NCBI GenBank assembly: GCA_002898375.1
Contig: BEIN01000001.1
Location: forward strand, 124,001-188,000
From: a bacterium HR37
GTDB lineage: Bacteria > Desulfobacterota_D > UBA1144 > Nemesobacterales > CSP1-2
Direction: 5' to 3'
Length of the DNA stretch: 64,000 nt
Shown: positions 1-64,000 of the stretch, piece after piece
Numbering within the stretch: the stretch's first letter is position 1
Layout: every line of letters begins with the position of its first letter
Notes under the pieces: generated by a model
Databases searched by the model: none
Told to the model about the DNA's origin: nothing
The model's input: only the letters and a program-made list of their open reading frames with translations
Program-made: the position numbers and the translations under genes

Positions 1-292
1 TGATGCCAAGGTTAAGGTTATAGAAGAATTTGACAGTTTTATACCTGAAATCTTAAGCCTAAAACCCGATGTACTGGTCATTACAGGTGATCACTCTACC
101 CCAGCTCTTATGAAATCCCACAGCTGGCATCCTGTCCCTTTCCTTCTTGTATCCCAATACACTCGTGGGGGGGGAAGTGGGGCCTTTTCTGAAAAGGAGT
201 GTCTTAAGGGGGAATTGGGAATATTTAGGGCGACTGAGGCTATGGCCCTTATTCTTTCTCACGCAAGGAGGCTTAACAAGTTTGGGGCTTAA
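1..292 (+). CDS. apgM: 2,3-bisphosphoglycerate-independent phosphoglycerate mutase, archaeal type (3' part only)
   Basis: Frame 2 is open from the left edge to the stop at 290-292, so only about the last 96 residues are seen and the gene begins outside the window. The motif TGDHSTP followed by [11 protein letters not shown] matches the C-terminal metal-binding segment of the ApgM branch of the alkaline-phosphatase superfamily, which interconverts 3- and 2-phosphoglycerate in glycolysis/gluconeogenesis. The rest (GGGSGAFSE, then a helical end) also fits the end of this family. A phosphonopyruvate decarboxylase-related paralogue is the main alternative. The start, promoter and N-terminal domain cannot be judged. 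Confidence 0.83.
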
Positions 293-308
293 TTAATCGG
301 TTCTGCTC

Positions 309-336
309 TTGCTTTTTATGTGTTGTATGCTAATTT
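309..336 (+). promoter_or_regulatory. Putative promoter of tRNA-Leu
   Basis: TTGCTT at 309-314 and TAATTT at 331-336 are 16 bases apart, and TGC before the -10 gives an extended -10 element. The predicted start near 343 lies about 9 bases before the tRNA. Confidence 0.42.
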
Positions 337-351
337 ATTTCTACTGGCAGT

Positions 352-438
352 GCCGAAGTGGCGGAACTGGAAGACGCGCTGTCTTGAGGGGGCAGTGCCC
401 ATTAGGGCGTGTGGGTTCGACTCCCACCTTCGGCACCA
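352..438 (+). tRNA. tRNA-Leu (anticodon GAG)
   Basis: The acceptor stem GCCGAAG pairs with CTTCGGC, followed by discriminator A and an encoded CCA at 436-438. The anticodon loop TTGAGGG sits on a CTGTC/GGCAG stem and reads GAG, decoding CUC and CUU. A long variable arm (TGCCC/GGGCG) is typical of a class II tRNA. The T arm contains GTTCGAC. The gene stands alone between the mutase and a minus-strand gene pair. Confidence 0.96.
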
Positions 439-441
439 TAT

Positions 442-528
442 CTATAACGTTTTAAAGATAAAGTAGATAAGAAGAGTACCTACCAGAAGACCAAGCACAA
501 AGAAAAGAAAAAGAAAAGTAGTATCCAT
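442..528 (-). CDS. Putative 28-residue single-span membrane microprotein
   Basis: The minus strand from ATG (528-526) to TAG (444-442) encodes 28 residues. It begins MDTTF, continues with an unbroken hydrophobic stretch of about 21 residues containing LVGTLL, and ends FKTL. This looks like a single transmembrane helix with a short basic cytoplasmic tail, in the size class of subunit-like microproteins such as CcoS or CydX, but I recognise no family. It lies 90 bases downstream of the gene at 619-1017 on the same strand, so the two could be co-transcribed. There is only a weak purine stretch before the ATG. It could be a chance ORF in AT-rich sequence, so confidence is low. Confidence 0.33.
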   Translation of the reverse strand: MDTTFLFLFFVLGLLVGTLLIYFIFKTL

Positions 529-618
529 CTAACCTGCCATTCCCTGCCTTATTCTAACACCTTAAGGTTAAAATTTAAATACTGTTCTGTATTTATGCTT
601 ATGCTTTTTGGCTAAGTG

Positions 619-1017
619 CTAGGGATTTACCCACAGGGACCTTCCTTCTCTGTCGTAAACGGTTATCAGCGGATTCTTCTCTTGAAGGACAACCAGTTCT
701 ATACGTACTTTACCATTGCCATCATAGACCTGTATAACGGGGCTTCCGTCTGAATACATGCCCAGTCTTATGGCTTTTTGATTTCTTGTGTTAAACAAAG
801 TTATATCTGGGCTTCCATCTGATAGTACACTTAGGGATATACGGGAATTACCGTTTTTATCTACTACCTGTATTTGGTTTGCTAGTATAGCTTTTTCATA
901 CCTTACCGTTTCCTGGGCCTTTGTGGAACTATACCTAAAGGTATCTAACAATAAGGAGCCAATAACTCCTCCAGAAAGTGCTACAAAGAAAAGGATTTTA
1001 ATGCTTTGCTTTTTCAT
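619..1017 (-). CDS. Small exported or membrane-anchored protein with beta-type repeats, unknown function
   Basis: The 132-residue product starts at the ATG at 1017 because AAGGAGGGCAAA stands just before it; a longer frame to 1056 lacks this signal. Residues 1-25 are a signal peptide or membrane anchor (two Lys, then a hydrophobic core). The rest holds about three degenerate repeats of 25 residues: a D-x-N/D-G-x-x-R-I/L turn followed by strand-forming residues, with two copies of SDGSP. This suggests a small beta-solenoid or beta-sheet stack in the periplasm. I do not recognise a named family. A likely promoter lies upstream (TTCAAA, 18 bases, TAAAAT on the minus strand). The microORF at 442-528 follows. 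Confidence 0.72.
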   Translation of the reverse strand: MKKQSIKILFFVALSGGVIGSLLLDTFRYSSTKAQETVRYEKAILANQIQVVDKNGNSRISLSVLSDGSPDITLFNTRNQKAIRLGMYSDGSPVIQVYDGNGKVRIELVVLQEKNPLITVYDREGRSLWVNP

Positions 1018-1132
1018 TTTGCCCTCCTTATCGGTTTTGTTACCATATTTTAACATCTGTGTTGAGGCTGTTTGAACAGGAATCTATGTATGTGGTAAGA
1101 TTACTGAAAAAAACAGAGGTTGGAATCCTGTT

Positions 1133-2206
1133 GTGGTAGGGTTTTTCGGTTTTCTTTTATTGGGTTCAGTGGGTTTTGTGATTTCGGAAAACTACCCGGT
1201 TGTTTTTGCCACACCACCTTCTGGAGAAATAGCTCCTCTGGTTGATGAGGTTAAGTTTAAAGATGTGTTTTTTGATTCCGGCAAATACGATATAAGGCCA
1301 GATGCGGAGGTTGTTCTTAAGGAAAACGTGGAGGTATTTAACGATGTACTAAAGAAGGTGCCGGATGCTATCCTGGTAATCGAAGGATACTCTGATATTA
1401 GGGGAGCCGATACATACAATCTTGAGCTTGCAAGGAAAAGAGCAAATGAGGTAAAGAAGTATCTTGTAATACTTGGGATAAGCAGGGAGAGAATAGAGAC
1501 TGTAGCCAAGGGGGAAACGGATAAATTTGCTGAAGGAATCACAGATGAGGCTTTTTCTCTTAACAGAAGAGTACATATTTCTTTGAGGTTACCCGAACAA
1601 TCCATTGTAAATCTGCCACCGTTATCTGCTACGGGTAAGGAGGGCTATGGCCAGAATTTACCTTCAGCATCGGATTTAAAGGATTTTATAGGGGTTGAGC
1701 TTAAGAGGTTTGCCCCAAAGTATATAACCTTTACTGTCCCTCTGGAAATGAAGGTTGGGGTTTTCAGCAGTGTTGAAACAATGGTTGCCAAAGACATAAT
1801 TGGTACAATACAGGATAAGCTTAAATCTTACAAAGAAGCTACGGTTAAACTGAATCCATTAATGGGTGCTTACCTTAAAGGAAATAACTACTATATTGAG
1901 GCTTTGACACAGGAGGAACAGGAAGTAGGGAACAGAGATGATACAACGTGGAAGTGGAGGGTTATGCCATTAAAGGCAGGAAATCAGTCGTTAATCCTTA
2001 GTGTTGTCCTAAACTTTAACGTAGGGGGTTTTGGTGATAAGCAAACGGTTGAGTACCCTTTATACGTAAGGACAGTTACCGTAGGGGTAAATCCGTTATA
2101 CTCTGTAAAGAGTTTTATAAGAGGTTACTGGAAAGTATTGGTTATCCTTATGATAGGTTTTGGTGTGGTTGGATTTAGCATAAAAAAGAGAAGAGCTAAC
2201 TTGTAG
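1133..2206 (+). CDS. OmpA-family peptidoglycan-binding protein with a C-terminal membrane anchor
   Basis: The product has 357 residues with a GTG start; no ATG or good SD is available upstream in frame, so the start is uncertain. Residues 1-27 form a signal sequence. An OmpA C-terminal-type domain follows at about 40-150, with F-F-D-S-G, then GYSD and N-x-E-L-A-x-x-RA, the Asp and Arg that bind diaminopimelate in this family. About 170 residues of unassigned beta-rich sequence come next, then a membrane helix near 333-352 and the basic tail KKRRANL. This order puts the peptidoglycan-binding domain first and anchors the protein at its C-terminus, probably in the inner membrane. Its stop abuts that of the convergent L,D-transpeptidase. 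Confidence 0.8.
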   Translation: MVGFFGFLLLGSVGFVISENYPVVFATPPSGEIAPLVDEVKFKDVFFDSGKYDIRPDAEVVLKENVEVFNDVLKKVPDAILVIEGYSDIRGADTYNLELARKRANEVKKYLVILGISRERIETVAKGETDKFAEGITDEAFSLNRRVHISLRLPEQSIVNLPPLSATGKEGYGQNLPSASDLKDFIGVELKRFAPKYITFTVPLEMKVGVFSSVETMVAKDIIGTIQDKLKSYKEATVKLNPLMGAYLKGNNYYIEALTQEEQEVGNRDDTTWKWRVMPLKAGNQSLILSVVLNFNVGGFGDKQTVEYPLYVRTVTVGVNPLYSVKSFIRGYWKVLVILMIGFGVVGFSIKKRRANL

Positions 2207-3904
2207 TTATGCTGAGGGGGATACCCTTTTTAGGGCATTCTCAAGAATGCTATCTCGTCCGTATATGTCTTTGTAGAAATATATATCTCCACTTTCATCA
2301 ACCCAGGTTGTAAAGTAAAGGATATAAACGGGTATTTGTTGTTTGAGTTCTATCTGCTTTGTTTTTCCCTTATTTATTTCTGAGTAGAGCCTTTTTTTAT
2401 CCCATCCCTGATTCATTCTCAAAACGTATTCGGCGAGCTCAATTGGTTTTTCTACTCTTATGCAACCATGACTAAAGCTTCTTTCTTTCCTTTCAAAAAG
2501 GTTCTTTCTAGGGGTATCGTGAAGGTATACGTTAAAGCGATTTGGAAACATAAACTTGATTTTACCCAAGGGGTTTGTGGGACCGGGTTCTTGTCTCAGT
2601 CTGTATTTAAAGTTTTCTTCCGTTACACTTTGCCAGTCTATACTGTATGGATCTACTTCATTTGCATCTGGACTCCAGCTTTCAAGAACCTTTATTCTTT
2701 CCTTGAGTAGATAATCTGGGTCATTTTTTATTTTTGGAAGAATCTCTTCCGCAAAGATACTACGGGGTATATTCCAGTGAGGGTTTAGCTCTATGTAACT
2801 CATCTTTGCACTGAATATGGGGGTATGCCAGTAAGGCTTACCCACAATAACCTTCATCTTCATTACCGTTCTATGTTGCTCTACAACGTGGAGTTCAAAA
2901 CTTGCGGTGTTGATCAGTATATAGCGATCCTCCATCTTCTTGGGCAACCACCGCCAACGTTCCATATTGAGTTTGATCTGGCTTATCCGTCTTTCTACAG
3001 GTACATTAATGGCCTCTAAAGTGGAAGGACCAACGATACCATCAACAACAAGTCCGTGCCTTCTCTGAAACCTGCGAACTGCATGCTCTAGTGGTTTATC
3101 AAATACCTGGGGATCAGGGGGGGGGTATTCCTTAAGATCCCCAGACAGGATAAGCCTTTTTCTCAGGGTAATAACCCTATTATCTCGGGATCCTTCTTTA
3201 AGGACAGGGCCCTCTATTATCCTTGGCCATCCTCCTTTTGCTGCTATATCCTTATATTGGATTAAAGCATTGCGTAGTCTTTTGTATTCAGGTGCTTCTG
3301 GCTTAAGTTCTTCAATTACTTCTATAAGCCGGTTGGACTCTACCACGTTTTCTAAAACTTCTACGGGGTCTACCTCCCTGTAGTTTATTGACCATGTATC
3401 GTCTATTAACTCTGGATTTATACGTCCATGTATCAGGTGGGAACTGTAGAGCAAGAATGAATTTGTAAGCAAAAGATCCAGATTTACAATGAATTCAAGC
3501 TTTTGTTCTTCATTTTGTTCTAATCTGTGGATTTCGCCAAGCAGTTTTTTTATAAGATTTATTTTGTAATCTTCTGGCTCTAGCCCCTCATTTGAAGAAT
3601 TTTCAATTTCTTGAACAAGCAGATTTGCCCTTGTAAGGAGTTTACCGTTATCACTCCATGAGAGTCTGTAGTTACGGTTTTTGTAAAAACGTATAAGTTC
3701 CTGCGAGGGGTAAAAGATAGTTTCTCCAATTCTAATTGGAATTTTTTTTAGCTTTTTCTCTAGGAGCAGACTTGCTTTTGGGAGAGCAGGTTTAGAGGGT
3801 TGCTCAGGTACAGGGTCACCTATAGCTTCTTTTTCTTTTACCGCACACCCTGTAAGTATCAAAAAGTTAAGAAGAATAAAGAATCTAAGTGTTTTCTTTT
3901 TCAT
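2207..3904 (-). CDS. L,D-transpeptidase of the YcbB/LdtD type, probable lipoprotein
   Basis: The product has 565 residues. An N-terminal signal ends in the lipobox LTGC (Cys20), so a lipid anchor is likely. The YcbB architecture follows: a helical scaffold (about 60-230), a peptidoglycan-binding domain (about 232-305, with F-Q-R-R-H-G and DGIVGPSTLEAIN), then a YkuD catalytic domain. VYLHDTP supplies the His and SHGCIRV the nucleophile Cys481. The enzyme forms 3-3 peptidoglycan cross-links or links peptidoglycan to proteins in the periplasm. The ATG follows a strong promoter by only 12 bases, without an SD. The stop codon touches that of the OmpA-domain gene, which suggests a shared cell-wall theme. 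Confidence 0.93.
   Translation of the reverse strand: MKKKTLRFFILLNFLILTGCAVKEKEAIGDPVPEQPSKPALPKASLLLEKKLKKIPIRIGETIFYPSQELIRFYKNRNYRLSWSDNGKLLTRANLLVQEIENSSNEGLEPEDYKINLIKKLLGEIHRLEQNEEQKLEFIVNLDLLLTNSFLLYSSHLIHGRINPELIDDTWSINYREVDPVEVLENVVESNRLIEVIEELKPEAPEYKRLRNALIQYKDIAAKGGWPRIIEGPVLKEGSRDNRVITLRKRLILSGDLKEYPPPDPQVFDKPLEHAVRRFQRRHGLVVDGIVGPSTLEAINVPVERRISQIKLNMERWRWLPKKMEDRYILINTASFELHVVEQHRTVMKMKVIVGKPYWHTPIFSAKMSYIELNPHWNIPRSIFAEEILPKIKNDPDYLLKERIKVLESWSPDANEVDPYSIDWQSVTEENFKYRLRQEPGPTNPLGKIKFMFPNRFNVYLHDTPRKNLFERKERSFSHGCIRVEKPIELAEYVLRMNQGWDKKRLYSEINKGKTKQIELKQQIPVYILYFTTWVDESGDIYFYKDIYGRDSILENALKRVSPSA
2215..2231 (+). terminator. Possible weak terminator of the OmpA-domain gene
   Basis: AGGGG (2215-2219) can pair with CCCTT (2224-2228) around a GATA loop, and the T run continues to 2231. 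It lies 9 bases after the OmpA-domain stop, inside the 3' end of the transpeptidase gene. The stem is only 5 bp with one G-T pair, so activity is doubtful. Confidence 0.3.
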
Positions 3905-3916
3905 ATTAGGTTAAAA

Positions 3917-3945
3917 ATACTAGCATGAATGTTTTTCTGATTCAA
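3917..3945 (-). promoter_or_regulatory. Promoter of the L,D-transpeptidase gene, apparently leaderless
   Basis: On the minus strand, TTGAAT (3945-3940), a 17-base spacer and TAGTAT (3922-3917), with TGC before the -10, make a good sigma-70-type promoter. Only 12 bases separate the -10 from the ATG, so the mRNA leader would be about 5 bases and has no SD. Confidence 0.6.
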
Positions 3946-4036
3946 ACTACAGATTCTGGACTTTCTTCATTTAGTGGTTAGTATAATTTCTGCTTGTTTT
4001 GGATATTTCAAAAAATCAAAAAGAATACAGGATAGT

Positions 4037-6049
4037 ATGCAGATACCGTTACTTACGGAGATAACCATTATATTTGGGTTATCCATTTTTGTTCTCTTTA
4101 TCTGCTACAGGTTGGGTATTCCCACAATAGTTGGGTTTCTTCTAACAGGTGTAATTGTTGGACCCCATGGATTGGGCTTTATAAAGGCAATTCATGAGGT
4201 TGAGATTTTAGCCGAGATCGGGGTTGTTCTTCTGCTTTTTACCATTGGTATAGAGTTTTCCCTTAAAAAGCTACTACAGATAAAAAGGTCGGTTCTTCTT
4301 GGAGGATCTGTTCAGGTTCTGCTAAGCATTCTGCTTGTTTCACTTATAACTTGGTGGCTTGGTTGGTCTCTGGAGAAATCGATTTTTATAGGTTTTCTCG
4401 TATCTTTGAGCAGTACTGCTATAGTTCTTAGGATTCTTCAAGAGAGGGCAGAAATTGATAGCCCTCATGGACGTATAGCTCTAGCAGTTCTTATATTTCA
4501 GGACATTGTTGTTGTTCCAATGATGTTACTTATCCCACTGCTTGCAGGGGAGAGAGGTACTTTAGGGGGCTCTCTTTTTTTTCTCATTGCCAAGGGTGTC
4601 GGTGTTATAATTGTTGTGATACTGAGTGCCCAGTGGATTGTTCCAAAGTTGCTTTTTCAGGTTGCAAGGACAAGAAGCCGGGAGCTCTTTCTGTTAAGCA
4701 TAATAGTTATATGCCTCTCGGTTACATGGCTTACCTCAAGTATAGGTCTTTCCCTTGCCTTGGGAGCATTTCTTGCAGGGCTTATAATATCTGAGTCCGA
4801 ATACAGTCATCAGGCTCTGAGCAATCTTTTGCCCTTTAGAGATGTATTTACCAGCTTTTTCTTTATATCAATTGGAATGCTGTTGGATGTTGGGTTCCTT
4901 ATAAAACAACCGTTATTTATAGTTACCGTGGCTCTGATTGTATTGCTTGTAAAAACTATCACTGCAGGTCTTGGCAGCATCTTGCTTGGATTTCCACTTC
5001 GTACTGCGGTTCTTGTAGGATTTTCCCTTTGCCAGGTTGGGGAATTCTCTTTCATCCTATCTAGGGGTGGACTGGAATATAACTTGCTTAACGATACCGA
5101 TTATCAAGCCTTTCTTTCCGTCTCCATATTAACCATGGCATCAACCCCTTTTATAATTTCTCTTGCTCCTAGAATAAGCGACCTTATAATGGGATTGCCT
5201 TTACCAAAAGAGCTCAAGCGGGAGTCCTATCCGTTGTCTGAAATAGATGAAAAACGGAAAAGGCACTTAAGAGATCACCTTATTATAGTTGGATTTGGGG
5301 TAAATGGGCGTAATGTTGCTAGGGCTGCTAAAGTAGCCGGGATTCCGTATGTGATTATAGAGATGAACCCGGAAACGGTAAGAGCGGAAAGGGAGAGGGG
5401 TGAGCCTATATATTATGGAGATGCTGTTCAACAGGCGGTTCTTGAACATGCGGGTATAAGGAACGCAAGGGTTATGGTTATAGCTATTTCTGATCCTGCC
5501 GCAACAAGACGAATTACCGCTATTGCAAGAGATTTAAACCCTAAATTATATATAATTGCAAGAACCAGGTTTGTTGAAGAGATGAAGCCTCTATATGAGC
5601 TTGGGGCTAATGAAGTCATACCTGAGGAATTTGAAACCTCTATAGAAATCTTTACTAGGGTTTTAACTAAATACCTTGTTCCAAGAGATGAGATTGAAAA
5701 GTTTATAAGTGAAATCAGGTCAGATGGCTACGAGATGTTTCGTAGTCCCTCTCCTTACTCAGCATCTTTATCTGATCTGACCTCCTTTATTCCAAATGTC
5801 GAGATATCAACCTTGCGTGTCAGTGAAGGGTCCCCAATTGTTGGGAAATCTCTATCTCAGATTGAGCTTAGAAACAGATACGGAATCAACGTCCTTGCAA
5901 TAAGCAGGGACTCCAATATATTGCCAAATCCGGCTGGAGATACCGTAATTTCTGCAAACGATGTACTTATAGTTCTTGGAGAACCCAATAGGATTGCAGA
6001 AGTTGCAGATCTCTTTAGGAAGCCTGAGAATTCCTCTAATACTTCCTAA
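4037..6049 (+). CDS. Monovalent cation:proton antiporter, CPA2 family, with RCK (TrkA) domain
   Basis: The 670-residue protein has an antiporter part of about 12 membrane helices (including GVIVGPHGLG and GIEFSLKKL) over roughly the first 390 residues. A TrkA-N/RCK nucleotide-binding domain follows (about 410-530, starting IIVGFGVNGRNVA), then a TrkA-C domain at the end. It resembles KefB/YbaL potassium or sodium efflux antiporters of the inner membrane, where NAD(H) or a similar ligand would gate transport. An upstream GTG at 3974 lies before a TATAAT box at 3982-3987, so ATG 4037, preceded by AGGAT, is preferred. The last 14 bases overlap the end of the convergent synthetase gene. The ion cannot be told from sequence. 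Confidence 0.92.
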   Translation: MQIPLLTEITIIFGLSIFVLFICYRLGIPTIVGFLLTGVIVGPHGLGFIKAIHEVEILAEIGVVLLLFTIGIEFSLKKLLQIKRSVLLGGSVQVLLSILLVSLITWWLGWSLEKSIFIGFLVSLSSTAIVLRILQERAEIDSPHGRIALAVLIFQDIVVVPMMLLIPLLAGERGTLGGSLFFLIAKGVGVIIVVILSAQWIVPKLLFQVARTRSRELFLLSIIVICLSVTWLTSSIGLSLALGAFLAGLIISESEYSHQALSNLLPFRDVFTSFFFISIGMLLDVGFLIKQPLFIVTVALIVLLVKTITAGLGSILLGFPLRTAVLVGFSLCQVGEFSFILSRGGLEYNLLNDTDYQAFLSVSILTMASTPFIISLAPRISDLIMGLPLPKELKRESYPLSEIDEKRKRHLRDHLIIVGFGVNGRNVARAAKVAGIPYVIIEMNPETVRAERERGEPIYYGDAVQQAVLEHAGIRNARVMVIAISDPAATRRITAIARDLNPKLYIIARTRFVEEMKPLYELGANEVIPEEFETSIEIFTRVLTKYLVPRDEIEKFISEIRSDGYEMFRSPSPYSASLSDLTSFIPNVEISTLRVSEGSPIVGKSLSQIELRNRYGINVLAISRDSNILPNPAGDTVISANDVLIVLGEPNRIAEVADLFRKPENSSNTS

Positions 6050-7730
6050 AAACCCTTGTTTCTGGGCTTAGTGTTATGTTCCTCAGTTCGTATCTCCTTA
6101 GCTTTCTCGTTGTGGTTTTTGGAAGTTCTTCATACACTATGGCAAAGTGTCTGATTCTCTTGTAGATTTCAAGTCTTTCATTTGCTTTTCTGACCTCTAC
6201 CTTTATGAGCTCCCACACGTTATCATCATTTAGATCCCTGCCAAGGTGCTCAAGTTTTTTTCTAACCTCATCTAGATTTGGATATACTAAGGCCTGAATG
6301 TTTTCATCGTCCGGGCTGAAAACAAAAGCTTCTTCTATGTACACGGATTGTGTTAGCTTTTCTTCTATTTCTTCAGGAAACACATTTTTCCCACCTTTCG
6401 TTACAATAACTGACTTTTTTCTTCCGGTTATGTAGAGGTACCCCTCTTCATCAAAATAGCCTATATCGCCTGTAAGGAGCCAGCCATCTGGGGTTAGAAC
6501 TTCTTCGGTAGATTCTGGGTCCTTGAAGTACCCCTTCATTACGTTGGGTCCTTTTACAGCTATCTCACCGTTTCCCTCAGGGTCTGGATTTCGTATCTCA
6601 ACCTCATCGCTGGGTATAATCATCCCCACGCTTTCATTTTTGGGATTTGCGGGTGGGTTTACACTAACTATAGGGGCTGCTTCTGAAAGTCCATAGCCCT
6701 GTATGAGCGGGAAACCCAGTTTTTCTAAGCCTTCTGATACCCTTGAGCCAAGAGCGGCTCCTCCACAAACTATTAGTTTGATTCTCTCAAGCCCGAGTGT
6801 TTGTTTTATTCTATATCCCAGAATCCTCTCTGGAAGTGCTTTGGTAAGGAAACGATTTAATCCGTGTTGATTGGATAGCTCTTTTTCTATTCTTCTGTAC
6901 AACTTCTCTAGGATAAGGGGAGCTGTAAGCCATAAAGTGGGCCTTGAAATCTTTAGGTCTTCAATCATTTCGTTTGGTTTTAGGCTTCTTGCATAGAATA
7001 TGCTCATACCGTTATAGAAGGGTGATAGGAAACCTGCTGTGCACTCATAGGAGTGATGGAGGGGAAGTATGGAGAAGGTCCTATCTTCTGGATTAAGCTC
7101 TATGATACTGTATATGTCTTCTACATTGGACATTATGTTTCTGTGTGTAAGCATAACACCTCGTGGGGTACCGGTTGTTCCTGAGGTAAATAGAATTTCT
7201 GCAAGCTCATCAGGAAGTATCCTCTCCTTATCTGTTCCCTTTTCGTATTTCCCATAGATATCCTCAAGGTTTTCCATGAGAATTATGTGTTTTAGTGTAT
7301 TTACCTCATCTTGTATCTGATGTATATGCGGGATATAGGAGCTGGAAAGTATTATAGCTTTAGCTGTTGAGAAGTTTAAAACGTGTTTATAGAAGGCAGA
7401 AGATGCTCTGGCATCAAGTGGAATGGCTATAGCTCCTATCCAGGTGACTGCAAGATATGATATTGCCCATTCCGGTCTGTTTTCTCCCAGTATTGCTATA
7501 TGATCTCCCTTCCCAAGACCAAGTTCTTTAAGGTATCTCCCCAGTCTTTTTACGTACTCAAGAACTCTTCCATAGCTTAATTTGTATAATTCACCTTTTC
7601 TCGGTGTTAAAAACGCGATCCTGTCCTTATGTGTTTCTGCGCTGATCTCCACCATATCCGGGATTGTTTGTACACCCGGTTTCGGTCTAAGTTCTAATAT
7701 TTTTTTTGTAGGTTTTGTCATTTTTCTCAT
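6036..7730 (-). CDS. AMP-dependent acyl-CoA synthetase/ligase (FadD-like)
   Basis: The 564-residue product carries the ANL-superfamily signatures in order: the ATP-binding loop SGTTGTPRGV, GYGLSEAAP, the hinge-region TGDIGYFDEEGY and GRKKSVIVTKGGKNV. It would activate a carboxylic acid, probably a fatty acid, through an acyl-adenylate to a CoA or carrier-protein thioester. The C-terminal part is shorter than in eukaryotic long-chain synthetases. The catalytic C-terminal Lys region appears present as TTTRKLRR. The start is the first of two close ATGs (7730 or 7721), with a TATAAT box only 12 bases upstream and no SD. No neighbouring fatty-acid genes show its pathway. Confidence 0.88.
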   Translation of the reverse strand: MRKMTKPTKKILELRPKPGVQTIPDMVEISAETHKDRIAFLTPRKGELYKLSYGRVLEYVKRLGRYLKELGLGKGDHIAILGENRPEWAISYLAVTWIGAIAIPLDARASSAFYKHVLNFSTAKAIILSSSYIPHIHQIQDEVNTLKHIILMENLEDIYGKYEKGTDKERILPDELAEILFTSGTTGTPRGVMLTHRNIMSNVEDIYSIIELNPEDRTFSILPLHHSYECTAGFLSPFYNGMSIFYARSLKPNEMIEDLKISRPTLWLTAPLILEKLYRRIEKELSNQHGLNRFLTKALPERILGYRIKQTLGLERIKLIVCGGAALGSRVSEGLEKLGFPLIQGYGLSEAAPIVSVNPPANPKNESVGMIIPSDEVEIRNPDPEGNGEIAVKGPNVMKGYFKDPESTEEVLTPDGWLLTGDIGYFDEEGYLYITGRKKSVIVTKGGKNVFPEEIEEKLTQSVYIEEAFVFSPDDENIQALVYPNLDEVRKKLEHLGRDLNDDNVWELIKVEVRKANERLEIYKRIRHFAIVYEELPKTTTRKLRRYELRNITLSPETRVFRKY

Positions 7731-7742
7731 GACTAAAAGTAT

Positions 7743-7748
7743 ATTATA
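7743..7748 (-). promoter_or_regulatory. -10 box of the acyl-CoA synthetase gene, near-leaderless
   Basis: The minus strand reads a perfect TATAAT 12 bases before the ATG at 7730. The -35 region is poor. A start about 7 bases downstream would give a leader of about 5 bases. Confidence 0.45.
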
Positions 7749-7760
7749 CAGGTTTTAATA

Positions 7761-7789
7761 TTGAAAAAGGGAAAATAGCTTTGTAGAAT
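7761..7789 (+). promoter_or_regulatory. Promoter of the ferritin-like gene
   Basis: TTGAAA (7761-7766), a 17-base spacer and TAGAAT (7784-7789). Predicted start near 7796, leaving a leader of about 33 bases that carries AAGGAGG before the ATG. No Fur-like dyad is evident. Confidence 0.65.
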
Positions 7790-7828
7790 TGTCTCTATAG
7801 TGGAATTAAAATCCAAGGAGGATAGATA

Positions 7829-8284
7829 ATGGATGTTAAAAAAGTTATAGATGGGCTCAATAAAGCGCTTTCTCTTGAGTATGCTAGCATTATTCAGGGA
7901 CTCCAACACAGTTTTCTTGTGCAGGGACTGTTTAGGGAATCTATTGCTCCTATGTTAAGGGAGCACGCTGAGGAATCCTTTAAGCATGCAAAGATGCTTG
8001 GGGAAAAGATTGTAGCCTTAGGGGGGCTGCCAACAGTTGAACCTGCCCCTATAAAGCAGGCAACGGAGCTTACAGAGATGTTAAAACAGGATTTGGAACT
8101 TGCATACCAGGTTTACGAACATTACGAATCCCTTCTAAAGCTTGTCCAGGATGATACACCGCTTAGGGTTATGATTGAGAACTTTGTCCTTACAGAGAAA
8201 GAAGACTGTGAAGAACTTGAAAAGGTCTTGGAGCTAAAGAAAATAAAGGTAAAGGAGAAAGAGGTAAAATTTCAGGTTAAATAA
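7829..8284 (+). CDS. Ferritin-like (bacterioferritin-related) four-helix protein
   Basis: The 151-residue product, with a perfect AAGGAGG at about 9 bases, follows the bacterioferritin pattern over its whole length: S-L-E-Y-A-S in helix 1, REHAEESFKHAK in helix 2, GLPTVEP in the loop, then two more helices. By alignment from memory with E. coli Bfr, two of the six di-iron ligands are altered. The helix-2 Glu three before the His is Ser (E-S-F-K-H), and the helix-4 His is Asp (E-K-E-D). It may therefore bind one metal or none, or serve a structural role rather than ferroxidase-driven iron storage. It has its own promoter and a strong terminator, so it is monocistronic. Confidence 0.82.
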   Translation: MDVKKVIDGLNKALSLEYASIIQGLQHSFLVQGLFRESIAPMLREHAEESFKHAKMLGEKIVALGGLPTVEPAPIKQATELTEMLKQDLELAYQVYEHYESLLKLVQDDTPLRVMIENFVLTEKEDCEELEKVLELKKIKVKEKEVKFQVK

Positions 8285-8299
8285 TAGGGTAGGCCTTTA

Positions 8300-8328
8300 A
8301 AAAAGGAGGGAGTACATCCCTCCTTTTT
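8300..8328. terminator. Bidirectional intrinsic terminator
   Basis: A perfect 12-bp stem (8300-8311 with 8317-8328, A-run plus GGAGGGA pairing with TCCCTCC plus T-run) closes on a 5-base GTACA loop. T runs flank it in both directions. It ends the ferritin-like gene and the convergent gene at 8327-8632, whose stop codon lies within its T run. It is the only strong intrinsic terminator I see at a convergent junction here. Confidence 0.92.
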
Positions 8329-8632
8329 ACGTTTTTAACTTGGACTTGGGAAAGTTAATTACCTTTCCTTCACCCCTTATTTTCTCTTCCCTTATAGGTT
8401 CTTTTCTAAAATGGTTGGTTTTTCTTGAGAGGGTTTCAGCAAGGGCCCTTGCTTGTGTGGGGTCAAGTGGTAGGGTTTTTTGTACGTACCACCCTATACC
8501 CTCGCCAAAGCTAAGAAGACGTATCTCGTATCTTATGTTTTTGTCTTCTTCAACCACAACCACCTCTATTATCTGGTCATCTCTCTCCCCTTTTATGCTT
8601 TCAACGAGAACCTCACTTGAAACAATGCTCAT
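8327..8632 (-). CDS. Small conserved protein, possible PC4/PUR-like nucleic-acid-binding fold
   Basis: The 101-residue product starts at ATG 8632, which follows GGGGGAC; the upstream TTG at 8644 is rejected. Residues 15-65 form a run of predicted strands with RYEIRLLSFGEGIGW, then LDPTQARALAETLSR, an amphipathic helix. Four strands followed by a helix recalls the PC4/PUR single-stranded nucleic-acid-binding fold, but similarity is only in pattern and I claim no orthology. The tail is basic (FPKSKLKT). It is transcribed toward the shared terminator and away from manC. It could equally be a small uncharacterised family of another fold. Confidence 0.65.
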   Translation of the reverse strand: MSIVSSEVLVESIKGERDDQIIEVVVVEEDKNIRYEIRLLSFGEGIGWYVQKTLPLDPTQARALAETLSRKTNHFRKEPIREEKIRGEGKVINFPKSKLKT

Positions 8633-8709
8633 TTTGTCCCCCAAAAGACTTTTATTTATTGGTTGTTTAATCTGAAATCAATTATCAATTTCAACATATA
8701 ATGAGCTTC

Positions 8710-8739
8710 TTGTCAAATCCCTACCTTAAAAACTATACT
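8710..8739 (+). promoter_or_regulatory. Promoter of manC
   Basis: TTGTCA (8710-8715), an 18-base spacer and TATACT (8734-8739). The predicted start near 8746 lies downstream of the TTG codon at 8739, which rules that codon out as the translation start and supports ATG 8784. Confidence 0.62.
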
Positions 8740-8783
8740 TGGAATTGAGTAAAGGGCAACCAGCAAGTAGTATTATTACTACT

Positions 8784-9884
8784 ATGGAGATTTACGCTCT
8801 GATTTTAGCAGGAGGAGAGGGAAAGAGGTTCTGGCCTCTTAGCAGAAGTTATAGGCCAAAACAGTTTCTCTCCCTTATTGGTGGGGGATCAATGATAAGA
8901 CAGACTGTTGATAGGGTTCTTCCCCTGATTCCCATTGAGAGGGTTTTTGTTGTTACGCTTGAAAAGTATGCTGTAGAGACCCTAAAGCATATACCGGAAC
9001 TTCCTCCAAGAAACCTTGTCCTTGAACCTGAGGGTAAAAATACTGCTTCCGCTATTGCTATAGGAGCTATTAAGATAAAAAAGCTTTATGGGGATGTATT
9101 GACTGCAGTATTTCCTGCTGACCACGCAATAGGAGATGCAGATGCCTTTAGGGAAACGCTGGTTTTTGGAGCGGAGGTGGCAAATACTAAGCTCCCTAAC
9201 GGTGAGTTACCTTTGGTTGTATTTGGGGTAAGACCTAGGAGGCCTGAGACCGGTTATGGTTATATAAAAGAAGGAGATACCATAGTGGCAAAAAATGGCC
9301 ATAAGGCAAAAGAGGTAAGGGGTTTTTTTGAAAAACCCGATTTGGATACGGCAAAGGGGTTTTTAAATGAAGGGGGGTATTACTGGAATAGCGGGATGTT
9401 TATGTGGAGAATTTCTTCCATCTTAAAGGCTTTTAATTCAGTTGTTCCTCACTGGGGTATATACCTTGATGGTTTGCTAGATGGTATGGATACCCCTAGA
9501 GAAAAAAGGGTACTACTTGACTTTTACAACTCCATAGAGCCAAACTCAATTGATAAGCTTATTCTTGAGAGGTGGGCAAATACGGTTTTGGTTCCCGTTG
9601 ATTTTTTCTGGAGTGATCTTGGAAGCTGGCAGGCCCTAGATGAGTTCCTCAGAAAAGACCCTGAAGAAAACATATTTATTGGAGAGAAACTAAGGGGGAT
9701 AACTGTTGACTCATCCGGGTGTTTTCTAATGGGGGAGAAGAAGGTAATAGCAGCTGTTGGGGTAAAGAACCTTGTAATTGTGGATACGGATGATGCGGTT
9801 TTGGTTATGGATAAATTCAGATCCCAAGAGGTTAAAAGTGTGGTTGATCTCCTAGAGGGTAACCTCAAAACCAAGGGTAGCTAA
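8784..9884 (+). CDS. manC: Mannose-1-phosphate guanylyltransferase
   Basis: The 366-residue product opens with the nucleotidyltransferase signature LAGGEGKRFWPLSR then PKQFL, and contains FPADH, GYGYI, FFEKPD and YYWNSGMF, all typical of GDP-mannose pyrophosphorylase. It makes GDP-mannose from mannose-1-phosphate and GTP for polysaccharide or glycan synthesis. It is the short, single-domain form: the phosphomannose isomerase domain of bifunctional ManC/AlgA proteins is missing, so that activity must come from elsewhere. The ATG start is chosen because the promoter overlaps the earlier TTG. No glycan cluster adjoins it. Confidence 0.93.
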   Translation: MEIYALILAGGEGKRFWPLSRSYRPKQFLSLIGGGSMIRQTVDRVLPLIPIERVFVVTLEKYAVETLKHIPELPPRNLVLEPEGKNTASAIAIGAIKIKKLYGDVLTAVFPADHAIGDADAFRETLVFGAEVANTKLPNGELPLVVFGVRPRRPETGYGYIKEGDTIVAKNGHKAKEVRGFFEKPDLDTAKGFLNEGGYYWNSGMFMWRISSILKAFNSVVPHWGIYLDGLLDGMDTPREKRVLLDFYNSIEPNSIDKLILERWANTVLVPVDFFWSDLGSWQALDEFLRKDPEENIFIGEKLRGITVDSSGCFLMGEKKVIAAVGVKNLVIVDTDDAVLVMDKFRSQEVKSVVDLLEGNLKTKGS

Positions 9885-9955
9885 AAGGCTCTCCGGGTTA
9901 TGGTAACTGTTTTTTGTAGATGATTGGATTAAAATATTAAAAGAGGGTTGTTTTT

Positions 9956-10573
9956 ATGACTCAGGGGATATTATTTGTAGTATCTGGTCCTTCAGGGAGC
10001 GGGAAAACTACACTTACAAGGCGCATTATAGAGATGCTTGATAATGTAAGGTTTTCCGTTTCCTTTACCACAAGGGAACCACGGCCAGGAGAGGTAGATG
10101 GGGTGGATTACAGATTTGTTTCTAGGGAAGAGTTTGAGGAGATGATTAGGGAAAATATGTTTGCTGAGTGGGCGGTTGTTCATGGGCATTTCTACGGAAC
10201 ACCGATTTATGAGATAGAAAGGGCAAGGTCTTGTGGGGTGGACTTGATTTTGGACATAGATATTCAGGGGGCAAAGACTATTAAGGAGAGGTATGGTTCT
10301 GGGGTTTACATATTTGTTACCCCTTCCTCATTTGAAGCTTTAAGGGAGAGGCTCCTAAAAAGGAAGGGGGAGGGAATGGCTGAGATTGAAAAAAGGCTTG
10401 AGAACGCAAGGAGAGAGATGGAAGAGATATGTTCTTATGATTACATTATAATTAATGACAGGCTGGATGAGGCTGTAGAGAATCTTGTTTCGGTAATACG
10501 TGCTGAAAGGTGCAGGAAAGAAAGGGCAGTAAATCTGCTTAAAGATTTTAAAGACAAGCTATGTTACGATTAA
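9956..10573 (+). CDS. gmk: Guanylate kinase
   Basis: The 205-residue product has the P-loop SGPSGSGKTTL near residues 9-19, the GMP-binding segment FTTREPRPGEVDGVDYRFV and the lid-region RLLKRKGEG. It phosphorylates GMP to GDP with ATP. The length is normal for the family. AGAGGG lies about 10 bases before the ATG. It overlaps the rel gene by 13 bases, so the enzyme that supplies GDP/GTP and the (p)ppGpp synthetase that uses them are translationally linked. The usual neighbour rpoZ is not present here. Confidence 0.96.
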   Translation: MTQGILFVVSGPSGSGKTTLTRRIIEMLDNVRFSVSFTTREPRPGEVDGVDYRFVSREEFEEMIRENMFAEWAVVHGHFYGTPIYEIERARSCGVDLILDIDIQGAKTIKERYGSGVYIFVTPSSFEALRERLLKRKGEGMAEIEKRLENARREMEEICSYDYIIINDRLDEAVENLVSVIRAERCRKERAVNLLKDFKDKLCYD

Positions 10574-12711
10574 ACGATATAGTTGAGAAGGTAATCTCTT
10601 ATCTTCCTCAGGCTGATATAGAGTTAATTAAGAAGGCGTATGTTTACTCTGCAAAGGTTCATGCAGGACAGCTCCGTAGTTCGGGTGAACCTTACTTAAG
10701 CCATCCACTTGAGGTAGCTGGTATCATAGCCGATATGAAGCTCGATGTCCCATCTGTTGTTACGGGGCTTCTTCATGATACTGTAGAAGATACTCTTACA
10801 ACCCTTGAAGATATTGAATCTATGTTTGGAAAGGAAATTGCATTTCTTGTAGACGGTGTTACAAAAATCAGCCAGCTTCCCTTTACATCAAAGGTTGAGG
10901 AGCAGGCAGAGAGCTTTAGAAAGCTCATACTTGCAACGGCAAAGGACATAAGGGTTGTTCTTATTAAACTTGCTGACAGGCTCCACAACATGCGAACCCT
11001 TGAGTACCTAAACGAAGAGCGCAGAAAACGTATAGCCAAAGAGACACAGGAGATCTACGCTCCCCTTGCCTATAGGTTGGGCATTTACTGGATGGGAACA
11101 GAGCTGGACGATCTTTCTTTCCGCTTTCTGAACCCGGATGAGTATAACGAAATTGCAGGGCTGGTTTTACAGAAAAAAAAGGACTGGGAAAAGTACGTTG
11201 AGGTAGTAAAGGAGATGCTTAGGAAAAAACTTGAAGAGTTTGGTATAAAGGCTGAGATTACGGGAAGGTTTAAGCACATATATGGAATCTACAATAAGAT
11301 GAGAACCCAGAATCTGGAGTTTGAACAGGTTCACGATGTTATAGCTTTTAGAATAATTACCTCTTCTTTAAGGGAATGCTATGAGGCTCTGGGAGCAGTT
11401 CACTCAACCTGGAAACCGGTTCCTGGCAGGTTTAAGGACTATATAGCCCTTCCGAAAAGCAATGGATACCAGTCTCTTCACACTACAGTTATAGGTCCTT
11501 TTGGAGAGAGAATGGAGATACAGATTAGGACACAGAGAATGCATGAAGTTGCCGAGTACGGTATAGCTGCTCACTGGAAGTACAAGGAGGGACGAATTGA
11601 GTCTTCAGAAATTGATAAGATTTATGCAAGTTTAAGACAGCTCCTTGAGTGGAAGGATATTAAGGATCCCGCAGAATTTCTTGAGGCAATCAAAGGGGAT
11701 CTCATCCCTAACATGGTCTATGTTTTTACCCCAAGAGGAGATCTGAAAGAGTTACCCAGTGGGGCAACACCTGTTGATTTTGCCTATGCAATCCATACAG
11801 AGGTTGGTAATCATTGCACTGGAGCAAGGGTAAATGGAAGGATTGTTCCTCTTGATTACCAGCTTCAGAGTGGAGATATAGTTGAGATTATAACGGCTTC
11901 AGATAAACATCCTAGCCGTGATTGGCTTAAATTTGTTGTTACCTCTCGTGCAAAGACAAAGATTCGTTCATGGCTTAGGAACGAGGAAAGAGAACAGTCC
12001 AAACTGGTAGGAAAATCCATATGTGAGCGGAAGTTTAAACAGTATGGACTTGATTTTCAGAAAATGCTAAAGAGCGGTGAACTGGAAAGCGTTATGTCCG
12101 AGCTTAAGTTTAAGGATGTAGATGATTTATATCTGGCTGTGGGTTTTGGGAAGATATCGGTCGCTGAGATACTAAAACGAGTTGTTCCAAAAGGAAATCT
12201 GGAAAAGAGTCCTGAGAAAGAGTCTAGAATTCAGAAGATAATTAATACGATTATCCGTTCAACCAAAAGTGGGGTTCTTGTAAGAGGATATGATGACGTA
12301 CTCATAAGGTTTGCAAACTGCTGTTCACCTCTGCCGGGTGAAGCGATAGTTGGTTACATAACAAGAGGACGGGGAATTACCATACACAAACAGAACTGCT
12401 CTCAACTCTTGGATATTGATCCTGCAAGAAAGATCGAGGTTGAGTGGGATAAGAACTTTAAGGGGTTAAGACCAGCAAGAATATCGGTTGTTTGTGCTGA
12501 TCGTCCCGGTATGCTCTCAAGCATTACACGTTCTATAGCTTTATCCGATGTAAATATATCAAAGGCTGAAATCCATTCAACAGATTCTGATAGGGCCATA
12601 GGGACTTTTGAGATTGCAGTTACGGATCTAAACCAGCTTGAAGGGGTTATAAACTCGATTAAAAAAGTAAAGGGGGTTATATCTGTAGAAAGGGTTTACG
12701 GTGGTGACTAA
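10561..12711 (+). CDS. rel: Bifunctional (p)ppGpp synthetase/hydrolase (RSH family)
   Basis: The 716-residue product has the full long-RSH layout. An HD hydrolase domain with HPLEVA and HDTVEDT lies near 45-95. The synthetase domain carries RFKDYIALPKSNGYQSLHTT and EIQIRTQRMHEVAEYG near 280-345. A TGS domain starts at VYVFTPRG near 390, a conserved Cys-containing region (NCCSPLPGE) near 580, and a C-terminal ACT domain lies near 640-716. The intact HD motif and synthetase motifs indicate both making and breaking of the alarmone. Its start lies inside the end of gmk. A single copy with both activities is usual outside the gamma- and betaproteobacteria. Confidence 0.96.
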   Translation: MLRLNDIVEKVISYLPQADIELIKKAYVYSAKVHAGQLRSSGEPYLSHPLEVAGIIADMKLDVPSVVTGLLHDTVEDTLTTLEDIESMFGKEIAFLVDGVTKISQLPFTSKVEEQAESFRKLILATAKDIRVVLIKLADRLHNMRTLEYLNEERRKRIAKETQEIYAPLAYRLGIYWMGTELDDLSFRFLNPDEYNEIAGLVLQKKKDWEKYVEVVKEMLRKKLEEFGIKAEITGRFKHIYGIYNKMRTQNLEFEQVHDVIAFRIITSSLRECYEALGAVHSTWKPVPGRFKDYIALPKSNGYQSLHTTVIGPFGERMEIQIRTQRMHEVAEYGIAAHWKYKEGRIESSEIDKIYASLRQLLEWKDIKDPAEFLEAIKGDLIPNMVYVFTPRGDLKELPSGATPVDFAYAIHTEVGNHCTGARVNGRIVPLDYQLQSGDIVEIITASDKHPSRDWLKFVVTSRAKTKIRSWLRNEEREQSKLVGKSICERKFKQYGLDFQKMLKSGELESVMSELKFKDVDDLYLAVGFGKISVAEILKRVVPKGNLEKSPEKESRIQKIINTIIRSTKSGVLVRGYDDVLIRFANCCSPLPGEAIVGYITRGRGITIHKQNCSQLLDIDPARKIEVEWDKNFKGLRPARISVVCADRPGMLSSITRSIALSDVNISKAEIHSTDSDRAIGTFEIAVTDLNQLEGVINSIKKVKGVISVERVYGGD

Positions 12712-12741
12712 ATCCTTGTCTCTTTTTTTCTGCGGGGCATA

Positions 12742-12770
12742 TTGAAAGGACTTCTCTCCCCATATATACT
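12742..12770 (+). promoter_or_regulatory. Promoter of the lepB-pyr operon, near-leaderless
   Basis: TTGAAA (12742-12747), exactly 17 bases, then TATACT (12765-12770). The lepB ATG lies 12 bases after the -10, so the leader would be about 5 bases with no SD. Readthrough from rel may also reach this operon. Confidence 0.62.
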
Positions 12771-12782
12771 CAAAGCCTTAAG

Positions 12783-13721
12783 ATGTTTGGAATATTGTCC
12801 AGGGAATATAGGGTTAAAAACAGGGCAAGGAAGGAGATACTAAGGGTTAGAACCCTGCTTGCTAGATCCTCTTCACGTATTGACCCCGATATTAAGGAAC
12901 TGGTACAGGATAAACTGGAGCAGACCAAGAAGGCTCTAGATGATGGAAATCTGGGAGCACTGGAGCTAAAGGTAGAAGAGTTAAAAAAGGTAGCTGATGA
13001 GCACCTTTCTAAGTTTGGCAAATCTAAGCTCAGACAGAATATTGAGGCTCTTCTTATAGCTTTGGTGCTTGCACTTTTTATAAGGACTTTTATTGTACAG
13101 CCATTTAAAATACCCTCTGGTTCCATGATACCAACGCTTTTGGTTGGGGATCATTTGCTTGTGGCTAAGTTCATATACGGTACAAGAATTCCATACACCG
13201 ATATAGTTGTCTTGCCTGGTATAAGAGATATGAGACGAGGTGATGTTATAGTTTTTACCTATCCAAATTACGAACATGATCCTTCCAGGGAAGGTGTTTA
13301 CTACATAAAGAGATTGATAGGGCTTCCAGGAGACAGCATAGATATAGTGGGCAGAAATCTTTATATAAATGGCAGGGAAGTTCCACTGGAATTTCTCGGA
13401 GACTACTATGATGATAGAACTGAAGAGGTTTATGATCTCTATGAGGAAGACCTTTTTGGGGTAAAGCACCGTGTTATATACCGCAAGGGTAAGGAATTCA
13501 CCGAGAAGGGAACCTATATCCCTGTAGATAAGGTTCCGGACGGATATGTTTTTGTTATGGGAGATAATCGTGATAACAGTCAGGACAGTAGATTCTGGGG
13601 ATTTGTGCCTGTTAAAAACATTGCTGGTAAGGCGTTTATAGTACACTGGTCGTGGGACTTTGGTAATAAGGGTATACTTAACAAGGTAAGGTGGAACAGG
13701 ATTCTCTCTGTAATACATTGA
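12783..13721 (+). CDS. lepB: Signal peptidase I with an N-terminal charged extension
   Basis: The 312-residue product has the S26 catalytic signatures: PSGSMIPTL with nucleophile Ser114, YYIKRLIGLPGD with general base Lys176, and GYVFVMGDNRDNSQDSR. It removes signal peptides at the periplasmic face of the inner membrane. One membrane helix (about 85-103) precedes the catalytic part. The first 80 residues are unusual: a highly charged, predicted helical or coiled-coil stretch facing the cytoplasm. No better internal start with an SD is seen, so the extension is probably real. It begins an operon with a small membrane protein and pyrR-pyrB-pyrC. Confidence 0.94.
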   Translation: MFGILSREYRVKNRARKEILRVRTLLARSSSRIDPDIKELVQDKLEQTKKALDDGNLGALELKVEELKKVADEHLSKFGKSKLRQNIEALLIALVLALFIRTFIVQPFKIPSGSMIPTLLVGDHLLVAKFIYGTRIPYTDIVVLPGIRDMRRGDVIVFTYPNYEHDPSREGVYYIKRLIGLPGDSIDIVGRNLYINGREVPLEFLGDYYDDRTEEVYDLYEEDLFGVKHRVIYRKGKEFTEKGTYIPVDKVPDGYVFVMGDNRDNSQDSRFWGFVPVKNIAGKAFIVHWSWDFGNKGILNKVRWNRILSVIH

Positions 13722-13733
13722 AGGAAATACCTT

Positions 13734-14087
13734 ATGGGTATAAAATCCATTTTTTGGCTTGTTGTTTTAACCGCTCTTTTCTATGTAGGCTTTAAGGTCG
13801 CTCCGGTCTTTTTTAAAGGTACTATAGGTATAAGGGGGGTTTGTAAGGAGCAGGTGGATCTGTATAAGAAGTATGGTAGGGAGTACGTATCTAAAAGGAT
13901 TGAAGAGTCCCTGACGGAAAAGGGGATTCCACCAGATAAAAGAACCTATACTATAGAGAGCGATGCTGGTGAGAATAGGGTAACAATTAGGATAAACTAT
14001 AGCGACACTGTAGATTTTTTTGGAAGATACCAAAAGACCTTTGATTTTAGTTACGAGTGTGAAGGAAAATTAAGGAGTGTTTACTAG
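13734..14087 (+). CDS. Small membrane-anchored protein downstream of lepB, unknown function (DUF4845-like placement)
   Basis: The 117-residue product has one N-terminal membrane helix (about 5-24) and a periplasmic remainder of alternating helix and strand with Y-x-x-x-Y-G-R-E-Y and R-Y-Q-K-T-F-D-F. Size, topology and position directly after lepB recall the DUF4845 proteins often found there, but the sequence similarity is only suggestive. It starts 12 bases after lepB and its end lies just before the pyrR start, so it belongs to the operon. No catalytic motif is visible. Confidence 0.72.
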   Translation: MGIKSIFWLVVLTALFYVGFKVAPVFFKGTIGIRGVCKEQVDLYKKYGREYVSKRIEESLTEKGIPPDKRTYTIESDAGENRVTIRINYSDTVDFFGRYQKTFDFSYECEGKLRSVY

Positions 14088-14088
14088 T

Positions 14089-14625
14089 ATGTCTGGTAAA
14101 GTCATTATGGATTCAGAAGCGATCGCAAGAACGATTGCTAGGATAGCAAGTGAGATACTTGAGAGAAACAAGGGTGCTGGTGACCTTGGAATTATAGGCA
14201 TAAGGACAAGAGGTGTTTACCTTGCTAGAAGGATTGCAGATAAAATTGAGGAGTTAGAAGGTATAAAACCTCCAATAGGAATACTAGACATAACCCTGTA
14301 CAGAGATGATTTTAGAAGAAGAAGTGACTGGCCCAAGGTTCAAAAAACTGAGATCCCCTTTCAGGTAGAGGATAGAAACATAATCCTTGTTGATGACGTT
14401 GTGTATACGGGTAGGACGACAAGGGCAGCTATAGAGGCTATAATGGACTATGGAAGACCATCTTCCATCCAGCTTGCAGTGCTGGTTGACAGGGGGGGGT
14501 ATAGAGAGCTTCCCATACAGCCAGATTATGTGGGGATTAGGATAATGACTTTAAGAACGCAGAAGGTAAATGTGCTTCTTAAAGAGATCGATGGTAAAGA
14601 CGAAGTTATTATCACTGAGGGATAA
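14089..14625 (+). CDS. pyrR: PyrR bifunctional protein: pyr RNA-binding regulator / uracil phosphoribosyltransferase
   Basis: The 178-residue product contains the PRPP-binding motif IILVDDVVYTGRT and the PyrR-typical GIRTRGVYLA and ITLYRDD. It either binds pyr mRNA in the presence of UMP to cause attenuation, or salvages uracil to UMP. The ATG at 14089 with AAGGAG upstream is preferred over the GTG at 14077, which lies too close to that SD. pyrB follows after 3 bases. I find no PyrR-type terminator/antiterminator in the short spacers here, so any RNA target must lie elsewhere or the enzyme activity dominates. Confidence 0.94.
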   Translation: MSGKVIMDSEAIARTIARIASEILERNKGAGDLGIIGIRTRGVYLARRIADKIEELEGIKPPIGILDITLYRDDFRRRSDWPKVQKTEIPFQVEDRNIILVDDVVYTGRTTRAAIEAIMDYGRPSSIQLAVLVDRGGYRELPIQPDYVGIRIMTLRTQKVNVLLKEIDGKDEVIITEG

Positions 14626-14628
14626 AAT

Positions 14629-15558
14629 ATGAGGTTTCAGAGAAAGCATATACTGGGTCTTGGGGAGTTAAGTGCGGAGGAAATAAAGCTTATACTAGAC
14701 ACCGCTGAGTCTATGAAAGAGGTATCTGAGAGGGATGTTAAAAAGGTTCCTGCTCTTAAGGGTGTAACGGTTGTTAACCTCTTTTTTGAACCCAGCACAA
14801 GAACAAGGTCATCATTTGAGATAGCGGAAAAGAGATTAAGTGCTGACGTTCTTAACTTCACCCCTGCTCAAAGCAGTGTTGTAAAGGGTGAAACCCTGCT
14901 TGATACCGCAAGGAATCTTGAAGCTATGGGAGCAAGTGTAATTGTTATAAGGCATTCGATGTCTGGGGCTCCATGGCTACTTGCAAGGGAGTTGAGTGCA
15001 TCCATAATAAACGCAGGTGATGGCTCACATGAGCACCCAAGCCAGGCTCTTCTTGACCTCTTTACCGTAAGAGAAATAAAAAAGGAGATAAGAGGTCTTA
15101 AGGTCTTAATCGTTGGAGATATAGCTCATAGTCGTGTTGCAAGGTCTAATATATGGGGATTTGTGAAACTGGGGGCGGAGGTAAGGTTGGTTGGACCACC
15201 AACCATGATACCAAGGGATATAGAGAAGTTAGATGTTAGTGTTTTCTATAACTTGGAGGAGGCCATAAGGGATGTAGATGTCGTTATGATGCTCCGCATA
15301 CAGAAAGAAAGACAGGAATCCGGACTGTTTCCCTCTCTTAGGGAATATTCCAAGTTCTATGGGCTTACACGTGATAAGCTCAAGCTTGCAAAGGATGATG
15401 TTATAGTTATGCATCCGGGACCCATTAACAGGGGTATAGAGCTTTCTTCGGAGGTGGCAGATGATGTTCATTCAGTGATCCTTGACCAGGTAGCCAATGG
15501 GATTGCTGTTAGGATGGCAATGTTGTATCTTGTTGCTTCTGCTGGAGGAACGGAATGA
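14629..15558 (+). CDS. pyrB: Aspartate carbamoyltransferase catalytic subunit
   Basis: The 309-residue product shows the carbamoyl-phosphate loop [26 protein letters not shown], the aspartate-site region RIQKERQ and HPGPINRG. It condenses carbamoyl phosphate and aspartate, the committed step of pyrimidine synthesis, in the cytoplasm. No pyrI regulatory subunit follows, so this is the class that works as a bare catalytic trimer or with dihydroorotase. The stop and the pyrC start overlap as ATGA, which implies coupled translation with pyrC. Confidence 0.97.
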
Positions 15559-16853
15559 AAATCATTATAAAGGGAGGCCGAATTATAGACCCCTCACAGG
15601 AAATGGATACAGTGGGTAATGTTCTTATAGAAAACGGCGTAATTAAGGGGTTCCCATCCGATATAAGAGGACTGGAGAAAGAGCCTGGTGTAAGGGTTAT
15701 AGATGCAACCGGTAAGGTTGTTTCACCTGGGTTTGTAGATTTACACGTTCACCTTAGGGAGCCTGGATTTGAACATAAGGAAACAATTCGTACAGGTTGT
15801 GAAGCAGCAGCTGCAGGTGGTTTTACCTCTGTGGTTTGTATGCCAAATACAAATCCTGTTAACGATAATGCCTCGGTTACTGAGTATATACTCCTTAAGG
15901 CAAGAACCCAGGGAATGGTAAATGTGTTTCCTGTAGGAGCTATAACAAAAGGTCAGAGGGGAGAGATACTGGCCGAGATTGGAGAGATGTGGGAAGCTGG
16001 GTGTGTAGCGGTATCTGATGATGGAAGACCGGTTATGAACTCAAGGGTTATGCGTCATGCCATGGAGTATGTCAAGGCATTTGGGATACCTGTTATATCC
16101 CATGCTGAGGATATAAACCTTTCTGCAAATGGGGTTATGAACGAGGGGTTTTACTCCACTGTCCTTGGTCTAAGAGGGATTCCAAATGCCTCTGAGGAAG
16201 TTATGGTGGCCAGGGATATAACGCTTGCAGAACTTACAGGAGCTCATCTCCACATAGCCCATGTTTCAACGAGGGGATCGGTTAGACTTATACGGGATGC
16301 TAAGGAGCGGGGGATCAGGGTAACAGCAGAGGCAACCCCTCATCATTTTACCCTTACGGATAAAGCCGTCTTAGATTACGATACAAATGCCAAGGTAAAT
16401 CCCCCACTCAGAAGTGAAGAGGATGTAGAGGCTATAAAGGAAGGTTTAAGAGACGGTACCATAGATGTTATTGCCACTGACCATGCCCCTCACAGCGAGG
16501 ATGAAAAAAAAGTAGAATTTGATCTTGCCCCTTTTGGAATTTCAGGGCTTGAGACAGCTCTTCCCCTTTCTCTAAAGCTTGTAAAGGATGGGGTTTTAAC
16601 CCTTCCCGAGTTGATTAAAAAACTTACCCTAAACCCTGCCAGGATAATAGGGATTCAGAAGGGAACACTAAGGGTTGGTTCTGCTGCTGATGTTGTTGTC
16701 TTTGATACTGATAGGGTTGTTAAGGTAGACAGATACAGGTTCCGTTCAAAGGGGAAGAATACCCCATTTCACGGATGGGAGCTATCGGGGTGTGTCATTT
16801 ATACTATTGTTGGGGGAAAGATAGTTTATTCTCACAATGTTTGCTGTTTTTAG
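15555..16853 (+). CDS. pyrC: Dihydroorotase, class I
   Basis: The 432-residue amidohydrolase has the zinc motif [10 protein letters not shown] near residue 60 and ATDHAPHS near 305, plus NPVNDN and VSDDG. It closes carbamoyl aspartate to dihydroorotate. Length and motifs fit the active class I enzyme rather than an inactive PyrC-prime partner. Its association with pyrB by an ATGA overlap recalls the ATC-DHO complexes known in thermophiles, which I mention only as an inference. A 30-base gap separates it from the next membrane-protein gene. Confidence 0.96.
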
Positions 16854-16883
16854 TGCTTTAATCCCCTTTACCCTAGATGAGCT

Positions 16884-18149
16884 ATGCCTAACTACCTTGA
16901 TCTTCTTGAATCCCTTCTTATTGCTATTGCCCTAGGCGTGCTTATAGGAGCAGAAAGAGGAATTGCAAGTATACGTAAACAAGGGGAGGAAAAAGCCACC
17001 TTTGCAGGCATAAGGACATTTACCCTTATATCCCTTCTAGGTGCGCTTTCCCTGCATTTTGCAAGGGTTTTTGAAAAGACAGTATTTGTGGTTGCTTTTT
17101 TAGGTTTGATTCTTCTTGTTACAGCAGCATACATTGTAACCTCAAACAAGGAAAAAGATGTTGGAACCACTACGGAGATAACCGCTATCCTTACGTTTCT
17201 CTACGGTGCATTGTGTGTAACCGAGTATAGGTTGGTTGCTGTGGTACTTGCTATTGTTACAACGGTTATTCTTTATACCAAAAAACCCGCTCACCTCTTT
17301 CTTGGGCGTATTACCGATGAGGAGTTCTACGCAACCCTTAAGTTTGCAGTTATTGCATTTGTAGTGCTTCCGTTTCTTCCAAGAGATGACTATTTCGGTT
17401 TTTTTAACCCATATAGGATATGGATTATCGTTGTGATAATATCGGGTATTGAGTTTGGAAGTTACATAGTGGTTAAGCTAATGAACCCGCGAAAGGGAAT
17501 GGTGGTAATGGGCTTTTTAGGAGGAATCATCTCAAGCACTGCTTTGGTTATAGATGCTTCGCGAAAGAGTAAGGTTGAGGAAAAACTTGCTGGCTCACTT
17601 GCTTTCTCCTCTTCAATTGCATCTTCAACGGTATTTTTAAAACTTCTTGCAGAAGTTTATGTGGTAAACAGTGCTGTTCTTAAAGACGTTGCTTTTCCCT
17701 TGCTCTTGATGTTTGCTTTAGGCATTATAGGGGCTCTTTTTGTCTGGCAGAAGGGTAAAGAGGAGAATGAGATGATTACTGTAAATCTAAAAAGCCCTTT
17801 TACCCTAACTCCTGCTCTTAAGTTTGGGGCTCTCTTTGCATTTATTCTCCTTGTTACCTCTTTTGCAAACAGATACTTTGGAACAAGGGGATTATATGTA
17901 ACCTCAGCTCTTAGTGGATTGGTAAATCTCGATGCACCAACGGTTTCCCTTGCAAATCTCGCTTACAGGTTTGTAACTGTTGAAGCTGCCAAGTATGGTA
18001 TAGTAATTGCCTGTTGTATTAATACTGTTTCGAAGGCATTGATTTCGTATTTTATCGGTTCAAAGGAGTTTTCCAGGCTTGTGTTTTTGGCTTTTTCGTT
18101 CCCGGTAGCTGGCGGGGCTGTGTATTTACTCGTTTCAATCTCTACCTAG
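16884..18149 (+). CDS. MgtC/DUF4010-family integral membrane protein
   Basis: The 421-residue product is hydrophobic throughout, with about 10-12 predicted membrane helices. Residues 8-140 match the MgtC/SapB pattern (ALGVLIGAERG, GIRTFTLISLLGAL), and the remainder matches the DUF4010 half (FLGGIISSTALVID, SALSGLVNLDAPTVS). The family has been linked to Mg2+ or other metal homeostasis, but its transport role is not settled. It sits 30 bases after pyrC and 49 bases before the MFS gene, in the same direction, so co-transcription is likely though no functional link to pyrimidines is evident. Confidence 0.85.
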   Translation: MPNYLDLLESLLIAIALGVLIGAERGIASIRKQGEEKATFAGIRTFTLISLLGALSLHFARVFEKTVFVVAFLGLILLVTAAYIVTSNKEKDVGTTTEITAILTFLYGALCVTEYRLVAVVLAIVTTVILYTKKPAHLFLGRITDEEFYATLKFAVIAFVVLPFLPRDDYFGFFNPYRIWIIVVIISGIEFGSYIVVKLMNPRKGMVVMGFLGGIISSTALVIDASRKSKVEEKLAGSLAFSSSIASSTVFLKLLAEVYVVNSAVLKDVAFPLLLMFALGIIGALFVWQKGKEENEMITVNLKSPFTLTPALKFGALFAFILLVTSFANRYFGTRGLYVTSALSGLVNLDAPTVSLANLAYRFVTVEAAKYGIVIACCINTVSKALISYFIGSKEFSRLVFLAFSFPVAGGAVYLLVSIST

Positions 18150-18198
18150 TTTGCTGAGAGCAAAAAGGGTATATTTTTCCTCTTGTCTTACTGTGGCC

Positions 18199-19404
18199 AT
18201 GAAAAGGAAAAATGCATTGGAAACCCCGTTTAAAAATCAAGAAGAGACTTGCTTATCTGAAAAGAATCTTCTAAACAGGGAGTTTGTTGTTGTTACGCTT
18301 TCGGGGTTTATTTTCTTCTTTAACTTCCATTCGTTTCTTCTATTACCTCTTAGAATAAAAGGTCTTGGAGGAAGTGAGTCAGACATAGGTTTTATTATGG
18401 GAGCAGCAGGGCTTAGTACCATATTTTCTACTCCGGCTGTAGGAATCCTGGTGGACAGATTTGGTAGGAAGTGGTTTATTGCACTGGGTGGGCTCTTAAT
18501 GTCGTTAACAACTCTTCCCTTTGCATTCCTTCAGGCTTTGAGCTTCTGGTTTTTCCTGCTAAGGGTAATGCATGGTATTGCTTTCTCCTTTTGCTTTGTG
18601 GCTGCTGGTACACTTACAGCAGATGTTGCCCCGGTTTCAAAAAGAAGCCAAGCACTTGGACTTTTTGGGGTATTTACAATCGTAAACTATGCCTTTGCAC
18701 CGTTTGTGGGCAAAAGGATTATCGAGTATTACGGTTTTGATGCCTTCTTTATCACAGTTTGCATTTTTGGTTTTCTCTCTTTCTTATTGGCTCTTTTGAT
18801 AAGGGAACCTGATAAGGAGGTTTTGTATGTAAGGGGAAGCAGTATGTTATCCACCCTCTTTCGAAAAGGTGTTTTTGTTTCTGCATTTGTTCTTATGATA
18901 TCCGGTTCCGGATTTATCCCAACCCTTACCTTTATACCCGTTTATGCTAAGGAAGTAGGTATAGGCTCGTTTGATCTCTTCTTTATATCTTATACGTTGT
19001 CTGCGCTCTTGGTTAGGATTTTTGGTGGTTGGATTCCAGATAAAATTGGGAAGAAAAGAGCAGCGGTTCCTTCACTTTTTTTCTTTGCGCTAAGTGTAAT
19101 CGGGATAAGTTTTGTTTCAAGTGCTATTCACTTTATAGAGGTTGGTATAGTCTTTGGGTTGAGCCATGGTCTGGTTTATCCTTCTATTTATGCTCTTGTA
19201 ATTGATTTGTCTCCTGAAGTTGATAGAGGAAAGGCGTTTGCAATATGCAGTGTGTCATTTACTTTTGGCGGTATGGTTGGATCTTTTCTCTATGGGATAG
19301 TGGCTGAGCTCTTTGGCTTCCACACCATGTATATACTAGCTGGGCTGGTTTGTCTGGTGGGTTTTTTTGTTTTTAGTTTCTTTGGGAGAGAGGGTTATGG
19401 ATAA
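18199..19404 (+). CDS. Major facilitator superfamily transporter
   Basis: The product has about 401 residues from ATG 18199; earlier TTG (18151) and GTG (18193) codons are in frame and cannot be excluded. Twelve membrane helices are predicted. The MFS loop signature GILVDRFGRKW lies after helix 2 and a related DKIGKKRAAVP after helix 8. The C-terminal half has SHGLVYPSIYALVIDLSPEVDRGKA, close to drug and sugar exporters. The substrate cannot be told. It ends 8 bases inside the thioesterase gene, so the two may be coupled. Confidence 0.87.
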   Translation: MKRKNALETPFKNQEETCLSEKNLLNREFVVVTLSGFIFFFNFHSFLLLPLRIKGLGGSESDIGFIMGAAGLSTIFSTPAVGILVDRFGRKWFIALGGLLMSLTTLPFAFLQALSFWFFLLRVMHGIAFSFCFVAAGTLTADVAPVSKRSQALGLFGVFTIVNYAFAPFVGKRIIEYYGFDAFFITVCIFGFLSFLLALLIREPDKEVLYVRGSSMLSTLFRKGVFVSAFVLMISGSGFIPTLTFIPVYAKEVGIGSFDLFFISYTLSALLVRIFGGWIPDKIGKKRAAVPSLFFFALSVIGISFVSSAIHFIEVGIVFGLSHGLVYPSIYALVIDLSPEVDRGKAFAICSVSFTFGGMVGSFLYGIVAELFGFHTMYILAGLVCLVGFFVFSFFGREGYG

Positions 19405-19801
19405 AAACAAAGCGCAAATAGAGCAACTGTTTGTATCTGTCCCTTTCTGGGATTTACTTGGAATAAGGGTTGTTGAGGTAAGGGAAGGATATGCAAAACT
19501 CAGTATGCCTTTTGATAACAAACTTACACAACCCTACGGTATTGTTCATGGTGGAGCGCTGTTTTCGCTTGCTGACTCTGCTGGTGCTGTAGCAGTTGCT
19601 TCTTTGGTTGGTTTGGATAAGAGGTTTGTAACTGTGGAGATGAAGATAAATTTTTTAAACCCTGTTCGGGAAGGTGTTATGGAGGCAAATGCAGAGGTGG
19701 TAAAGAAAGGAAAAACAATAGCCGTTTCTGATATTAGAGTAGAGAATAAAGAACAGATTATTGCAAAAGCTATAGCTACATATATAATTCTTGATGATTA
19801 G
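19397..19801 (+). CDS. PaaI-like hot-dog thioesterase
   Basis: The product has 134 residues from ATG 19397, preceded by GAGAGAGGG. The PaaI pattern is clear: PYGIVHGGALFSLADSAGAVA with the catalytic His/Asp or Asn region, then TVEMKINFLNPV and a terminal strand. It likely hydrolyses an acyl- or aryl-CoA thioester in the cytoplasm, with unknown substrate. It overlaps the MFS gene by 8 bases. The lysS promoter starts about 20 bases after its stop, so this is the end of the transcription unit that starts upstream. Confidence 0.86.
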   Translation: MDKNKAQIEQLFVSVPFWDLLGIRVVEVREGYAKLSMPFDNKLTQPYGIVHGGALFSLADSAGAVAVASLVGLDKRFVTVEMKINFLNPVREGVMEANAEVVKKGKTIAVSDIRVENKEQIIAKAIATYIILDD

Positions 19802-19820
19802 ATTGAAAATCATATATAGC

Positions 19821-19849
19821 TTGATATATCACCTTTCTCTAGGTAAAAA
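19821..19849 (+). promoter_or_regulatory. Putative promoter of lysS, near-leaderless
   Basis: TTGATA (19821-19826), 17 bases, then TAAAAA (19844-19849). The preferred lysS ATG is 10 bases further on, which implies a leader of about 3 bases without an SD. Confidence 0.45.
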
Positions 19850-19859
19850 TTATCAGATT

Positions 19860-21323
19860 ATGGAAAGTGAACTTGTAGAGCAAAGAAAAAAGAAAATAGA
19901 AGAGCTAAAGAGCATCGGAATAAATCCTTATGCAAACGACTTTAAACCACTTCATGAAGCAAAAGCACTTATTTCTTCTTATTCTTCAGTTTCTGAAGAA
20001 GAGCTAAAGGGTGTGTCTGAGGATTTTTCTCTTGCTGGTAGAGTTATTGCCATAAGGGACTTTGGCAAGAGCGTTTTCTTTCACATTATGGATAGGACAG
20101 GAAAGATTCAAGGGTACATACGCAGGGATGTTGTAGGGGATGATGCCCTTAGGTTCTTTAAGAGATTTGTGGATATAGGTGATTTTCTGGGGATTAAGGG
20201 GAACCTGTTTAAAACAAAAACTGGTGAACTTACCGTAAACGTAAAAGAGTATAGATTGCTTGTAAAAAGCCTTCGACCTCTACCTGAGAAATGGCATGGG
20301 TTAAAAGATGTTGAGACCAGATACAGGCAGCGCTATCTGGATCTGATTTCGAACCCTGAGGTGAAGGAGATTTTTCTAAAAAGAACAAGAATAATAAAGC
20401 TTATAAGACACTTCTTGGATGAAAGGGATTTTGTAGAGGTAGAAACCCCTATTCTTCATCCTGTTGCAGGAGGGGCTGCTGCAAGGCCCTTTAAAACCTA
20501 CCATAACGCACTTGATATGGAGCTTTTCCTGAGGATAGCCCCCGAGCTTTATTTAAAGAGACTGGTTGTTGGTGGTTTTGAAAGGGTTTATGAGCTTGGA
20601 AGGGTTTTTAGAAACGAAGGTATATCCACCCAGCATAACCCTGAGTTTACCATGATTGAGCTTTATCAGTCATATGCTACCTACGAGGATCTGATGGATT
20701 TAATTGAGGAGCTTATATGTTTTGTTACAGAAACCCTTCTTGGAACCCTTAGGTTTAAATACGGAAACAGAGAGATAAATATGAACAGGCCTTGGAAGAG
20801 AATAAGCGTTATTGACTCACTTAAGGAAAGGGTTGGAGAAGAGGTTGTAAATAGTGATGAGAAGTTGTTTAAAAAGGCGGAATCAATTGGAATCGAGCAC
20901 AGGGGTATTAGGGGAAAGGCTATAGTTGAGCTCTTTGAACGGATGGTAGGGGATGAGCTTGTAGACCCTACCTTTGTCTATGGATTTCCTATCGATGTTT
21001 CCCCCCTTGCACGTAGAAACGATTCTAATCCGGATATTGCAGATAGATTTGAGCTTTATATAGCGGGACGTGAGATAGCAAATGCGTTCTCTGAGCTAAA
21101 CGATCCAGTTGATCAGAGAGAGAGGTTCCTTAAGCAACTACAGTTAAAGATGAAAGGAGAGCAGGAAGTTTACGAGATGGATGAAGACTTTATAAAGGCC
21201 CTTGAATACGGTATGCCTCCAACGGCGGGTGCCGGGATTGGAATAGACCGTCTTGTTATGCTTCTTACAAACTCTCCTTCTATAAGGGAAGTTATTCTGT
21301 TTCCTCACCTGAGACCCGAATGA
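19860..21323 (+). CDS. lysS: Lysyl-tRNA synthetase, class II
   Basis: The product has 487 residues from ATG 19860. The open frame extends 23 codons upstream, but that extra part is not family-like, whereas MESELVEQRKKKIEELK matches the usual start. An OB-fold anticodon-binding domain covers about 30-150. The class II core has motif 2 (FERVYELGRVFRNEG) and motif 3 (GAGIGIDRLVMLL). It charges tRNA-Lys. The stop overlaps the lolC start as ATGA, which ties it to the envelope-assembly genes downstream. It probably starts this transcription unit. Confidence 0.96.
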   Translation: MESELVEQRKKKIEELKSIGINPYANDFKPLHEAKALISSYSSVSEEELKGVSEDFSLAGRVIAIRDFGKSVFFHIMDRTGKIQGYIRRDVVGDDALRFFKRFVDIGDFLGIKGNLFKTKTGELTVNVKEYRLLVKSLRPLPEKWHGLKDVETRYRQRYLDLISNPEVKEIFLKRTRIIKLIRHFLDERDFVEVETPILHPVAGGAAARPFKTYHNALDMELFLRIAPELYLKRLVVGGFERVYELGRVFRNEGISTQHNPEFTMIELYQSYATYEDLMDLIEELICFVTETLLGTLRFKYGNREINMNRPWKRISVIDSLKERVGEEVVNSDEKLFKKAESIGIEHRGIRGKAIVELFERMVGDELVDPTFVYGFPIDVSPLARRNDSNPDIADRFELYIAGREIANAFSELNDPVDQRERFLKQLQLKMKGEQEVYEMDEDFIKALEYGMPPTAGAGIGIDRLVMLLTNSPSIREVILFPHLRPE

Positions 21324-22618
21324 GATACGAACTGTTTATAGGACTCAGATATCTGAGGTCAAAAAGAAGGCAGGCCTTTATATCGGTTATAGGGCTTATA
21401 TCAATACTTGGGGTATTTATAGGGGTTATGTCTCTCAATGTGGTGTTGGCTGTAATGAAGGGGTTTGAAGAGGAGTTAAAGGAAAAGATTCTGGGGGTGA
21501 ACTCTCACATAGTGGTTCTAAACTACGATGGTCCAATTGAGAACTACCAGGAGCTAAGAAACAAGGTTCTTGAGATTAGAGATGTTGTGGGGGCAAGTCC
21601 TTTTATCTATGGGCAGGCTATGCTTGTTAGTGAGACAAATGTAGTGGGGGTAGTTGTAAGGGGAATAGATCCGAAAAACGCGGGGAGTGTAACAAGTATA
21701 GAGGAAGCGGTTGGGAGGGGAGTGGTGGGAAGGCAAAAGAAGGTTAAAAGCGAACACCTAAGGATGATTGGTAAAGAGCTTATAAGTAAACTCAACAGAG
21801 AGACGGGTTCGGGAAGACCACCTTTAATAATTGGGAAAGAGGTTGCTGCAACACTTGGTGTTGCAGTAGGTGATGTTGTAAGCCTTGTTTCTCCTTTTGG
21901 TTCTGTTGGCCCGTTTGGTCCCCAGGCTAAAACAAAGAGGTTTGAGATTATAGGCATTTTTGATTATGGAATGGTAGAATACGATAGCTCAATTGCTTAC
22001 ATGTCGCTTAAATACGCAATGGATTTCTTTGGCATGGATAAAAAGGTATCTGGAATTGAGGTTAAGGTAAGAGACCCGTATGAGGCACGTGCCATTGCGG
22101 AGGATATTTCCAGAGTGCTTGGGTTTCCGTTTTACACACGAAACTGGGAAGAGGTAAATAGAAGTCTTTTTCGTGCACTTCGTCTCGAGCGAATAGCGAT
22201 AGGTATATTTCTTGGATTCATAATTCTTGTTGCTGCGCTGGATATAGTTAGTACCCTTACAATGGTTGTTATGGAAAAAGGAAAAGACATTGCAATCCTA
22301 AGAGCCATTGGGGCAACAAAAGCAGGAATTATGAGGATCTTTATAGCAGATGGCATGATCATAGGCCTTATAGGCACCTTTCTTGGAAGTGCCACGGGTT
22401 TCGGTATTTGCTATTTGATAAAGACGTACGATGCCGTAAAGCGCCTGATCCCATTTGATCCAGAGGTGTATTTTGTCTCAGAGTTTCCGGTAAAGATTGA
22501 GGCATCTTATTTCATAATGGTTGCTCTTTTTTCTTTGATAATATGTTTTCTTGCAACCCTTTATCCTTCGTATCAGGCTTCTCGTAAAGATCCTGTGGAG
22601 GTGCTGCGGTACGAATGA
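21320..22618 (+). CDS. lolC: LolC/LolE-type lipoprotein-releasing ABC permease
   Basis: The 432-residue product has the MacB/FtsX-superfamily topology: one membrane helix near 20-43, a large periplasmic domain (about 45-285), then three helices near 290-415. FIGLRYLRSKRR at the start and YPSYQASRKDPVEVLRYE at the end are Lol hallmarks. It extracts mature lipoproteins from the inner membrane for transfer to the outer membrane. Only one permease gene is present, so the complex is probably a homodimeric LolF-like arrangement with LolD. It overlaps both lysS and lolD by four bases. Confidence 0.92.
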   Translation: MRYELFIGLRYLRSKRRQAFISVIGLISILGVFIGVMSLNVVLAVMKGFEEELKEKILGVNSHIVVLNYDGPIENYQELRNKVLEIRDVVGASPFIYGQAMLVSETNVVGVVVRGIDPKNAGSVTSIEEAVGRGVVGRQKKVKSEHLRMIGKELISKLNRETGSGRPPLIIGKEVAATLGVAVGDVVSLVSPFGSVGPFGPQAKTKRFEIIGIFDYGMVEYDSSIAYMSLKYAMDFFGMDKKVSGIEVKVRDPYEARAIAEDISRVLGFPFYTRNWEEVNRSLFRALRLERIAIGIFLGFIILVAALDIVSTLTMVVMEKGKDIAILRAIGATKAGIMRIFIADGMIIGLIGTFLGSATGFGICYLIKTYDAVKRLIPFDPEVYFVSEFPVKIEASYFIMVALFSLIICFLATLYPSYQASRKDPVEVLRYE

Positions 22619-23301
22619 GCAAGGATTTGCTTGTAGAGGTCAGAGGACTGCGGAAGGTGTTTGTAACCAATGGAAGTAAGGTAGAGGCCTTAAGGGGGAT
22701 AGATATTCAGATAAAAAGAGGTGAAACGCTTGCTGTAGTTGGGGTATCCGGTTCCGGCAAAAGCACACTTCTTCATATACTTGGTACTCTGGATCGCCCA
22801 ACTGAGGGTGAGGTTCTCTATGAGGGGGAGGATGTTTTTAAAAAGAACGATAACGAACTTGCCCTGTTTAGAAATCGGGAGATAGGTTTTGTATTCCAGT
22901 TCCATTACTTGCTTCAGGAATTTACAGCTCTTGAAAATGTGATGATGCCACTTTTAATTCAGGGAGTTGATATGGAAAGGGCAAGAAGTATGGCTTCAGA
23001 AGTGCTTGAGAGGGTGGGTCTTGGGGATAGGCTAAACCATAGACCTGGGGAGCTCTCAGGTGGGGAGCAACAACGTGTGGCCATAGGCAGGGCAGTGGTT
23101 CTAAAACCCAAAATAGTTTTAGCGGATGAGCCTACAGGGAATTTGGATCTGGCAACTGGAAGATCCGTGTTGGATTTGCTTTTGGAGCTTAATCGTGACT
23201 ATGGTATAACACTTGTTGTTGTTACACATAATCCAGAGGTTGCCGGGCGGATGGAGAGAAGAATAAAGCTACTGGACGGAAAGATAGTCGATGAGAATTG
23301 A
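22615..23301 (+). CDS. lolD: Lipoprotein-releasing ABC transporter ATPase
   Basis: The 228-residue ABC ATPase has Walker A GVSGSGKSTLLH, signature LSGGEQQRVAIGRA and Walker B IVLADEPTGNLD. These are typical of the LolD/MacB ATPase subfamily. It powers the permease encoded just before it, with an ATGA overlap. Its end overlaps the bamA start by 11 bases. This order (lolC-lolD-bamA) places lipoprotein transport and beta-barrel assembly in one coupled unit. Confidence 0.95.
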   Translation: MSKDLLVEVRGLRKVFVTNGSKVEALRGIDIQIKRGETLAVVGVSGSGKSTLLHILGTLDRPTEGEVLYEGEDVFKKNDNELALFRNREIGFVFQFHYLLQEFTALENVMMPLLIQGVDMERARSMASEVLERVGLGDRLNHRPGELSGGEQQRVAIGRAVVLKPKIVLADEPTGNLDLATGRSVLDLLLELNRDYGITLVVVTHNPEVAGRMERRIKLLDGKIVDEN

Positions 23302-25579
23302 TTTTGCCAAGGCACTCTTTTACATAGGTTTTGCTCTGATTTGTCTTATCTCCTCAAAAAGTAGCTTTGCGGAAGAGAGAATAGTTGGGATTGACATTAG
23401 AGGAAATAAAAAGATCGAAGCTGAGTTGATAAGAATGAACATATCTGCAAAGGTGGGAGAACCGCTCTCTACAGATGTTGTAAGAAGAGATATAAAAAAT
23501 ATCTACAAACTGGGGTTCTTTGAGGATGTTATTGCCGAGGTAGAGAGGCTCCCTGAAGGAGTAAGGCTTATTTACGTTGTTAAGGAGAAACCCGTTGTTG
23601 TTGATCTTAGGATAAGAGGAAATAAAAAGATTAAAACGGATAAGATTATGGAGGTTGTGCAGGTTGATGAGGGGCGTATAATAGACCTTGAGAAGGTACG
23701 GAGAAGTGCTGAGGCAATAGAGAAGTTATATTCTGAAAAAGGAATAGTTCCAACAAGAGTGGATTTTACCATAGAGCCCAGGGGCGAAGGTATGGTGAGT
23801 GTTATCTTTGATATTGAAGAGGGCAAAAAAGCGTTTATAAAAGAGGTACGTTTTGTTGGAAACAGGGATATAAAGTCAAAAGAGCTAAGAAAAGTGGTTT
23901 ACTCAAAACCCAAGTCGTTTTTTTCCTTTATTACACAAAGAGGGGTCTTTAATAGGGAAGAGATAGAAAGGGATACGGATAGGATAAGGTTGCTTTATCT
24001 GGACAGGGGTTATCTGGATGTCAATGTAAGCAAACCCGAGATAGTATACAGTGAGGAAAAAAAAGGATTCATTGTGACCTTTAGAATTGAGGAAGGGAAG
24101 CAGTACAGCGTAGGGAACGTGTCTTTTGAGGGTGATCTTATCGCTCCTGAATCCGAGTTGCTTGGGCTTCTAAAGACCAAGGGTGGGAGGATCTTTAGCC
24201 GAAGTGAGCTTGCTGAGGATGTTTCCAAACTCACAACTTTCTACGGTGATAAAGGGTATGCATTTGCAAACGTAGAGCCTCGCTTTAAGGTTAACAGGGA
24301 AGAGCTTACAGTGGATATAACTTTTAGCATAGAGAAAGGCAAGTTGGTATATATAAGGTTTATTGACATAGTTGGAAACACAAGAACCCGAGACAAGGTA
24401 ATAAGGAGGGAAATACCTATAGAGGAGCAACAACTCTATAGCTCTTCAAAGATACAGGCAATAAAGGGAAGGGTTGGAAGGCTGGGTTTTTTTGAAGAGA
24501 ATATAGAGGTTACAACAGAACGTGTTCCGGACGCTGAGGATAAAATTGACGTAAATGTTAAGGTAAAAGAGAGGCCTACTGGCTTTTTCAGTATAGCTGG
24601 TGGTTTTAGTTCGGTTGAAACCTTTATATTTGCTGGGCAAATTCAGGAATCAAACCTTTTTGGGTACGGTAAAAGACTCTCCCTTTCTGCTCAGATAGGA
24701 GGTGTAACCCAGCTTTTTATACTAAACTATCAGGACCCAAACCTATTCGATACTGATTGGCAGCTTGATCTTCTGGTGTTTAGAACTGATAGGGAGTTTA
24801 GAGATTTTGATAGAAGCTCCTATGGCACAACCCTAAGCGTGGGGCGCAGGTTGATAAGTGATTTAAGTGGTCGGGTCTCTTACAGGTTTGAGCATGTTGA
24901 CATAGGGGATGTATCAGGGGATGCAGCTCTTATAATCAGAGAGTCTAAAAGAAACATAAGCAGTATTGGTTTTGGACTTATATGGGATTCAAGGAACAAC
25001 TTTCTTGATCCTTCAAAAGGAAACATATCAAGAGCAAGTGTGGAGTTTGCCGGGGGGCCGTTTGGAGGAAACACCGATTTTATTAAATCTGTTATGTCTA
25101 CAAGGTTTTTCTTCCCACTTTGGTTTAAAACCGTTTTTTCTGTTGCCGGGGAGTATGGAATAATTGATCTCAGAAATGCCGGGGATGACCTTGTTGTATC
25201 TGAGAGGTTTTTCCTTGGAGGACCTGGAGACCTGCGGGGGTTTGAGTTTAGAAGGGTGGGCCCACGTGTTCCTACAGACGATGGGGATTTTGTTATTATA
25301 GGGGGAACGCAGGAGGTTATATTTACTGCAGAGTATATATTCCCGATCCTTCCCCAGGCAGGGCTTAAGGGAGTACTTTTTTTTGATATGGGAAACGCTT
25401 TTAATGATAACGAGGATCTCAGTTTGAATCCAGGTGATCTTAGAAAGGATGTGGGTTTTGGTTTCAGGTGGATATCCCCTCTTGGTCCTCTAAGACTTGA
25501 GATAGGTTTTCCTGTAGGGAAACGGCTTCCCGGAGAGGATCCCTTTGAAGTACAGTTTACCGTTGGAACATTGTTTTAA
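23291..25579 (+). CDS. bamA: Outer-membrane beta-barrel assembly factor BamA
   Basis: The 762-residue product has a signal peptide (cleavage near FAEE, about residue 28), then five POTRA domains over roughly 30-420, recognisable by repeated patterns such as V-x-I-x-G-N. The C-terminal 16-stranded barrel contains WDSRNNFLDPSKGN, GGPGDLRGFEFR and an end in a phenylalanine, as outer-membrane barrels need for insertion. It folds beta-barrel proteins into the outer membrane and is essential in diderms. Skp and fabZ follow, the usual neighbourhood, though lpxD is missing between them. Confidence 0.96.
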   Translation: MRIDFAKALFYIGFALICLISSKSSFAEERIVGIDIRGNKKIEAELIRMNISAKVGEPLSTDVVRRDIKNIYKLGFFEDVIAEVERLPEGVRLIYVVKEKPVVVDLRIRGNKKIKTDKIMEVVQVDEGRIIDLEKVRRSAEAIEKLYSEKGIVPTRVDFTIEPRGEGMVSVIFDIEEGKKAFIKEVRFVGNRDIKSKELRKVVYSKPKSFFSFITQRGVFNREEIERDTDRIRLLYLDRGYLDVNVSKPEIVYSEEKKGFIVTFRIEEGKQYSVGNVSFEGDLIAPESELLGLLKTKGGRIFSRSELAEDVSKLTTFYGDKGYAFANVEPRFKVNREELTVDITFSIEKGKLVYIRFIDIVGNTRTRDKVIRREIPIEEQQLYSSSKIQAIKGRVGRLGFFEENIEVTTERVPDAEDKIDVNVKVKERPTGFFSIAGGFSSVETFIFAGQIQESNLFGYGKRLSLSAQIGGVTQLFILNYQDPNLFDTDWQLDLLVFRTDREFRDFDRSSYGTTLSVGRRLISDLSGRVSYRFEHVDIGDVSGDAALIIRESKRNISSIGFGLIWDSRNNFLDPSKGNISRASVEFAGGPFGGNTDFIKSVMSTRFFFPLWFKTVFSVAGEYGIIDLRNAGDDLVVSERFFLGGPGDLRGFEFRRVGPRVPTDDGDFVIIGGTQEVIFTAEYIFPILPQAGLKGVLFFDMGNAFNDNEDLSLNPGDLRKDVGFGFRWISPLGPLRLEIGFPVGKRLPGEDPFEVQFTVGTLF

Positions 25580-25602
25580 TTTATCCTTTAAGGAGGAAAA
25601 AG

Positions 25603-26133
25603 ATGAGAAAGATACTTACCTTTGTTATGTTAGTGCTGGGTGTTTCGGGGACTGTCTATGCCCAGCAATCCGGGCTAAAGATCGGCTATATTGACCTCCA
25701 GCGGGTAATTAGAGAATCCCAGGCTGGAAAGGCTGCAAAAGCAGCCTTCGAAAAGGAGTTTAAGGAGAAAAGGGATATACTGGAACAAAAGCGTCAGGCA
25801 CTTGAGCGTATGAAGCAGGAGTTTTTAAGCAAGGCTGCAGTTATGGATGAAAAGGCAAGAGCTGAAAAGGCTGCAGAAATAGAGAGGATGGAGAAAGAGC
25901 TTAACAGAAAGCGGGATGACTTTCGGGATGAGCTTCAAAAGCGTGACTTTGAGCTTACACAGAGGATACTAACGGAGCTTGAAGGGGTGATAAGGGAGTT
26001 TGGAAACGCCAATGGATATGCTTTGATCTTAGAAAGAACTGAGGCGGGTGTTTTGTATGGTGGAGAAGGGGTGGATGTAACGGATAAGATTATAGAGGCT
26101 TACGATAATAAGAAGAGGGGAGCTAAAAAGTAG
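25603..26133 (+). CDS. skp: Periplasmic chaperone Skp/OmpH family
   Basis: The 176-residue product has a signal peptide (cleavage after VYA near residue 20), the start motif LKIGYIDLQRVI and a long charged coiled coil (about 45-130), then a conserved end with GYALILER. Skp trimers hold unfolded outer-membrane proteins in the periplasm for BamA. AAGGAGG precedes the ATG by 7-8 bases. It lies 23 bases after bamA and 31 before fabZ. Confidence 0.92.
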   Translation: MRKILTFVMLVLGVSGTVYAQQSGLKIGYIDLQRVIRESQAGKAAKAAFEKEFKEKRDILEQKRQALERMKQEFLSKAAVMDEKARAEKAAEIERMEKELNRKRDDFRDELQKRDFELTQRILTELEGVIREFGNANGYALILERTEAGVLYGGEGVDVTDKIIEAYDNKKRGAKK

Positions 26134-26164
26134 TAAAACAGCTAACTTAATAAGGAAACATTAG

Positions 26165-26605
26165 ATGGTAATGAATAAGGAAGATATAAAGAAACTAATT
26201 CCGCATAGAGAGCCTTTTCTCTTTGTTGATGAGGTTGTTCATATTGAGCCCGGGGTAAGTATTGTTGCCGTAAAGAGCTTTGAGCCAGGTGAGTTCTTCT
26301 TCAAAGGACACTTTCCTGGACATCCTGTGGTTCCAGGTGTTATAATTGTTGAAGCACTTGCTCAGGCAGGTGGGATTTTAGTGTGTTTTTCGTGTGGTAA
26401 TGAGTTTAAGGAAGGGCTTCCTGCTCTTGCTGGACTTGAGAATGTCAGGTTTAGAAAACCTGTTTTACCGGGTGATAGAGTAACCCTTCAAGCTCGTATC
26501 CTAAGGGGTCGTTCCAGGATGTGGAAGATAAGAGGAGATGCCTTTGTTGAAGGGGTAAAGGTTGCAGAAGCTGATATACTTGCTTCTCTTTTTCATAGCG
26601 GTTAA
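26165..26605 (+). CDS. fabZ: 3-hydroxyacyl-[acyl-carrier-protein] dehydratase FabZ
   Basis: The 146-residue hot-dog enzyme has IPHREPFLFVDEV at the start and the active-site segment GHFPGHPVVPGVIIVEALAQ (catalytic His and Glu). It dehydrates 3-hydroxyacyl-ACP in fatty-acid elongation in the cytoplasm. The second ATG at 26171 is an alternative start. In many diderms lpxD and lpxA flank this gene; here tRNA genes follow after about 155 bases, and no lpx gene is present in the window. Confidence 0.95.
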   Translation: MVMNKEDIKKLIPHREPFLFVDEVVHIEPGVSIVAVKSFEPGEFFFKGHFPGHPVVPGVIIVEALAQAGGILVCFSCGNEFKEGLPALAGLENVRFRKPVLPGDRVTLQARILRGRSRMWKIRGDAFVEGVKVAEADILASLFHSG

Positions 26606-26651
26606 AATTAGTTGCGTTGTTAGAGAAAAGGTGCTTAAGTCGGGTTTAAAT

Positions 26652-26681
26652 TTGACAGAATTCTATAAAGTATGTTAAAAT
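26652..26681 (+). promoter_or_regulatory. Promoter of the tRNA-tuf operon
   Basis: A consensus TTGACA (26652-26657), a 17- or 18-base spacer and TTAAAAT (26675-26681). Predicted start near 26688, about 75 bases before the first tRNA. It is the strongest -35 in the window, as expected for stable RNA and tuf. Confidence 0.75.
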
Positions 26682-26762
26682 TAACTATTTTACGAGGGTA
26701 CATTTGCCATCCCAGTAGCGATTCAGTGCAGAGGGAAAAACAGGTTATGCTAACTTATAGAA

Positions 26763-26837
26763 GCTGGCGTAGCTCAGTGGTAGAGCAGCTGATTTGTAAT
26801 CAGCAGGTCGGGGGTTCGAATCCCTTCGCCAGCTCCA
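26763..26837 (+). tRNA. tRNA-Thr (anticodon TGT)
   Basis: Acceptor GCTGGCG pairs with CGCCAGC; discriminator T, encoded CCA at 26835-26837. Anticodon stem GCTGA/TCAGC with loop TTTGTAA gives TGT. First of four tRNAs ahead of tuf. Confidence 0.97.
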
Positions 26838-26848
26838 TTTTGCCTTAT

Positions 26849-26931
26849 GGGGAGGTGGCCGAGTGGACAAAGGCAGCAGACTGTAAATCTGCCGGCGCAA
26901 GCCTTCGGAGGTTCGAATCCTTCCCTCCCCA
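26849..26931 (+). tRNA. tRNA-Tyr (anticodon GTA)
   Basis: Acceptor GGGGAGG pairs with CCTCCCC, discriminator A. Anticodon loop CTGTAAA on a GCAGA/TCTGC stem reads GTA. A long variable arm marks a class II bacterial tRNA-Tyr. The CCA end is not encoded. Confidence 0.96.
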
Positions 26932-26962
26932 CTTTCTTGCTGTTAGGCTTTTTTCTAAAAAA

Positions 26963-27036
26963 GCGGGAGTAGCTCAGTTGGCCAGAGCATCAGCCTTCCA
27001 AGCTGAGGGTCGCGGGTTCGAGGCCCGTCTCCCGCT
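26963..27036 (+). tRNA. tRNA-Gly (anticodon TCC)
   Basis: Acceptor GCGGGAG pairs with CTCCCGC, discriminator T, and no encoded CCA. Anticodon loop CTTCCAA on a TCAGC/GCTGA stem reads TCC. Confidence 0.96.
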
Positions 27037-27049
27037 CATGTGTTCTCAG

Positions 27050-27125
27050 GCCCATGTAGCTCAGGAGGCAGAGCACATCCTTGGTAAGGATGAGGTCGGC
27101 GGTTCGAGTCCGCCCGTGGGCTCCA
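27050..27125 (+). tRNA. tRNA-Thr (anticodon GGT)
   Basis: Acceptor GCCCATG pairs with CGTGGGC (one T-G pair), discriminator T, encoded CCA at 27123-27125. Anticodon loop TTGGTAA on a CATCC/GGATG stem reads GGT. It ends 33 bases before tuf. Confidence 0.96.
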
Positions 27126-27158
27126 AAGCTATAGTGCATTAAACAAGGAGGTATAGTT

Positions 27159-28358
27159 ATGGCGAAGCAGAGGTTTGAGAGGAGGAAGCCTCATTTAAAC
27201 ATAGGGACTATAGGGCATGTGGATCATGGGAAGACGACTTTGACTGCTGCTATAACGAGGATACTTGAGAGGAGGGGTATGGCGAAGTTTATACCTTTTG
27301 AGGAGATAGACAAGGCGCCTGAGGAGAAGGAGAGGGGGATAACGATAAACATAGCGCATGTTGAGTATGAGACTGACAAGAGGCATTATGCGCATGTAGA
27401 CTGTCCTGGGCATGCTGATTATGTTAAGAACATGATAACTGGTGCTGCGCAGATGGATGGGGCGATATTAGTGGTTAGTGCTCCTGATGGTCCGATGCCT
27501 CAGACGAGGGAGCACATATTGCTTGCGAGGCAGGTAGGGGTTCCGTATATAGTTGTAGCTTTGAACAAGGTAGATGCTATGGATGATGAGGAGTTATTGG
27601 ATTTAGTTGAGTTAGAGGTTAGGGAGTTGCTTACGAAGTATGGTTTTCCTGGGGATGAGGTACCTGTTGTTAGGGTTAGTGCGTTGAAGGCTTTGGAGTG
27701 TGGGTGTGGGAGGGATGAGTGTAGGTTTTGTGGTGGTATAGTTGAGTTAATGAATGCGGTAGATTCTTATGTACCTGAGCCTCAGAGGGAGGTAGACAAG
27801 CCTTTTTTGATGGCTATAGAGGATGTGTTTTCGATATCTGGTAGGGGTACTGTAGTTACTGGCAGGGTAGAGAGGGGCAGGATAAGGGCTGGTGATGAGG
27901 TAGAGATAGTGGGTTTTAGGGAGACGAGAAAGACTGTAGCTACGAGTATAGAGATGTTTAGGAAGATACTTGATGAGGCTATAGCTGGGGACAATGTAGG
28001 GATATTGTTAAGGGGTATAGGGAAGGATGAGGTAGAGAGGGGTCAGGTGCTTGCTGCTCCTGGGAGTATAACTCCGCACAGGAGGTTTAAGGCTGAGGTT
28101 TATGTGTTGAGGAAGGAGGAGGGTGGTAGGCACACTCCGTTTTTTAGTGGTTACAGGCCTCAGTTTTATTTTAGGACAACGGATGTTACAGGTACTGTTA
28201 AGTTGCCTGAGGGTGTAGAGATGGTGATGCCTGGGGACAATGTGAACATGGAGGTGGAGTTGATTGTGCCTGTTGCTATGGAGGAGAAGCTTAGGTTTGC
28301 TATAAGAGAGGGTGGAAAAACAGTGGGCGCAGGAGTAGTTACAGAGATTATTGAATAA
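27159..28358 (+). CDS. tuf: Translation elongation factor Tu
   Basis: The 399-residue GTPase has P-loop [17 protein letters not shown] and SALKALE in domain 1, then domains 2 and 3. It brings aminoacyl-tRNA to the ribosome. AAGGAGG lies before the ATG. Two oddities stand out. After the G5 motif, residues 181-191 form a C-x-C-x4-C-x2-C insert ([11 protein letters not shown]), which could bind zinc. Codon use is also unlike the neighbours: Arg is nearly always AGG, Ile nearly always ATA, and Phe and His nearly always T-ending, until about 28305, after which AGA, GGA, GCA and ATT appear. This hints at gene conversion between tuf copies or transfer. It is the fifth gene of the tRNA-led operon. 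Confidence 0.98.
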
Positions 28359-28369
28359 CGAGGTATCTT

Positions 28370-28528
28370 ATGGGAGACAATACAGTTGTAATTGCACTTG
28401 CTTGTAGTGAGTGCAAAAGAAGGAATTACTCAACTAAAAAGAACAGGCAAACGCATCGTGAAAAGTTAGAGCTAAAGAAATACTGTAGGTGGTGTAGACG
28501 TCATACTCTTCATAGGGAAACTAAGTAA
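28370..28528 (+). CDS. rpmG: 50S ribosomal protein L33
   Basis: The 52-residue protein starts [16 protein letters not shown] and ends HRETK. It has CSEC and CRWC pairs, so it is the zinc-binding (C+) form, and the core RNYSTKKNR is family-typical. It sits 11 bases after tuf and 14 bases before tRNA-Trp, the usual place for L33 in many bacteria. An SD-like GAGGTATCTT precedes the ATG. Confidence 0.95.
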
Positions 28529-28542
28529 AATTATTATAATAA

Positions 28543-28616
28543 AGGGCAGTAGCTCAACCAGGTAGAGCACTGGACTCCAAATCCAGCGGTTGGGGGTTCG
28601 AGTCCCTCCTGCCCTG
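28543..28616 (+). tRNA. tRNA-Trp (anticodon CCA)
   Basis: Acceptor AGGGCAG pairs with CTGCCCT; discriminator G, the tryptophan identity base. Anticodon loop CTCCAAA on a CTGGA/TCCAG stem reads CCA. The 3' CCA is not encoded. It lies between rpmG and secE, a common bacterial arrangement. Confidence 0.97.
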
Positions 28617-28634
28617 AATAAAATAGGAAGTAAG

Positions 28635-28838
28635 ATGGAAAGGATAAGAGAGGTTGTGGGAAAACTGGTTCAGTTTTTAAAAGACGTTGAGCTTGAGTTA
28701 AAGCGCATATCATGGCCTCAGTTGCGTGAAACCGTGCGTTCAACGGGTGCTGTAATATTGATCTCTGCTATACTAACTTCTTTTTTAGGGTTTGTAGATT
28801 TTTTATTTTCGTTAATAATTAAGTATATATTGAGTTAA
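28635..28838 (+). CDS. secE: Preprotein translocase subunit SecE
   Basis: The 67-residue product has the conserved cytoplasmic amphipathic segment FLKDVELELKRISWPQ, then one membrane helix (about 39-64). It stabilises SecY in the inner-membrane translocon. The ATG at 28635 follows GGAAGTAAG; a longer frame from 28590 would run through tRNA-Trp and is rejected. It is the short one-helix form. Confidence 0.95.
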   Translation: MERIREVVGKLVQFLKDVELELKRISWPQLRETVRSTGAVILISAILTSFLGFVDFLFSLIIKYILS

Positions 28839-28856
28839 ACGGAGAAAAGATAGCTT

Positions 28857-29414
28857 ATGGCTAAAAGGTGGTATGTGGTTCATACAAATACAGGTTTTGA
28901 GGAGAAGGCCAAGGCCTTTATCGAGGAAAGGGTAAAAGCTGAAGGCCTTGGGGATTTAATTGAGGAGGTTTTGGTTCCTACGGAGACTGTTGTTGAACCA
29001 ACAAAGGGAGGGAAAAAAAAGACTTCGGTTAGGCGGTTTTTCCCTGGATATATCCTGGTAAAGATGGAGCTTAATGAGAAGACATGGCACTTTATACGAA
29101 GCATCCCAAAGGTTATAGGTTTTGTGGGTGGCAAGCTTAAAGAGGGAAAGATAGATCCGGACTCTGTTCCTTATATTGATGAGAAAGAGGTCATGAAGAT
29201 TAAGAAGCAAATAGAAGAGGGTACGCTTAAACCAAAGCCCAGGGTTATGTTTGAGAAGGGTGAGACGATAAAGGTTATCGAGGGGCCTTTTGCCAACTTC
29301 TCCGGTGTTATTGAGGAGGTAAAACCTGAGAAAGGTAGGGTTCAGGTTCTTGTTACCATATTTGGTAGAACAACCCCTATTGAATTAGATTTTAATCAAG
29401 TGGAGAAGATATAG
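28857..29414 (+). CDS. nusG: Transcription termination/antitermination factor NusG
   Basis: The 185-residue product has the NGN domain ([17 protein letters not shown] at the start, [12 protein letters not shown] near 58-70, then [16 protein letters not shown]) and a C-terminal KOW domain ([17 protein letters not shown] near 130-146). It binds RNA polymerase and links it to Rho or the ribosome. It is 18 bases downstream of secE. The long helix between the domains (about 110-125) is normal. Confidence 0.97.
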
Positions 29415-29415
29415 A

Positions 29416-29832
29416 ATGAAAAAGGTAATAGGAGAGATAAAGCTTTTAATCCCTGCTGGTAAGGCTACTCCATCACCTCCCGTTGGTCCTGCACTTGGAC
29501 AGAGGGGGGTAAATATAATGGAATTTTGTAAGGCCTTTAACGCTCAGACGGCAAGGATGGAGGGGCTGCTCCCAGTTATTGTAACGGTTTATGCTGATAG
29601 GTCTTTCTCTTTTGTAATTAAGACACCCCCCGTTTCTTATCTTCTTAAGAAGGCTGCCGGGATTGAAAAGGGATCTGGCCAGGTGCCTAGGGTTAAAGCT
29701 GGAAAGGTCACACGTGAGCAGGTAAGGGAGATAGCCAGTGTGAAGCTTCCAGACCTAAATACCGATGATATTGAAGCTGCAATGCGGATAGTTGAGGGAA
29801 CTGCAAGAAGTATGGGTATAGAAATAGTTTGA
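29416..29832 (+). CDS. rplK: 50S ribosomal protein L11
   Basis: The 138-residue product has the L11 N-domain motif [20 protein letters not shown] and the RNA-binding C-domain ending near [10 protein letters not shown]. It binds the GTPase-centre rRNA. It begins 1 base after nusG, coupled to it, in the standard secE-nusG-rplK order. Confidence 0.98.
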
Positions 29833-29882
29833 ATCGTTTTTAACAAGAGAACCAAAATCCTATTTAAGGAGATAACTTGTAA

Positions 29883-30605
29883 ATGAAGCGAGGGAAAAAA
29901 TATCTGGAAGTCAAGAAGAGGGTTGATCCCCAGAAGGCATATACGGTGGATGAAGCTTTAAAACTCATTGAAGAAACCAAGACCGCAGGTTTTGATGAAA
30001 CCGTAGAGGTTGCTGTTAAGCTTGGAATTGATCCCAGACAGGCTGATCAACAGGTTCGTGGAGCTATAGTTCTTCCGCATGGAATTGGGAAAGACATAAG
30101 GGTATTGGTTTTTGCTAAGGGGGAAAAGGCTAAGGAAGCTATGGAGACAGGTGCTGACTACGTGGGGGCTGAAGAGCTTATAGACAAAATCCTAAAAGAA
30201 AACTGGTTGGAATTTGATGTTGCTATAGCAACACCCGATATGATGAGCTTGGTTGGAAAGCTGGGAAAGATATTGGGCCCAAGAGGTCTTATGCCAAGTC
30301 CTAAGGTTGGAACTGTTACATTCGATGTTGCAAAGGCTGTAAAAGAGGCTAAGGCTGGAAGGATCGAGATAAAGAATGATAAAGGTGGAGTGGTTCATGC
30401 TCCCATTGGAAAAGTCTCATTTGGTTTTGATAAGCTTAAGGATAACTTTCTTGCTTTTATGGACGCACTTCTAAAGATGAAACCTCCTTCCTCTAAGGGG
30501 GCTTTTGTAAGGAAGGTTGTTTTGTCAAATACGATGGGTCCCGGAATAAAAGTTGATATATCAAGCATTCGTGAGGAATTAAAAGGATTTGAGTTGGCAG
30601 CATAA
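29883..30605 (+). CDS. rplA: 50S ribosomal protein L1
   Basis: The 240-residue product contains the family signatures [16 protein letters not shown] and [12 protein letters not shown]. It forms the L1 stalk and in many bacteria represses its own operon by binding the mRNA leader before rplK. A 50-base spacer with AAGGAGAT precedes the ATG; I see no clear L1-site mimic there. Normal length. Confidence 0.98.
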
Positions 30606-30654
30606 GGCTCTTTTGCCAGTCTCTGTCAAAACTTTGTAAGCAAGAGGTGAATTG

Positions 30655-31182
30655 ATGTTAACAAAGGCTGTAAAACAGGAAATTATCAGGGAGTTTAATG
30701 AGAAGTTCAAATCTGCTCCCTCTCTATTTGTAGTTGAGTACAAGGGGCTTAAGGTAAAGGAGATGGAAGAGCTCAGGAAAAGGCTAAAGAAGGCCAGGGC
30801 TGAGTTCAGGGTGGTTAAGAACAATCTTCTTAAGTTAGCCTCTAGAGGGACAGAGATTGAAAAAGTGCAGAGTCTATTTGAGGGCCCTACAGCTGTAGCT
30901 GTGTGTCAGGAGGACCCTGTATCCGTTTCCAAGATCTTTGTGGAGTCTGCAAAAGAATTACCGGTACTAAAGCTAAAAGGCGGGATTATTGAGGGAAAGG
31001 TTGTTGGTGTAGAGGATATATCCAAGCTATCGGAACTGCCTTCAAGAGAGGTGCTTTTGTCACAGTTTGTGGGGCTTCTTTCAAGTCCTATATCAAATTT
31101 TATATATGTACTTTTAGAACTTCAGAGACATTTGCTCTATGCTTTATACGCCTTGAAAGAACAGAAGGAAAAAAGTGTTTAG
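30655..31182 (+). CDS. rplJ: 50S ribosomal protein L10
   Basis: The 175-residue product has the L10 core (F-V-V-E-Y-K-G-L, R-V-V-K-N-N-L-L, F-E-G-P-T-A-V-A) and a C-terminal helix that carries the L7/L12 dimers. The long helix at the end (FIYVLLELQRHLLYALYAL) may take three dimers as in thermophiles, an inference from length only. ATG 30655 after GAGGTG is preferred to the TTG just before it. A 49-base spacer follows rplA, too short for the classical long rplJ leader. Confidence 0.97.
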   Translation: MLTKAVKQEIIREFNEKFKSAPSLFVVEYKGLKVKEMEELRKRLKKARAEFRVVKNNLLKLASRGTEIEKVQSLFEGPTAVAVCQEDPVSVSKIFVESAKELPVLKLKGGIIEGKVVGVEDISKLSELPSREVLLSQFVGLLSSPISNFIYVLLELQRHLLYALYALKEQKEKSV

Positions 31183-31236
31183 GTGTTTTTAAGTTATCCT
31201 ACCAAAAATAAACGATAGTTTAAGGAGGTTAGAATA

Positions 31237-31632
31237 ATGGCTGAAATTACAAGAGCCGATGTTATATCATACCTTGAGAGAGCTAGTATGCTCGAGATTG
31301 CTGAGTTAATAAAGGAGATCGAGGAAAAATTTGGAATAAAGGCTGCTGCTCCTCAAGTTGCTGTAGTTCCCCAGGCTGGTGGTGTTGCTGGTGGCGAAGC
31401 TAAGGCACAGGAGGCTGAGAAGACAGAGTTTAACGTGGTTCTTAAGGCTGTTGGTGACAACAAGATCCAGGTTATTAAGGTTGTAAGAGAAATAACAGGG
31501 CTTGGCCTTAAGGAAGCAAAGGAACTGGTAGAGGGAGCTCCAAAACCTGTAAAAGAAGGCGTAAAGAAAGAAGAAGCCGAATCCATAAAGAAGAAACTAG
31601 AGGAAGCCGGAGCAACGGTAGAGATCAATTAG
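31237..31632 (+). CDS. rplL: 50S ribosomal protein L7/L12
   Basis: The 131-residue acidic product has an N-terminal dimerisation domain, an Ala/Gly/Pro-rich hinge (about 37-55) and the C-terminal factor-binding domain with [24 protein letters not shown] and [11 protein letters not shown]. It recruits translation GTPases. AAGGAGG lies before the ATG. rpoB follows after 98 bases. Confidence 0.98.
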
Positions 31633-31642
31633 GCTGGGTGCA

Positions 31643-31713
31643 AGGTTAGTCAATAGGGCTAGCTTTTGTTGTTTTTGTGTTTTTAATAATTTTGCTTTAA
31701 AAAAATAAGCAAA
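31643..31713 (+). promoter_or_regulatory. rplL-rpoB spacer with two hairpins, possible attenuator
   Basis: The first hairpin pairs AGGTTAG (31643-31649) with CTAGCTT (31659-31665), with two G-T pairs, and is followed by a T-rich tract to about 31684, like a leaky terminator. The second pairs TTTGCTT (31691-31697) with AAGCAAA (31707-31713) and ends exactly where the rpoB SD, GGGGGGA, begins. In other bacteria an attenuator here lowers rpoBC relative to ribosomal proteins; the same role is inferred. Confidence 0.4.
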
Positions 31714-31730
31714 GGGGGGAAGATACTAAG

Positions 31731-34700
31731 GTGAGTCTTGATGGTATAGAGTTAATAAGAAAGAGTTTTTCTAAGATTCCATCTGTACTTCCGATACCGC
31801 ATCTTCTAGAGGTTCAGATTAAATCCTATGAGGATTTTCTCCAAAAAGATGTAAGGCCAGAGGAGAGAAAGGATATAGGGCTTCACAGGGCCTTTAAAAT
31901 GGTTTTTCCTATTGAGGATTATAACCAGAAGGCTTCGCTAGAGTATGTAAGTTATAGATTGGATAAACCAAAGTACGAACCTAGTGAGTGCAGGTTAAAG
32001 GGATACACGTATGTAGCTCCGCTGTATGTAACCTTCCGATTGGTTATATGGGATAATCCTTCAGGTTCTGAAGGGGAACGGACTATAAGGGACGTTAAAG
32101 AGCAAGAGGTGTATTTCGGAGAGATCCCTCTTATGACTCCTAACGGCTCGTTTATAGTAAATGGTACCGAGAGGGTTATAGTAAACCAGCTGCATCGTTC
32201 TCCTGGAGTGTTCTTTGATCAGGTTAAGAGCAAGGACCAGGTTGTGGGAAGGGTTTCTTTTACTGCCCGCATTGTTCCTCAGGATGGAAGATGGCTTGAT
32301 TTTGAGTTTGACTCCAAGGATCTGTTGCACGTTCGTATAGACAGGAAAAAGAAGTTTCTTGTTACCGTGTTACTCAAGGCTCTTGGTTACAGCGCCAAGG
32401 ATATAATGCTTTATTTCTATCCAACTGAAACCGTATATATAGAGTCAGATGGGTTTAAAAAGAGTCTTGACCCAGAGTCAATATCATTTCAAAGGGCAAG
32501 TGCTGATATTTTTGATCCAAAAACCGGTGAGCTTCTGGTAAAGAAGGGAAGAAGGTTTGTAAGAAACATAATAGAGAGGTTGAAGCGGGCAGATATAGAG
32601 AGAATTCCCATTGATCCTGCTGAGTTGATAGGCAGAGTTAGCGCAGAAGATATAGTTGATGAAAGAACGGGGGAGGTTATAGTTAACTTTAACGAGGAGA
32701 TTACGGAAGAGAAGCTGGAAGAGATAAGGTTGAGGGGAATTAAGGAGTTTAAGGTTTTCTACATAGACAATGTGCACGTAGTTGCCTCTCTTAGGAACAC
32801 CCTTCTTGCAGATAAGATCAAGACCCGTGAAGAAGCTATTACAGAGATATACAGAAAATTTAGACCCACTGATCCTCCCACCCTTAGTGTGGCGGAGAGT
32901 TTCTTTGAGAACATGTTCTTCAATCCCGATACTTATAGGCTGTCAAAAGTTGGTCGTATAAAGATAAACCACAAGCTAAATCATGGGGTTTCAGAAGATA
33001 TTCTTACCCTGACCAAGGAGGATATAGTAGAGACGGTAAAATACCTTCTTAATCTCAAGGGTGGAAGAGGAACTGTTGACGATATAGACCACCTTGGTAA
33101 TAGAAGGGTTAGGACTGTAGGTGAGCTTATAGAGGATCGCTTTTATCATGGACTTGAACGATTGGCAAGGTCTGTAAGGGAGAAAATGAGCTATCAGACG
33201 GTTGAGAATCTTATGCCAAGTGAGCTTCTTATTCCCAAGACTGTTATTGCGGTTGTAAAGGAGTTTTTCGCTACAGGTCAGCTCTCGCAGTTTATGGATC
33301 AAACAAATCCGCTGTCTGAGGTAACCCATAAAAGAAGGTTAAGTGCCCTTGGGCCGGGAGGCTTAACTCGTGAGCGTGCGGGGTTTGAGGTTAGAGACGT
33401 TCACTCTTCTCATTACGGAAGGATATGTCCAATAGAGACTCCTGAGGGTCCCAATATAGGTCTTATCTCTAGCCTCAGCACTTACGCAAAGATAAACGAA
33501 TACGGATTTATACAGACCCCTTACAGGGTGGTAAAGAACGGAAAGGTTACAGATGAGATCGTTTACCTTAACGCCCTTGAGGAGGAAAAGTACGTAATAG
33601 CACAGGCAAATGCGCCTCTAGATGAAGAAGGACGTTTCAAATCGGAAATCGTATCTGCAAGGTACAGAGGAGAGTTTTTAATGGTGGAAGCTGAGCGGGT
33701 TCAACTCATGGATGTATCTCCCACGCAGCTTGTCTCTGTTTCTGCCTCTCTTATCCCTTTTCTTGAACACGATGATGCAAACCGTGCTCTTATGGGATCC
33801 AATATGCAACGACAGGCTGTTCCTCTTATACGTACCAGTGCTCCGCTTGTTGGAACCGGGGTTGAAAAGATAGTGGCCAAGGATTCAGGGATTACCGTTG
33901 TTGCAAAAAGAGATGGTATAGTGGAGTATGTCGATGCATCGAGAATTGTGGTAAGGGTAACCGGTGAGGATAGCAATGAGTTAGGTGTTGACATATACAA
34001 CCTTATAAAGTTCCAAAGATCAAATCAAAATACCTGTTGGAATCAAAAGCCCGTGGTCAAGAAGGGACAAAGGGTAAAAGCAGGACAGGTTATAGCGGAT
34101 GGACCTTCAACTGCAAATGGAGAGCTGGCCCTTGGGCAGAATGTTCTTGTAGCCTTTATGCCCTGGGGTGGGTATAACTTTGAGGATGCCATCCTTATAA
34201 GTGAAAGGCTTGTTAGAGAGGATAAATTTACCTCAATTCATATAGAGGAGTTTGAGTGTGTAGCAAGGGAAACCAAATTGGGACGAGAAGAGATTACAAG
34301 GGATATACCAAACGTTGGAGAAGAGCAGCTAAGGAACCTTGATGAAAGCGGTATTGTGAGGATAGGGGTAGAGGTAAAGCCTGGGGATATTATAGTTGGC
34401 AAGATATCTCCCAAAGGTGAAACACAACTTTCTCCTGAGGAGAGATTGCTTAGGGCAATTTTTGGAGACAAGGCTGGTGATGTAAAAGATACATCTTTAA
34501 AAGCAGGACCTGGTGTCTATGGTACGGTAATAGACGTAAAGATGCTTGTATCCAGGGTTGTACAGAAAGATGAGAGGGCAAAGAGCATAGAGGATCTGGA
34601 GATAACAAAGCTCAAGCAGGACAGAGACGATGAGATAAACATATTGATGCAGGATGCCCTCAAGAGAATAAAATCACTTCTGGTAGGAAGGGTTGCTGCT

Positions 34701-35876
34701 GGAAAGTTAACTGTAAACAGAAAAACCATACTTAAAAAGGGAGACAAGATAACCGAGGAGATAATAGACAGTCTTCCTTTTGAAAAACTGGCAGACATAG
34801 CGGTTGAAAGAGGGGAGGCTATAGAATCAGAGGTTCGAAGGATAGTGGAAAGGACCCTGGAACAGGTGGATCTTATAAAGACGGTTTACGATTCCAAGAT
34901 AGCCAAACTTACAAAACCAGATGAGCTTCCGCCTGGTGTTTTAAAGGTGGTAAAGGTATATATAGCTGTAAAGAGAAAGCTTCAGGTAGGGGATAAAATG
35001 GCTGGAAGACATGGGAACAAAGGGGTCGTTTCAAAGATAGTTCCTGAAGAGGATATGCCGTATTTACCTGATGGGACACCGGTGGATATGGTTCTAAATC
35101 CATTGGGAGTTCCTTCAAGAATGAACATAGGCCAGATTCTTGAAACCCATCTTGGGTGGGCTGCAAAAGAGCTGGGACGTCAGCTTAACGAGTACCTGGA
35201 AAGGGAGTTTAGTCCAAATGCGCTTAGAAGAAAGCTGAAAGAGATCTATACCTCAAAGGAGGTAAGACGGCTTATCGATGAGATGAGTGATGAGGATGTT
35301 GTGGAATTTGTAAAAAGGCTTAAAGATGGTATACCCATTGAATCCCCTGTATTTGACGGTGCAAGCGAAAGTGAAATAAAGGAGATGCTTAGACTGGCTG
35401 GACTACCTGAGGATGGAAAGACAATTCTTTTTGATGGACGAACCGGGGAACCTTTTGACCAAAAGGTAGCTGTTGGTGTTATGTATATGTTAAAACTGCA
35501 CCATCTTGTGGAGGAGAAGATACATGCACGTGCTATCGGTCCTTATTCTCTGGTTACTCAACAGCCGCTTGGTGGAAAGGCTCACTTTGGAGGCCAGAGG
35601 TTGGGGGAAATGGAGGTATGGGCGCTTGAAGCCTATGGTGCGGCTTACACGCTCCAGGAGTTCCTTACGGTTAAATCCGATGATGTGAGTGGAAGAACCA
35701 GGATGTTTGACTCTATTGTAAAGGGAGACCTAAACTTTGAACCAGGTCTTCCGGAATCCTTTAAGGTTCTTCAAAAGGAACTCCAGGCTCTTGCTTTGGA
35801 TGTTGAGTTATTAGAGGAAAAAGATTTGAATGAAGAACAGAAGAAGGAATTACAAAAATTAGAGGGAGGAGGGTAA
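31731..35876 (+). CDS. rpoB: RNA polymerase beta subunit
   Basis: The 1381-residue product with a GTG start begins 11 bases after GGGGGGA. It carries the usual landmarks: [16 protein letters not shown], the rifampicin region [12 protein letters not shown] then [25 protein letters not shown], and near the C-terminus [13 protein letters not shown] and [24 protein letters not shown]. The Asp, His and Ser of the rifampicin pocket ([14 protein letters not shown]) look wild-type. It is the second-largest core subunit. rpoC starts 2 bases later. Confidence 0.99.
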
Positions 35877-35878
35877 AC

Positions 35879-38800
35879 GTGGATATAGATACCCTTTTTG
35901 AGAAACCAAAAAACCCTTCAGATTATGTGGCTGTAAAGATTTCCATTGCTTCTCCTGAGAAGATCAAAGAGTGGTCATACGGGGAGGTTAGGAAACCCGA
36001 GACAATAAACTACAGAACGTTTAAACCCGAGCGGGGTGGTCTTTTTTGCGCAAAGATATTTGGACCTGTAAAGGATTACGAGTGTTTATGTGGGAAATAC
36101 AAGAGATTAAAACACAGGGGACACACATGTGAAAAATGCGGGGTGGAAGTGATACAGAGTAAGGTAAGACGTGAGAGGATGGGGCACATTGAGCTGGCTT
36201 CTGCGGTTGCTCACATCTGGTTTCTAAGGAGTATCCCAAGTAGAGTTGGTATGCTTCTAGATATGACTTTAAAAGATCTGGAGAAGGTTCTCTACTACGA
36301 GGCCTACGTGGTTCTTGATCCGGGTGCAACTCCTCTTAAATTTGGAGAGGTTCTAAGTGAGGATAGGTATAGGAGGTTGCTTGAGGAATACGGTAATACC
36401 TTTAAGGTTGGAATGGGGGCTGAAACAATAAGAGAGATGTTAAAGAAGTTAGACCTTGTTGAGCTATCCGAGCAACTTAGGGTTCAGATGAAAAATGCTA
36501 ACTCTCCAATTAAGAGAGCACGAATTGCAAAGAGGTTAAGGATTGTAGAGGCTTTTAGAAAATCCAAAAATCGCCCAGAGTGGATGATCCTTACCAGGAT
36601 TCCTGTTCTTCCACCTGACTTAAGACCTCTTGTTCCTCTGGATGGAGGGAGGTTTGCTACTTCCGATTTAAATGATCTCTACCGCCGTGTTATAAACAGG
36701 AACAACCGTTTGAAAAAGCTGCTTGAACTTGGGGCTCCTGACATAATTGTGAGAAACGAAAAGAGGATGCTTCAGGAGGCGGTAGATGCACTTTTCGAGA
36801 ATGGACGACGTGGAAGACCTGTACTTGGACATAACCATCGCCCTCTTAAGAGCCTAAGTGATATCATTAAGGGGAAACAGGGAAGATTCAGACAGAACTT
36901 GCTTGGTAAAAGAGTGGACTACTCAGGACGCTCTGTTATAGTGGTGGGTCCTGAACTTAGACTACATCAGTGTGGACTACCAAAACAGATGGCCCTTGAG
37001 CTTTTTAGACCTTTTATATACCAGAAGCTGGAGAAGTGGGGAGCTGCTGCAACCATAAAGATTGCTAAAAAACTCGTTGAACAAGAAGCTCCTATTGTTT
37101 GGGATGCCCTAGATGAGGTTATAAAAGAGCATCCTGTGCTCCTTAACCGTGCTCCCACTCTGCACCGCCTGAGCATTCAGGCCTTTGAACCAATACTTAT
37201 TGAGGAGAAGGCAATTCAAATTCATCCGTTGGTTTGCCCTGCATATAACGCCGATTTTGACGGCGATCAAATGGCGGTTCATGTGCCCCTCTCTATAGAA
37301 GCTCAAACTGAATGCAGAACCCTTATAATGTCAACCAACAACATTCTCTCTCCTGCCCACGGAAAACCTATAATCCTGCCCACTCAGGATATAGTGCTTG
37401 GTATCTATTATATGACCAGAGAAATGCCCTTTGTTAAGGGTGAGGGAAAGGTGTTTTCCTCTATTGAGGAAGTTAGAATGGCCTACGATGCGGGAGCTGT
37501 TGGCTTGCATGCCAGGATAAGTGTAAGGATTAATGGAAAGATGTACGAAACCACTGTTGGTAGGGTTTTGCTTTATGAGATTATGCCAACGAAGGAAATT
37601 CCTTTTGAGCTTGTCAATAAGGTTATGACCAAGCGGGCTATAGAGGACTTAATAGATAACTGTTTCAGGCTAGCTGGGGGTAAAAACACCGTTTTGCTTG
37701 CAGATCGCCTGAGGACCTTGGGATTTGAGTATTCCACCTTGGCTGGGATATCTATCTCAATCGATGATATGAGAATTCCAAGAAAGAAGCAGGAATTGCT
37801 TGAGAAGGCTTATAATGAAGTGCTTAAGGTTCAGAATCAGTATTCTCAGGGGCTTATAACCGATGGTGAAAGGTACAATAAGGTTATAGATATATGGGCA
37901 AAGACAAGTGATGAAGTTGCTCAGGAGATGATGAAAGAGCTATCGGTTGATATTGTAAGGGATAAAGATGGAAAGGAGATAGTGAAGCCAAGCTCTAATC
38001 CTATTTACATGATGGTTGACTCTGGGGCAAGGGGAAGTCAGGCCCAGGTTCGTCAGCTTGCTGGGATGAGAGGTCTTATGGCAAAGCCATCTGGAGAAAT
38101 CATTGAAACCCCGATTACATCGAACTTCAGAGAGGGGCTTACCGTGCTACAGTACTTTATCTCAACACATGGTGCAAGAAAAGGGCTTGCAGATACGGCT
38201 TTAAAGACTGCGAATGCCGGTTACCTGACAAGAAGATTGATTGATGTGGCTCAGGATGTAATGGTTACCGAGTATGACTGTGGAACCATAGAAGGAATAA
38301 CTGTTAGCGACCTTGTGGAAGGTGGAGAGATTATAGACAGGGTTGGAGAAAGGGTGCTTGGACGTGTTGCTTTAGAGGATATAAGGGATCCTGTTACTGG
38401 AGAGATAATAGTAAGGGCAAATGAAGAGATAGATGAGGTTGCTGCAAGGAAGATAGATGAGGCTGCAAGTATTACTGAGGTAAAGATTAGATCTGTTCTC
38501 ACATGTGAGGCACGTTATGGTGTGTGTGCGCTTTGTTACGGAAGGAATCTGGCTACTGGTAAACTGGTAGACATAGGAGAGGCTGTTGGGATCATTGCGG
38601 CTCAGTCAATAGGAGAACCTGGTACTCAGCTTACCATGAGAACATTCCACATTGGAGGTGCTGCAAGTCAGAGGGTTGCTGAAAGCACACTTGAGGCTCA
38701 GCATGACGGTTACGTAAAGCTAATCGGGGTAAGGACCGTTAGAAACAAAGAGGGGAGACTTGTTGTAATAAACAGAACTGGAGTTCTTACTATAGTTGAT

Positions 38801-39970
38801 GATAAGGGATACGAAAGGGAGAGGTATCCTCTGGTGCTTGGTGCCAGATTGAGAGTTGAAGAAGGTGAGTTTGTTAAAAGTGGCACCCTGCTTGCCGAAT
38901 GGGACCCCTATACAACACCGTTTATTTCTGAGTTTAGTGGAAGGGTAAGCTTCCAGGACCTTGAAGAGGGAGTAAGCATGAAGGAGCAGGTCGATGAGGT
39001 AACAGGAATTTATAAGAAGGTGGTTATAGAGTCCAAAAATCCAGACCTTCATCCCGCTATAGTTGTTACGGATGAAAGCACAGGCAAGAGCGTACAGTAC
39101 ACTCTTCCGGTGGGAGCACTCATAGAGAAGAACGAAGGGGACATGGTATACGCTGGAGATATACTTGCAAAGATTCCAAGGGAGACTGCAAAGACAAAAG
39201 ACATTACCGGAGGGCTTCCAAGGGTGGCTGAGTTGTTTGAAGCAAGGATTCCAAAGGAACCTGCCATTGTAAGCGAAATCGATGGCGTTGTCTCCTTCGG
39301 AAAGGATCTAAAAGGAAAAAGAAGGATAATTGTAACTCCTGACGTTGGTGAGCCAAAGGAATATCTGGTTCCAAGGGGTAAACACGTTCTTGTAAGGGAA
39401 GGCGAGAGGGTTAAAGCCGGGGATCAGATAGTGGATGGTGCTGTAAATCCTCACGATATTCTAAGGATTCGTGGTGAGAAGGCCCTTGCCAGATACCTTG
39501 TGGATGAGATACAAGAGGTCTACAGGCTTCAGGGCGTAAAGATAAATGACAAGCACATAGAGATTATAGTGAAGCAGATGTTAAAGCGTGTTCGAATAAA
39601 GGATCCTGGTGATACTGCATTTCTCGTTGGAGAGGCTGTTGAGAAGAGGGTATTTTTTGAAGAAAATGAAAAGATAATTGCCCAAGGCGGTAAACCCGCT
39701 TCGGCTGAGCCTCTTCTACTCGGTATAACAAGGGCATCTCTTAGTTCTGATAGCTGGCTTGCTGCTGCATCATTCCAGGAGACCACCAGGGTGCTTACAG
39801 AGGCTGCGTGTGAGGGTAAAGAAGATTACCTAAGAGGCCTTAAAGAAAACGTTATAATGGGTAGGTTAATCCCTGCGGGAACTGGTTTGCCAAGATATAG
39901 AAACATAGAGATTGAGGTAGTAGCTCCAGAGGAGATTACAGTTCCTGTTCCAATGGAAGAGAACAAGTAG
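35879..39970 (+). CDS. rpoC: RNA polymerase beta' subunit
   Basis: The 1363-residue product with a GTG start has the N-terminal zinc site ([20 protein letters not shown]), the catalytic loop NADFDGDQM that holds the active-site magnesium, and the second zinc site with [13 protein letters not shown]. The switch and trigger-loop region [10 protein letters not shown] and the C-terminal omega-contacting end are present. It is a single unsplit chain. AGGGAGGAGGG lies before the start, partly in the end of rpoB. valS follows after 17 bases instead of the frequent rpsL-rpsG-fusA. Confidence 0.99.
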
Positions 39971-39987
39971 AAGGTTTGGTTTCTTAG

Positions 39988-42708
39988 ATGGAAGAAAGTG
40001 CAGTGCTTGATATGGATAAAACGTATGAACCAAGAAAGGTTGAAGAGAAGTGGTATAGGTTCTGGATTGACAAAGGTTTTTTCAGGGCCTCTACCACATC
40101 TCAACAACCTCCTTTCTCCATAGTTATTCCGCCACCAAATGTAACTGGTTCACTTCATATTGGTCATGCTCTAAATAATACCCTTCAGGATATACTGAAT
40201 AGATACAAAAAGATGAAGGGGTTTAATGTGCTCTGGGTTCCTGGAACTGACCACGCTGGAATTGCTACCCAGACCATAGTTGAAAGGGAACTGCTTAAAG
40301 AAGGGATAAAGAGGGAGGATCTGGGAAGAGAAAAGTTTGTAAAGCGGGTGTGGAAATGGAAAGAGGTTTACGGAAAGAGAATAATAGAACAACTCCAGAG
40401 GTTAGGAGCTTCATGTGACTGGTCCAGAGAGAGATTTACAATGGATGAGGGATTTTCTCTAGCGGTAAGGGAAGCCTTTGTAAGGCTCTATAACGATGGT
40501 CTTATCTACAGAGGGCACTATCTTGTAAACTGGTGTCCAAGGTGTGAGACAGCTCTCTCGGATCTGGAGGTTACCCGTGAGGAAACGAAGGGGAAATTAT
40601 ACTATCTTAAGTACCCTATTTTATCTGAAGATGGTTCTTCTGATGGGTTTGTTGTTGTTGCAACAACAAGACCTGAAACTATGTTAGGGGATACTGCTGT
40701 TGCAGTAAATCCCAACGATAGTAGGTACAAGCACCTTGTGGGGAAAGAAGTTCTGCTTCCAGTTGTAGGGCGAAGAATCCCTATAATTGCAGACGATAGT
40801 GTGGATATGGAGATGGGAACGGGTGCTCTAAAGATTACACCTGCTCATGATTTTACAGATTTTGAGATTGCCAACAGACACAACCTGCCAAAGATACAGA
40901 TTATGGATTTTAGGGGAAGAATGAATGAGAACGCAGGAAAGTATAAAGGGCTTGATAGGTTTGAGTGTAGGGCGCGTATAGTTGAGGACTTTGAAAGGGA
41001 GGGAATTCTTCAGAAGATTGAGGAGTACAACCTGCAGCTGGGAAAGTGTTATAGGTGCGGTACTGTAGTTGAGCCAATGCTTTCTCTTCAGTGGTTTGTT
41101 CATACTCCTCCTCTTGCACATCCTGCTATCCAGGCTGTGGAAGAGGGAAGAACAAGGATAATACCTGAGGGCTGGAAAAACACTTATTTTGAGTGGATGA
41201 GAAACATAAGGGACTGGTGTATATCAAGACAGATATGGTGGGGGCACAGGATCCCGGCATGGTTCTGTAGAGACTGTGGTGGGATAACGGTCTCTGTAGG
41301 TGAACCTAAGGTGTGCAGACACTGTTTGTCTCCTAATATAGAACAGGAAACGGATGTTCTTGATACGTGGTTTAGCTCTGCTCTTTGGCCTTTTGGTGTA
41401 TTTGGCTGGCCAGAGCAAACACAAGAACTTAGGATATTTTATCCTACCTCTGTTCTTGTTACCAGTTTTGATATCCTGTTTTTCTGGGTTGCACGTATGA
41501 TGATGATGGGAATAAGGTTTATGGGTGATGTTCCCTTTAGGGATGTCTATATCCATGCTCTTGTGAGGGATGAGAAAGGCGAGAAAATGAGCAAGACAAA
41601 GGGAAATGTTATTGATCCACTAGACATAATGGATGAGTACGGAGCCGATGCCTTAAGGTTCAGTCTAACCGCTCTTGCTGCTCAGGGAAGGGATATAAGA
41701 CTCTCCTTACCGATAATAGAAGGATACAGGAATTTTATGAACAAGATCTGGAATGCATCAAGATTTGTTTTTCTAAACATTGATGGAAAGTTAAGGGGCG
41801 AATACAGTGACTCTTGGTTTTCCTTTAAAAGTGAAGAACTCTCTGTAGCAGATAAATGGATACTTACACGTCTTAACAGGGTTATAAGAGAGGTAGAAGA
41901 GTCTTTAGAGAAATATGAATTTGATAAAGTTGCACGCCTTATCTATCAGTTTATATGGGGTGATTTTTGTGATTGGTATATAGAACTTGTAAAGCCAGTG
42001 TTAAGTGGAAATAACACTGGTGCAATTAAACGAACGCAGGCAGTCTTAATAAAAGTGCTTGCATCCTCCCTTCAACTTCTCCATCCTATTGCTCCTTTTA
42101 TAACCGAGGAGTTGTACTCAAGGCTTCGAGGAATAGGCTTTACTTTAAAGACCCCGGGTGGTGAGGATGCCGAAAGCATAGCGGTTAGTTCCTATCCCGT
42201 TTTTAAAGAAAATGAGATCTTTGAGGATGCCCATCAGGAAATAGAGTTCATTAAGCAGGTTATAGTGGGTATAAGAAATCTAAGAGCGGTTGTAAGAGCA
42301 CATCCTTCATCTAAAGTAGATGTTATTTTGGTACCGGATAATGAAGCTGTTCTTGAGAGGATTAAAAGGAACAGTGATCATATAGCGAATCTATCCAGAG
42401 CATCAGTTATCATTTCTCAACATGAGAAACCCAAAAAGGCAATTGCTCAGGTTGTAGAGGGGCTTCAGATTTTCCTACCTGTAGAGGGGTTAATAGATGT
42501 TGACAGGGAAATGGAAAGAATTAAGCGGGAGATATCAAAGTTGATAAAGGACCTTGAGGTCTCTCAGAAAAAGCTATCCAACCGGGATTTCCTTGAGCGT
42601 GCTCCAGAGGATGTGGTGGAAAAGGAAAGAGAGAAGTTTGAAGAGTTATCCCAGAAGAAACGAAAAATGGAAGAAGTCCTTGAGAAACTAAAAGAAGTTG
42701 GGACGTAG
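39988..42708 (+). CDS. valS: Valyl-tRNA synthetase
   Basis: The 906-residue class I synthetase has the HIGH motif in PPPNVTGSLHIGHALNN, the editing domain with TTRPETMLGDTAVAV, and KMSKTKGN (KMSKS variant). A C-terminal tRNA-binding coiled coil starts near 840, as in the normal family. A second zinc-type site is suggested by CYRCG and the later CRDCGG/CRHC pairs. ATG 39988 is the first candidate; Met9 is an alternative. It ends 7 bases before the convergent purF stop. Confidence 0.97.
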   Translation: MEESAVLDMDKTYEPRKVEEKWYRFWIDKGFFRASTTSQQPPFSIVIPPPNVTGSLHIGHALNNTLQDILNRYKKMKGFNVLWVPGTDHAGIATQTIVERELLKEGIKREDLGREKFVKRVWKWKEVYGKRIIEQLQRLGASCDWSRERFTMDEGFSLAVREAFVRLYNDGLIYRGHYLVNWCPRCETALSDLEVTREETKGKLYYLKYPILSEDGSSDGFVVVATTRPETMLGDTAVAVNPNDSRYKHLVGKEVLLPVVGRRIPIIADDSVDMEMGTGALKITPAHDFTDFEIANRHNLPKIQIMDFRGRMNENAGKYKGLDRFECRARIVEDFEREGILQKIEEYNLQLGKCYRCGTVVEPMLSLQWFVHTPPLAHPAIQAVEEGRTRIIPEGWKNTYFEWMRNIRDWCISRQIWWGHRIPAWFCRDCGGITVSVGEPKVCRHCLSPNIEQETDVLDTWFSSALWPFGVFGWPEQTQELRIFYPTSVLVTSFDILFFWVARMMMMGIRFMGDVPFRDVYIHALVRDEKGEKMSKTKGNVIDPLDIMDEYGADALRFSLTALAAQGRDIRLSLPIIEGYRNFMNKIWNASRFVFLNIDGKLRGEYSDSWFSFKSEELSVADKWILTRLNRVIREVEESLEKYEFDKVARLIYQFIWGDFCDWYIELVKPVLSGNNTGAIKRTQAVLIKVLASSLQLLHPIAPFITEELYSRLRGIGFTLKTPGGEDAESIAVSSYPVFKENEIFEDAHQEIEFIKQVIVGIRNLRAVVRAHPSSKVDVILVPDNEAVLERIKRNSDHIANLSRASVIISQHEKPKKAIAQVVEGLQIFLPVEGLIDVDREMERIKREISKLIKDLEVSQKKLSNRDFLERAPEDVVEKEREKFEELSQKKRKMEEVLEKLKEVGT

Positions 42709-42715
42709 AAAGGCA

Positions 42716-44137
42716 TTATCTATCAAAAAGCCTAAGTTGCCTTATCTTGATTTCTGAATCTACTATTTCCACAGGATAGTTTCCGGTAAAGCAAGCATCG
42801 CAGAAGTTCTCTTTGCCGTGCATCTGCTTGTAGCTTGTTACAGCCCTCATTACCCCTTCTAGACTCAGGTATCCAAGTGTATCTGAAGTTATGTATTTGT
42901 TTATCTCGTCTATATTTAGTGAGGAGGCTATCAATTCCTCACGTATTGGGGTATCCACTCCATAGTAACAGGAAAAACACATTGGGGGGGAGCTTATTCT
43001 CATGTGAACCTCTTTTGCTCCTGCAGCCCTTATCATCTTTACAATCTTTCTACTTGTTGTTCCTCTGACAATTGAATCATCGACTATTACCACTCGCTTT
43101 CCCGAGAGAACTTCTCTTATCGCATTTAGCTTTACCTTTACCCCAAAGTTTCTAATTGACTGCTGTGGTTCTATAAATGTCCTTCCCACATAGTGACTCC
43201 TAAGTAACCCAAGCTCTAGTGGAAGCCCTGATTCTTCAGAGTAACCTATTGCTGCAGGTACCCCAGAGTCAGGAACAGCTACAACTATATCTGCGTTGGC
43301 AGGTTGTTCTCGTGCAAGCTGTTTTCCTAACTCTTTTCGTATCTGGTAAACATTTCTGCCAAACAAGAAACTGTCGGGCCTTGCAAAATATATAAACTCA
43401 AAAACACAGTAAGCGTGTCTTTTAACCTCTGGAAACGGCTTTATAGATTCAATTCCTCTTGAGCTAACCACAACAACCTCTCCTGGCTCCACCTCTCTCT
43501 CAAATGTAGCTTCTATGAGATCAAAAGCACAGGTCTCTGAGGCAAACACTACAGAATCCCCAAGCCTTCCCATAACCAGGGGCCTAAATCCAAAGGGATC
43601 ACGTACCGCTACCATGGATTCCGGGGAGAGAAACAAAAGAGAGTAGGCTCCCTTGCACATAGAAAGGGCTTCTACAATACGTCTTATTGGGTTTTGTTCT
43701 CTTGACCTTGCGATTAGGTGTACTATTACCTCGGTATCGGTTGTGGATTGAAATATTGCTCCGTTCTGCTCAAGTTCTTCTCTTAAAGTCTTTGCGTTTG
43801 TTAGGTTACCATTGTGCGCTATTGCAAGTTCACCAAGAGAGTAGGTAACCACAATGGGTTGGGAGTTTTTGGGATGGCTTGAACCTGAGGTGGAGTATCT
43901 TACATGGCCTATTGCATTTTTTCCTGGAAGTTTTGACAGAACGTCTTCGGTAAATATATCGGATACAAGCCCCATATCCTTGTAGGTGTACAATCGAAAA
44001 CCATCCGAGGTAACGATCCCTGCACTCTCCTGACCACGATGCTGTAGTGCATGAAGCCCCAAATATGTAAGGTTTGCGGCTTCAGGATGTCCATAGATTC
44101 CAAATATTCCACACTCTTCTCTTATTTCTTTAAGCAT
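42716..44137 (-). CDS. purF: Amidophosphoribosyltransferase (glutamine PRPP amidotransferase)
   Basis: The 473-residue product starts at ATG 44137, overlapping the purL stop by 8 bases; the frame upstream begins with TTG and is rejected. An eight-residue propeptide (MLKEIREE) precedes the nucleophile Cys9 of CGIFG. The glutaminase domain and the PRPP motif [13 protein letters not shown] follow. Cysteines near the end ([14 protein letters not shown]) fit the [4Fe-4S] type found in Bacillus. It makes phosphoribosylamine, the first step of purine synthesis. Confidence 0.97.
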
Positions 44138-46337
44138 GTTTTTTAAGAATATCTTCAAAACCGAATATCCAAGCCTTATAGGCTTCGGATACTTTGGTAT
44201 TTATTAGCCCCTTTATGAATATCCTGTTTCCTCCTACCCTACCTATCACATTTAAGGGAATACCATACTTTAGGGCAATCCTTTCCAGAGAATTGAGGTT
44301 CTTCTTGTCCAGCGATACCAACACCCTTGATTGAGATTCCCCAAATAAAACCACATCTTCTCTCAGGGTATTCTCTAGGAAGTCTATCTCAACGCCTATC
44401 GGCCCATTGGGTGTAAAACAGGATTCAGCAAGTGCAATTGCTAGACCCCCCTCTGAGATATCATGTGCAGAGTTTATAATTCCACTGGTTATGGCCTCAA
44501 GTAAGGTTCTAATAAGCCTTAGTTCCGTATCTAAGTCCAAACTTGGGGGTAATCCCATAACCAGCCCGTGTACTAGCTTAAGGTATTCGCTTCCTCCAAG
44601 TTCTTCTTTTGTGTTCCCAAGGAGCACTACAAGGTCTCCTTCCTTTTTAAACCACTGGGTGGTAAGTTTTCCTATATCTTCGATAAGTCCTACCATTGCG
44701 ACGGTTGGGGTAGGATAAATCGCTTTCCCTTCGGTTTCATTATAAAAGCTTACGTTACCACTTACAACCGGGGTATTTAGTTTAACTGCAGCCTCTGACA
44801 TCCCATCAATGGATTGTTCAAACTGCCACATTATTTCTGGCTTTTCTGGATTGCCAAAATTAAGGCAGTCTGTAAATGCCAGGGGTATTGCTCCAGAACA
44901 GGCAAGATTTCTTGCACTTTCTGCTACAGCAATTGCTGCTCCAGTGTAGGAGTCTAGATAACAGTATCTTGAGTTGCAATTTGAGGTTATTGCAATGGCT
45001 TTATTTGTTCCTTTTATCCTTATTATGGCTGCATCGGAGCCAGGAGCCACAACTGTGTTTGTTCTTACCATGTAATCGTACTGCTCGTATATCCAGCGTT
45101 TATTGGAGATGTTTGGAGAAGAAAGCAGGGAAAGAAAGGTGGAGTTAAGATTATCCGGTATAGGGATGCTTTCTAAATCCAGGTTTCTCGTCTTCTTTAG
45201 ATAAGAGGGTTGCTTTGCCGGTCTTTTGTAAACTGGTGCTTTTTCGGTAATGGAATCTACAGGGATATCTGCAACCGTTTTTCCGTTCTCTACTACCCTT
45301 AATCTCCCACTGTCTGTAACCTCTCCAATCACAGCAAAATCAAGACCCCACTTTTTGAATATCCTTTCTGCAACTTCTTCCTTTCCCTTCTGAATCACAA
45401 CAAGCATTCTCTCTTGGGACTCTGAAAGCATAACCTCATAAGGGGTCATTCCACTTTCACGTCTCGGCACCCTATCTATGTTTAGTGTGATTCCCGTTCC
45501 GGCTCTTCCTGCCATCTCAATTGAAGAGGAAGTAAGACCTGCTGCTCCCATGTCCTGAATTCCAACAACTATTCCAGTCTTAAAGAGCTCAAGACAAGCC
45601 TCAAGAAGTAGTTTCTCCGTAAAAGGGTCTCCAACCTGAACAGCTGGTCTTTTCTCCTGGGTTTCCCTTGTAAAGGTTTCAGATGCCATTACTGCCCCAT
45701 GGATGCCATCTCGTCCGGTTTTTGATCCCACATACACTATTGGGTTACCTATACCCTTTGCCTGCCCCTTAAATATCTCATTTTTTCTCGTAATTCCAAG
45801 TGCAAAGACGTTAACAAGAGGATTTCCGTTGTAGCACTCTTCAAAGTATGTTTCTCCTCCTACCGTTGGTATCCCTATACAGTTTCCATACCATGATATC
45901 CCTGAGACCACACCTTCTAGAAGATATCTGGTAATGGGCAATTTAGGGTCTCCGAACCTAAGGGAGTCGAGTAGGGCTATAGGTCGTGCCCCCATGGTAA
46001 ATATATCCCGTAGAATTCCACCAACTCCTGTGGCTGCTCCTTGAAAAGGTTCGATAAAGGATGGATGATTGTGGCTTTCCATCTTAAAGACAACACATAT
46101 GCCATCCCCTATATCAACAACCCCTGCATTTTCTCCCGGACCCTGAACGACTCTTTCTCCTCTGGTGGGGAGCCTCTTTAGATGTATTTTGGAGCTCTTA
46201 TAAGAGCAGTGTTCAGACCACATGGCGGCAAATATACCAATCTCTACTACATTTGGCTCTCTATTTAGCAGTTCTACTATTCTTCTATACTCTTCTTTTG
46301 TAAGTCCGTGGTCGAGGGCAATCTTTAGATTCTTCAT
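44130..46337 (-). CDS. purL: Phosphoribosylformylglycinamidine synthase subunit II
   Basis: The 735-residue product is the small-type PurL (partner PurQ and PurS elsewhere). [12 protein letters not shown], the HNHPS magnesium/ATP segment ([10 protein letters not shown]), GVGGILRDI, and [18 protein letters not shown] are all typical. It makes FGAM from FGAR, ATP and ammonia. A TATAAT box lies 10 bases before the ATG, with no SD and a weak -35, so the transcript may be almost leaderless. purF follows with an 8-base overlap. Confidence 0.97.
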
Positions 46338-46347
46338 ATCAAGGTTT

Positions 46348-46353
46348 ATTATA
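46348..46353 (-). promoter_or_regulatory. -10 box of purL-purF, near-leaderless
   Basis: The minus strand has TATAAT at 46353-46348, 10 bases before the purL ATG. The -35 (GTGTTT with a 17-base spacer) is weak, so an activator or readthrough from speD may help. No purine riboswitch fold is seen in the 79-base spacer. Confidence 0.4.
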
Positions 46354-46416
46354 CCTGTTTACTGTGTTGGAAACACTATTTCATATTTATAGCTTGACTC
46401 CATAAATTGCTTTCTG

Positions 46417-46827
46417 CTAGGGAATTCCAGACTTTAGGTCTTCTTCCCAGGTAAGGATTATATGTGTGTAAACATCATCATCCTGAACACCTCGTTTTAC
46501 CTCTGATACGTGGGCGTAGTTGGAATCCAGGGCCTCTAGAATGTAGTCGATGGTTTTTTCGGGTTTGGATCTGTTACCACACACATAAACATCTATCGCG
46601 GCGTATCTTTTCTCGGGCCATGTGTGAATCGATATGTGTGATTCTGCAACAACGACAAAACCACTAACCCCCTTTGGCATAAACTTGTAAAAGTATGATG
46701 TCTTAATATCCATGTCCCCTTTCTTTGCTGCCTGAATAAGTATTTCACTGATTAACTCTGCATTTGAGATTATATCTTCATTACACCCTGAGGCCTCTAC
46801 TATGTAGTGAAATCCCACAGTATCCAT
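46417..46827 (-). CDS. speD: S-adenosylmethionine decarboxylase proenzyme, short bacterial type
   Basis: The 136-residue product belongs to the Thermotoga/Bacillus-type (class 1B) enzymes. The self-cleavage site is E62-S63 in AESHISIHTWPE, which yields the pyruvoyl group. Ser55, His68 and Cys83 correspond to catalytic residues known in the T. maritima enzyme. It supplies decarboxylated SAM for polyamines. AAGGAGG lies before the ATG. No speE follows; purL has its own -10 box 79 bases downstream. Confidence 0.95.
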   Translation of the reverse strand: MDTVGFHYIVEASGCNEDIISNAELISEILIQAAKKGDMDIKTSYFYKFMPKGVSGFVVVAESHISIHTWPEKRYAAIDVYVCGNRSKPEKTIDYILEALDSNYAHVSEVKRGVQDDDVYTHIILTWEEDLKSGIP

Positions 46828-47069
46828 GTTTATATCCTCCTTGTATATCTATCTTTTGTTTTTCTTCTTTAATCGGTTTTCATAACACTAAAAACTCTGA
46901 TAACAGGTGGTATGTATCCTTAAAGAAACCGTTCTAAGAGCTTGTTTATCGCTTGTAAGTATATATGCAACCAAAGATTTTATTCACTCTATGTTTTAAA
47001 AGCAAGTTCTTGATTGCAAAAGATATGGTTGATTTGAGTGAATTCAAATATCAGGTAAGCTTTGTTGGT

Positions 47070-48140
47070 ATGAGAAAAAGGGTTCTTGTTGCAATGAGTG
47101 GGGGAGTAGATAGTGCTACAACCGCAGCCCTGCTAAAGAAACAGGGGTACGATGTAATAGGTGTAACCATGCAACTCTGGGATTATGGTCAGGGGGAAAG
47201 TGGATGCTGTTCTTCAGATGATATAAGAGATGCTAGGCGTGTAGCAGAGCAGATAGGTATACCTCATTATGTTCTAAACTATATAGATCTCTTTAGGAGA
47301 TACGTGGTTAGTGATTTTATTAATAAGTATCTTTCCGGAAAAACACCGAGTCCTTGTATACTTTGCAATCAGTTTATGAAATTTAATTTTCTTCTAAAGA
47401 AGGCATTTGAGCTTGGGGCTGATTATCTGGCAACAGGTCATTATGCAAGGATTGGGTTTGATGAAGCCAAGGGGAGGTTTTTCCTGGCAAAGGCATTTGA
47501 TGTGAAAAAGGATCAGTCATATTTTCTCTTTACCCTTACCCAAAATGAGCTCAAAAGGCTTCTTTTCCCATTGGGCTCAATGACCAAGGAGCAGGTAAGG
47601 GAATTGGCAAAGCAGATGAATCTAAGGGTTGCAAATAAGCCTGACAGTCAGGAGGTTTGTTTCATTACGGGCGGGGACTATAGAGAGTTTCTCAAGAGGC
47701 AAAGTGGTAGGCCTGATGGGGAAAGGGGAGAGATTGTTGATACGGATGGGAATGTACTTGGCTATCACAACGGTATATTCTCTTTTACAATAGGGCAGAG
47801 AAGGGGGATAGGGATTGCACGTGGCAAACCAATGTACGTTGTAAAGATAGATCCTTTAACTAATAGGGTTATAGTGGGAGAGGAGAAGGACATCTTTAGA
47901 ACCACTCTTATTGCAGATAATGTAAGCTGGGTTGAAGAACCTCCTTCGGGAGAGATTGAGGTAAAGGCTAAGATAAGATACCGGCATATGGAAAGTGATG
48001 CTGCTGTTAGATTGCTCTCTGATAACGAGGTGTATGTTGAGTTTAGAGACCCTCAGCGGGCTATGACTCCGGGCCAGGCAATTGTATTTTATAAGGGGGA
48101 AAGGGTATTGGGGGGAGGCTGGATTAAAGAGGTACTTTAA
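47070..48140 (+). CDS. mnmA: tRNA-specific 2-thiouridylase
   Basis: The 356-residue product has the PP-loop MSGGVDSATT, first catalytic Cys in PCILCNQFMKF, second Cys in SQEVCFITGG, and the end domain with HYARI and GQRRGIGIARG. It thiolates U34 of tRNA-Lys, Glu and Gln. ATG 47070 is chosen because MRKRVLVAMSGG is the usual start; the upstream open frame is not family-like. A possible TTGAGT-16-TAAGCT promoter would end 8 bases before the ATG, but this is weak. A 2-base gap leads to the methylthiotransferase gene, another tRNA modification enzyme. Confidence 0.96.
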   Translation: MRKRVLVAMSGGVDSATTAALLKKQGYDVIGVTMQLWDYGQGESGCCSSDDIRDARRVAEQIGIPHYVLNYIDLFRRYVVSDFINKYLSGKTPSPCILCNQFMKFNFLLKKAFELGADYLATGHYARIGFDEAKGRFFLAKAFDVKKDQSYFLFTLTQNELKRLLFPLGSMTKEQVRELAKQMNLRVANKPDSQEVCFITGGDYREFLKRQSGRPDGERGEIVDTDGNVLGYHNGIFSFTIGQRRGIGIARGKPMYVVKIDPLTNRVIVGEEKDIFRTTLIADNVSWVEEPPSGEIEVKAKIRYRHMESDAAVRLLSDNEVYVEFRDPQRAMTPGQAIVFYKGERVLGGGWIKEVL

Positions 48141-48142
48141 AT

Positions 48143-49438
48143 ATGAAAAGAGTCTCGGTTGTTACATTAGGGTGTAAGGTTAATCAGTACGATACAGCTG
48201 CTATTCTTAATATGCTACCTGAGGGTAAGTACAGGTGGGTTCCTTTCCCAGAGGAAGCTGATGTGTATGTTATAGATACCTGTACCGTAACCCACAAAGC
48301 TGATGCAGAAGCAAGACACTACATTCATCGGGCAAAAAGGATAAACCCAAACGGGGTTGTGATTGTTACCGGATGCTATGCCCAGGTATCACCTGAAGAG
48401 ATACAAAGTGTGGAGGGGGTTGACTATATTGTTGGGAACTCCGATAAGTTTTCGGCACTGATAAGGCTTATCAGGGAGGGAGAGCCGCAGAGCAAACCAA
48501 AAGTCTTTGTCTCTGACCTTTTTAAGGAAAAGAAGAGGGCATTTGAATCTCCTGAGATACGGTATTTCCCAGAGAGAACAAGGGCTTTTTTAAAGGTTCA
48601 GGATGGATGTAACTATAGATGCACTTTTTGCATTATTCCTTATGCAAGAGGTTTCTCAAGAAGCCTGCCTATAGATGAAGTTTTAAGGCGTATGAGGCTT
48701 CTTGTAGATTCAGGGTACAAGGAGATTGTCCTAACGGGTGTTCATCTTGCAAGTTACGGTAGGGATATAGGAACAAGCCTTCTTGAACTTCTTAAGAGGA
48801 TTGAGCAGGAAAAGATGGTAAAAAGAGTGAGATTGACATCTCTGGATCCGGCTGATGTCACATACGATTTTATACAGTTTGTTGCGGATTCTGAAACAAT
48901 ATGTCCTCAGTTTCATGTTGCCCTTCAGAGCGGAGACAGAACCATCTTGAAGAAGATGAGAAGGAGATATACTCCTGAGAGGTTTATAGATTGTATAACC
49001 CGGATAAGGGAGAAGATACCTGAGGCTGCTATTGGAACAGACGTTATGGTTGGTTTTCCAGGGGAGACCGAAAAAGAGTTTTGGAATACCTATAACCTAA
49101 TAAAGGAATCCGAACTCACTTACCTTCATGTTTTTCCTTACTCAAAGAGAAAGGGAACCCCTGCGGCCTTAATGCCTGATCAGGTAAGTTCCCAGGTAGT
49201 TAAGGAACGAAGTAAGATACTTAGGGAGCTTGGAATACAGAAAAAGATAGAGTTTTACAGGAGGTTTATCGGGAAGAAGTTGCCTGTTCTTGTTGAAAGA
49301 AGGTCAAAGGGAACGACCCCCAATTATATAAGTGTAAGGCTTCTTGGAGATACCGCATTGGGTATTGGAGATGAAGTTATGGTAGAGGTAAGGGATGTGG
49401 TAGGGGAAGAAGCTTTAGGGGTTTTATGCTCTTTCTAA
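48143..49438 (+). CDS. mtaB: tRNA t6A37 methylthiotransferase, MtaB-like radical SAM enzyme
   Basis: The 431-residue product has the UPF0004 N-domain cysteines (TLGCKVNQYD, IDTCTVTHKAD, TGCYAQ) that hold one iron-sulfur cluster, the radical-SAM CNYRCTFC motif that holds the other, and a C-terminal TRAM domain. The GCKVNQYD spelling favours MtaB over MiaB or RimO. It adds a methylthio group to t6A37 of tRNA. It begins 2 bases after mnmA and its end overlaps the phosphoesterase gene by 13 bases. Confidence 0.92.
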   Translation: MKRVSVVTLGCKVNQYDTAAILNMLPEGKYRWVPFPEEADVYVIDTCTVTHKADAEARHYIHRAKRINPNGVVIVTGCYAQVSPEEIQSVEGVDYIVGNSDKFSALIRLIREGEPQSKPKVFVSDLFKEKKRAFESPEIRYFPERTRAFLKVQDGCNYRCTFCIIPYARGFSRSLPIDEVLRRMRLLVDSGYKEIVLTGVHLASYGRDIGTSLLELLKRIEQEKMVKRVRLTSLDPADVTYDFIQFVADSETICPQFHVALQSGDRTILKKMRRRYTPERFIDCITRIREKIPEAAIGTDVMVGFPGETEKEFWNTYNLIKESELTYLHVFPYSKRKGTPAALMPDQVSSQVVKERSKILRELGIQKKIEFYRRFIGKKLPVLVERRSKGTTPNYISVRLLGDTALGIGDEVMVEVRDVVGEEALGVLCSF

Positions 49439-50337
49439 AGGTTCCTATGTTGCTTGCTAAACCCTCTTTTTATCCATTACTGCTCCTTCTGCTTACACTG
49501 GTTCTTTTTAAGCCCAACATCTGCTTTGGAGGAAAAAAGGATGCACTTAAGATATGGGTGATTTCTGATATTCAGCCAAGAGATAGGGATCAGCGAGAGG
49601 AATTTAGAAGGGCTATTTTAGATATAAACAAAAACGTTCCGGATATAGACTTTGTTATAGTTGCAGGGGATATTGTTGATGGAGCTCAAGAAGAGGATTT
49701 TAACTGGTATCTCTCATTGAAAAAGCTTTCTTATATAAAGGAATGGTATGAGATTGCAGGTAACCATGATTTAAAACTAAACAGGGGAGAGGGTTATAGG
49801 GAAAAAATCAGAAAAGACCTTTACTACTCTATTACTAAGGGTAATATTCTTTTTTTGTTTATGTCGGATGAGCTCAGGGGAAAGCCAACCGAGATTTCCA
49901 ATAAAACTTTCCTTTGGTGGAAAAACCAGGTGACCGGTAATCAGGATAAAATAATCGTTGTGGTTACACACGCCCCTCTTGAAGGTAGTGGAATACCTTT
50001 TTCCTCGCTGCATGATAGGCAGATTCTCGATTCTAAGCGCTTTGTAGAGGTTTTAAAGAACTACAGAGTTGATCTCTGGTTCTCTGGTCACATTCATCTT
50101 CCTCATTCATTTACAAACAATATCGTAAAGAAAGGGGAATATGGAGGAACGGTTTTTGTAAATGCCTCATCGATTCGAACTGAACTTTTGGGGTTAAAGC
50201 CTTCTGAGTCGAGAATAGTTACCTTTTATTGTGATTCCAACAGAGTTACTATAAGATCCCGAAACCATTCTAAAGAGGGGTTTAACAAGGCACTTGATGT
50301 GGAGTTTAGGCTTCCGGTTAAATACGATTGCAATTGA
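49426..50337 (+). CDS. Exported calcineurin-like metallophosphoesterase
   Basis: The 303-residue product has a hydrophobic N-terminal signal or anchor (about 8-35) and a metallophosphoesterase domain. GDIVDG, GNHD, THAP and GHIHLPH are present and would bind two metals. The usual first motif D-x-H reads D-I-Q (ISDIQP), so one metal-ligand His is replaced by Gln, which may change the metal or activity. The start is ATG 49426 after AGGGG; Met8 is an alternative. The substrate is unknown. Its stop is one base from the stop of the convergent VWA gene. Confidence 0.82.
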   Translation: MLFLKVPMLLAKPSFYPLLLLLLTLVLFKPNICFGGKKDALKIWVISDIQPRDRDQREEFRRAILDINKNVPDIDFVIVAGDIVDGAQEEDFNWYLSLKKLSYIKEWYEIAGNHDLKLNRGEGYREKIRKDLYYSITKGNILFLFMSDELRGKPTEISNKTFLWWKNQVTGNQDKIIVVVTHAPLEGSGIPFSSLHDRQILDSKRFVEVLKNYRVDLWFSGHIHLPHSFTNNIVKKGEYGGTVFVNASSIRTELLGLKPSESRIVTFYCDSNRVTIRSRNHSKEGFNKALDVEFRLPVKYDCN

Positions 50338-50338
50338 T

Positions 50339-51943
50339 CTAAAGCACCTTCTTCTTCCTCTGAAGGTAGTCAACAAGCAGGTATCTACCAAGCTGGTTGG
50401 GGGTTGTAAAAAATGCACGCCCCTTGTTTATTCTTGTCATCTCCTCAACGAATCTTCGTAAGGATGGGCTATCATCGAGCATAAATGTATTTATGGTTAT
50501 TCCCATACCGGTTAAACGCTTTACCTCTTTTAGGGTTTCAAATGTTGCTCTTGGACTCAGCCCACCAAAGAACATTGGAAGCTCTACTTGAAGGTATCCA
50601 TCAAGGAAGTAGGCAGTAGGTTGTCCATCTGTTATAAGTATAACCTGTTTATTTGGAGTTTTTTCTCTTGCAAGAATCTTGGATGCTAGGATCAGAGCTT
50701 CTTGAATATTTGTAAATGGATCGTTTGAATCCCAGGTGGTTGTTGCAAGCTGCTCTGTTGAGAGAAGCCGTGCTCTTGTAGAAAACCCTACTATGTAGAG
50801 GTTATCTCGTGGGTACTGTGTTCTTATAAGATGGTCAAGAGCAAGTGCAACACGTTTTGCCGCAGGGAACCTTCCTTGAAAGCTCATTGACCAACTGAGA
50901 TCTAATAGCAGCACATTGGAGGACTGTGTGTGGTGTTCCATATCGTACACTTCAAAGTCCTCAGGTGCAACCTTTATGGGACTTTTTTGGGACCGGCGAA
51001 TAAGAGATTTTTTGAGTGTTCCTATTACGTTTAGGTTAAAGGGATCACCGAATTCATATTCTTTTGTGTTTTCCGTTTTTATTGCACCATATCCCCGTTG
51101 GGAAGTTTCATGTCCCCCAAATCTGTATTTCTTAAGAGATGAGAAAATATCCCTTAGTGCGAGTTCGCCTAACTTTCTTATGCCTTTTGGGGTAAGTTCT
51201 GTATATGGACCACGTGTTTTTATAAAGCCGTGTTGCTCAAGAGTGGATTTTAGCTCCTTAAGAAGAACAAAGGAGTCATGACTTTTCTCATCCAGCATTT
51301 CTTTTAAATCTGCAGGATTTATTTTTTCAAAATTGCCAGCCAAAAGGTTGTGTTCAAGGCTCTCTATTCTGTTGAATTCTTCAATAAGCCTTAGTGTATC
51401 TTCAAAATCAAGAGGGATTTTACCTTTGAACCTCTCTCTGTATCGGTACGTAAAATTCTCAACCTTCTTTATCTCATCCAGCCTTTCTTTGAGCTTTTTG
51501 AATCTTTCTTCCGCCTCAGCACTCATGAAATCGTATTTTGAAAGGCTCTCTATTGCAGCACTCAGTTTGTCTGGGAGATTTCTTAGAAAGTTCTTTCTAC
51601 GCTGATATTCGGGAGATATTATGGATAGGTTTCTCTTTAGCGTGCTTAGCTCTTTCTCTACTATTTGATTTAACTCATTTTGAACGCTTTTAAGGGATTC
51701 ATTCAGGTTGTACTTTTGGAAACTCATCTCTTTATGCCTTAAAAGGCGTGATCGAAGTTCATCTATGCCCATGATCTGCATACTTGCTCCACGGATTCCC
51801 TGCTTCATAATCCATTCGAATGCTTCATCCGGGGTCCAACCTTCCATAAGAAAATTGGAGAACTCTTTAAAGAAGTCCTCTGCTTCCAGATTGAACTTAC
51901 TCTGGGTTCCATCCCATTTTAGATATCTGTAAGTGGTAGTCAT
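50339..51943 (-). CDS. VWA-domain protein, partner of the adjacent AAA+ ATPase
   Basis: The 534-residue product has a long helical, coiled-coil N-terminal part (about 25-330) and a von Willebrand A domain starting near 345 with an intact MIDAS (DLSWSMS at about 348, then later TDGQP). This is the ChlD/BchD-like half of a MoxR/magnesium-chelatase-type pair. It begins at an ATGA overlap with the ATPase gene upstream, so both are made together. The paired family is widespread and may assist metal insertion or protein remodelling; no chelatase genes for chlorophyll or cobalamin are nearby, so the client is unknown. Confidence 0.85.
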   Translation of the reverse strand: MTTTYRYLKWDGTQSKFNLEAEDFFKEFSNFLMEGWTPDEAFEWIMKQGIRGASMQIMGIDELRSRLLRHKEMSFQKYNLNESLKSVQNELNQIVEKELSTLKRNLSIISPEYQRRKNFLRNLPDKLSAAIESLSKYDFMSAEAEERFKKLKERLDEIKKVENFTYRYRERFKGKIPLDFEDTLRLIEEFNRIESLEHNLLAGNFEKINPADLKEMLDEKSHDSFVLLKELKSTLEQHGFIKTRGPYTELTPKGIRKLGELALRDIFSSLKKYRFGGHETSQRGYGAIKTENTKEYEFGDPFNLNVIGTLKKSLIRRSQKSPIKVAPEDFEVYDMEHHTQSSNVLLLDLSWSMSFQGRFPAAKRVALALDHLIRTQYPRDNLYIVGFSTRARLLSTEQLATTTWDSNDPFTNIQEALILASKILAREKTPNKQVILITDGQPTAYFLDGYLQVELPMFFGGLSPRATFETLKEVKRLTGMGITINTFMLDDSPSLRRFVEEMTRINKGRAFFTTPNQLGRYLLVDYLQRKKKVL

Positions 51944-53337
51944 TTGTAAATTATCTTCCCCTTTACTTTTTCTTTGTTAAGCTTGTTGCTTAAGTGAAGA
52001 CCTTCCAGAATGAATTCAACCGCTGAGGCTATCTGAGCTGGTGTTTGCTCTATCTGAAGTACATCTATACATTTTTTAAGACCTTTTATCTCCCTTACAC
52101 CGGCAAGGTATTCTTCAGAAGGCATTGTATCTGAGACTTCTACGTACCCGTGTTCAAAGCTTTCAAGGAACTCAGAAAAGATGTTTAATGAGGGAAAGTA
52201 AGAATCAAAGACCAGTTTTATAACACGTTTTAGCAGTTTCTCCACTATACTTGCTTCAGATACCTCTTCTCCAAGGTACTCAAGTTCTATCTTTCCTATT
52301 GTTGAGGGTATAATTGCTGGGAAATCCGTTATTCTTGGAGCAACTTCGCGTTCTCCAAGCCTAATTCCTCTTTTTTCCGCTGCTGCTATTATGCTTTCAT
52401 AGTTTGCTATGGTTGTTCTTACACTAACACCTGAACGTTGATTTATTTCATGAGAACCACGTGCCTGAAAGGTTAACTCTGCAATTATCTGTTTTATAAA
52501 ATGGGGTACCTTTACGGTATAACCCTCCCTTGGCATTATGTGGGCTTCTTGTTCCATAATCTTTATTTCCGTTTCCCTGTTTAACGGATAGTGAGTTCGA
52601 ATCTGTGCCTGAAACCTGTCTTTCAGTGGGGTTATGATCCGTCCTCTGTTTGTGTAATCCTCTGGGTTTGCTGTGGCAACTATACAGATATCGAGAGGAA
52701 GTCTTATTTTATATCCTTTAATTTGTATATCTTTTTCCTCCATTATATTAAAAAGTCCCACCTGAACCTTTTCTACCAGATCTGGAAGCTCGTTTATGGC
52801 AAATATTCCTCTGTTGCTTCTGGGAATGAGACCAAAGTGTATGGTCAGCTCATCAGATAGGTATCTACCCTCCGCAACCTTTATTGGATCCACTTCACCT
52901 ATTAAGTCTGCTATTGAGACATCAGGGGTTGCAAGTTTCTCTCCGTATCTGTCTTCTCTTCTAATCCACTCTATTTCCACCTTATCCCCAAGTTCCCTTA
53001 CAAGGTCCCTGCACTTTTTAGAAATTGGAGCATAAGGGTTGTCGTTTACCTCACTTCCCTTTATTATGGGTACCTCTTCATCAAGAAGGTTGATAAGGGC
53101 TCTAATCAACCGGGTTTTTGCTTGTCCTCTTTCCCCTATGAAAATCATATCGTGTCCGGCAAGAATAGCGGTTTCTATTTGTGGGATTACTGTATCCTCA
53201 TAACCTATAATGTTTGGAAAAACTGTTTCCCCTCTTCGCATCTTTTTAATAAGGTTCTTTCTCATTTCTTCTTTTACTGAAAGCACCTTGTATTCACTTG
53301 CCTTTAACTCCCCTATTGTCCTTGGTTTTTGAATCAT
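51940..53337 (-). CDS. AAA+ ATPase of the ChlI/MoxR type
   Basis: The 465-residue product has Walker A GERGQAKT (68-75), followed by a Walker-B-like segment GIFAINELPDL where the usual Asp is Asn182 and the Glu is kept. I recall this spelling as normal in the family, so it does not imply loss of function. TANPEDYTNRGRI and LKDRF follow (sensor and arginine finger). It works with the VWA protein encoded next. AGGAGGG lies about 13 bases before the ATG. The 176 bases upstream hold no gene I can support. Confidence 0.87.
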   Translation of the reverse strand: MIQKPRTIGELKASEYKVLSVKEEMRKNLIKKMRRGETVFPNIIGYEDTVIPQIETAILAGHDMIFIGERGQAKTRLIRALINLLDEEVPIIKGSEVNDNPYAPISKKCRDLVRELGDKVEIEWIRREDRYGEKLATPDVSIADLIGEVDPIKVAEGRYLSDELTIHFGLIPRSNRGIFAINELPDLVEKVQVGLFNIMEEKDIQIKGYKIRLPLDICIVATANPEDYTNRGRIITPLKDRFQAQIRTHYPLNRETEIKIMEQEAHIMPREGYTVKVPHFIKQIIAELTFQARGSHEINQRSGVSVRTTIANYESIIAAAEKRGIRLGEREVAPRITDFPAIIPSTIGKIELEYLGEEVSEASIVEKLLKRVIKLVFDSYFPSLNIFSEFLESFEHGYVEVSDTMPSEEYLAGVREIKGLKKCIDVLQIEQTPAQIASAVEFILEGLHLSNKLNKEKVKGKIIYK

Positions 53338-53513
53338 ATGGCTTCTTTTCCCTCCTGTGTTTTCCCTCTTAAACTCAAGATGTTAGATACAATTCCCTAT
53401 GGATAATATCTGTAGCGTAATAATACCAACATCTCTCCAAATTATACTAATTATTTGAGATCATTTAAAGTCTTTTTTTCAGGGTGGTTCTGGAGTCTTT
53501 AAGACACTAGAAA

Positions 53514-54203
53514 TTATCGTATGTTCTTATAGTAATTTATAAGTCTTGAAGGGGAGACTCCAAGATAGTAGAGTGTTCTCAAAGTCCACATCACAAGGAG
53601 AGTCTTTATTATCCCGTATTTTTCGAAGCGACGTGCACTTGCTTGTATGGGTGATTCTATCTCTACTCCAACTGGATATGCTCTTTTTATCCTTTTTACA
53701 AACTCAATGTCCTCCATTATTGGTATTTCAGGAAAGCCTCCAATCTTTTGAAATAGCTCTTTTTCCACAAAAATACCATAGTCTCCAAGTGGGGTTCTAG
53801 TAACCCTTGCCCTTAGATTTGCTCCCTTCTCTATTAATCTAAAGATCAGTTTATTGGATGAGAGTTTTATCGGGAACCATCCCCAAATTATCTTTTTTGA
53901 GTTGATCTCTTGCTTTAATAGTTCAAGCGATCTCATATCAATTAAGGTATCAGCATGAAGAAAGAGAAGATACCTGTTTTGGGCTTGGCTGGCTCCCAGG
54001 TTCATCTGAATTGCTCTTCCCCTTTTAGGGGATAAAAGAAGTTTTACTCGGGAATATCTCCTTACTGTATCTTTTGTGTGATCTTCACTTAGACCGTCTA
54101 CAACGATTATTTCATCACTTGGAGAAACCATTTTACATAACCTGTCTAACATACCGCCTATGATCTTTGATTCGTTATACGTAGGTATTATAATGCTTAC
54201 CAT
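53514..54203 (-). CDS. Family 2 glycosyltransferase (TIGR04283-like)
   Basis: The 229-residue product begins MVSIIIPTYNESKIIGG, and has the DXD-like region FLHADT near 85, the KRGRAIQMN motif and GDYGIFV, IPIMEDIEF. These are typical of the small cytosolic glycosyltransferases annotated TIGR04283. The sugar and acceptor are unknown. The frame opens 36 codons earlier, but the extra part has no similarity to the family, and a TTGAAT/TAATCT pair stands just before ATG 54203. It is divergent from the TVP38 gene. Confidence 0.85.
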   Translation of the reverse strand: MVSIIIPTYNESKIIGGMLDRLCKMVSPSDEIIVVDGLSEDHTKDTVRRYSRVKLLLSPKRGRAIQMNLGASQAQNRYLLFLHADTLIDMRSLELLKQEINSKKIIWGWFPIKLSSNKLIFRLIEKGANLRARVTRTPLGDYGIFVEKELFQKIGGFPEIPIMEDIEFVKRIKRAYPVGVEIESPIQASARRFEKYGIIKTLLVMWTLRTLYYLGVSPSRLINYYKNIR

Positions 54204-54210
54204 ACGGATA

Positions 54211-54239
54211 AGATTAAATACATAGCTGTTTGGATTCAA
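54211..54239 (-). promoter_or_regulatory. Putative promoter of the glycosyltransferase gene, leaderless
   Basis: On the minus strand TTGAAT (54239-54234), 17 bases, then TAATCT (54216-54211). The ATG is 7 bases from the -10, so transcription would start at or near the start codon. The -10 is poor, so confidence is modest. Confidence 0.38.
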
Positions 54240-54336
54240 GCTTTTTATCCTGAAAGTACAAGCAGGAATCTCTTTTTCATCTAAACCATCTAAACTCGTA
54301 CTATATATCAAGTTTGAATTGGGGGAAAATTACGGT

Positions 54337-55002
54337 ATGGCAAGAAATAAAGTCTTTGTGGCTATAGCGGTAACAGTGGTTTTAACCCTGCTTTTTTTGT
54401 TTTTTAAACTCGGTGAATTTGAGTTTTCTGCCATTACCCCTTTAAAGATAAGAGAATACCTTTTAAGCCTTGGTAAGGTTAGAAGTGCTTTTTTGTATGT
54501 ACTTATTTATACTTTCTCTATAAGACCATTTGTACCTGTACCCCCAACTGTATATACAATTGCAGGGGGCTTTGTGTTTGGCTTCTTCTGGGGAACTATT
54601 CTAACAGTGATTGGGGCGACATTAAATGCCTCTATCTGTTTCTATATAGCAAGGCTGTTAGGAAGGGGATTTGTGGAAAGACTGTTCAAAGGCAAATTGA
54701 ATAGGGTAGATGAGGTGCTTACCCGTAATGGATTTAAGGCTTTGCTTTTAATAAGAACCTCTCCTGTTGGTCCTCCTTTTGATGTTGTAAGCTACGTCTC
54801 TGGGATGTTAAAGGTACCTTTTAAGGGTTATGTGCTTGCTACAGCCTTAGGTATTGTTCCAGCAACGTCTGTATATTCTTATTTTGGAGGGGCTATTACG
54901 AAAAAAGGTGTAGCAGTGATGTTTGCGTTTTTCATGGTAGTAGTTTTATCTATTCTTTTGCCTTGGTTTATCAGAAGAAAAGGATGGAGGGTAGGTATTT
55001 AA
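54337..55002 (+). CDS. TVP38/TMEM64 (VTT/DedA-like) membrane protein
   Basis: The 221-residue product has about six membrane helices and the VTT signature FVPVPPTVYTIAGGFVFGFFWGT, then GATLNASICFYIARLLGRGF and RTSPVGPPFDVVSYVSG. The family is inner-membrane and some members translocate lipids or affect membrane homeostasis; the function here is open. ATG 54337 is chosen after GGGGGAAAA; the earlier TTG at 54319 is rejected. It ends 12 bases before the convergent ccmH stop. Confidence 0.87.
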   Translation: MARNKVFVAIAVTVVLTLLFLFFKLGEFEFSAITPLKIREYLLSLGKVRSAFLYVLIYTFSIRPFVPVPPTVYTIAGGFVFGFFWGTILTVIGATLNASICFYIARLLGRGFVERLFKGKLNRVDEVLTRNGFKALLLIRTSPVGPPFDVVSYVSGMLKVPFKGYVLATALGIVPATSVYSYFGGAITKKGVAVMFAFFMVVVLSILLPWFIRRKGWRVGI

Positions 55003-55014
55003 AGAGAGATCCGG

Positions 55015-55509
55015 TTAAGAGTCAAATTCCTTTAGCTCTTTCTCGATTTTCTTTATGTACTCTATTTCAACAGCTGTGGGGTTGTCCTCAGTTATATCGG
55101 TTTCAGCATCCTTGCTTTCCTTCCTGGATCTGTAGAGAAAGAAAGAAGCAATTACTGTTCCTGCTGTAAGTGCAAGGGCTGGAAAAAGCCAAAGAACCCA
55201 GTTTATACCCTTTGGTGGAGGGGCTCCAAGTATCGAGTCTCCATATCTCTCTACAAAGTAGGCTATTATCTCTTCCTTGGATTTTCCTTCCTCGAGCTGT
55301 TTTCTTATTATAGCTCGCATGTTTTTTGCAAGTTCTGAGTTAGATTCTGCAACTACCTGACCCTGGCAAACTGGGCACATAAGAAGTGATGCAATTTCCC
55401 TGACCTGGGTATCTATATCTTTTCCGAGTGTATGTGAGGCTATTGGTGATAGTGCAAAGACTATGTAGATAACTATATAGCTTAGCTTTGTTACTGTTCT
55501 TTTAATCAT
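55015..55509 (-). CDS. ccmH: Cytochrome c biogenesis protein CcmH/NrfF type
   Basis: The 164-residue product has a signal peptide (about 1-30), the redox motif LMCPVCQGQVV near residues 42-52, then KNMRAIIRKQLEEGKSKEEIIAYFVERYG and LGAPP, all family-typical. A membrane helix (about 107-130) and a charged cytoplasmic tail end the protein. It reduces apocytochrome CXXCH cysteines for heme attachment in system I. Its start overlaps the ccmG-like stop as ATGA. No ccmA-F gene is in the window, so the rest of system I would be elsewhere. It closes the copper-efflux operon. Confidence 0.92.
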   Translation of the reverse strand: MIKRTVTKLSYIVIYIVFALSPIASHTLGKDIDTQVREIASLLMCPVCQGQVVAESNSELAKNMRAIIRKQLEEGKSKEEIIAYFVERYGDSILGAPPPKGINWVLWLFPALALTAGTVIASFFLYRSRKESKDAETDITEDNPTAVEIEYIKKIEKELKEFDS

Positions 55510-56072
55510 CTCTCATTCTCTCTAACGGCGGTGTTTTTTGAACCTAAAAGTGACTTTTCCATAAAGTAGTCTACTATCTCGCTGGTAAGCTGACCAGCGT
55601 ATTTCCCAACTATCTTACCTGTTGGGTCTATAAAGTAGGTTTCTGGTACCCCAGCAACTCCATAGTTGATTGCTATCTCTCCTTTTGGATCTGCTCCGTT
55701 TGGATAGTTTCCTCCAAATCTTGTAAGAAATGACAATGCACTGTCTTTATCATCCCATATATTTATACCTATAAATACCACGGGTTTTTCCCTGTATTTT
55801 CTCCACGAGGCTTCAAGTACAGGGGCCTCCTCTCTGCAGGGAGCACACCATGAGGCCCAGAAGTTAATAAGCACGGCTTTTCCCCTTAGATCAGAGAGCC
55901 TTAGCTTCTCTCCATTAAAGAGTTTAAGGGTAAAGTCCGGGGCCTCTGTGCCGAGAAGAGGAGAGGGGTGGATGGTTGCCCTGTTTCCAAAGAGTGCATA
56001 ACCAAAGAGACCCAGTAGAAGAAGGATTATCAAGAAAGTGAGTAGTTTTAGTGTTGTCCCGAGTATCTTCAT
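55506..56072 (-). CDS. Membrane-anchored thioredoxin-like protein, CcmG/TlpA/ResA type
   Basis: The 188-residue product has an N-terminal membrane anchor (about 8-27) and a TlpA-like domain with the active site WASWCAPC near residue 73-80, and the cis-Pro segment GVPETYFIDPTGKIVG. The E-A-P after the CXXC and the GVPETYF spelling fit CcmG/DsbE, which reduces apocytochrome or CcmH disulfides. It lies between the PCYCGC gene (15 bases) and ccmH (ATGA overlap), which supports a role in maturation of the operon's own cytochrome. Confidence 0.92.
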   Translation of the reverse strand: MKILGTTLKLLTFLIILLLLGLFGYALFGNRATIHPSPLLGTEAPDFTLKLFNGEKLRLSDLRGKAVLINFWASWCAPCREEAPVLEASWRKYREKPVVFIGINIWDDKDSALSFLTRFGGNYPNGADPKGEIAINYGVAGVPETYFIDPTGKIVGKYAGQLTSEIVDYFMEKSLLGSKNTAVRENER

Positions 56073-56087
56073 TTCTTAAGTCTCCGT

Positions 56088-56546
56088 TTATCTAGGTGGA
56101 TATGGGGTTGCAGTTGAGGGGTATCCAGCATATTTAGAGTCCAGTATGCTTCTAATCTCATATAATGTTTTACCTTGAGCAAGTAAATCCCTGGTTGTAA
56201 GAGCAATATCTACACATACATTGCAGCCTGTACCGTGAGCATCCAGGATAACTGTACCATTTCCCCTTATTTCCTTGACAAAACAGCTTTTGTTACTTGT
56301 GTGCCCTATGCTGTTACATCCGCAGTAGCAAGCCATGTGCCTAAGTGCTTTATGCTCTAAGATGGCAAACTCATATGCTTCTTTTGTTGTCTCAGGTAGG
56401 GTGTAAAAGTAACCTGGAAGCTGTAACCGGTGCTTTTCTGTATTAGGTGGAGTGTGAACTGTAGTGGACATGGTTTTGTATATTGCAAATACTACAACTG
56501 CAGAAGCAATAACTGCGGTAGTTAAAATCAGCTTTCTTTTTCTCAT
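56088..56546 (-). CDS. PCYCGC-motif-type membrane-anchored protein
   Basis: The 152-residue product has an N-terminal membrane anchor (about 6-24), then CYCGC near residue 75 with the following C (KSCF) and a second pair in GTGCNVC. The C-Y-C-G-C cluster with the downstream cysteines matches the poorly described PCYCGC family; here an Ala replaces the first Pro (ACYCGC). Function is unknown; metal or copper binding is a reasonable inference given the six cysteines and the operon. It is 72 bases after the cytochrome and 15 before the thioredoxin-like gene. Confidence 0.84.
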   Translation of the reverse strand: MRKRKLILTTAVIASAVVVFAIYKTMSTTVHTPPNTEKHRLQLPGYFYTLPETTKEAYEFAILEHKALRHMACYCGCNSIGHTSNKSCFVKEIRGNGTVILDAHGTGCNVCVDIALTTRDLLAQGKTLYEIRSILDSKYAGYPSTATPYPPR

Positions 56547-56618
56547 TACAGTTACCCCTTAGATATTTTTATTTTACGTAAAAAAAAGAAATCGACAAAC
56601 AACGAATGCTCAATCCTT

Positions 56619-57182
56619 TTAGTGAGTGTGAATATTATCTCTGTGGTTGTGATGGTGGTTGTTGTTGTCGTGTTCTTTATAGTTACTCTTCCCTAGCATG
56701 TTTTTATACTCTTCTTCTGAGATCTCAGGGAGCCTCTCTATGAATGCCACTATTGACCATAGCTCCTTATCAGTGTGGGTAGGACCAAATGCAGGCATAC
56801 CTGTCATCTTAATACCGTGTTTTAGTATCCAGAAAAGTTCCTTTGAGTTCCATCTTCCTGCACTTTTTCCCAGATCAGGGGGCTTAGGGTTTAGGCCCTT
56901 ACCTATCTCTGAGGGATCGATACCGGGTGCTCCATGGCAGGTAGCGCACATCTCTTCGTAATGGTGGGCTCCCTTTATTATATCGTTATCTGAACTGGAA
57001 GGCGGAGTTATGTTTTTAGCCCTGACCTGTATGGAACGGGTTTTTACCACTTCAAATACCTTTGAGGCAAGCTCGGTGTGGGGTTTTGTTGCAGCAACAT
57101 TGTATATGCCTAAGTATACAAATACCGTAAATACCGCTACTACTATTACCACTAGAACTATTGTTGTTTTTAAAAAATTCAT
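56619..57182 (-). CDS. Membrane-anchored c-type cytochrome with a His/Asn-rich tail
   Basis: The 187-residue product starts at the ATG that overlaps the cusA stop (ATGA); the longer open frame runs inside cusA and is rejected. A membrane anchor (about 7-28) is followed by a single heme-c domain: C79-A-T-C82-H83 and Met129 in GMPAFG as the likely sixth ligand. The last 18 residues hold seven His and five Asn and look like a metal-binding tail. It acts in the periplasm, perhaps passing electrons or binding metal for the efflux pump. The CcmG/CcmH genes behind it would help its maturation. Confidence 0.92.
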   Translation of the reverse strand: MNFLKTTIVLVVIVVAVFTVFVYLGIYNVAATKPHTELASKVFEVVKTRSIQVRAKNITPPSSSDNDIIKGAHHYEEMCATCHGAPGIDPSEIGKGLNPKPPDLGKSAGRWNSKELFWILKHGIKMTGMPAFGPTHTDKELWSIVAFIERLPEISEEEYKNMLGKSNYKEHDNNNHHHNHRDNIHTH

Positions 57183-60100
57183 TTCTTGTTCTCCTCCTGT
57201 TTTAAGGTTCTTTCTTTCCATATTGCATAAACTGCAGGAATTATTACAAGGGTAAGGATAGTGGATGTAATAAGTCCCCCTACCATAGGTGCTGCAATCC
57301 TTTTCATCATATCTGCTCCTGCTCCATGGCTCCACATAAGGGGAAGAAGCCCCATTAGCATTGCCATAACGGTCATCATTTTTGGCCTTACCCGCTGTAC
57401 AGCTCCATCGTGTATTGCTCTTGCTAGACTCTCTAGATCGTATCTTCCTTCTTTTATCATTTTGTGGTAAAACTCATCCAGATAAATTATCATTACCACC
57501 CCTGTTTGGGCGGCAAGGCCCGCAAGAGCTATAAACCCGACCCAGGTTGCAACACTCATGTTGTAGCCCAAGATATAAATTAGCCATATTCCCCCGATCG
57601 TAGCAAAAGGCACAGATAAAAGTATTATTGCTGTCTCCACAAGGTTGTTGAAGTTAAGATAGAGAATAACAAATATTATAAGAAGGGTAAGGGGTACAAC
57701 TAGTTTTAAGCGCTCTTTTACCCTTAGCATGTACTCATACTGCCCACTCCAGGTAAGGTAGTACTTTGGTGGAAGCTTTACCTGGCTATTAACTATCTTT
57801 TTTGCTTCCTCCACATAGCTTCCTATGTCTCTTCCTTCTATATCTACGTATACGTATCCAACTTTTGTTGCCTCTTCAGTTTTTATCTCAGGTGGGCCCA
57901 TTACTATACGGATATCTGCAAGCTGTGTTATTGGAATCTGGGCCCCAACTGGGGTTGGAACAAGCACCCTTTCAAGCTTGTGGATCTCATCACGCAGTTC
58001 CCTTAAGTACCTGACGTTTACGGGGTATCTCTCGGGGCCTTCTATGGTCTGGGTTATGTTGTTTCCCCCTATTGCTGCCTCTATTATATCCTCTACATCT
58101 TCTACTCTTAGCCCATAACGGGCGGCTTCTCTACGCTTAACGTGAAAGTCTATGTAGTATCCACCTGTTACCCTCTCTGCGTAGACGCTTCTTGTTCCTG
58201 GTATTCCTTGTAGTATTCCTTCGATCTCTTTCCCTATTTTTTCTATGGTAGAAAGCTCTGGTCCAAATATCTTTATCCCTATGGGGGTTCTTATCCCGGT
58301 TGTTAACATATCTACCCTTGCCTTGATGGGCATGGTCCATGCATTTGTAAAACCCGGTATACGAACCGTTTGATTAAGCTCGCTGATAAGCTCCTCTGGG
58401 GTTATTGTTCTTTCTTCAGGCCATATGAGTTGAAGAAACTTTTTTACTGGCTTGGGTGCCCAGCTTGAATACCATCTTTTCTCCGGAATCTTACGCCACT
58501 CATCCTCAGGTTTTAAGATTATGTTTGTCTCTATCATAGATAAGGGGGCAGGGTCAGTTGGGGTTTCTGCTCTTCCTACCTTCCCAAAAACCGTTTGAAC
58601 CTCTGGAAAGCTTTTTATTATCTTGTCCCTAACCTGGATTACCTTCTGAGCCTCTGTAATTGATATTCCAGGGGTGGTCACAGGCATATCCATTAGAACC
58701 CCTTCATAGAGAGGAGGCATAAACTCTGAGCCTATCTTAAAGAACACGGGAACTGTAACTGCAAGGAGGATTAATGCAGTAAATACGGTTGTCTTCTTAA
58801 ACCTTAAAACGAATCTTACCACCGGATCATATGCACTGATTAGGAACCGACTTACAGGATTTTTCTTCTCAGGCACTATTCTCCCACGAACTAAGATGGT
58901 TGCTAGGGCAACCGTTAGGGTTATTGATAGTATGGAGGCAAAGGCCATGCCAAAGGTTTTTGTATATGCAAGGGGTTTAAAGAGTCTTCCTTCTTGGTAC
59001 TCAAGTGTAAAAACCGGAATAAAGGAAACGGTAATCACAAGAAGTGCAAAGAATATTGGTTTTCCAACTTCTTTCATAGCCTCTATCATTACATCCATCC
59101 TGTCTTGTTTCTTTCCCTGTTCTTCCCAGTGTTCAAGCCTCTTATGTATGTTTTCAACTATAACTATTGCGGCATCAACCATAGCTCCTATTGCAATGGC
59201 TATTCCTCCTAATGACATTATGTTGGATGTGATTTTCATATAATACATCGGAATAAAAGAAAAAAGGATTGCAAACGGGAGGGTAAAGATAACTACCAGT
59301 GCGGATCTAAAGTGCCAGAGAAACACAATACAGACTACACTTACAATGATACTCTCTTCTATGAGTTTTTCTGTAAGGGTTCTTATAGCCTTTCTTATCA
59401 GTTCAGAACGGTCATATGTTACAACCAGTTTTACTCCTTCTGGGAAAGCATCCTTAACCTCTTCTAGCTTCTTCTTTACCCTGTTAATTACGTCAAGTGC
59501 GTTTTCTCCAAACCGTGCAACCACAATACCTCCTACCACCTCTCCCTTTCCATCAAGCTCTGCAAGACCTCTTCGTATATCGGGTCCCAATTCTACATTT
59601 GCTATATCGTTTATTAGAACCGGGGTTCCCCTTTCTCCGTCTACAGATACAACTATGTTTCTTATATCATCCAGATTCTCTATATACCCCTTTCCCCTTA
59701 CTATGTATTCTCTGCCAGTCCACTCTATTACCCTACCTCCAACGTCGTTGTTGCTTTTCCTTATAGCATCGATAACGGTTTTTAGTGGAATGTTATAGGC
59801 AAGGAGTTTATTGGGATCTACGTTTACTTGGTACTGTTTCACAAAACCTCCTACGCTTGCAACCTCTGCAACACCTGGCACACTCTGTAGCCAGTACCTT
59901 AGATACCAGTCCTGAAATGACCGTAGTTCTGAGAGGTCATACCTGCCACTTTCATCAACCAGGGCATACTCAAAGACCCATCCAACTCCGGTTGCATCAG
60001 GACCTAAGGTTGGGCTAACCCCTTCTGGAAGCTTTCCTCTTAGTCCAGCTAGGTACTCAAGTACACGGCTTCTTGCCCAGTATATATCTGTTCCGTCTTC

Positions 60101-60391
60101 AAAGAGAACGTATACAAAGGAGAACCCAAACATTGATATTCCCCTTACAACGGTTACCTTTGGTGCAGCAAGGAGGGTTGTGGTAATGGGGTATGTGATC
60201 TGGTCTTCTACCAGGTCAGGGCTTCTTCCAGGCCACTCTGTAAAAACTATAACTTGAGTGTCTGAGAGATCAGGAATTGCATCAAGTGGTGTATTCTTTA
60301 AAGCCCATATTCCCCATACCGTTAAGAAAATAACCCCAAGGAAAACCAAAAAGCGTTTCTTTGATGAGAATGTAATTATCTTCTCTATCAT
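57179..60391 (-). CDS. cusA: CusA-like heavy-metal RND efflux pump (HME-RND)
   Basis: The 1070-residue product has the RND layout of 12 membrane helices and two large periplasmic domains. GAMVDAAIVIVENIHKRLE in helix 4 is the spelling seen in CusA and SilA, which move Cu(I)/Ag(I), rather than in CzcA types. P-G-x-x-x-x-x-V-E-x-x-I/V near the start also fits. It would take monovalent copper or silver from the periplasm to the TolC-like channel, driven by protons. It is 14 bases behind the MFP gene and overlaps the cytochrome gene by ATGA. Confidence 0.95.
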   Translation of the reverse strand: MIEKIITFSSKKRFLVFLGVIFLTVWGIWALKNTPLDAIPDLSDTQVIVFTEWPGRSPDLVEDQITYPITTTLLAAPKVTVVRGISMFGFSFVYVLFEDGTDIYWARSRVLEYLAGLRGKLPEGVSPTLGPDATGVGWVFEYALVDESGRYDLSELRSFQDWYLRYWLQSVPGVAEVASVGGFVKQYQVNVDPNKLLAYNIPLKTVIDAIRKSNNDVGGRVIEWTGREYIVRGKGYIENLDDIRNIVVSVDGERGTPVLINDIANVELGPDIRRGLAELDGKGEVVGGIVVARFGENALDVINRVKKKLEEVKDAFPEGVKLVVTYDRSELIRKAIRTLTEKLIEESIIVSVVCIVFLWHFRSALVVIFTLPFAILFSFIPMYYMKITSNIMSLGGIAIAIGAMVDAAIVIVENIHKRLEHWEEQGKKQDRMDVMIEAMKEVGKPIFFALLVITVSFIPVFTLEYQEGRLFKPLAYTKTFGMAFASILSITLTVALATILVRGRIVPEKKNPVSRFLISAYDPVVRFVLRFKKTTVFTALILLAVTVPVFFKIGSEFMPPLYEGVLMDMPVTTPGISITEAQKVIQVRDKIIKSFPEVQTVFGKVGRAETPTDPAPLSMIETNIILKPEDEWRKIPEKRWYSSWAPKPVKKFLQLIWPEERTITPEELISELNQTVRIPGFTNAWTMPIKARVDMLTTGIRTPIGIKIFGPELSTIEKIGKEIEGILQGIPGTRSVYAERVTGGYYIDFHVKRREAARYGLRVEDVEDIIEAAIGGNNITQTIEGPERYPVNVRYLRELRDEIHKLERVLVPTPVGAQIPITQLADIRIVMGPPEIKTEEATKVGYVYVDIEGRDIGSYVEEAKKIVNSQVKLPPKYYLTWSGQYEYMLRVKERLKLVVPLTLLIIFVILYLNFNNLVETAIILLSVPFATIGGIWLIYILGYNMSVATWVGFIALAGLAAQTGVVMIIYLDEFYHKMIKEGRYDLESLARAIHDGAVQRVRPKMMTVMAMLMGLLPLMWSHGAGADMMKRIAAPMVGGLITSTILTLVIIPAVYAIWKERTLKQEENKK

Positions 60392-60405
60392 CGTTTGCTC
60401 TCCTT

Positions 60406-61968
60406 TTACCTTACGTTAATTTCAAAGAATCGAGAAACAGGTGTCTTTCCAGGTATTTGCACTGTAACCCTTACCTGCCATGACCCTCCCATGGGTATGT
60501 TTACCTCTGCTATATATAGACCATCTTTAACGTGCCTGCCTTCTGCTGAAACACTCATAGCCGGCATTCCCATAGAGGGCATTGGTGGCATATGAAGTAG
60601 AACATCTACTTTTGCATCTTTTATAGGGTTTTTGTCTTTGTCAGTAAGGGTAATCTTAAATGTGTTGTCTCCAACCTTGGGGAATTCTCCTTCCGGTGTA
60701 AAAGAGATATTTACCTCCTTTGGGGTTTCCGAAACTGTCTCGCTTCCTCCGTGCGCATGTCCAGGTGTCCCTGTGCCAAATGCTTCTATTGCTGCTTTAA
60801 GTCTGCTTTCGGAATCCACAAGGAAATTAGCGCTTCTTACAACTGTTTCACCCTCTTTTAGCCCTTTTAAAATCTCATAGTACTGACCGGCTTTTTGTCC
60901 AACTTTTACTTCTCTTGGTTCAAAGGCTCCATCTTCCATTGCAACGAATACTATTTTTCTTTCACCAGTGTCAATTACGGAATCCTCTGATATGGCCAGT
61001 TTCTCTCCAAGAGGTATTTTTAATTCCACATTTGCATACATACCGGGTTTCAGTTTGTTGTCTTCGTTTTTAAACTCAAACCTTACTTTTGCTGTTCTGG
61101 TCTTTGTTTCTAATGTGGGATAGATGTAGGTGACCTTTCCATGGAAAACCTCTCCCGGATAGTAGGAAAGGGTAAGGGTTGCTTCCTGTCCTTCCTTAAT
61201 AAGTGGGAGTTCGTATTCATAGATATCTGCAAGAACCCAAACGGTTGATAGATCCACAATCTCAAAAATGACCTCATTTGGCATAATCATCTTCTCTGGA
61301 AATGCCTCACGCTTTGTAACATAGCCACTTATGGGTGAGTAGAGTGTAAGGTACTTAAGGGGTTTTCCGGTGTTTTCGACTTTCTTTATTTCTCTTTCCG
61401 GAATGTCCCAGAGTAGGAGCCTTCTACGGGTGGCTTCAAGCAGGGATCTTGCACTCGAGGATATCTCAGGGAAAGAACTTTTTCCAAATGAATCGTGGGC
61501 TTTAAGGGCAAGCAGGTATTCTTCCTGTGTAGATACAAGTTCTGGGCTATAGATGGTAAAAAGTGGTTCTCCTCTTTTTACGTATTTCCCCACGTAGTTT
61601 GCAAAAACTTCTTTTACCCATCCGCTGAATTTTACACTAACCCTTGCAATCTTTGTTTCATCAGCCTCGACTATTCCCACCGTTCTTATGTCTCTTACAA
61701 GTCTCCTTGTGGTTACCTCATCCGTTTTTATCCCAATAATCTGTTGTCTCTCAGGACTTATCCATACTGTTGTAAAACCTTCGGGGCTTTTAGGTTTATG
61801 TAGTGTGTTTGTTTCTCTGTTTTCTACCTTTTCCTCCGTTTTCTCTTCTGTTTGAGTGGTGTGTTTTTTGTGTTCCAAATCCTTTGATAGAGAGATTGCT
61901 ATTGTTATAAGCATAAAGACAGACAAAAATGTAACAACGGTTTTAAGCACAATAGCGGTTTTTTTCAT
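60406..61968 (-). CDS. cusB: CusB-like membrane fusion protein with a C-terminal FixH/YtkA-like domain
   Basis: The 520-residue product has a signal/anchor helix (about 8-27), a barrel-sandwich hybrid and helical hairpin with YSPELVSTQEEYL near 155-167, beta-barrel and membrane-proximal domains to about 385, then a His/Gly/Thr linker. The last 105 residues (from about 415) have G-D-N-T-F, the Met-rich MPPMPSMGMPAM, and a W-Q-V-R-V end typical of FixH/YtkA domains. Such a domain could bind Cu(I) through its methionines. The fusion is longer than plain CusB, about 407 residues in E. coli. It sits between cusC (34 bases) and cusA (14 bases). Confidence 0.92.
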   Translation of the reverse strand: MKKTAIVLKTVVTFLSVFMLITIAISLSKDLEHKKHTTQTEEKTEEKVENRETNTLHKPKSPEGFTTVWISPERQQIIGIKTDEVTTRRLVRDIRTVGIVEADETKIARVSVKFSGWVKEVFANYVGKYVKRGEPLFTIYSPELVSTQEEYLLALKAHDSFGKSSFPEISSSARSLLEATRRRLLLWDIPEREIKKVENTGKPLKYLTLYSPISGYVTKREAFPEKMIMPNEVIFEIVDLSTVWVLADIYEYELPLIKEGQEATLTLSYYPGEVFHGKVTYIYPTLETKTRTAKVRFEFKNEDNKLKPGMYANVELKIPLGEKLAISEDSVIDTGERKIVFVAMEDGAFEPREVKVGQKAGQYYEILKGLKEGETVVRSANFLVDSESRLKAAIEAFGTGTPGHAHGGSETVSETPKEVNISFTPEGEFPKVGDNTFKITLTDKDKNPIKDAKVDVLLHMPPMPSMGMPAMSVSAEGRHVKDGLYIAEVNIPMGGSWQVRVTVQIPGKTPVSRFFEINVR

Positions 61969-62002
61969 GTCTAAACCTCCTCAATTTTATCCATGATAAG
62001 AC

Positions 62003-63253
62003 TCACGTAGTTATATCAACTATCTCTTCTATCCTTGCCAGGGCCTTCTGGTAGTTTGTGAGATGGGTATAGTATGTAAGTTCAAAGTTAAAAAGGGTTA
62101 TCAGGTTATCCAGAAGGGTTAGGAAGTCTATGTTTCCTACCTGGTACCCGGCAATTGCCGATTCAAGTGATAGTGTTGCCTGTGGAATTATCCCCTCTTC
62201 AAAGAGCTTAAGAAGATTCTCTGAGGTTCTGGCAATTAGGTACTGGTTTTTAAGCTCGAAGAAAAGGGTTTGAGTTGTGCTTGTATAGCTCTGGCGTGCT
62301 GCTTCAAGTTTATTTGCTTCCTCTTCTATTCCCAACTTCTGCTTTCTCCAGAAGTAAATGGGTACTTTTATACCAAGGGTTACTTCCCAGACACCCTGCA
62401 CTCCTCCCTCACTCATTCCCATTACACCCGGTGCTGCACCTAAAACAAAGTCGGGGAAGTACTCTTTTTTAGCAAGTTCTAAGGCCTTTTCCTCTCTTTT
62501 TATGGATCTCTCTTTTGCCTTAAGAAGTGGGGCCTTCTCTTGGGTAAGTTTGTAGAGTTCCTCAATAGATAGGCTAAAGGGGGTTTTCTTTATCTCCTGG
62601 GGTTTCCCAAGAGGTGAGTTAGGTGGTCGGTTTAGGAGGGTTCTTAATCTTGCTTCTATGGTTTCCTTTTTCTCTTTAAGTAGTTCAAGCTGTTCAATAA
62701 ACCTTGATACCTCCACCTGGGCCTTTAGTACATCCTGCTGAATACCCTCTCCTACAGTGTATTTCGTCTCAGCAATCCTTAAAAACTTTTCAAGTAGGTC
62801 TTTATTTTTCTGCGTTATCTCTATTGATTTATCAATTAGGAACCAATCGTAATAGGTTTCTTTAAGATCAGCTATTACCTTTCTCAAAGTGGCCTTGTAG
62901 AGTTGTTCTTGTGCACGTGCTTCCTCTAGAGCTATCTTTTCCTTAAGGGAAAGTTTCCCAGGGAATGGAAATTCCTGCATAAAAGAGAAAAGAACCATGC
63001 TCATTGGTTCCTCATTTAGGGTTATGCGGTCAAAGCTTACGTTTCTCCATCCGATTCCAATAATGGGATCAGGTAGGGAACCCTCCTGATAAGGTCGCTT
63101 TGTGGAAGCTTCCCATTTTGCTTTTGCTTCCTTTATATCGGGATTGTTCTGTAGGGCTTCTTTTATAAGCGATTCAAGCGTTGTAACCTCACTGGCAAAG
63201 GATACTCTGGTAAGTAGTACTAGAATTAAAGCTAGCCCACTTATTAGTTTCAT
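62003..63253 (-). CDS. cusC: TolC-family outer-membrane channel, CusC-like
   Basis: The 416-residue product has a signal peptide (cleavage after SFA near residue 20) and the repeated TolC pattern of two outer-membrane-efflux halves: long amphipathic helices with NPDIKEAKAKWEAS and N-x-x-L-L at the ends. It forms the trimeric channel for the CusBA pump. GGGAGAGAG lies just before the ATG. No lipobox is seen, unlike E. coli CusC. The hypothetical gene 126 bases upstream is on the same strand. Confidence 0.92.
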   Translation of the reverse strand: MKLISGLALILVLLTRVSFASEVTTLESLIKEALQNNPDIKEAKAKWEASTKRPYQEGSLPDPIIGIGWRNVSFDRITLNEEPMSMVLFSFMQEFPFPGKLSLKEKIALEEARAQEQLYKATLRKVIADLKETYYDWFLIDKSIEITQKNKDLLEKFLRIAETKYTVGEGIQQDVLKAQVEVSRFIEQLELLKEKKETIEARLRTLLNRPPNSPLGKPQEIKKTPFSLSIEELYKLTQEKAPLLKAKERSIKREEKALELAKKEYFPDFVLGAAPGVMGMSEGGVQGVWEVTLGIKVPIYFWRKQKLGIEEEANKLEAARQSYTSTTQTLFFELKNQYLIARTSENLLKLFEEGIIPQATLSLESAIAGYQVGNIDFLTLLDNLITLFNFELTYYTHLTNYQKALARIEEIVDITT

Positions 63254-63293
63254 GTTCTCTCTCCCTTTTACGGTATTTATTGTGGTAAGGGTA

Positions 63294-63354
63294 TATCTCT
63301 GGCTGGAAAAGTCCGTGTTTGTATTACACAGAATCCCTACAGCAACCAGAGATA
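63294..63354. repeat. Inverted repeat between the first and second genes of the copper operon
   Basis: TATCTCTGG (63294-63302) and CCAGAGATA (63346-63354) are perfect 9-base inverse copies, 43 bases apart, and extend three bases with one mismatch. The sequence between contains a smaller GTGT/ACAC dyad. It lies in the 126-base spacer before cusC. It could fold as an mRNA hairpin or serve as a protein operator. Confidence 0.45.
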
Positions 63355-63379
63355 GAGGAGTTTTAAGGGGTAGGTTCTA

Positions 63380-63772
63380 TCATAGGATAAGGGAGAGGTT
63401 TTTAAGGAAAAGCTCAGGTGGTTTGAGTTTTACAAGCCTGCTTTCTACTATAGAAGGATAAAAAGCCTTTTCCCGCTCTATAACGTGTGAGATGTAGAAA
63501 AAGTTAAAAGCTAGGATGGCTTTGGCAAGAGAATTAAAGTCACTGTTTTGAGGGATGCTTGGTAGCATGTACTTACAGGTAAAAGATAGGTGTTTTGGTG
63601 GGTTTGTCTCTTTATAGGAGGTTTTAGCAGTGTTTGTGCCTTGGTGGTTACCCTCTGAAGTGGAATGACAGTTGGCTTCTCTTAAGGATATTTCCTGGAA
63701 GCAGAGATCAGCACACAAACCTGTGTAGCAAAAAAGCGTAACAAAAACAAAAAGCAGGCTAAGAAATCTCAT
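63380..63772 (-). CDS. Secreted Cys/His-containing protein leading the copper operon, unknown function
   Basis: The 130-residue product has a clear signal peptide (hydrophobic to LCA, about residue 21). The mature part begins D-L-C and holds three cysteines (24, 35, 66), with His36, His43 and His61 near two of them, in a Ser/Thr/Asn-rich stretch, then a helical C-terminus with a hydrophobic patch. I do not recognise the family. Being first in the operon after the only clear promoter, a periplasmic metal-sensing or metal-carrying role is possible. A start 9 bases after the -10 box, without an SD, suggests a leaderless mRNA. Confidence 0.78.
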   Translation of the reverse strand: MRFLSLLFVFVTLFCYTGLCADLCFQEISLREANCHSTSEGNHQGTNTAKTSYKETNPPKHLSFTCKYMLPSIPQNSDFNSLAKAILAFNFFYISHVIEREKAFYPSIVESRLVKLKPPELFLKNLSLIL

Positions 63773-63781
63773 TCGCCCTGT

Positions 63782-63810
63782 ATTGTAATTTTGGTTCCTA
63801 TAAAAGTCAA
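63782..63810 (-). promoter_or_regulatory. Promoter of the copper-efflux operon, leaderless
   Basis: On the minus strand TTGACT (63810-63805), 17 bases, then TACAAT (63787-63782). The ATG at 63772 follows after 9 bases, so the leader would be about 2-3 bases. The 17-base spacer does not suit a CueR/MerR operator, whose promoters have 19-20 bases. Confidence 0.62.
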
Positions 63811-63837
63811 GGCAGGTTTTGGATTTAGAGTAAGGGG

Positions 63838-63866
63838 TTGTATATTTGGGCTAGAAAAAATTAAAA
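63838..63866 (+). promoter_or_regulatory. Promoter of the rightmost gene, near-leaderless
   Basis: TTGTAT (63838-63843), 17 bases, then TTAAAA (63861-63866); TAAAAT with an 18-base spacer is equivalent. The ATG at 63877 is 10 bases downstream. It diverges from the copper-operon promoter. Confidence 0.4.
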
Positions 63867-63876
63867 TTATTACGTA

Positions 63877-64000
63877 ATGGGTGGTAATAAGGGTGATTCG
63901 TTAAGAAAAAGGTTTGGAATAATTTTAGCAAATTTTATATCCAAGAACTATACCACCACAACGGTATTAGTTTCCTCTCTCGGGTTTATTTTCCCTTTTT
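63877..64000 (+). CDS. 5' end of an unidentified membrane protein (cut by the window edge)
   Basis: The frame opens at ATG 63877 and stays open to the edge, 41 codons. It begins MGGNKGDSLRKRFG, basic and polar, then becomes hydrophobic (TVLVSSLGFIFPF), which suggests an N-terminal membrane helix. I cannot assign a family. The start is supported by the promoter-like sequence 10 bases upstream, and there is no SD. It runs divergently from the copper operon, so it could be a regulator or sensor for it, but that is only a guess from position. Confidence 0.5.
   Translation, partial: MGGNKGDSLRKRFGIILANFISKNYTTTTVLVSSLGFIFPF

Follow-up and report, generated by a model that had tools for sequence, protein, structure and literature searches.

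CusF, the periplasmic Cu(I) chaperone of the CusCFBA system, is a small beta barrel of the Met/Trp type, and SCO1/SenC proteins are extracytoplasmic, carry thiols and have ties to both copper and respiration. CcmH maintains thiols in readiness for the assembly of cytochrome c. Durand et al. (2015) reportedly considered that process together with copper. Excess copper has been reported, in the portion of the source available to us, to hit cytochrome c maturation (PMC8456105), and a protein family at the junction of the two processes would be a testable molecule for that link. CcmH is described, again in the available portion of the source, as a three-helix bundle fold with a CxxC (PMC3601427).

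The PCYCGC family (PF13798; NF041379, CYCXC family (seleno)protein, OS_HP4) is widespread and takes its name from a motif, neither the Pfam nor the NCBIfam entry giving a function for it. A PCYCGC lipoprotein of Parageobacillus, likewise without known function, has seven conserved cysteines if the lipobox cysteine is included (PMC13068155, in the portion available). As far as the available portions of a review (PMC13188914) and of PMC9312934 go, the family is listed among UxxC selenoproteins, so that the use of selenocysteine in it is already known. Searches of the open-licence PMC literature gave no paper that links PCYCGC/PF13798 with either copper or CcmH.

The window (the whole stretch of 64,000 nucleotides analysed here) contains one such gene, within a run of genes all on the minus strand in the order CusC-CusB-CusA-cytochrome c-PCYCGC-CcmG-CcmH. 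The features of the run are as follows.

55015..55509, minus strand: CcmH, 164 aa (PF03918), the sole CcmH found in the window genome
55506..56072, minus strand: CcmG/TlpA/ResA-like thiol-disulfide protein, 188 aa, with WCAPC (PF00578)
56088..56546, minus strand: PCYCGC (PF13798) protein, 152 aa; in the structural model a membrane helix at residues 2-26, a disordered linker and a confident domain from about residue 45
56214..56225, minus strand: CNVC, C108-x-x-C111; in 22/103 scored members codon 108 is TGA (taken as selenocysteine)
56283..56303, minus strand: H82 to C88, both residues present in 106/106 members
56316..56330, minus strand: CYCGC motif, residues 73-77, with C73, C75 and C77 in 106/106 aligned members
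56619..57182, minus strand: c-type cytochrome with one CxxCH (PF13442); start picked by eye (MNFLK...) within the stretch scanned, 56619-57269
57179..60391, minus strand: CusA/CzcA family RND permease, 1070 aa (TIGR00914, 1214 bits against a cut-off of 701)
60406..61968, minus strand: CusB-type periplasmic adaptor with a C-terminal YtkA domain, 520 aa
62003..63253, minus strand: outer membrane efflux protein in the CusC position, 416 aa (PF02321)
63380..63772, minus strand: first ORF of the Cus run, small (130 aa), with cysteines and without a Pfam family

From CusC to CcmH the genes are separated by 34 bp, 14 bp, an overlap, 72 bp, 15 bp and an overlap, a spacing which suggests that the run is transcribed as one unit. 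Promoter and terminator scans gave results at or below chance, the best-scoring promoter-like site (63810-63782, not above chance) lying just ahead of the small ORF at 63380-63772. An outer membrane efflux protein, a CusB-type adaptor and a CusA-type permease stand together in the run, as in a CusCBA efflux operon. The pump is probably specific for Cu(I)/Ag(I), as the best NCBIfam match of its adaptor is CusB (164 bits, below the cut-off of 390). The permease also has three segments which, judged by eye against E. coli CusA, are probably those of the CusA methionine triad. The initial annotation had placed the PCYCGC gene between a cytochrome and a thioredoxin in a pump run, and this placement holds, with a PF13442 cytochrome upstream and a PF00578 protein downstream on the same strand; its list of genes had omitted CcmH, which closes the run. 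Elsewhere in the window genome there are three matches to Cytochrom_C_asm, of which two lie on the contig of the window, around 338-340 kb.

The PCYCGC gene, single-copy in the window genome, starts with ATG, and its product of 152 aa matches PF13798 with 97.2 bits (E 1.1e-27) against a gathering cut-off of 25, its six cysteines being those of CYCGC (C73, C75, C77) and exactly three others (C88, C108, C111). The description first given to it, a PCYCGC-type protein with CYCGC and three more cysteines at 56088-56546, was thus accurate. The window protein has the conserved CxCGC plus H, C, H, CxxC pattern of PF13798, shared with the NF041379 family, from which it differs in carrying Cys rather than Sec at position 108, in reading ACYCGC rather than PCYCGC, and in scoring 62.4 bits against the NF041379 cut-off of 90. 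It does not reach the gathering cut-off of PF03918 (CcmH; 25 bits), with no CcmH match at E 0.001. In an alignment of 106 members, every row has C73, C75, C77, H82 and C88; 105 have C108 (Sec counted as Cys) and C111, the remaining row being cut; and 101 have H104, which is replaced by Met in the other five.

Position 108 could be scored for selenocysteine in 103 members, the two of 105 dropped being L037 (different spacing) and one with an N. TGA occupies this position in 22 of them, the Sec forms, in which the RNA just downstream folds more strongly (mean z -1.5 vs -0.19 for the 81 Cys forms, p 1.4e-5). All five scored rows with Met104 are Sec forms, a pairing seen only in the present alignment. 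A selenocysteine in a UxxC pair fits a redox nucleophile. It is no proof of redox catalysis by itself, because metal-resistance proteins also use selenocysteine according to the available portion of the review cited above (PMC13188914). In the annotation of a Thermomicrobium roseum plasmid, the PCYCGC gene stops at an in-frame TGA (L011, 8193-8195) that aligns with the Sec position; the public gene model is therefore probably cut short.

A resemblance that the initial annotation did not mention is the one to CcmH. Like CcmH/NrfF (PF03918), PCYCGC proteins have a membrane anchor and, by prediction, a small helical extracytoplasmic domain, with a CxxC followed by a helical hairpin with a 'G-K-S-x-x-E-I ... 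Y' pattern. Alignment of profiles with hhalign (106 PCYCGC against 40 CcmH sequences) gave a probability of 87.7 (P 3.4e-6), and 87.4 after removal of four CxCGC-type CcmH rows. Against 66 decoy families the CcmH cluster itself came top (52.9), with TlpA at 6, all others below 1 and reversed CcmH at 0.3; the best non-CcmH decoy had a P of 0.0063. A smaller profile pair (A2/A3) reached 54.9 over 24 columns, the CcmG profile 9.6, and the PCYCGC cysteine pair that matches the CcmH pair varies with the alignment used. The AlphaFold2 model of the window protein (domain pLDDT about 98) has the N-domain of E. coli CcmH (2kw0) as its top Foldseek match in the PDB, with a weak E of 0.52 and a TM of 0.57 by target, and VIA-align gave it a weak Z of 3.9 to CcmH, tied with MerR proteins. 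With a Chloroflexota member placed first for modelling, the CcmH structures 2hl7 and 2kw0 ranked 2 and 3 in Foldseek (E at least 0.5), and 2kw0 (Z 4.2) and 2hl7 (Z 4.0) came first and second in VIA-align, the next being 2.9, all of these scores being weak. The sequence search against solved structures yielded nothing real (Saposin at E 0.25).

Unlike CcmH/NrfF, PCYCGC has the extra CYCGC and an inserted Cys/His hairpin, and no direct match to the Pfam CcmH family; a separate true CcmH adjoins the PCYCGC gene in the window genome. We consider it likely that PCYCGC is a remote relative of CcmH, outside PF03918 itself, and a CcmH-like frame accounts for the protein better than the initial reading. 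In L136 one 283-aa ORF matches Pfam CcmH (5e-10) as well as PCYCGC (3e-9); a CusB-type gene lies about 4 kb from it and a P-type ATPase about 3 kb. This ORF is a single case, from a phylum in which 1 of 47 genomes has PCYCGC. CcmH-family proteins carrying CxCGC and further Cys/His (L202, L203, L204) are possible links between CcmH and PCYCGC.

The reading that we prefer, tentatively and with somewhat less than even confidence, is that PCYCGC is a CcmH-related thiol/selenol relay acting where periplasmic Cu(I) meets cytochrome c thioreduction. The protein would be a membrane-anchored extracytoplasmic thiol protein, a selenol protein in some lineages, whose C-terminal CxxC/UxxC would form a redox-active pair, re-reduced by a partner of the TlpA/CcmG type that would itself be fed by CcdA or DsbD. 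The invariant CYCGC, C88 and H82, together with the usual H104, would make up a second site, whose most likely ligand is Cu(I). PCYCGC may remove Cu(I) from the thiols that serve in the assembly of cytochrome c and cuproproteins, or shield them from it, and at loci that also encode a Cus pump it may hand the metal on. A bolder version, which we regard as doubtful, makes PCYCGC a copper-hardened offshoot of CcmH, that is, a metal-tolerant second thioreduction branch from which Cu(I) is stripped to Cus pumps and which uses Sec where available; if true, copper export and cytochrome c maturation would be joined directly in one family. For the PCYCGC family, CcmH thereby becomes a likely relative, position 108 (Sec in many lineages) a likely active residue, and TlpA/CcmG and CcdA/DsbD likely partners, with Cus pumps and cytochrome c assembly as two settings that recur.

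Within the phylum of the window genome the steady partner of PCYCGC is ccmG-ccmH, not the pump. In 8 of its 57 genomes, namely the window genome plus seven small marine ones, PCYCGC is present, and in all eight it lies directly upstream of ccmG-ccmH, the window genome being the only one with a pump in the PCYCGC-CcmG-CcmH run. The seven marine loci read CcdA-malic enzyme-PCYCGC-CcmG-CcmH. As seven other genomes of the marine family keep malic enzyme-CcmG-CcmH without PCYCGC, the gene is dispensable. The window protein joins its marine relatives in the tree at 100/98, on few columns and with a bootstrap that had not settled. To the right of the window end (L002, 14267-18211) come a cation efflux gene, malic enzyme, CcdA and a second TlpA, which gives the marine order with the Cus genes and a few others interposed; about 11 kb with the Cus genes stand as if inserted between malic enzyme and PCYCGC. 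A vertically inherited PCYCGC-CcmG-CcmH cluster alongside which a pump has become lodged fits best. In genomes of the same family as the window genome, CusA lies upstream of CcmG-CcmH in G003 and G005, both without PCYCGC, and a cytochrome c gene directly precedes CcmG-CcmH in G001 and G005 (the contigs of G004 and G006 are too short to judge these surroundings). We no longer regard the pump as a neighbour by chance alone, given the position of CusA in G003 and G005 and the recurrence of CusC/CusB beside PCYCGC in another phylum.

These observations bear on an alternative in which PCYCGC serves cytochrome c biogenesis alone, as an accessory reductant of the apocytochrome CxxCH similar to CcmH, the copper pump of the window being incidental. 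The constant PCYCGC-CcmG-CcmH order (8/8), the likeness to CcmH and the tree, which fits vertical descent with the ccm genes, all agree with it, as do runs with ResB-CcsA and the cytochrome b/Rieske genes that neighbour PCYCGC at some loci elsewhere. We nevertheless consider it unlikely, since it leaves unexplained the plasmid copper islands and the CusC/CusB(/CusA) runs of another phylum in which no ccm gene of the panel lies within 4.5 kb (10/40, see below). Adjacency to CcmH was not seen outside the window phylum in the eight covered PCYCGC genomes of the domain-wide sample.

That sample comprised 386 genomes, 30 of which have a PCYCGC match: the eight of the window phylum and 22 others with 25 loci. 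Distances were read by eye, the limits (3, 4 and 4.1 kb) were chosen after viewing the tables, and expectations derive from genome-wide counts. On these terms, AhpC-TSA (TlpA/AhpC-type) redoxins lie within 3 kb of PCYCGC at at least 6 of the 25 loci (0.57 expected), P-type ATPases within 4 kb at 4 (0.16 expected; 3 within 3 kb), CusB-type HlyD_D23 genes within 4.1 kb at at least 3 (0.43 expected) and Cytochrom_C_asm within 3 kb at 2 (0.18 expected). Copper-linked loci were those of G119, G316 and G250. Among the matches listed, 19 of the 25 loci have neither a CusB-type gene nor a P-type ATPase, one locus having both.

The phylum of G316 has a match in 68 of 345 genomes (63 over the cut-off). 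We took 40 loci from 40 genomes down the list by score, leaving out G450 and G459 (genera already in), G179 and G316 (in the domain-wide sample) and second copies; the resulting counts are lower bounds, because several contigs end close to the PCYCGC gene. CusC/CusB adjoin PCYCGC at 10 of the 40 loci, nine of them with CusA, from 10 genera and 5 families, and at these 10 no ccm gene of the panel lies within 4.5 kb. A usual order is PCYCGC-YtkA-CusC-CusB-CusA. The remaining loci are varied: TlpA within 531 bp of PCYCGC (7/40), PCYCGC before a ResB-CcsA-TlpA run (2/40), a P-type ATPase nearby (2/40), YtkA without CusC/CusB (1/40), a Fer4-type membrane gene alone (1/40) and none of the panel genes (17/40). 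The locus L124 reads PCYCGC-TPR-ResB-CcsA.

The PCYCGC-YtkA-CusC-CusB-CusA order would suit a plain Cu(I) or soft-metal chaperone or buffer without redox cycling, filling for these pumps the role that CusF has in E. coli, and PCYCGC is, like CusF, a small extracytoplasmic protein encoded in a Cus run, with six cysteines and two histidines nearly invariant. Selenocysteine, too, can serve metal-resistance proteins in the available portion of the review (PMC13188914). Unlike CusF, PCYCGC is by prediction a Cys/His-rich helical protein, and both its likeness to CcmH and its association with TlpA, CcdA and DsbD suggest thiol exchange. A Burkholderia plasmid run reads cusBA-copper protein-dsbD-PCYCGC, and Burkholderia runs thus already have a copper-binding protein beside CusA in addition to PCYCGC. 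With a pump missing from the majority of loci as well, we find the chaperone explanation distinctly unlikely.

The relay that we prefer would draw on both settings, of which the copper one is seen again on plasmids, where the copies of Exiguobacterium and Priestia are held in copper islands. On the Paenibacillus plasmid a heavy-metal ATPase lies about 2 kb from PCYCGC, and the Thermomicrobium copy is outside a copper island (the Geobacillus copy, unannotated, is not in this comparison).

Further loci were obtained with the alignment as query, the best 80 of 295 being kept, so that they lean to close relatives, and neighbours were recorded within 5 kb; as a single-sequence query, the window protein found no match in viral_contigs or genome_contigs. 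Seven of the 80 are marine loci, with CcmG, CcmH and CcdA in 7/7; they belong to the marine genomes described above and are counted once. Among the 47 Bacilli loci a P-type ATPase, irrespective of metal, is present in 8 (six being close kin) and SCO in 3. The 22 Chloroflexota loci have a COX2-cupredoxin-cytochrome c gene in 14, often directly downstream, and a P-type ATPase in 5, and 1 of the remaining 4 loci has the COX2 set. The 14/22 Chloroflexota loci and the SCO genes adjoining PCYCGC in 3/47 Bacilli loci are what one would expect of an assembly factor for the copper sites of cupredoxin/COX2-type proteins, comparable to SCO. No such neighbour occurs in the window, in its relatives or at Cus-type loci; this role seems quite improbable to us. 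As a difference from SCO1/SenC, the PCYCGC models have no thioredoxin-fold match listed. The mixed neighbours in Bacilli and the 17/40 loci of the G316 phylum with none of the panel genes could also mean that PCYCGC is an extracytoplasmic thiol/selenol reductase or peroxidase of general use, tied to no one pathway, its neighbours being those of stress islands, an explanation that we regard as very improbable given that redoxins, P-type ATPases and Cus genes are co-located with PCYCGC above expectation.

After the Bacilli, Chloroflexota and domain-wide surveys we dropped the idea of PCYCGC as a copper-specific gene. The initial annotation had proposed that the cysteines hold Cu(I) or are kept reduced by the CcmG-like protein, a proposal to be given up if most members occurred without copper genes and bound no metal. 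The association with copper recurs in distant lineages (10/40 loci with CusC/CusB, and the plasmid islands), and most members have no copper gene nearby, as at the 19/25 loci mentioned above, so that the first part of that condition applies to some extent. Both proposals may still stand, reduction by the CcmG-like protein appearing the better supported from context (CcmG adjoins PCYCGC in 8/8 genomes, and a TlpA/AhpC-type protein lies within 3 kb at at least 6/25 loci).

In Anaerolineae (L045, 2051-5645, and others) PCYCGC, a cupredoxin/COX2 gene, a Fer4_5 membrane protein and a COX2 with cytochrome c form a recurring run, which looks like an unnamed electron-transfer unit. In several genomes a gene for a small exported protein, with a cysteine motif resembling CPLCG..YGYC, immediately precedes PCYCGC-YtkA-CusCBA (L265, 4371-4688; L281, 4480-4782; L143, 7793-8107), and in L265 and L281 it stands behind a two-component pair.
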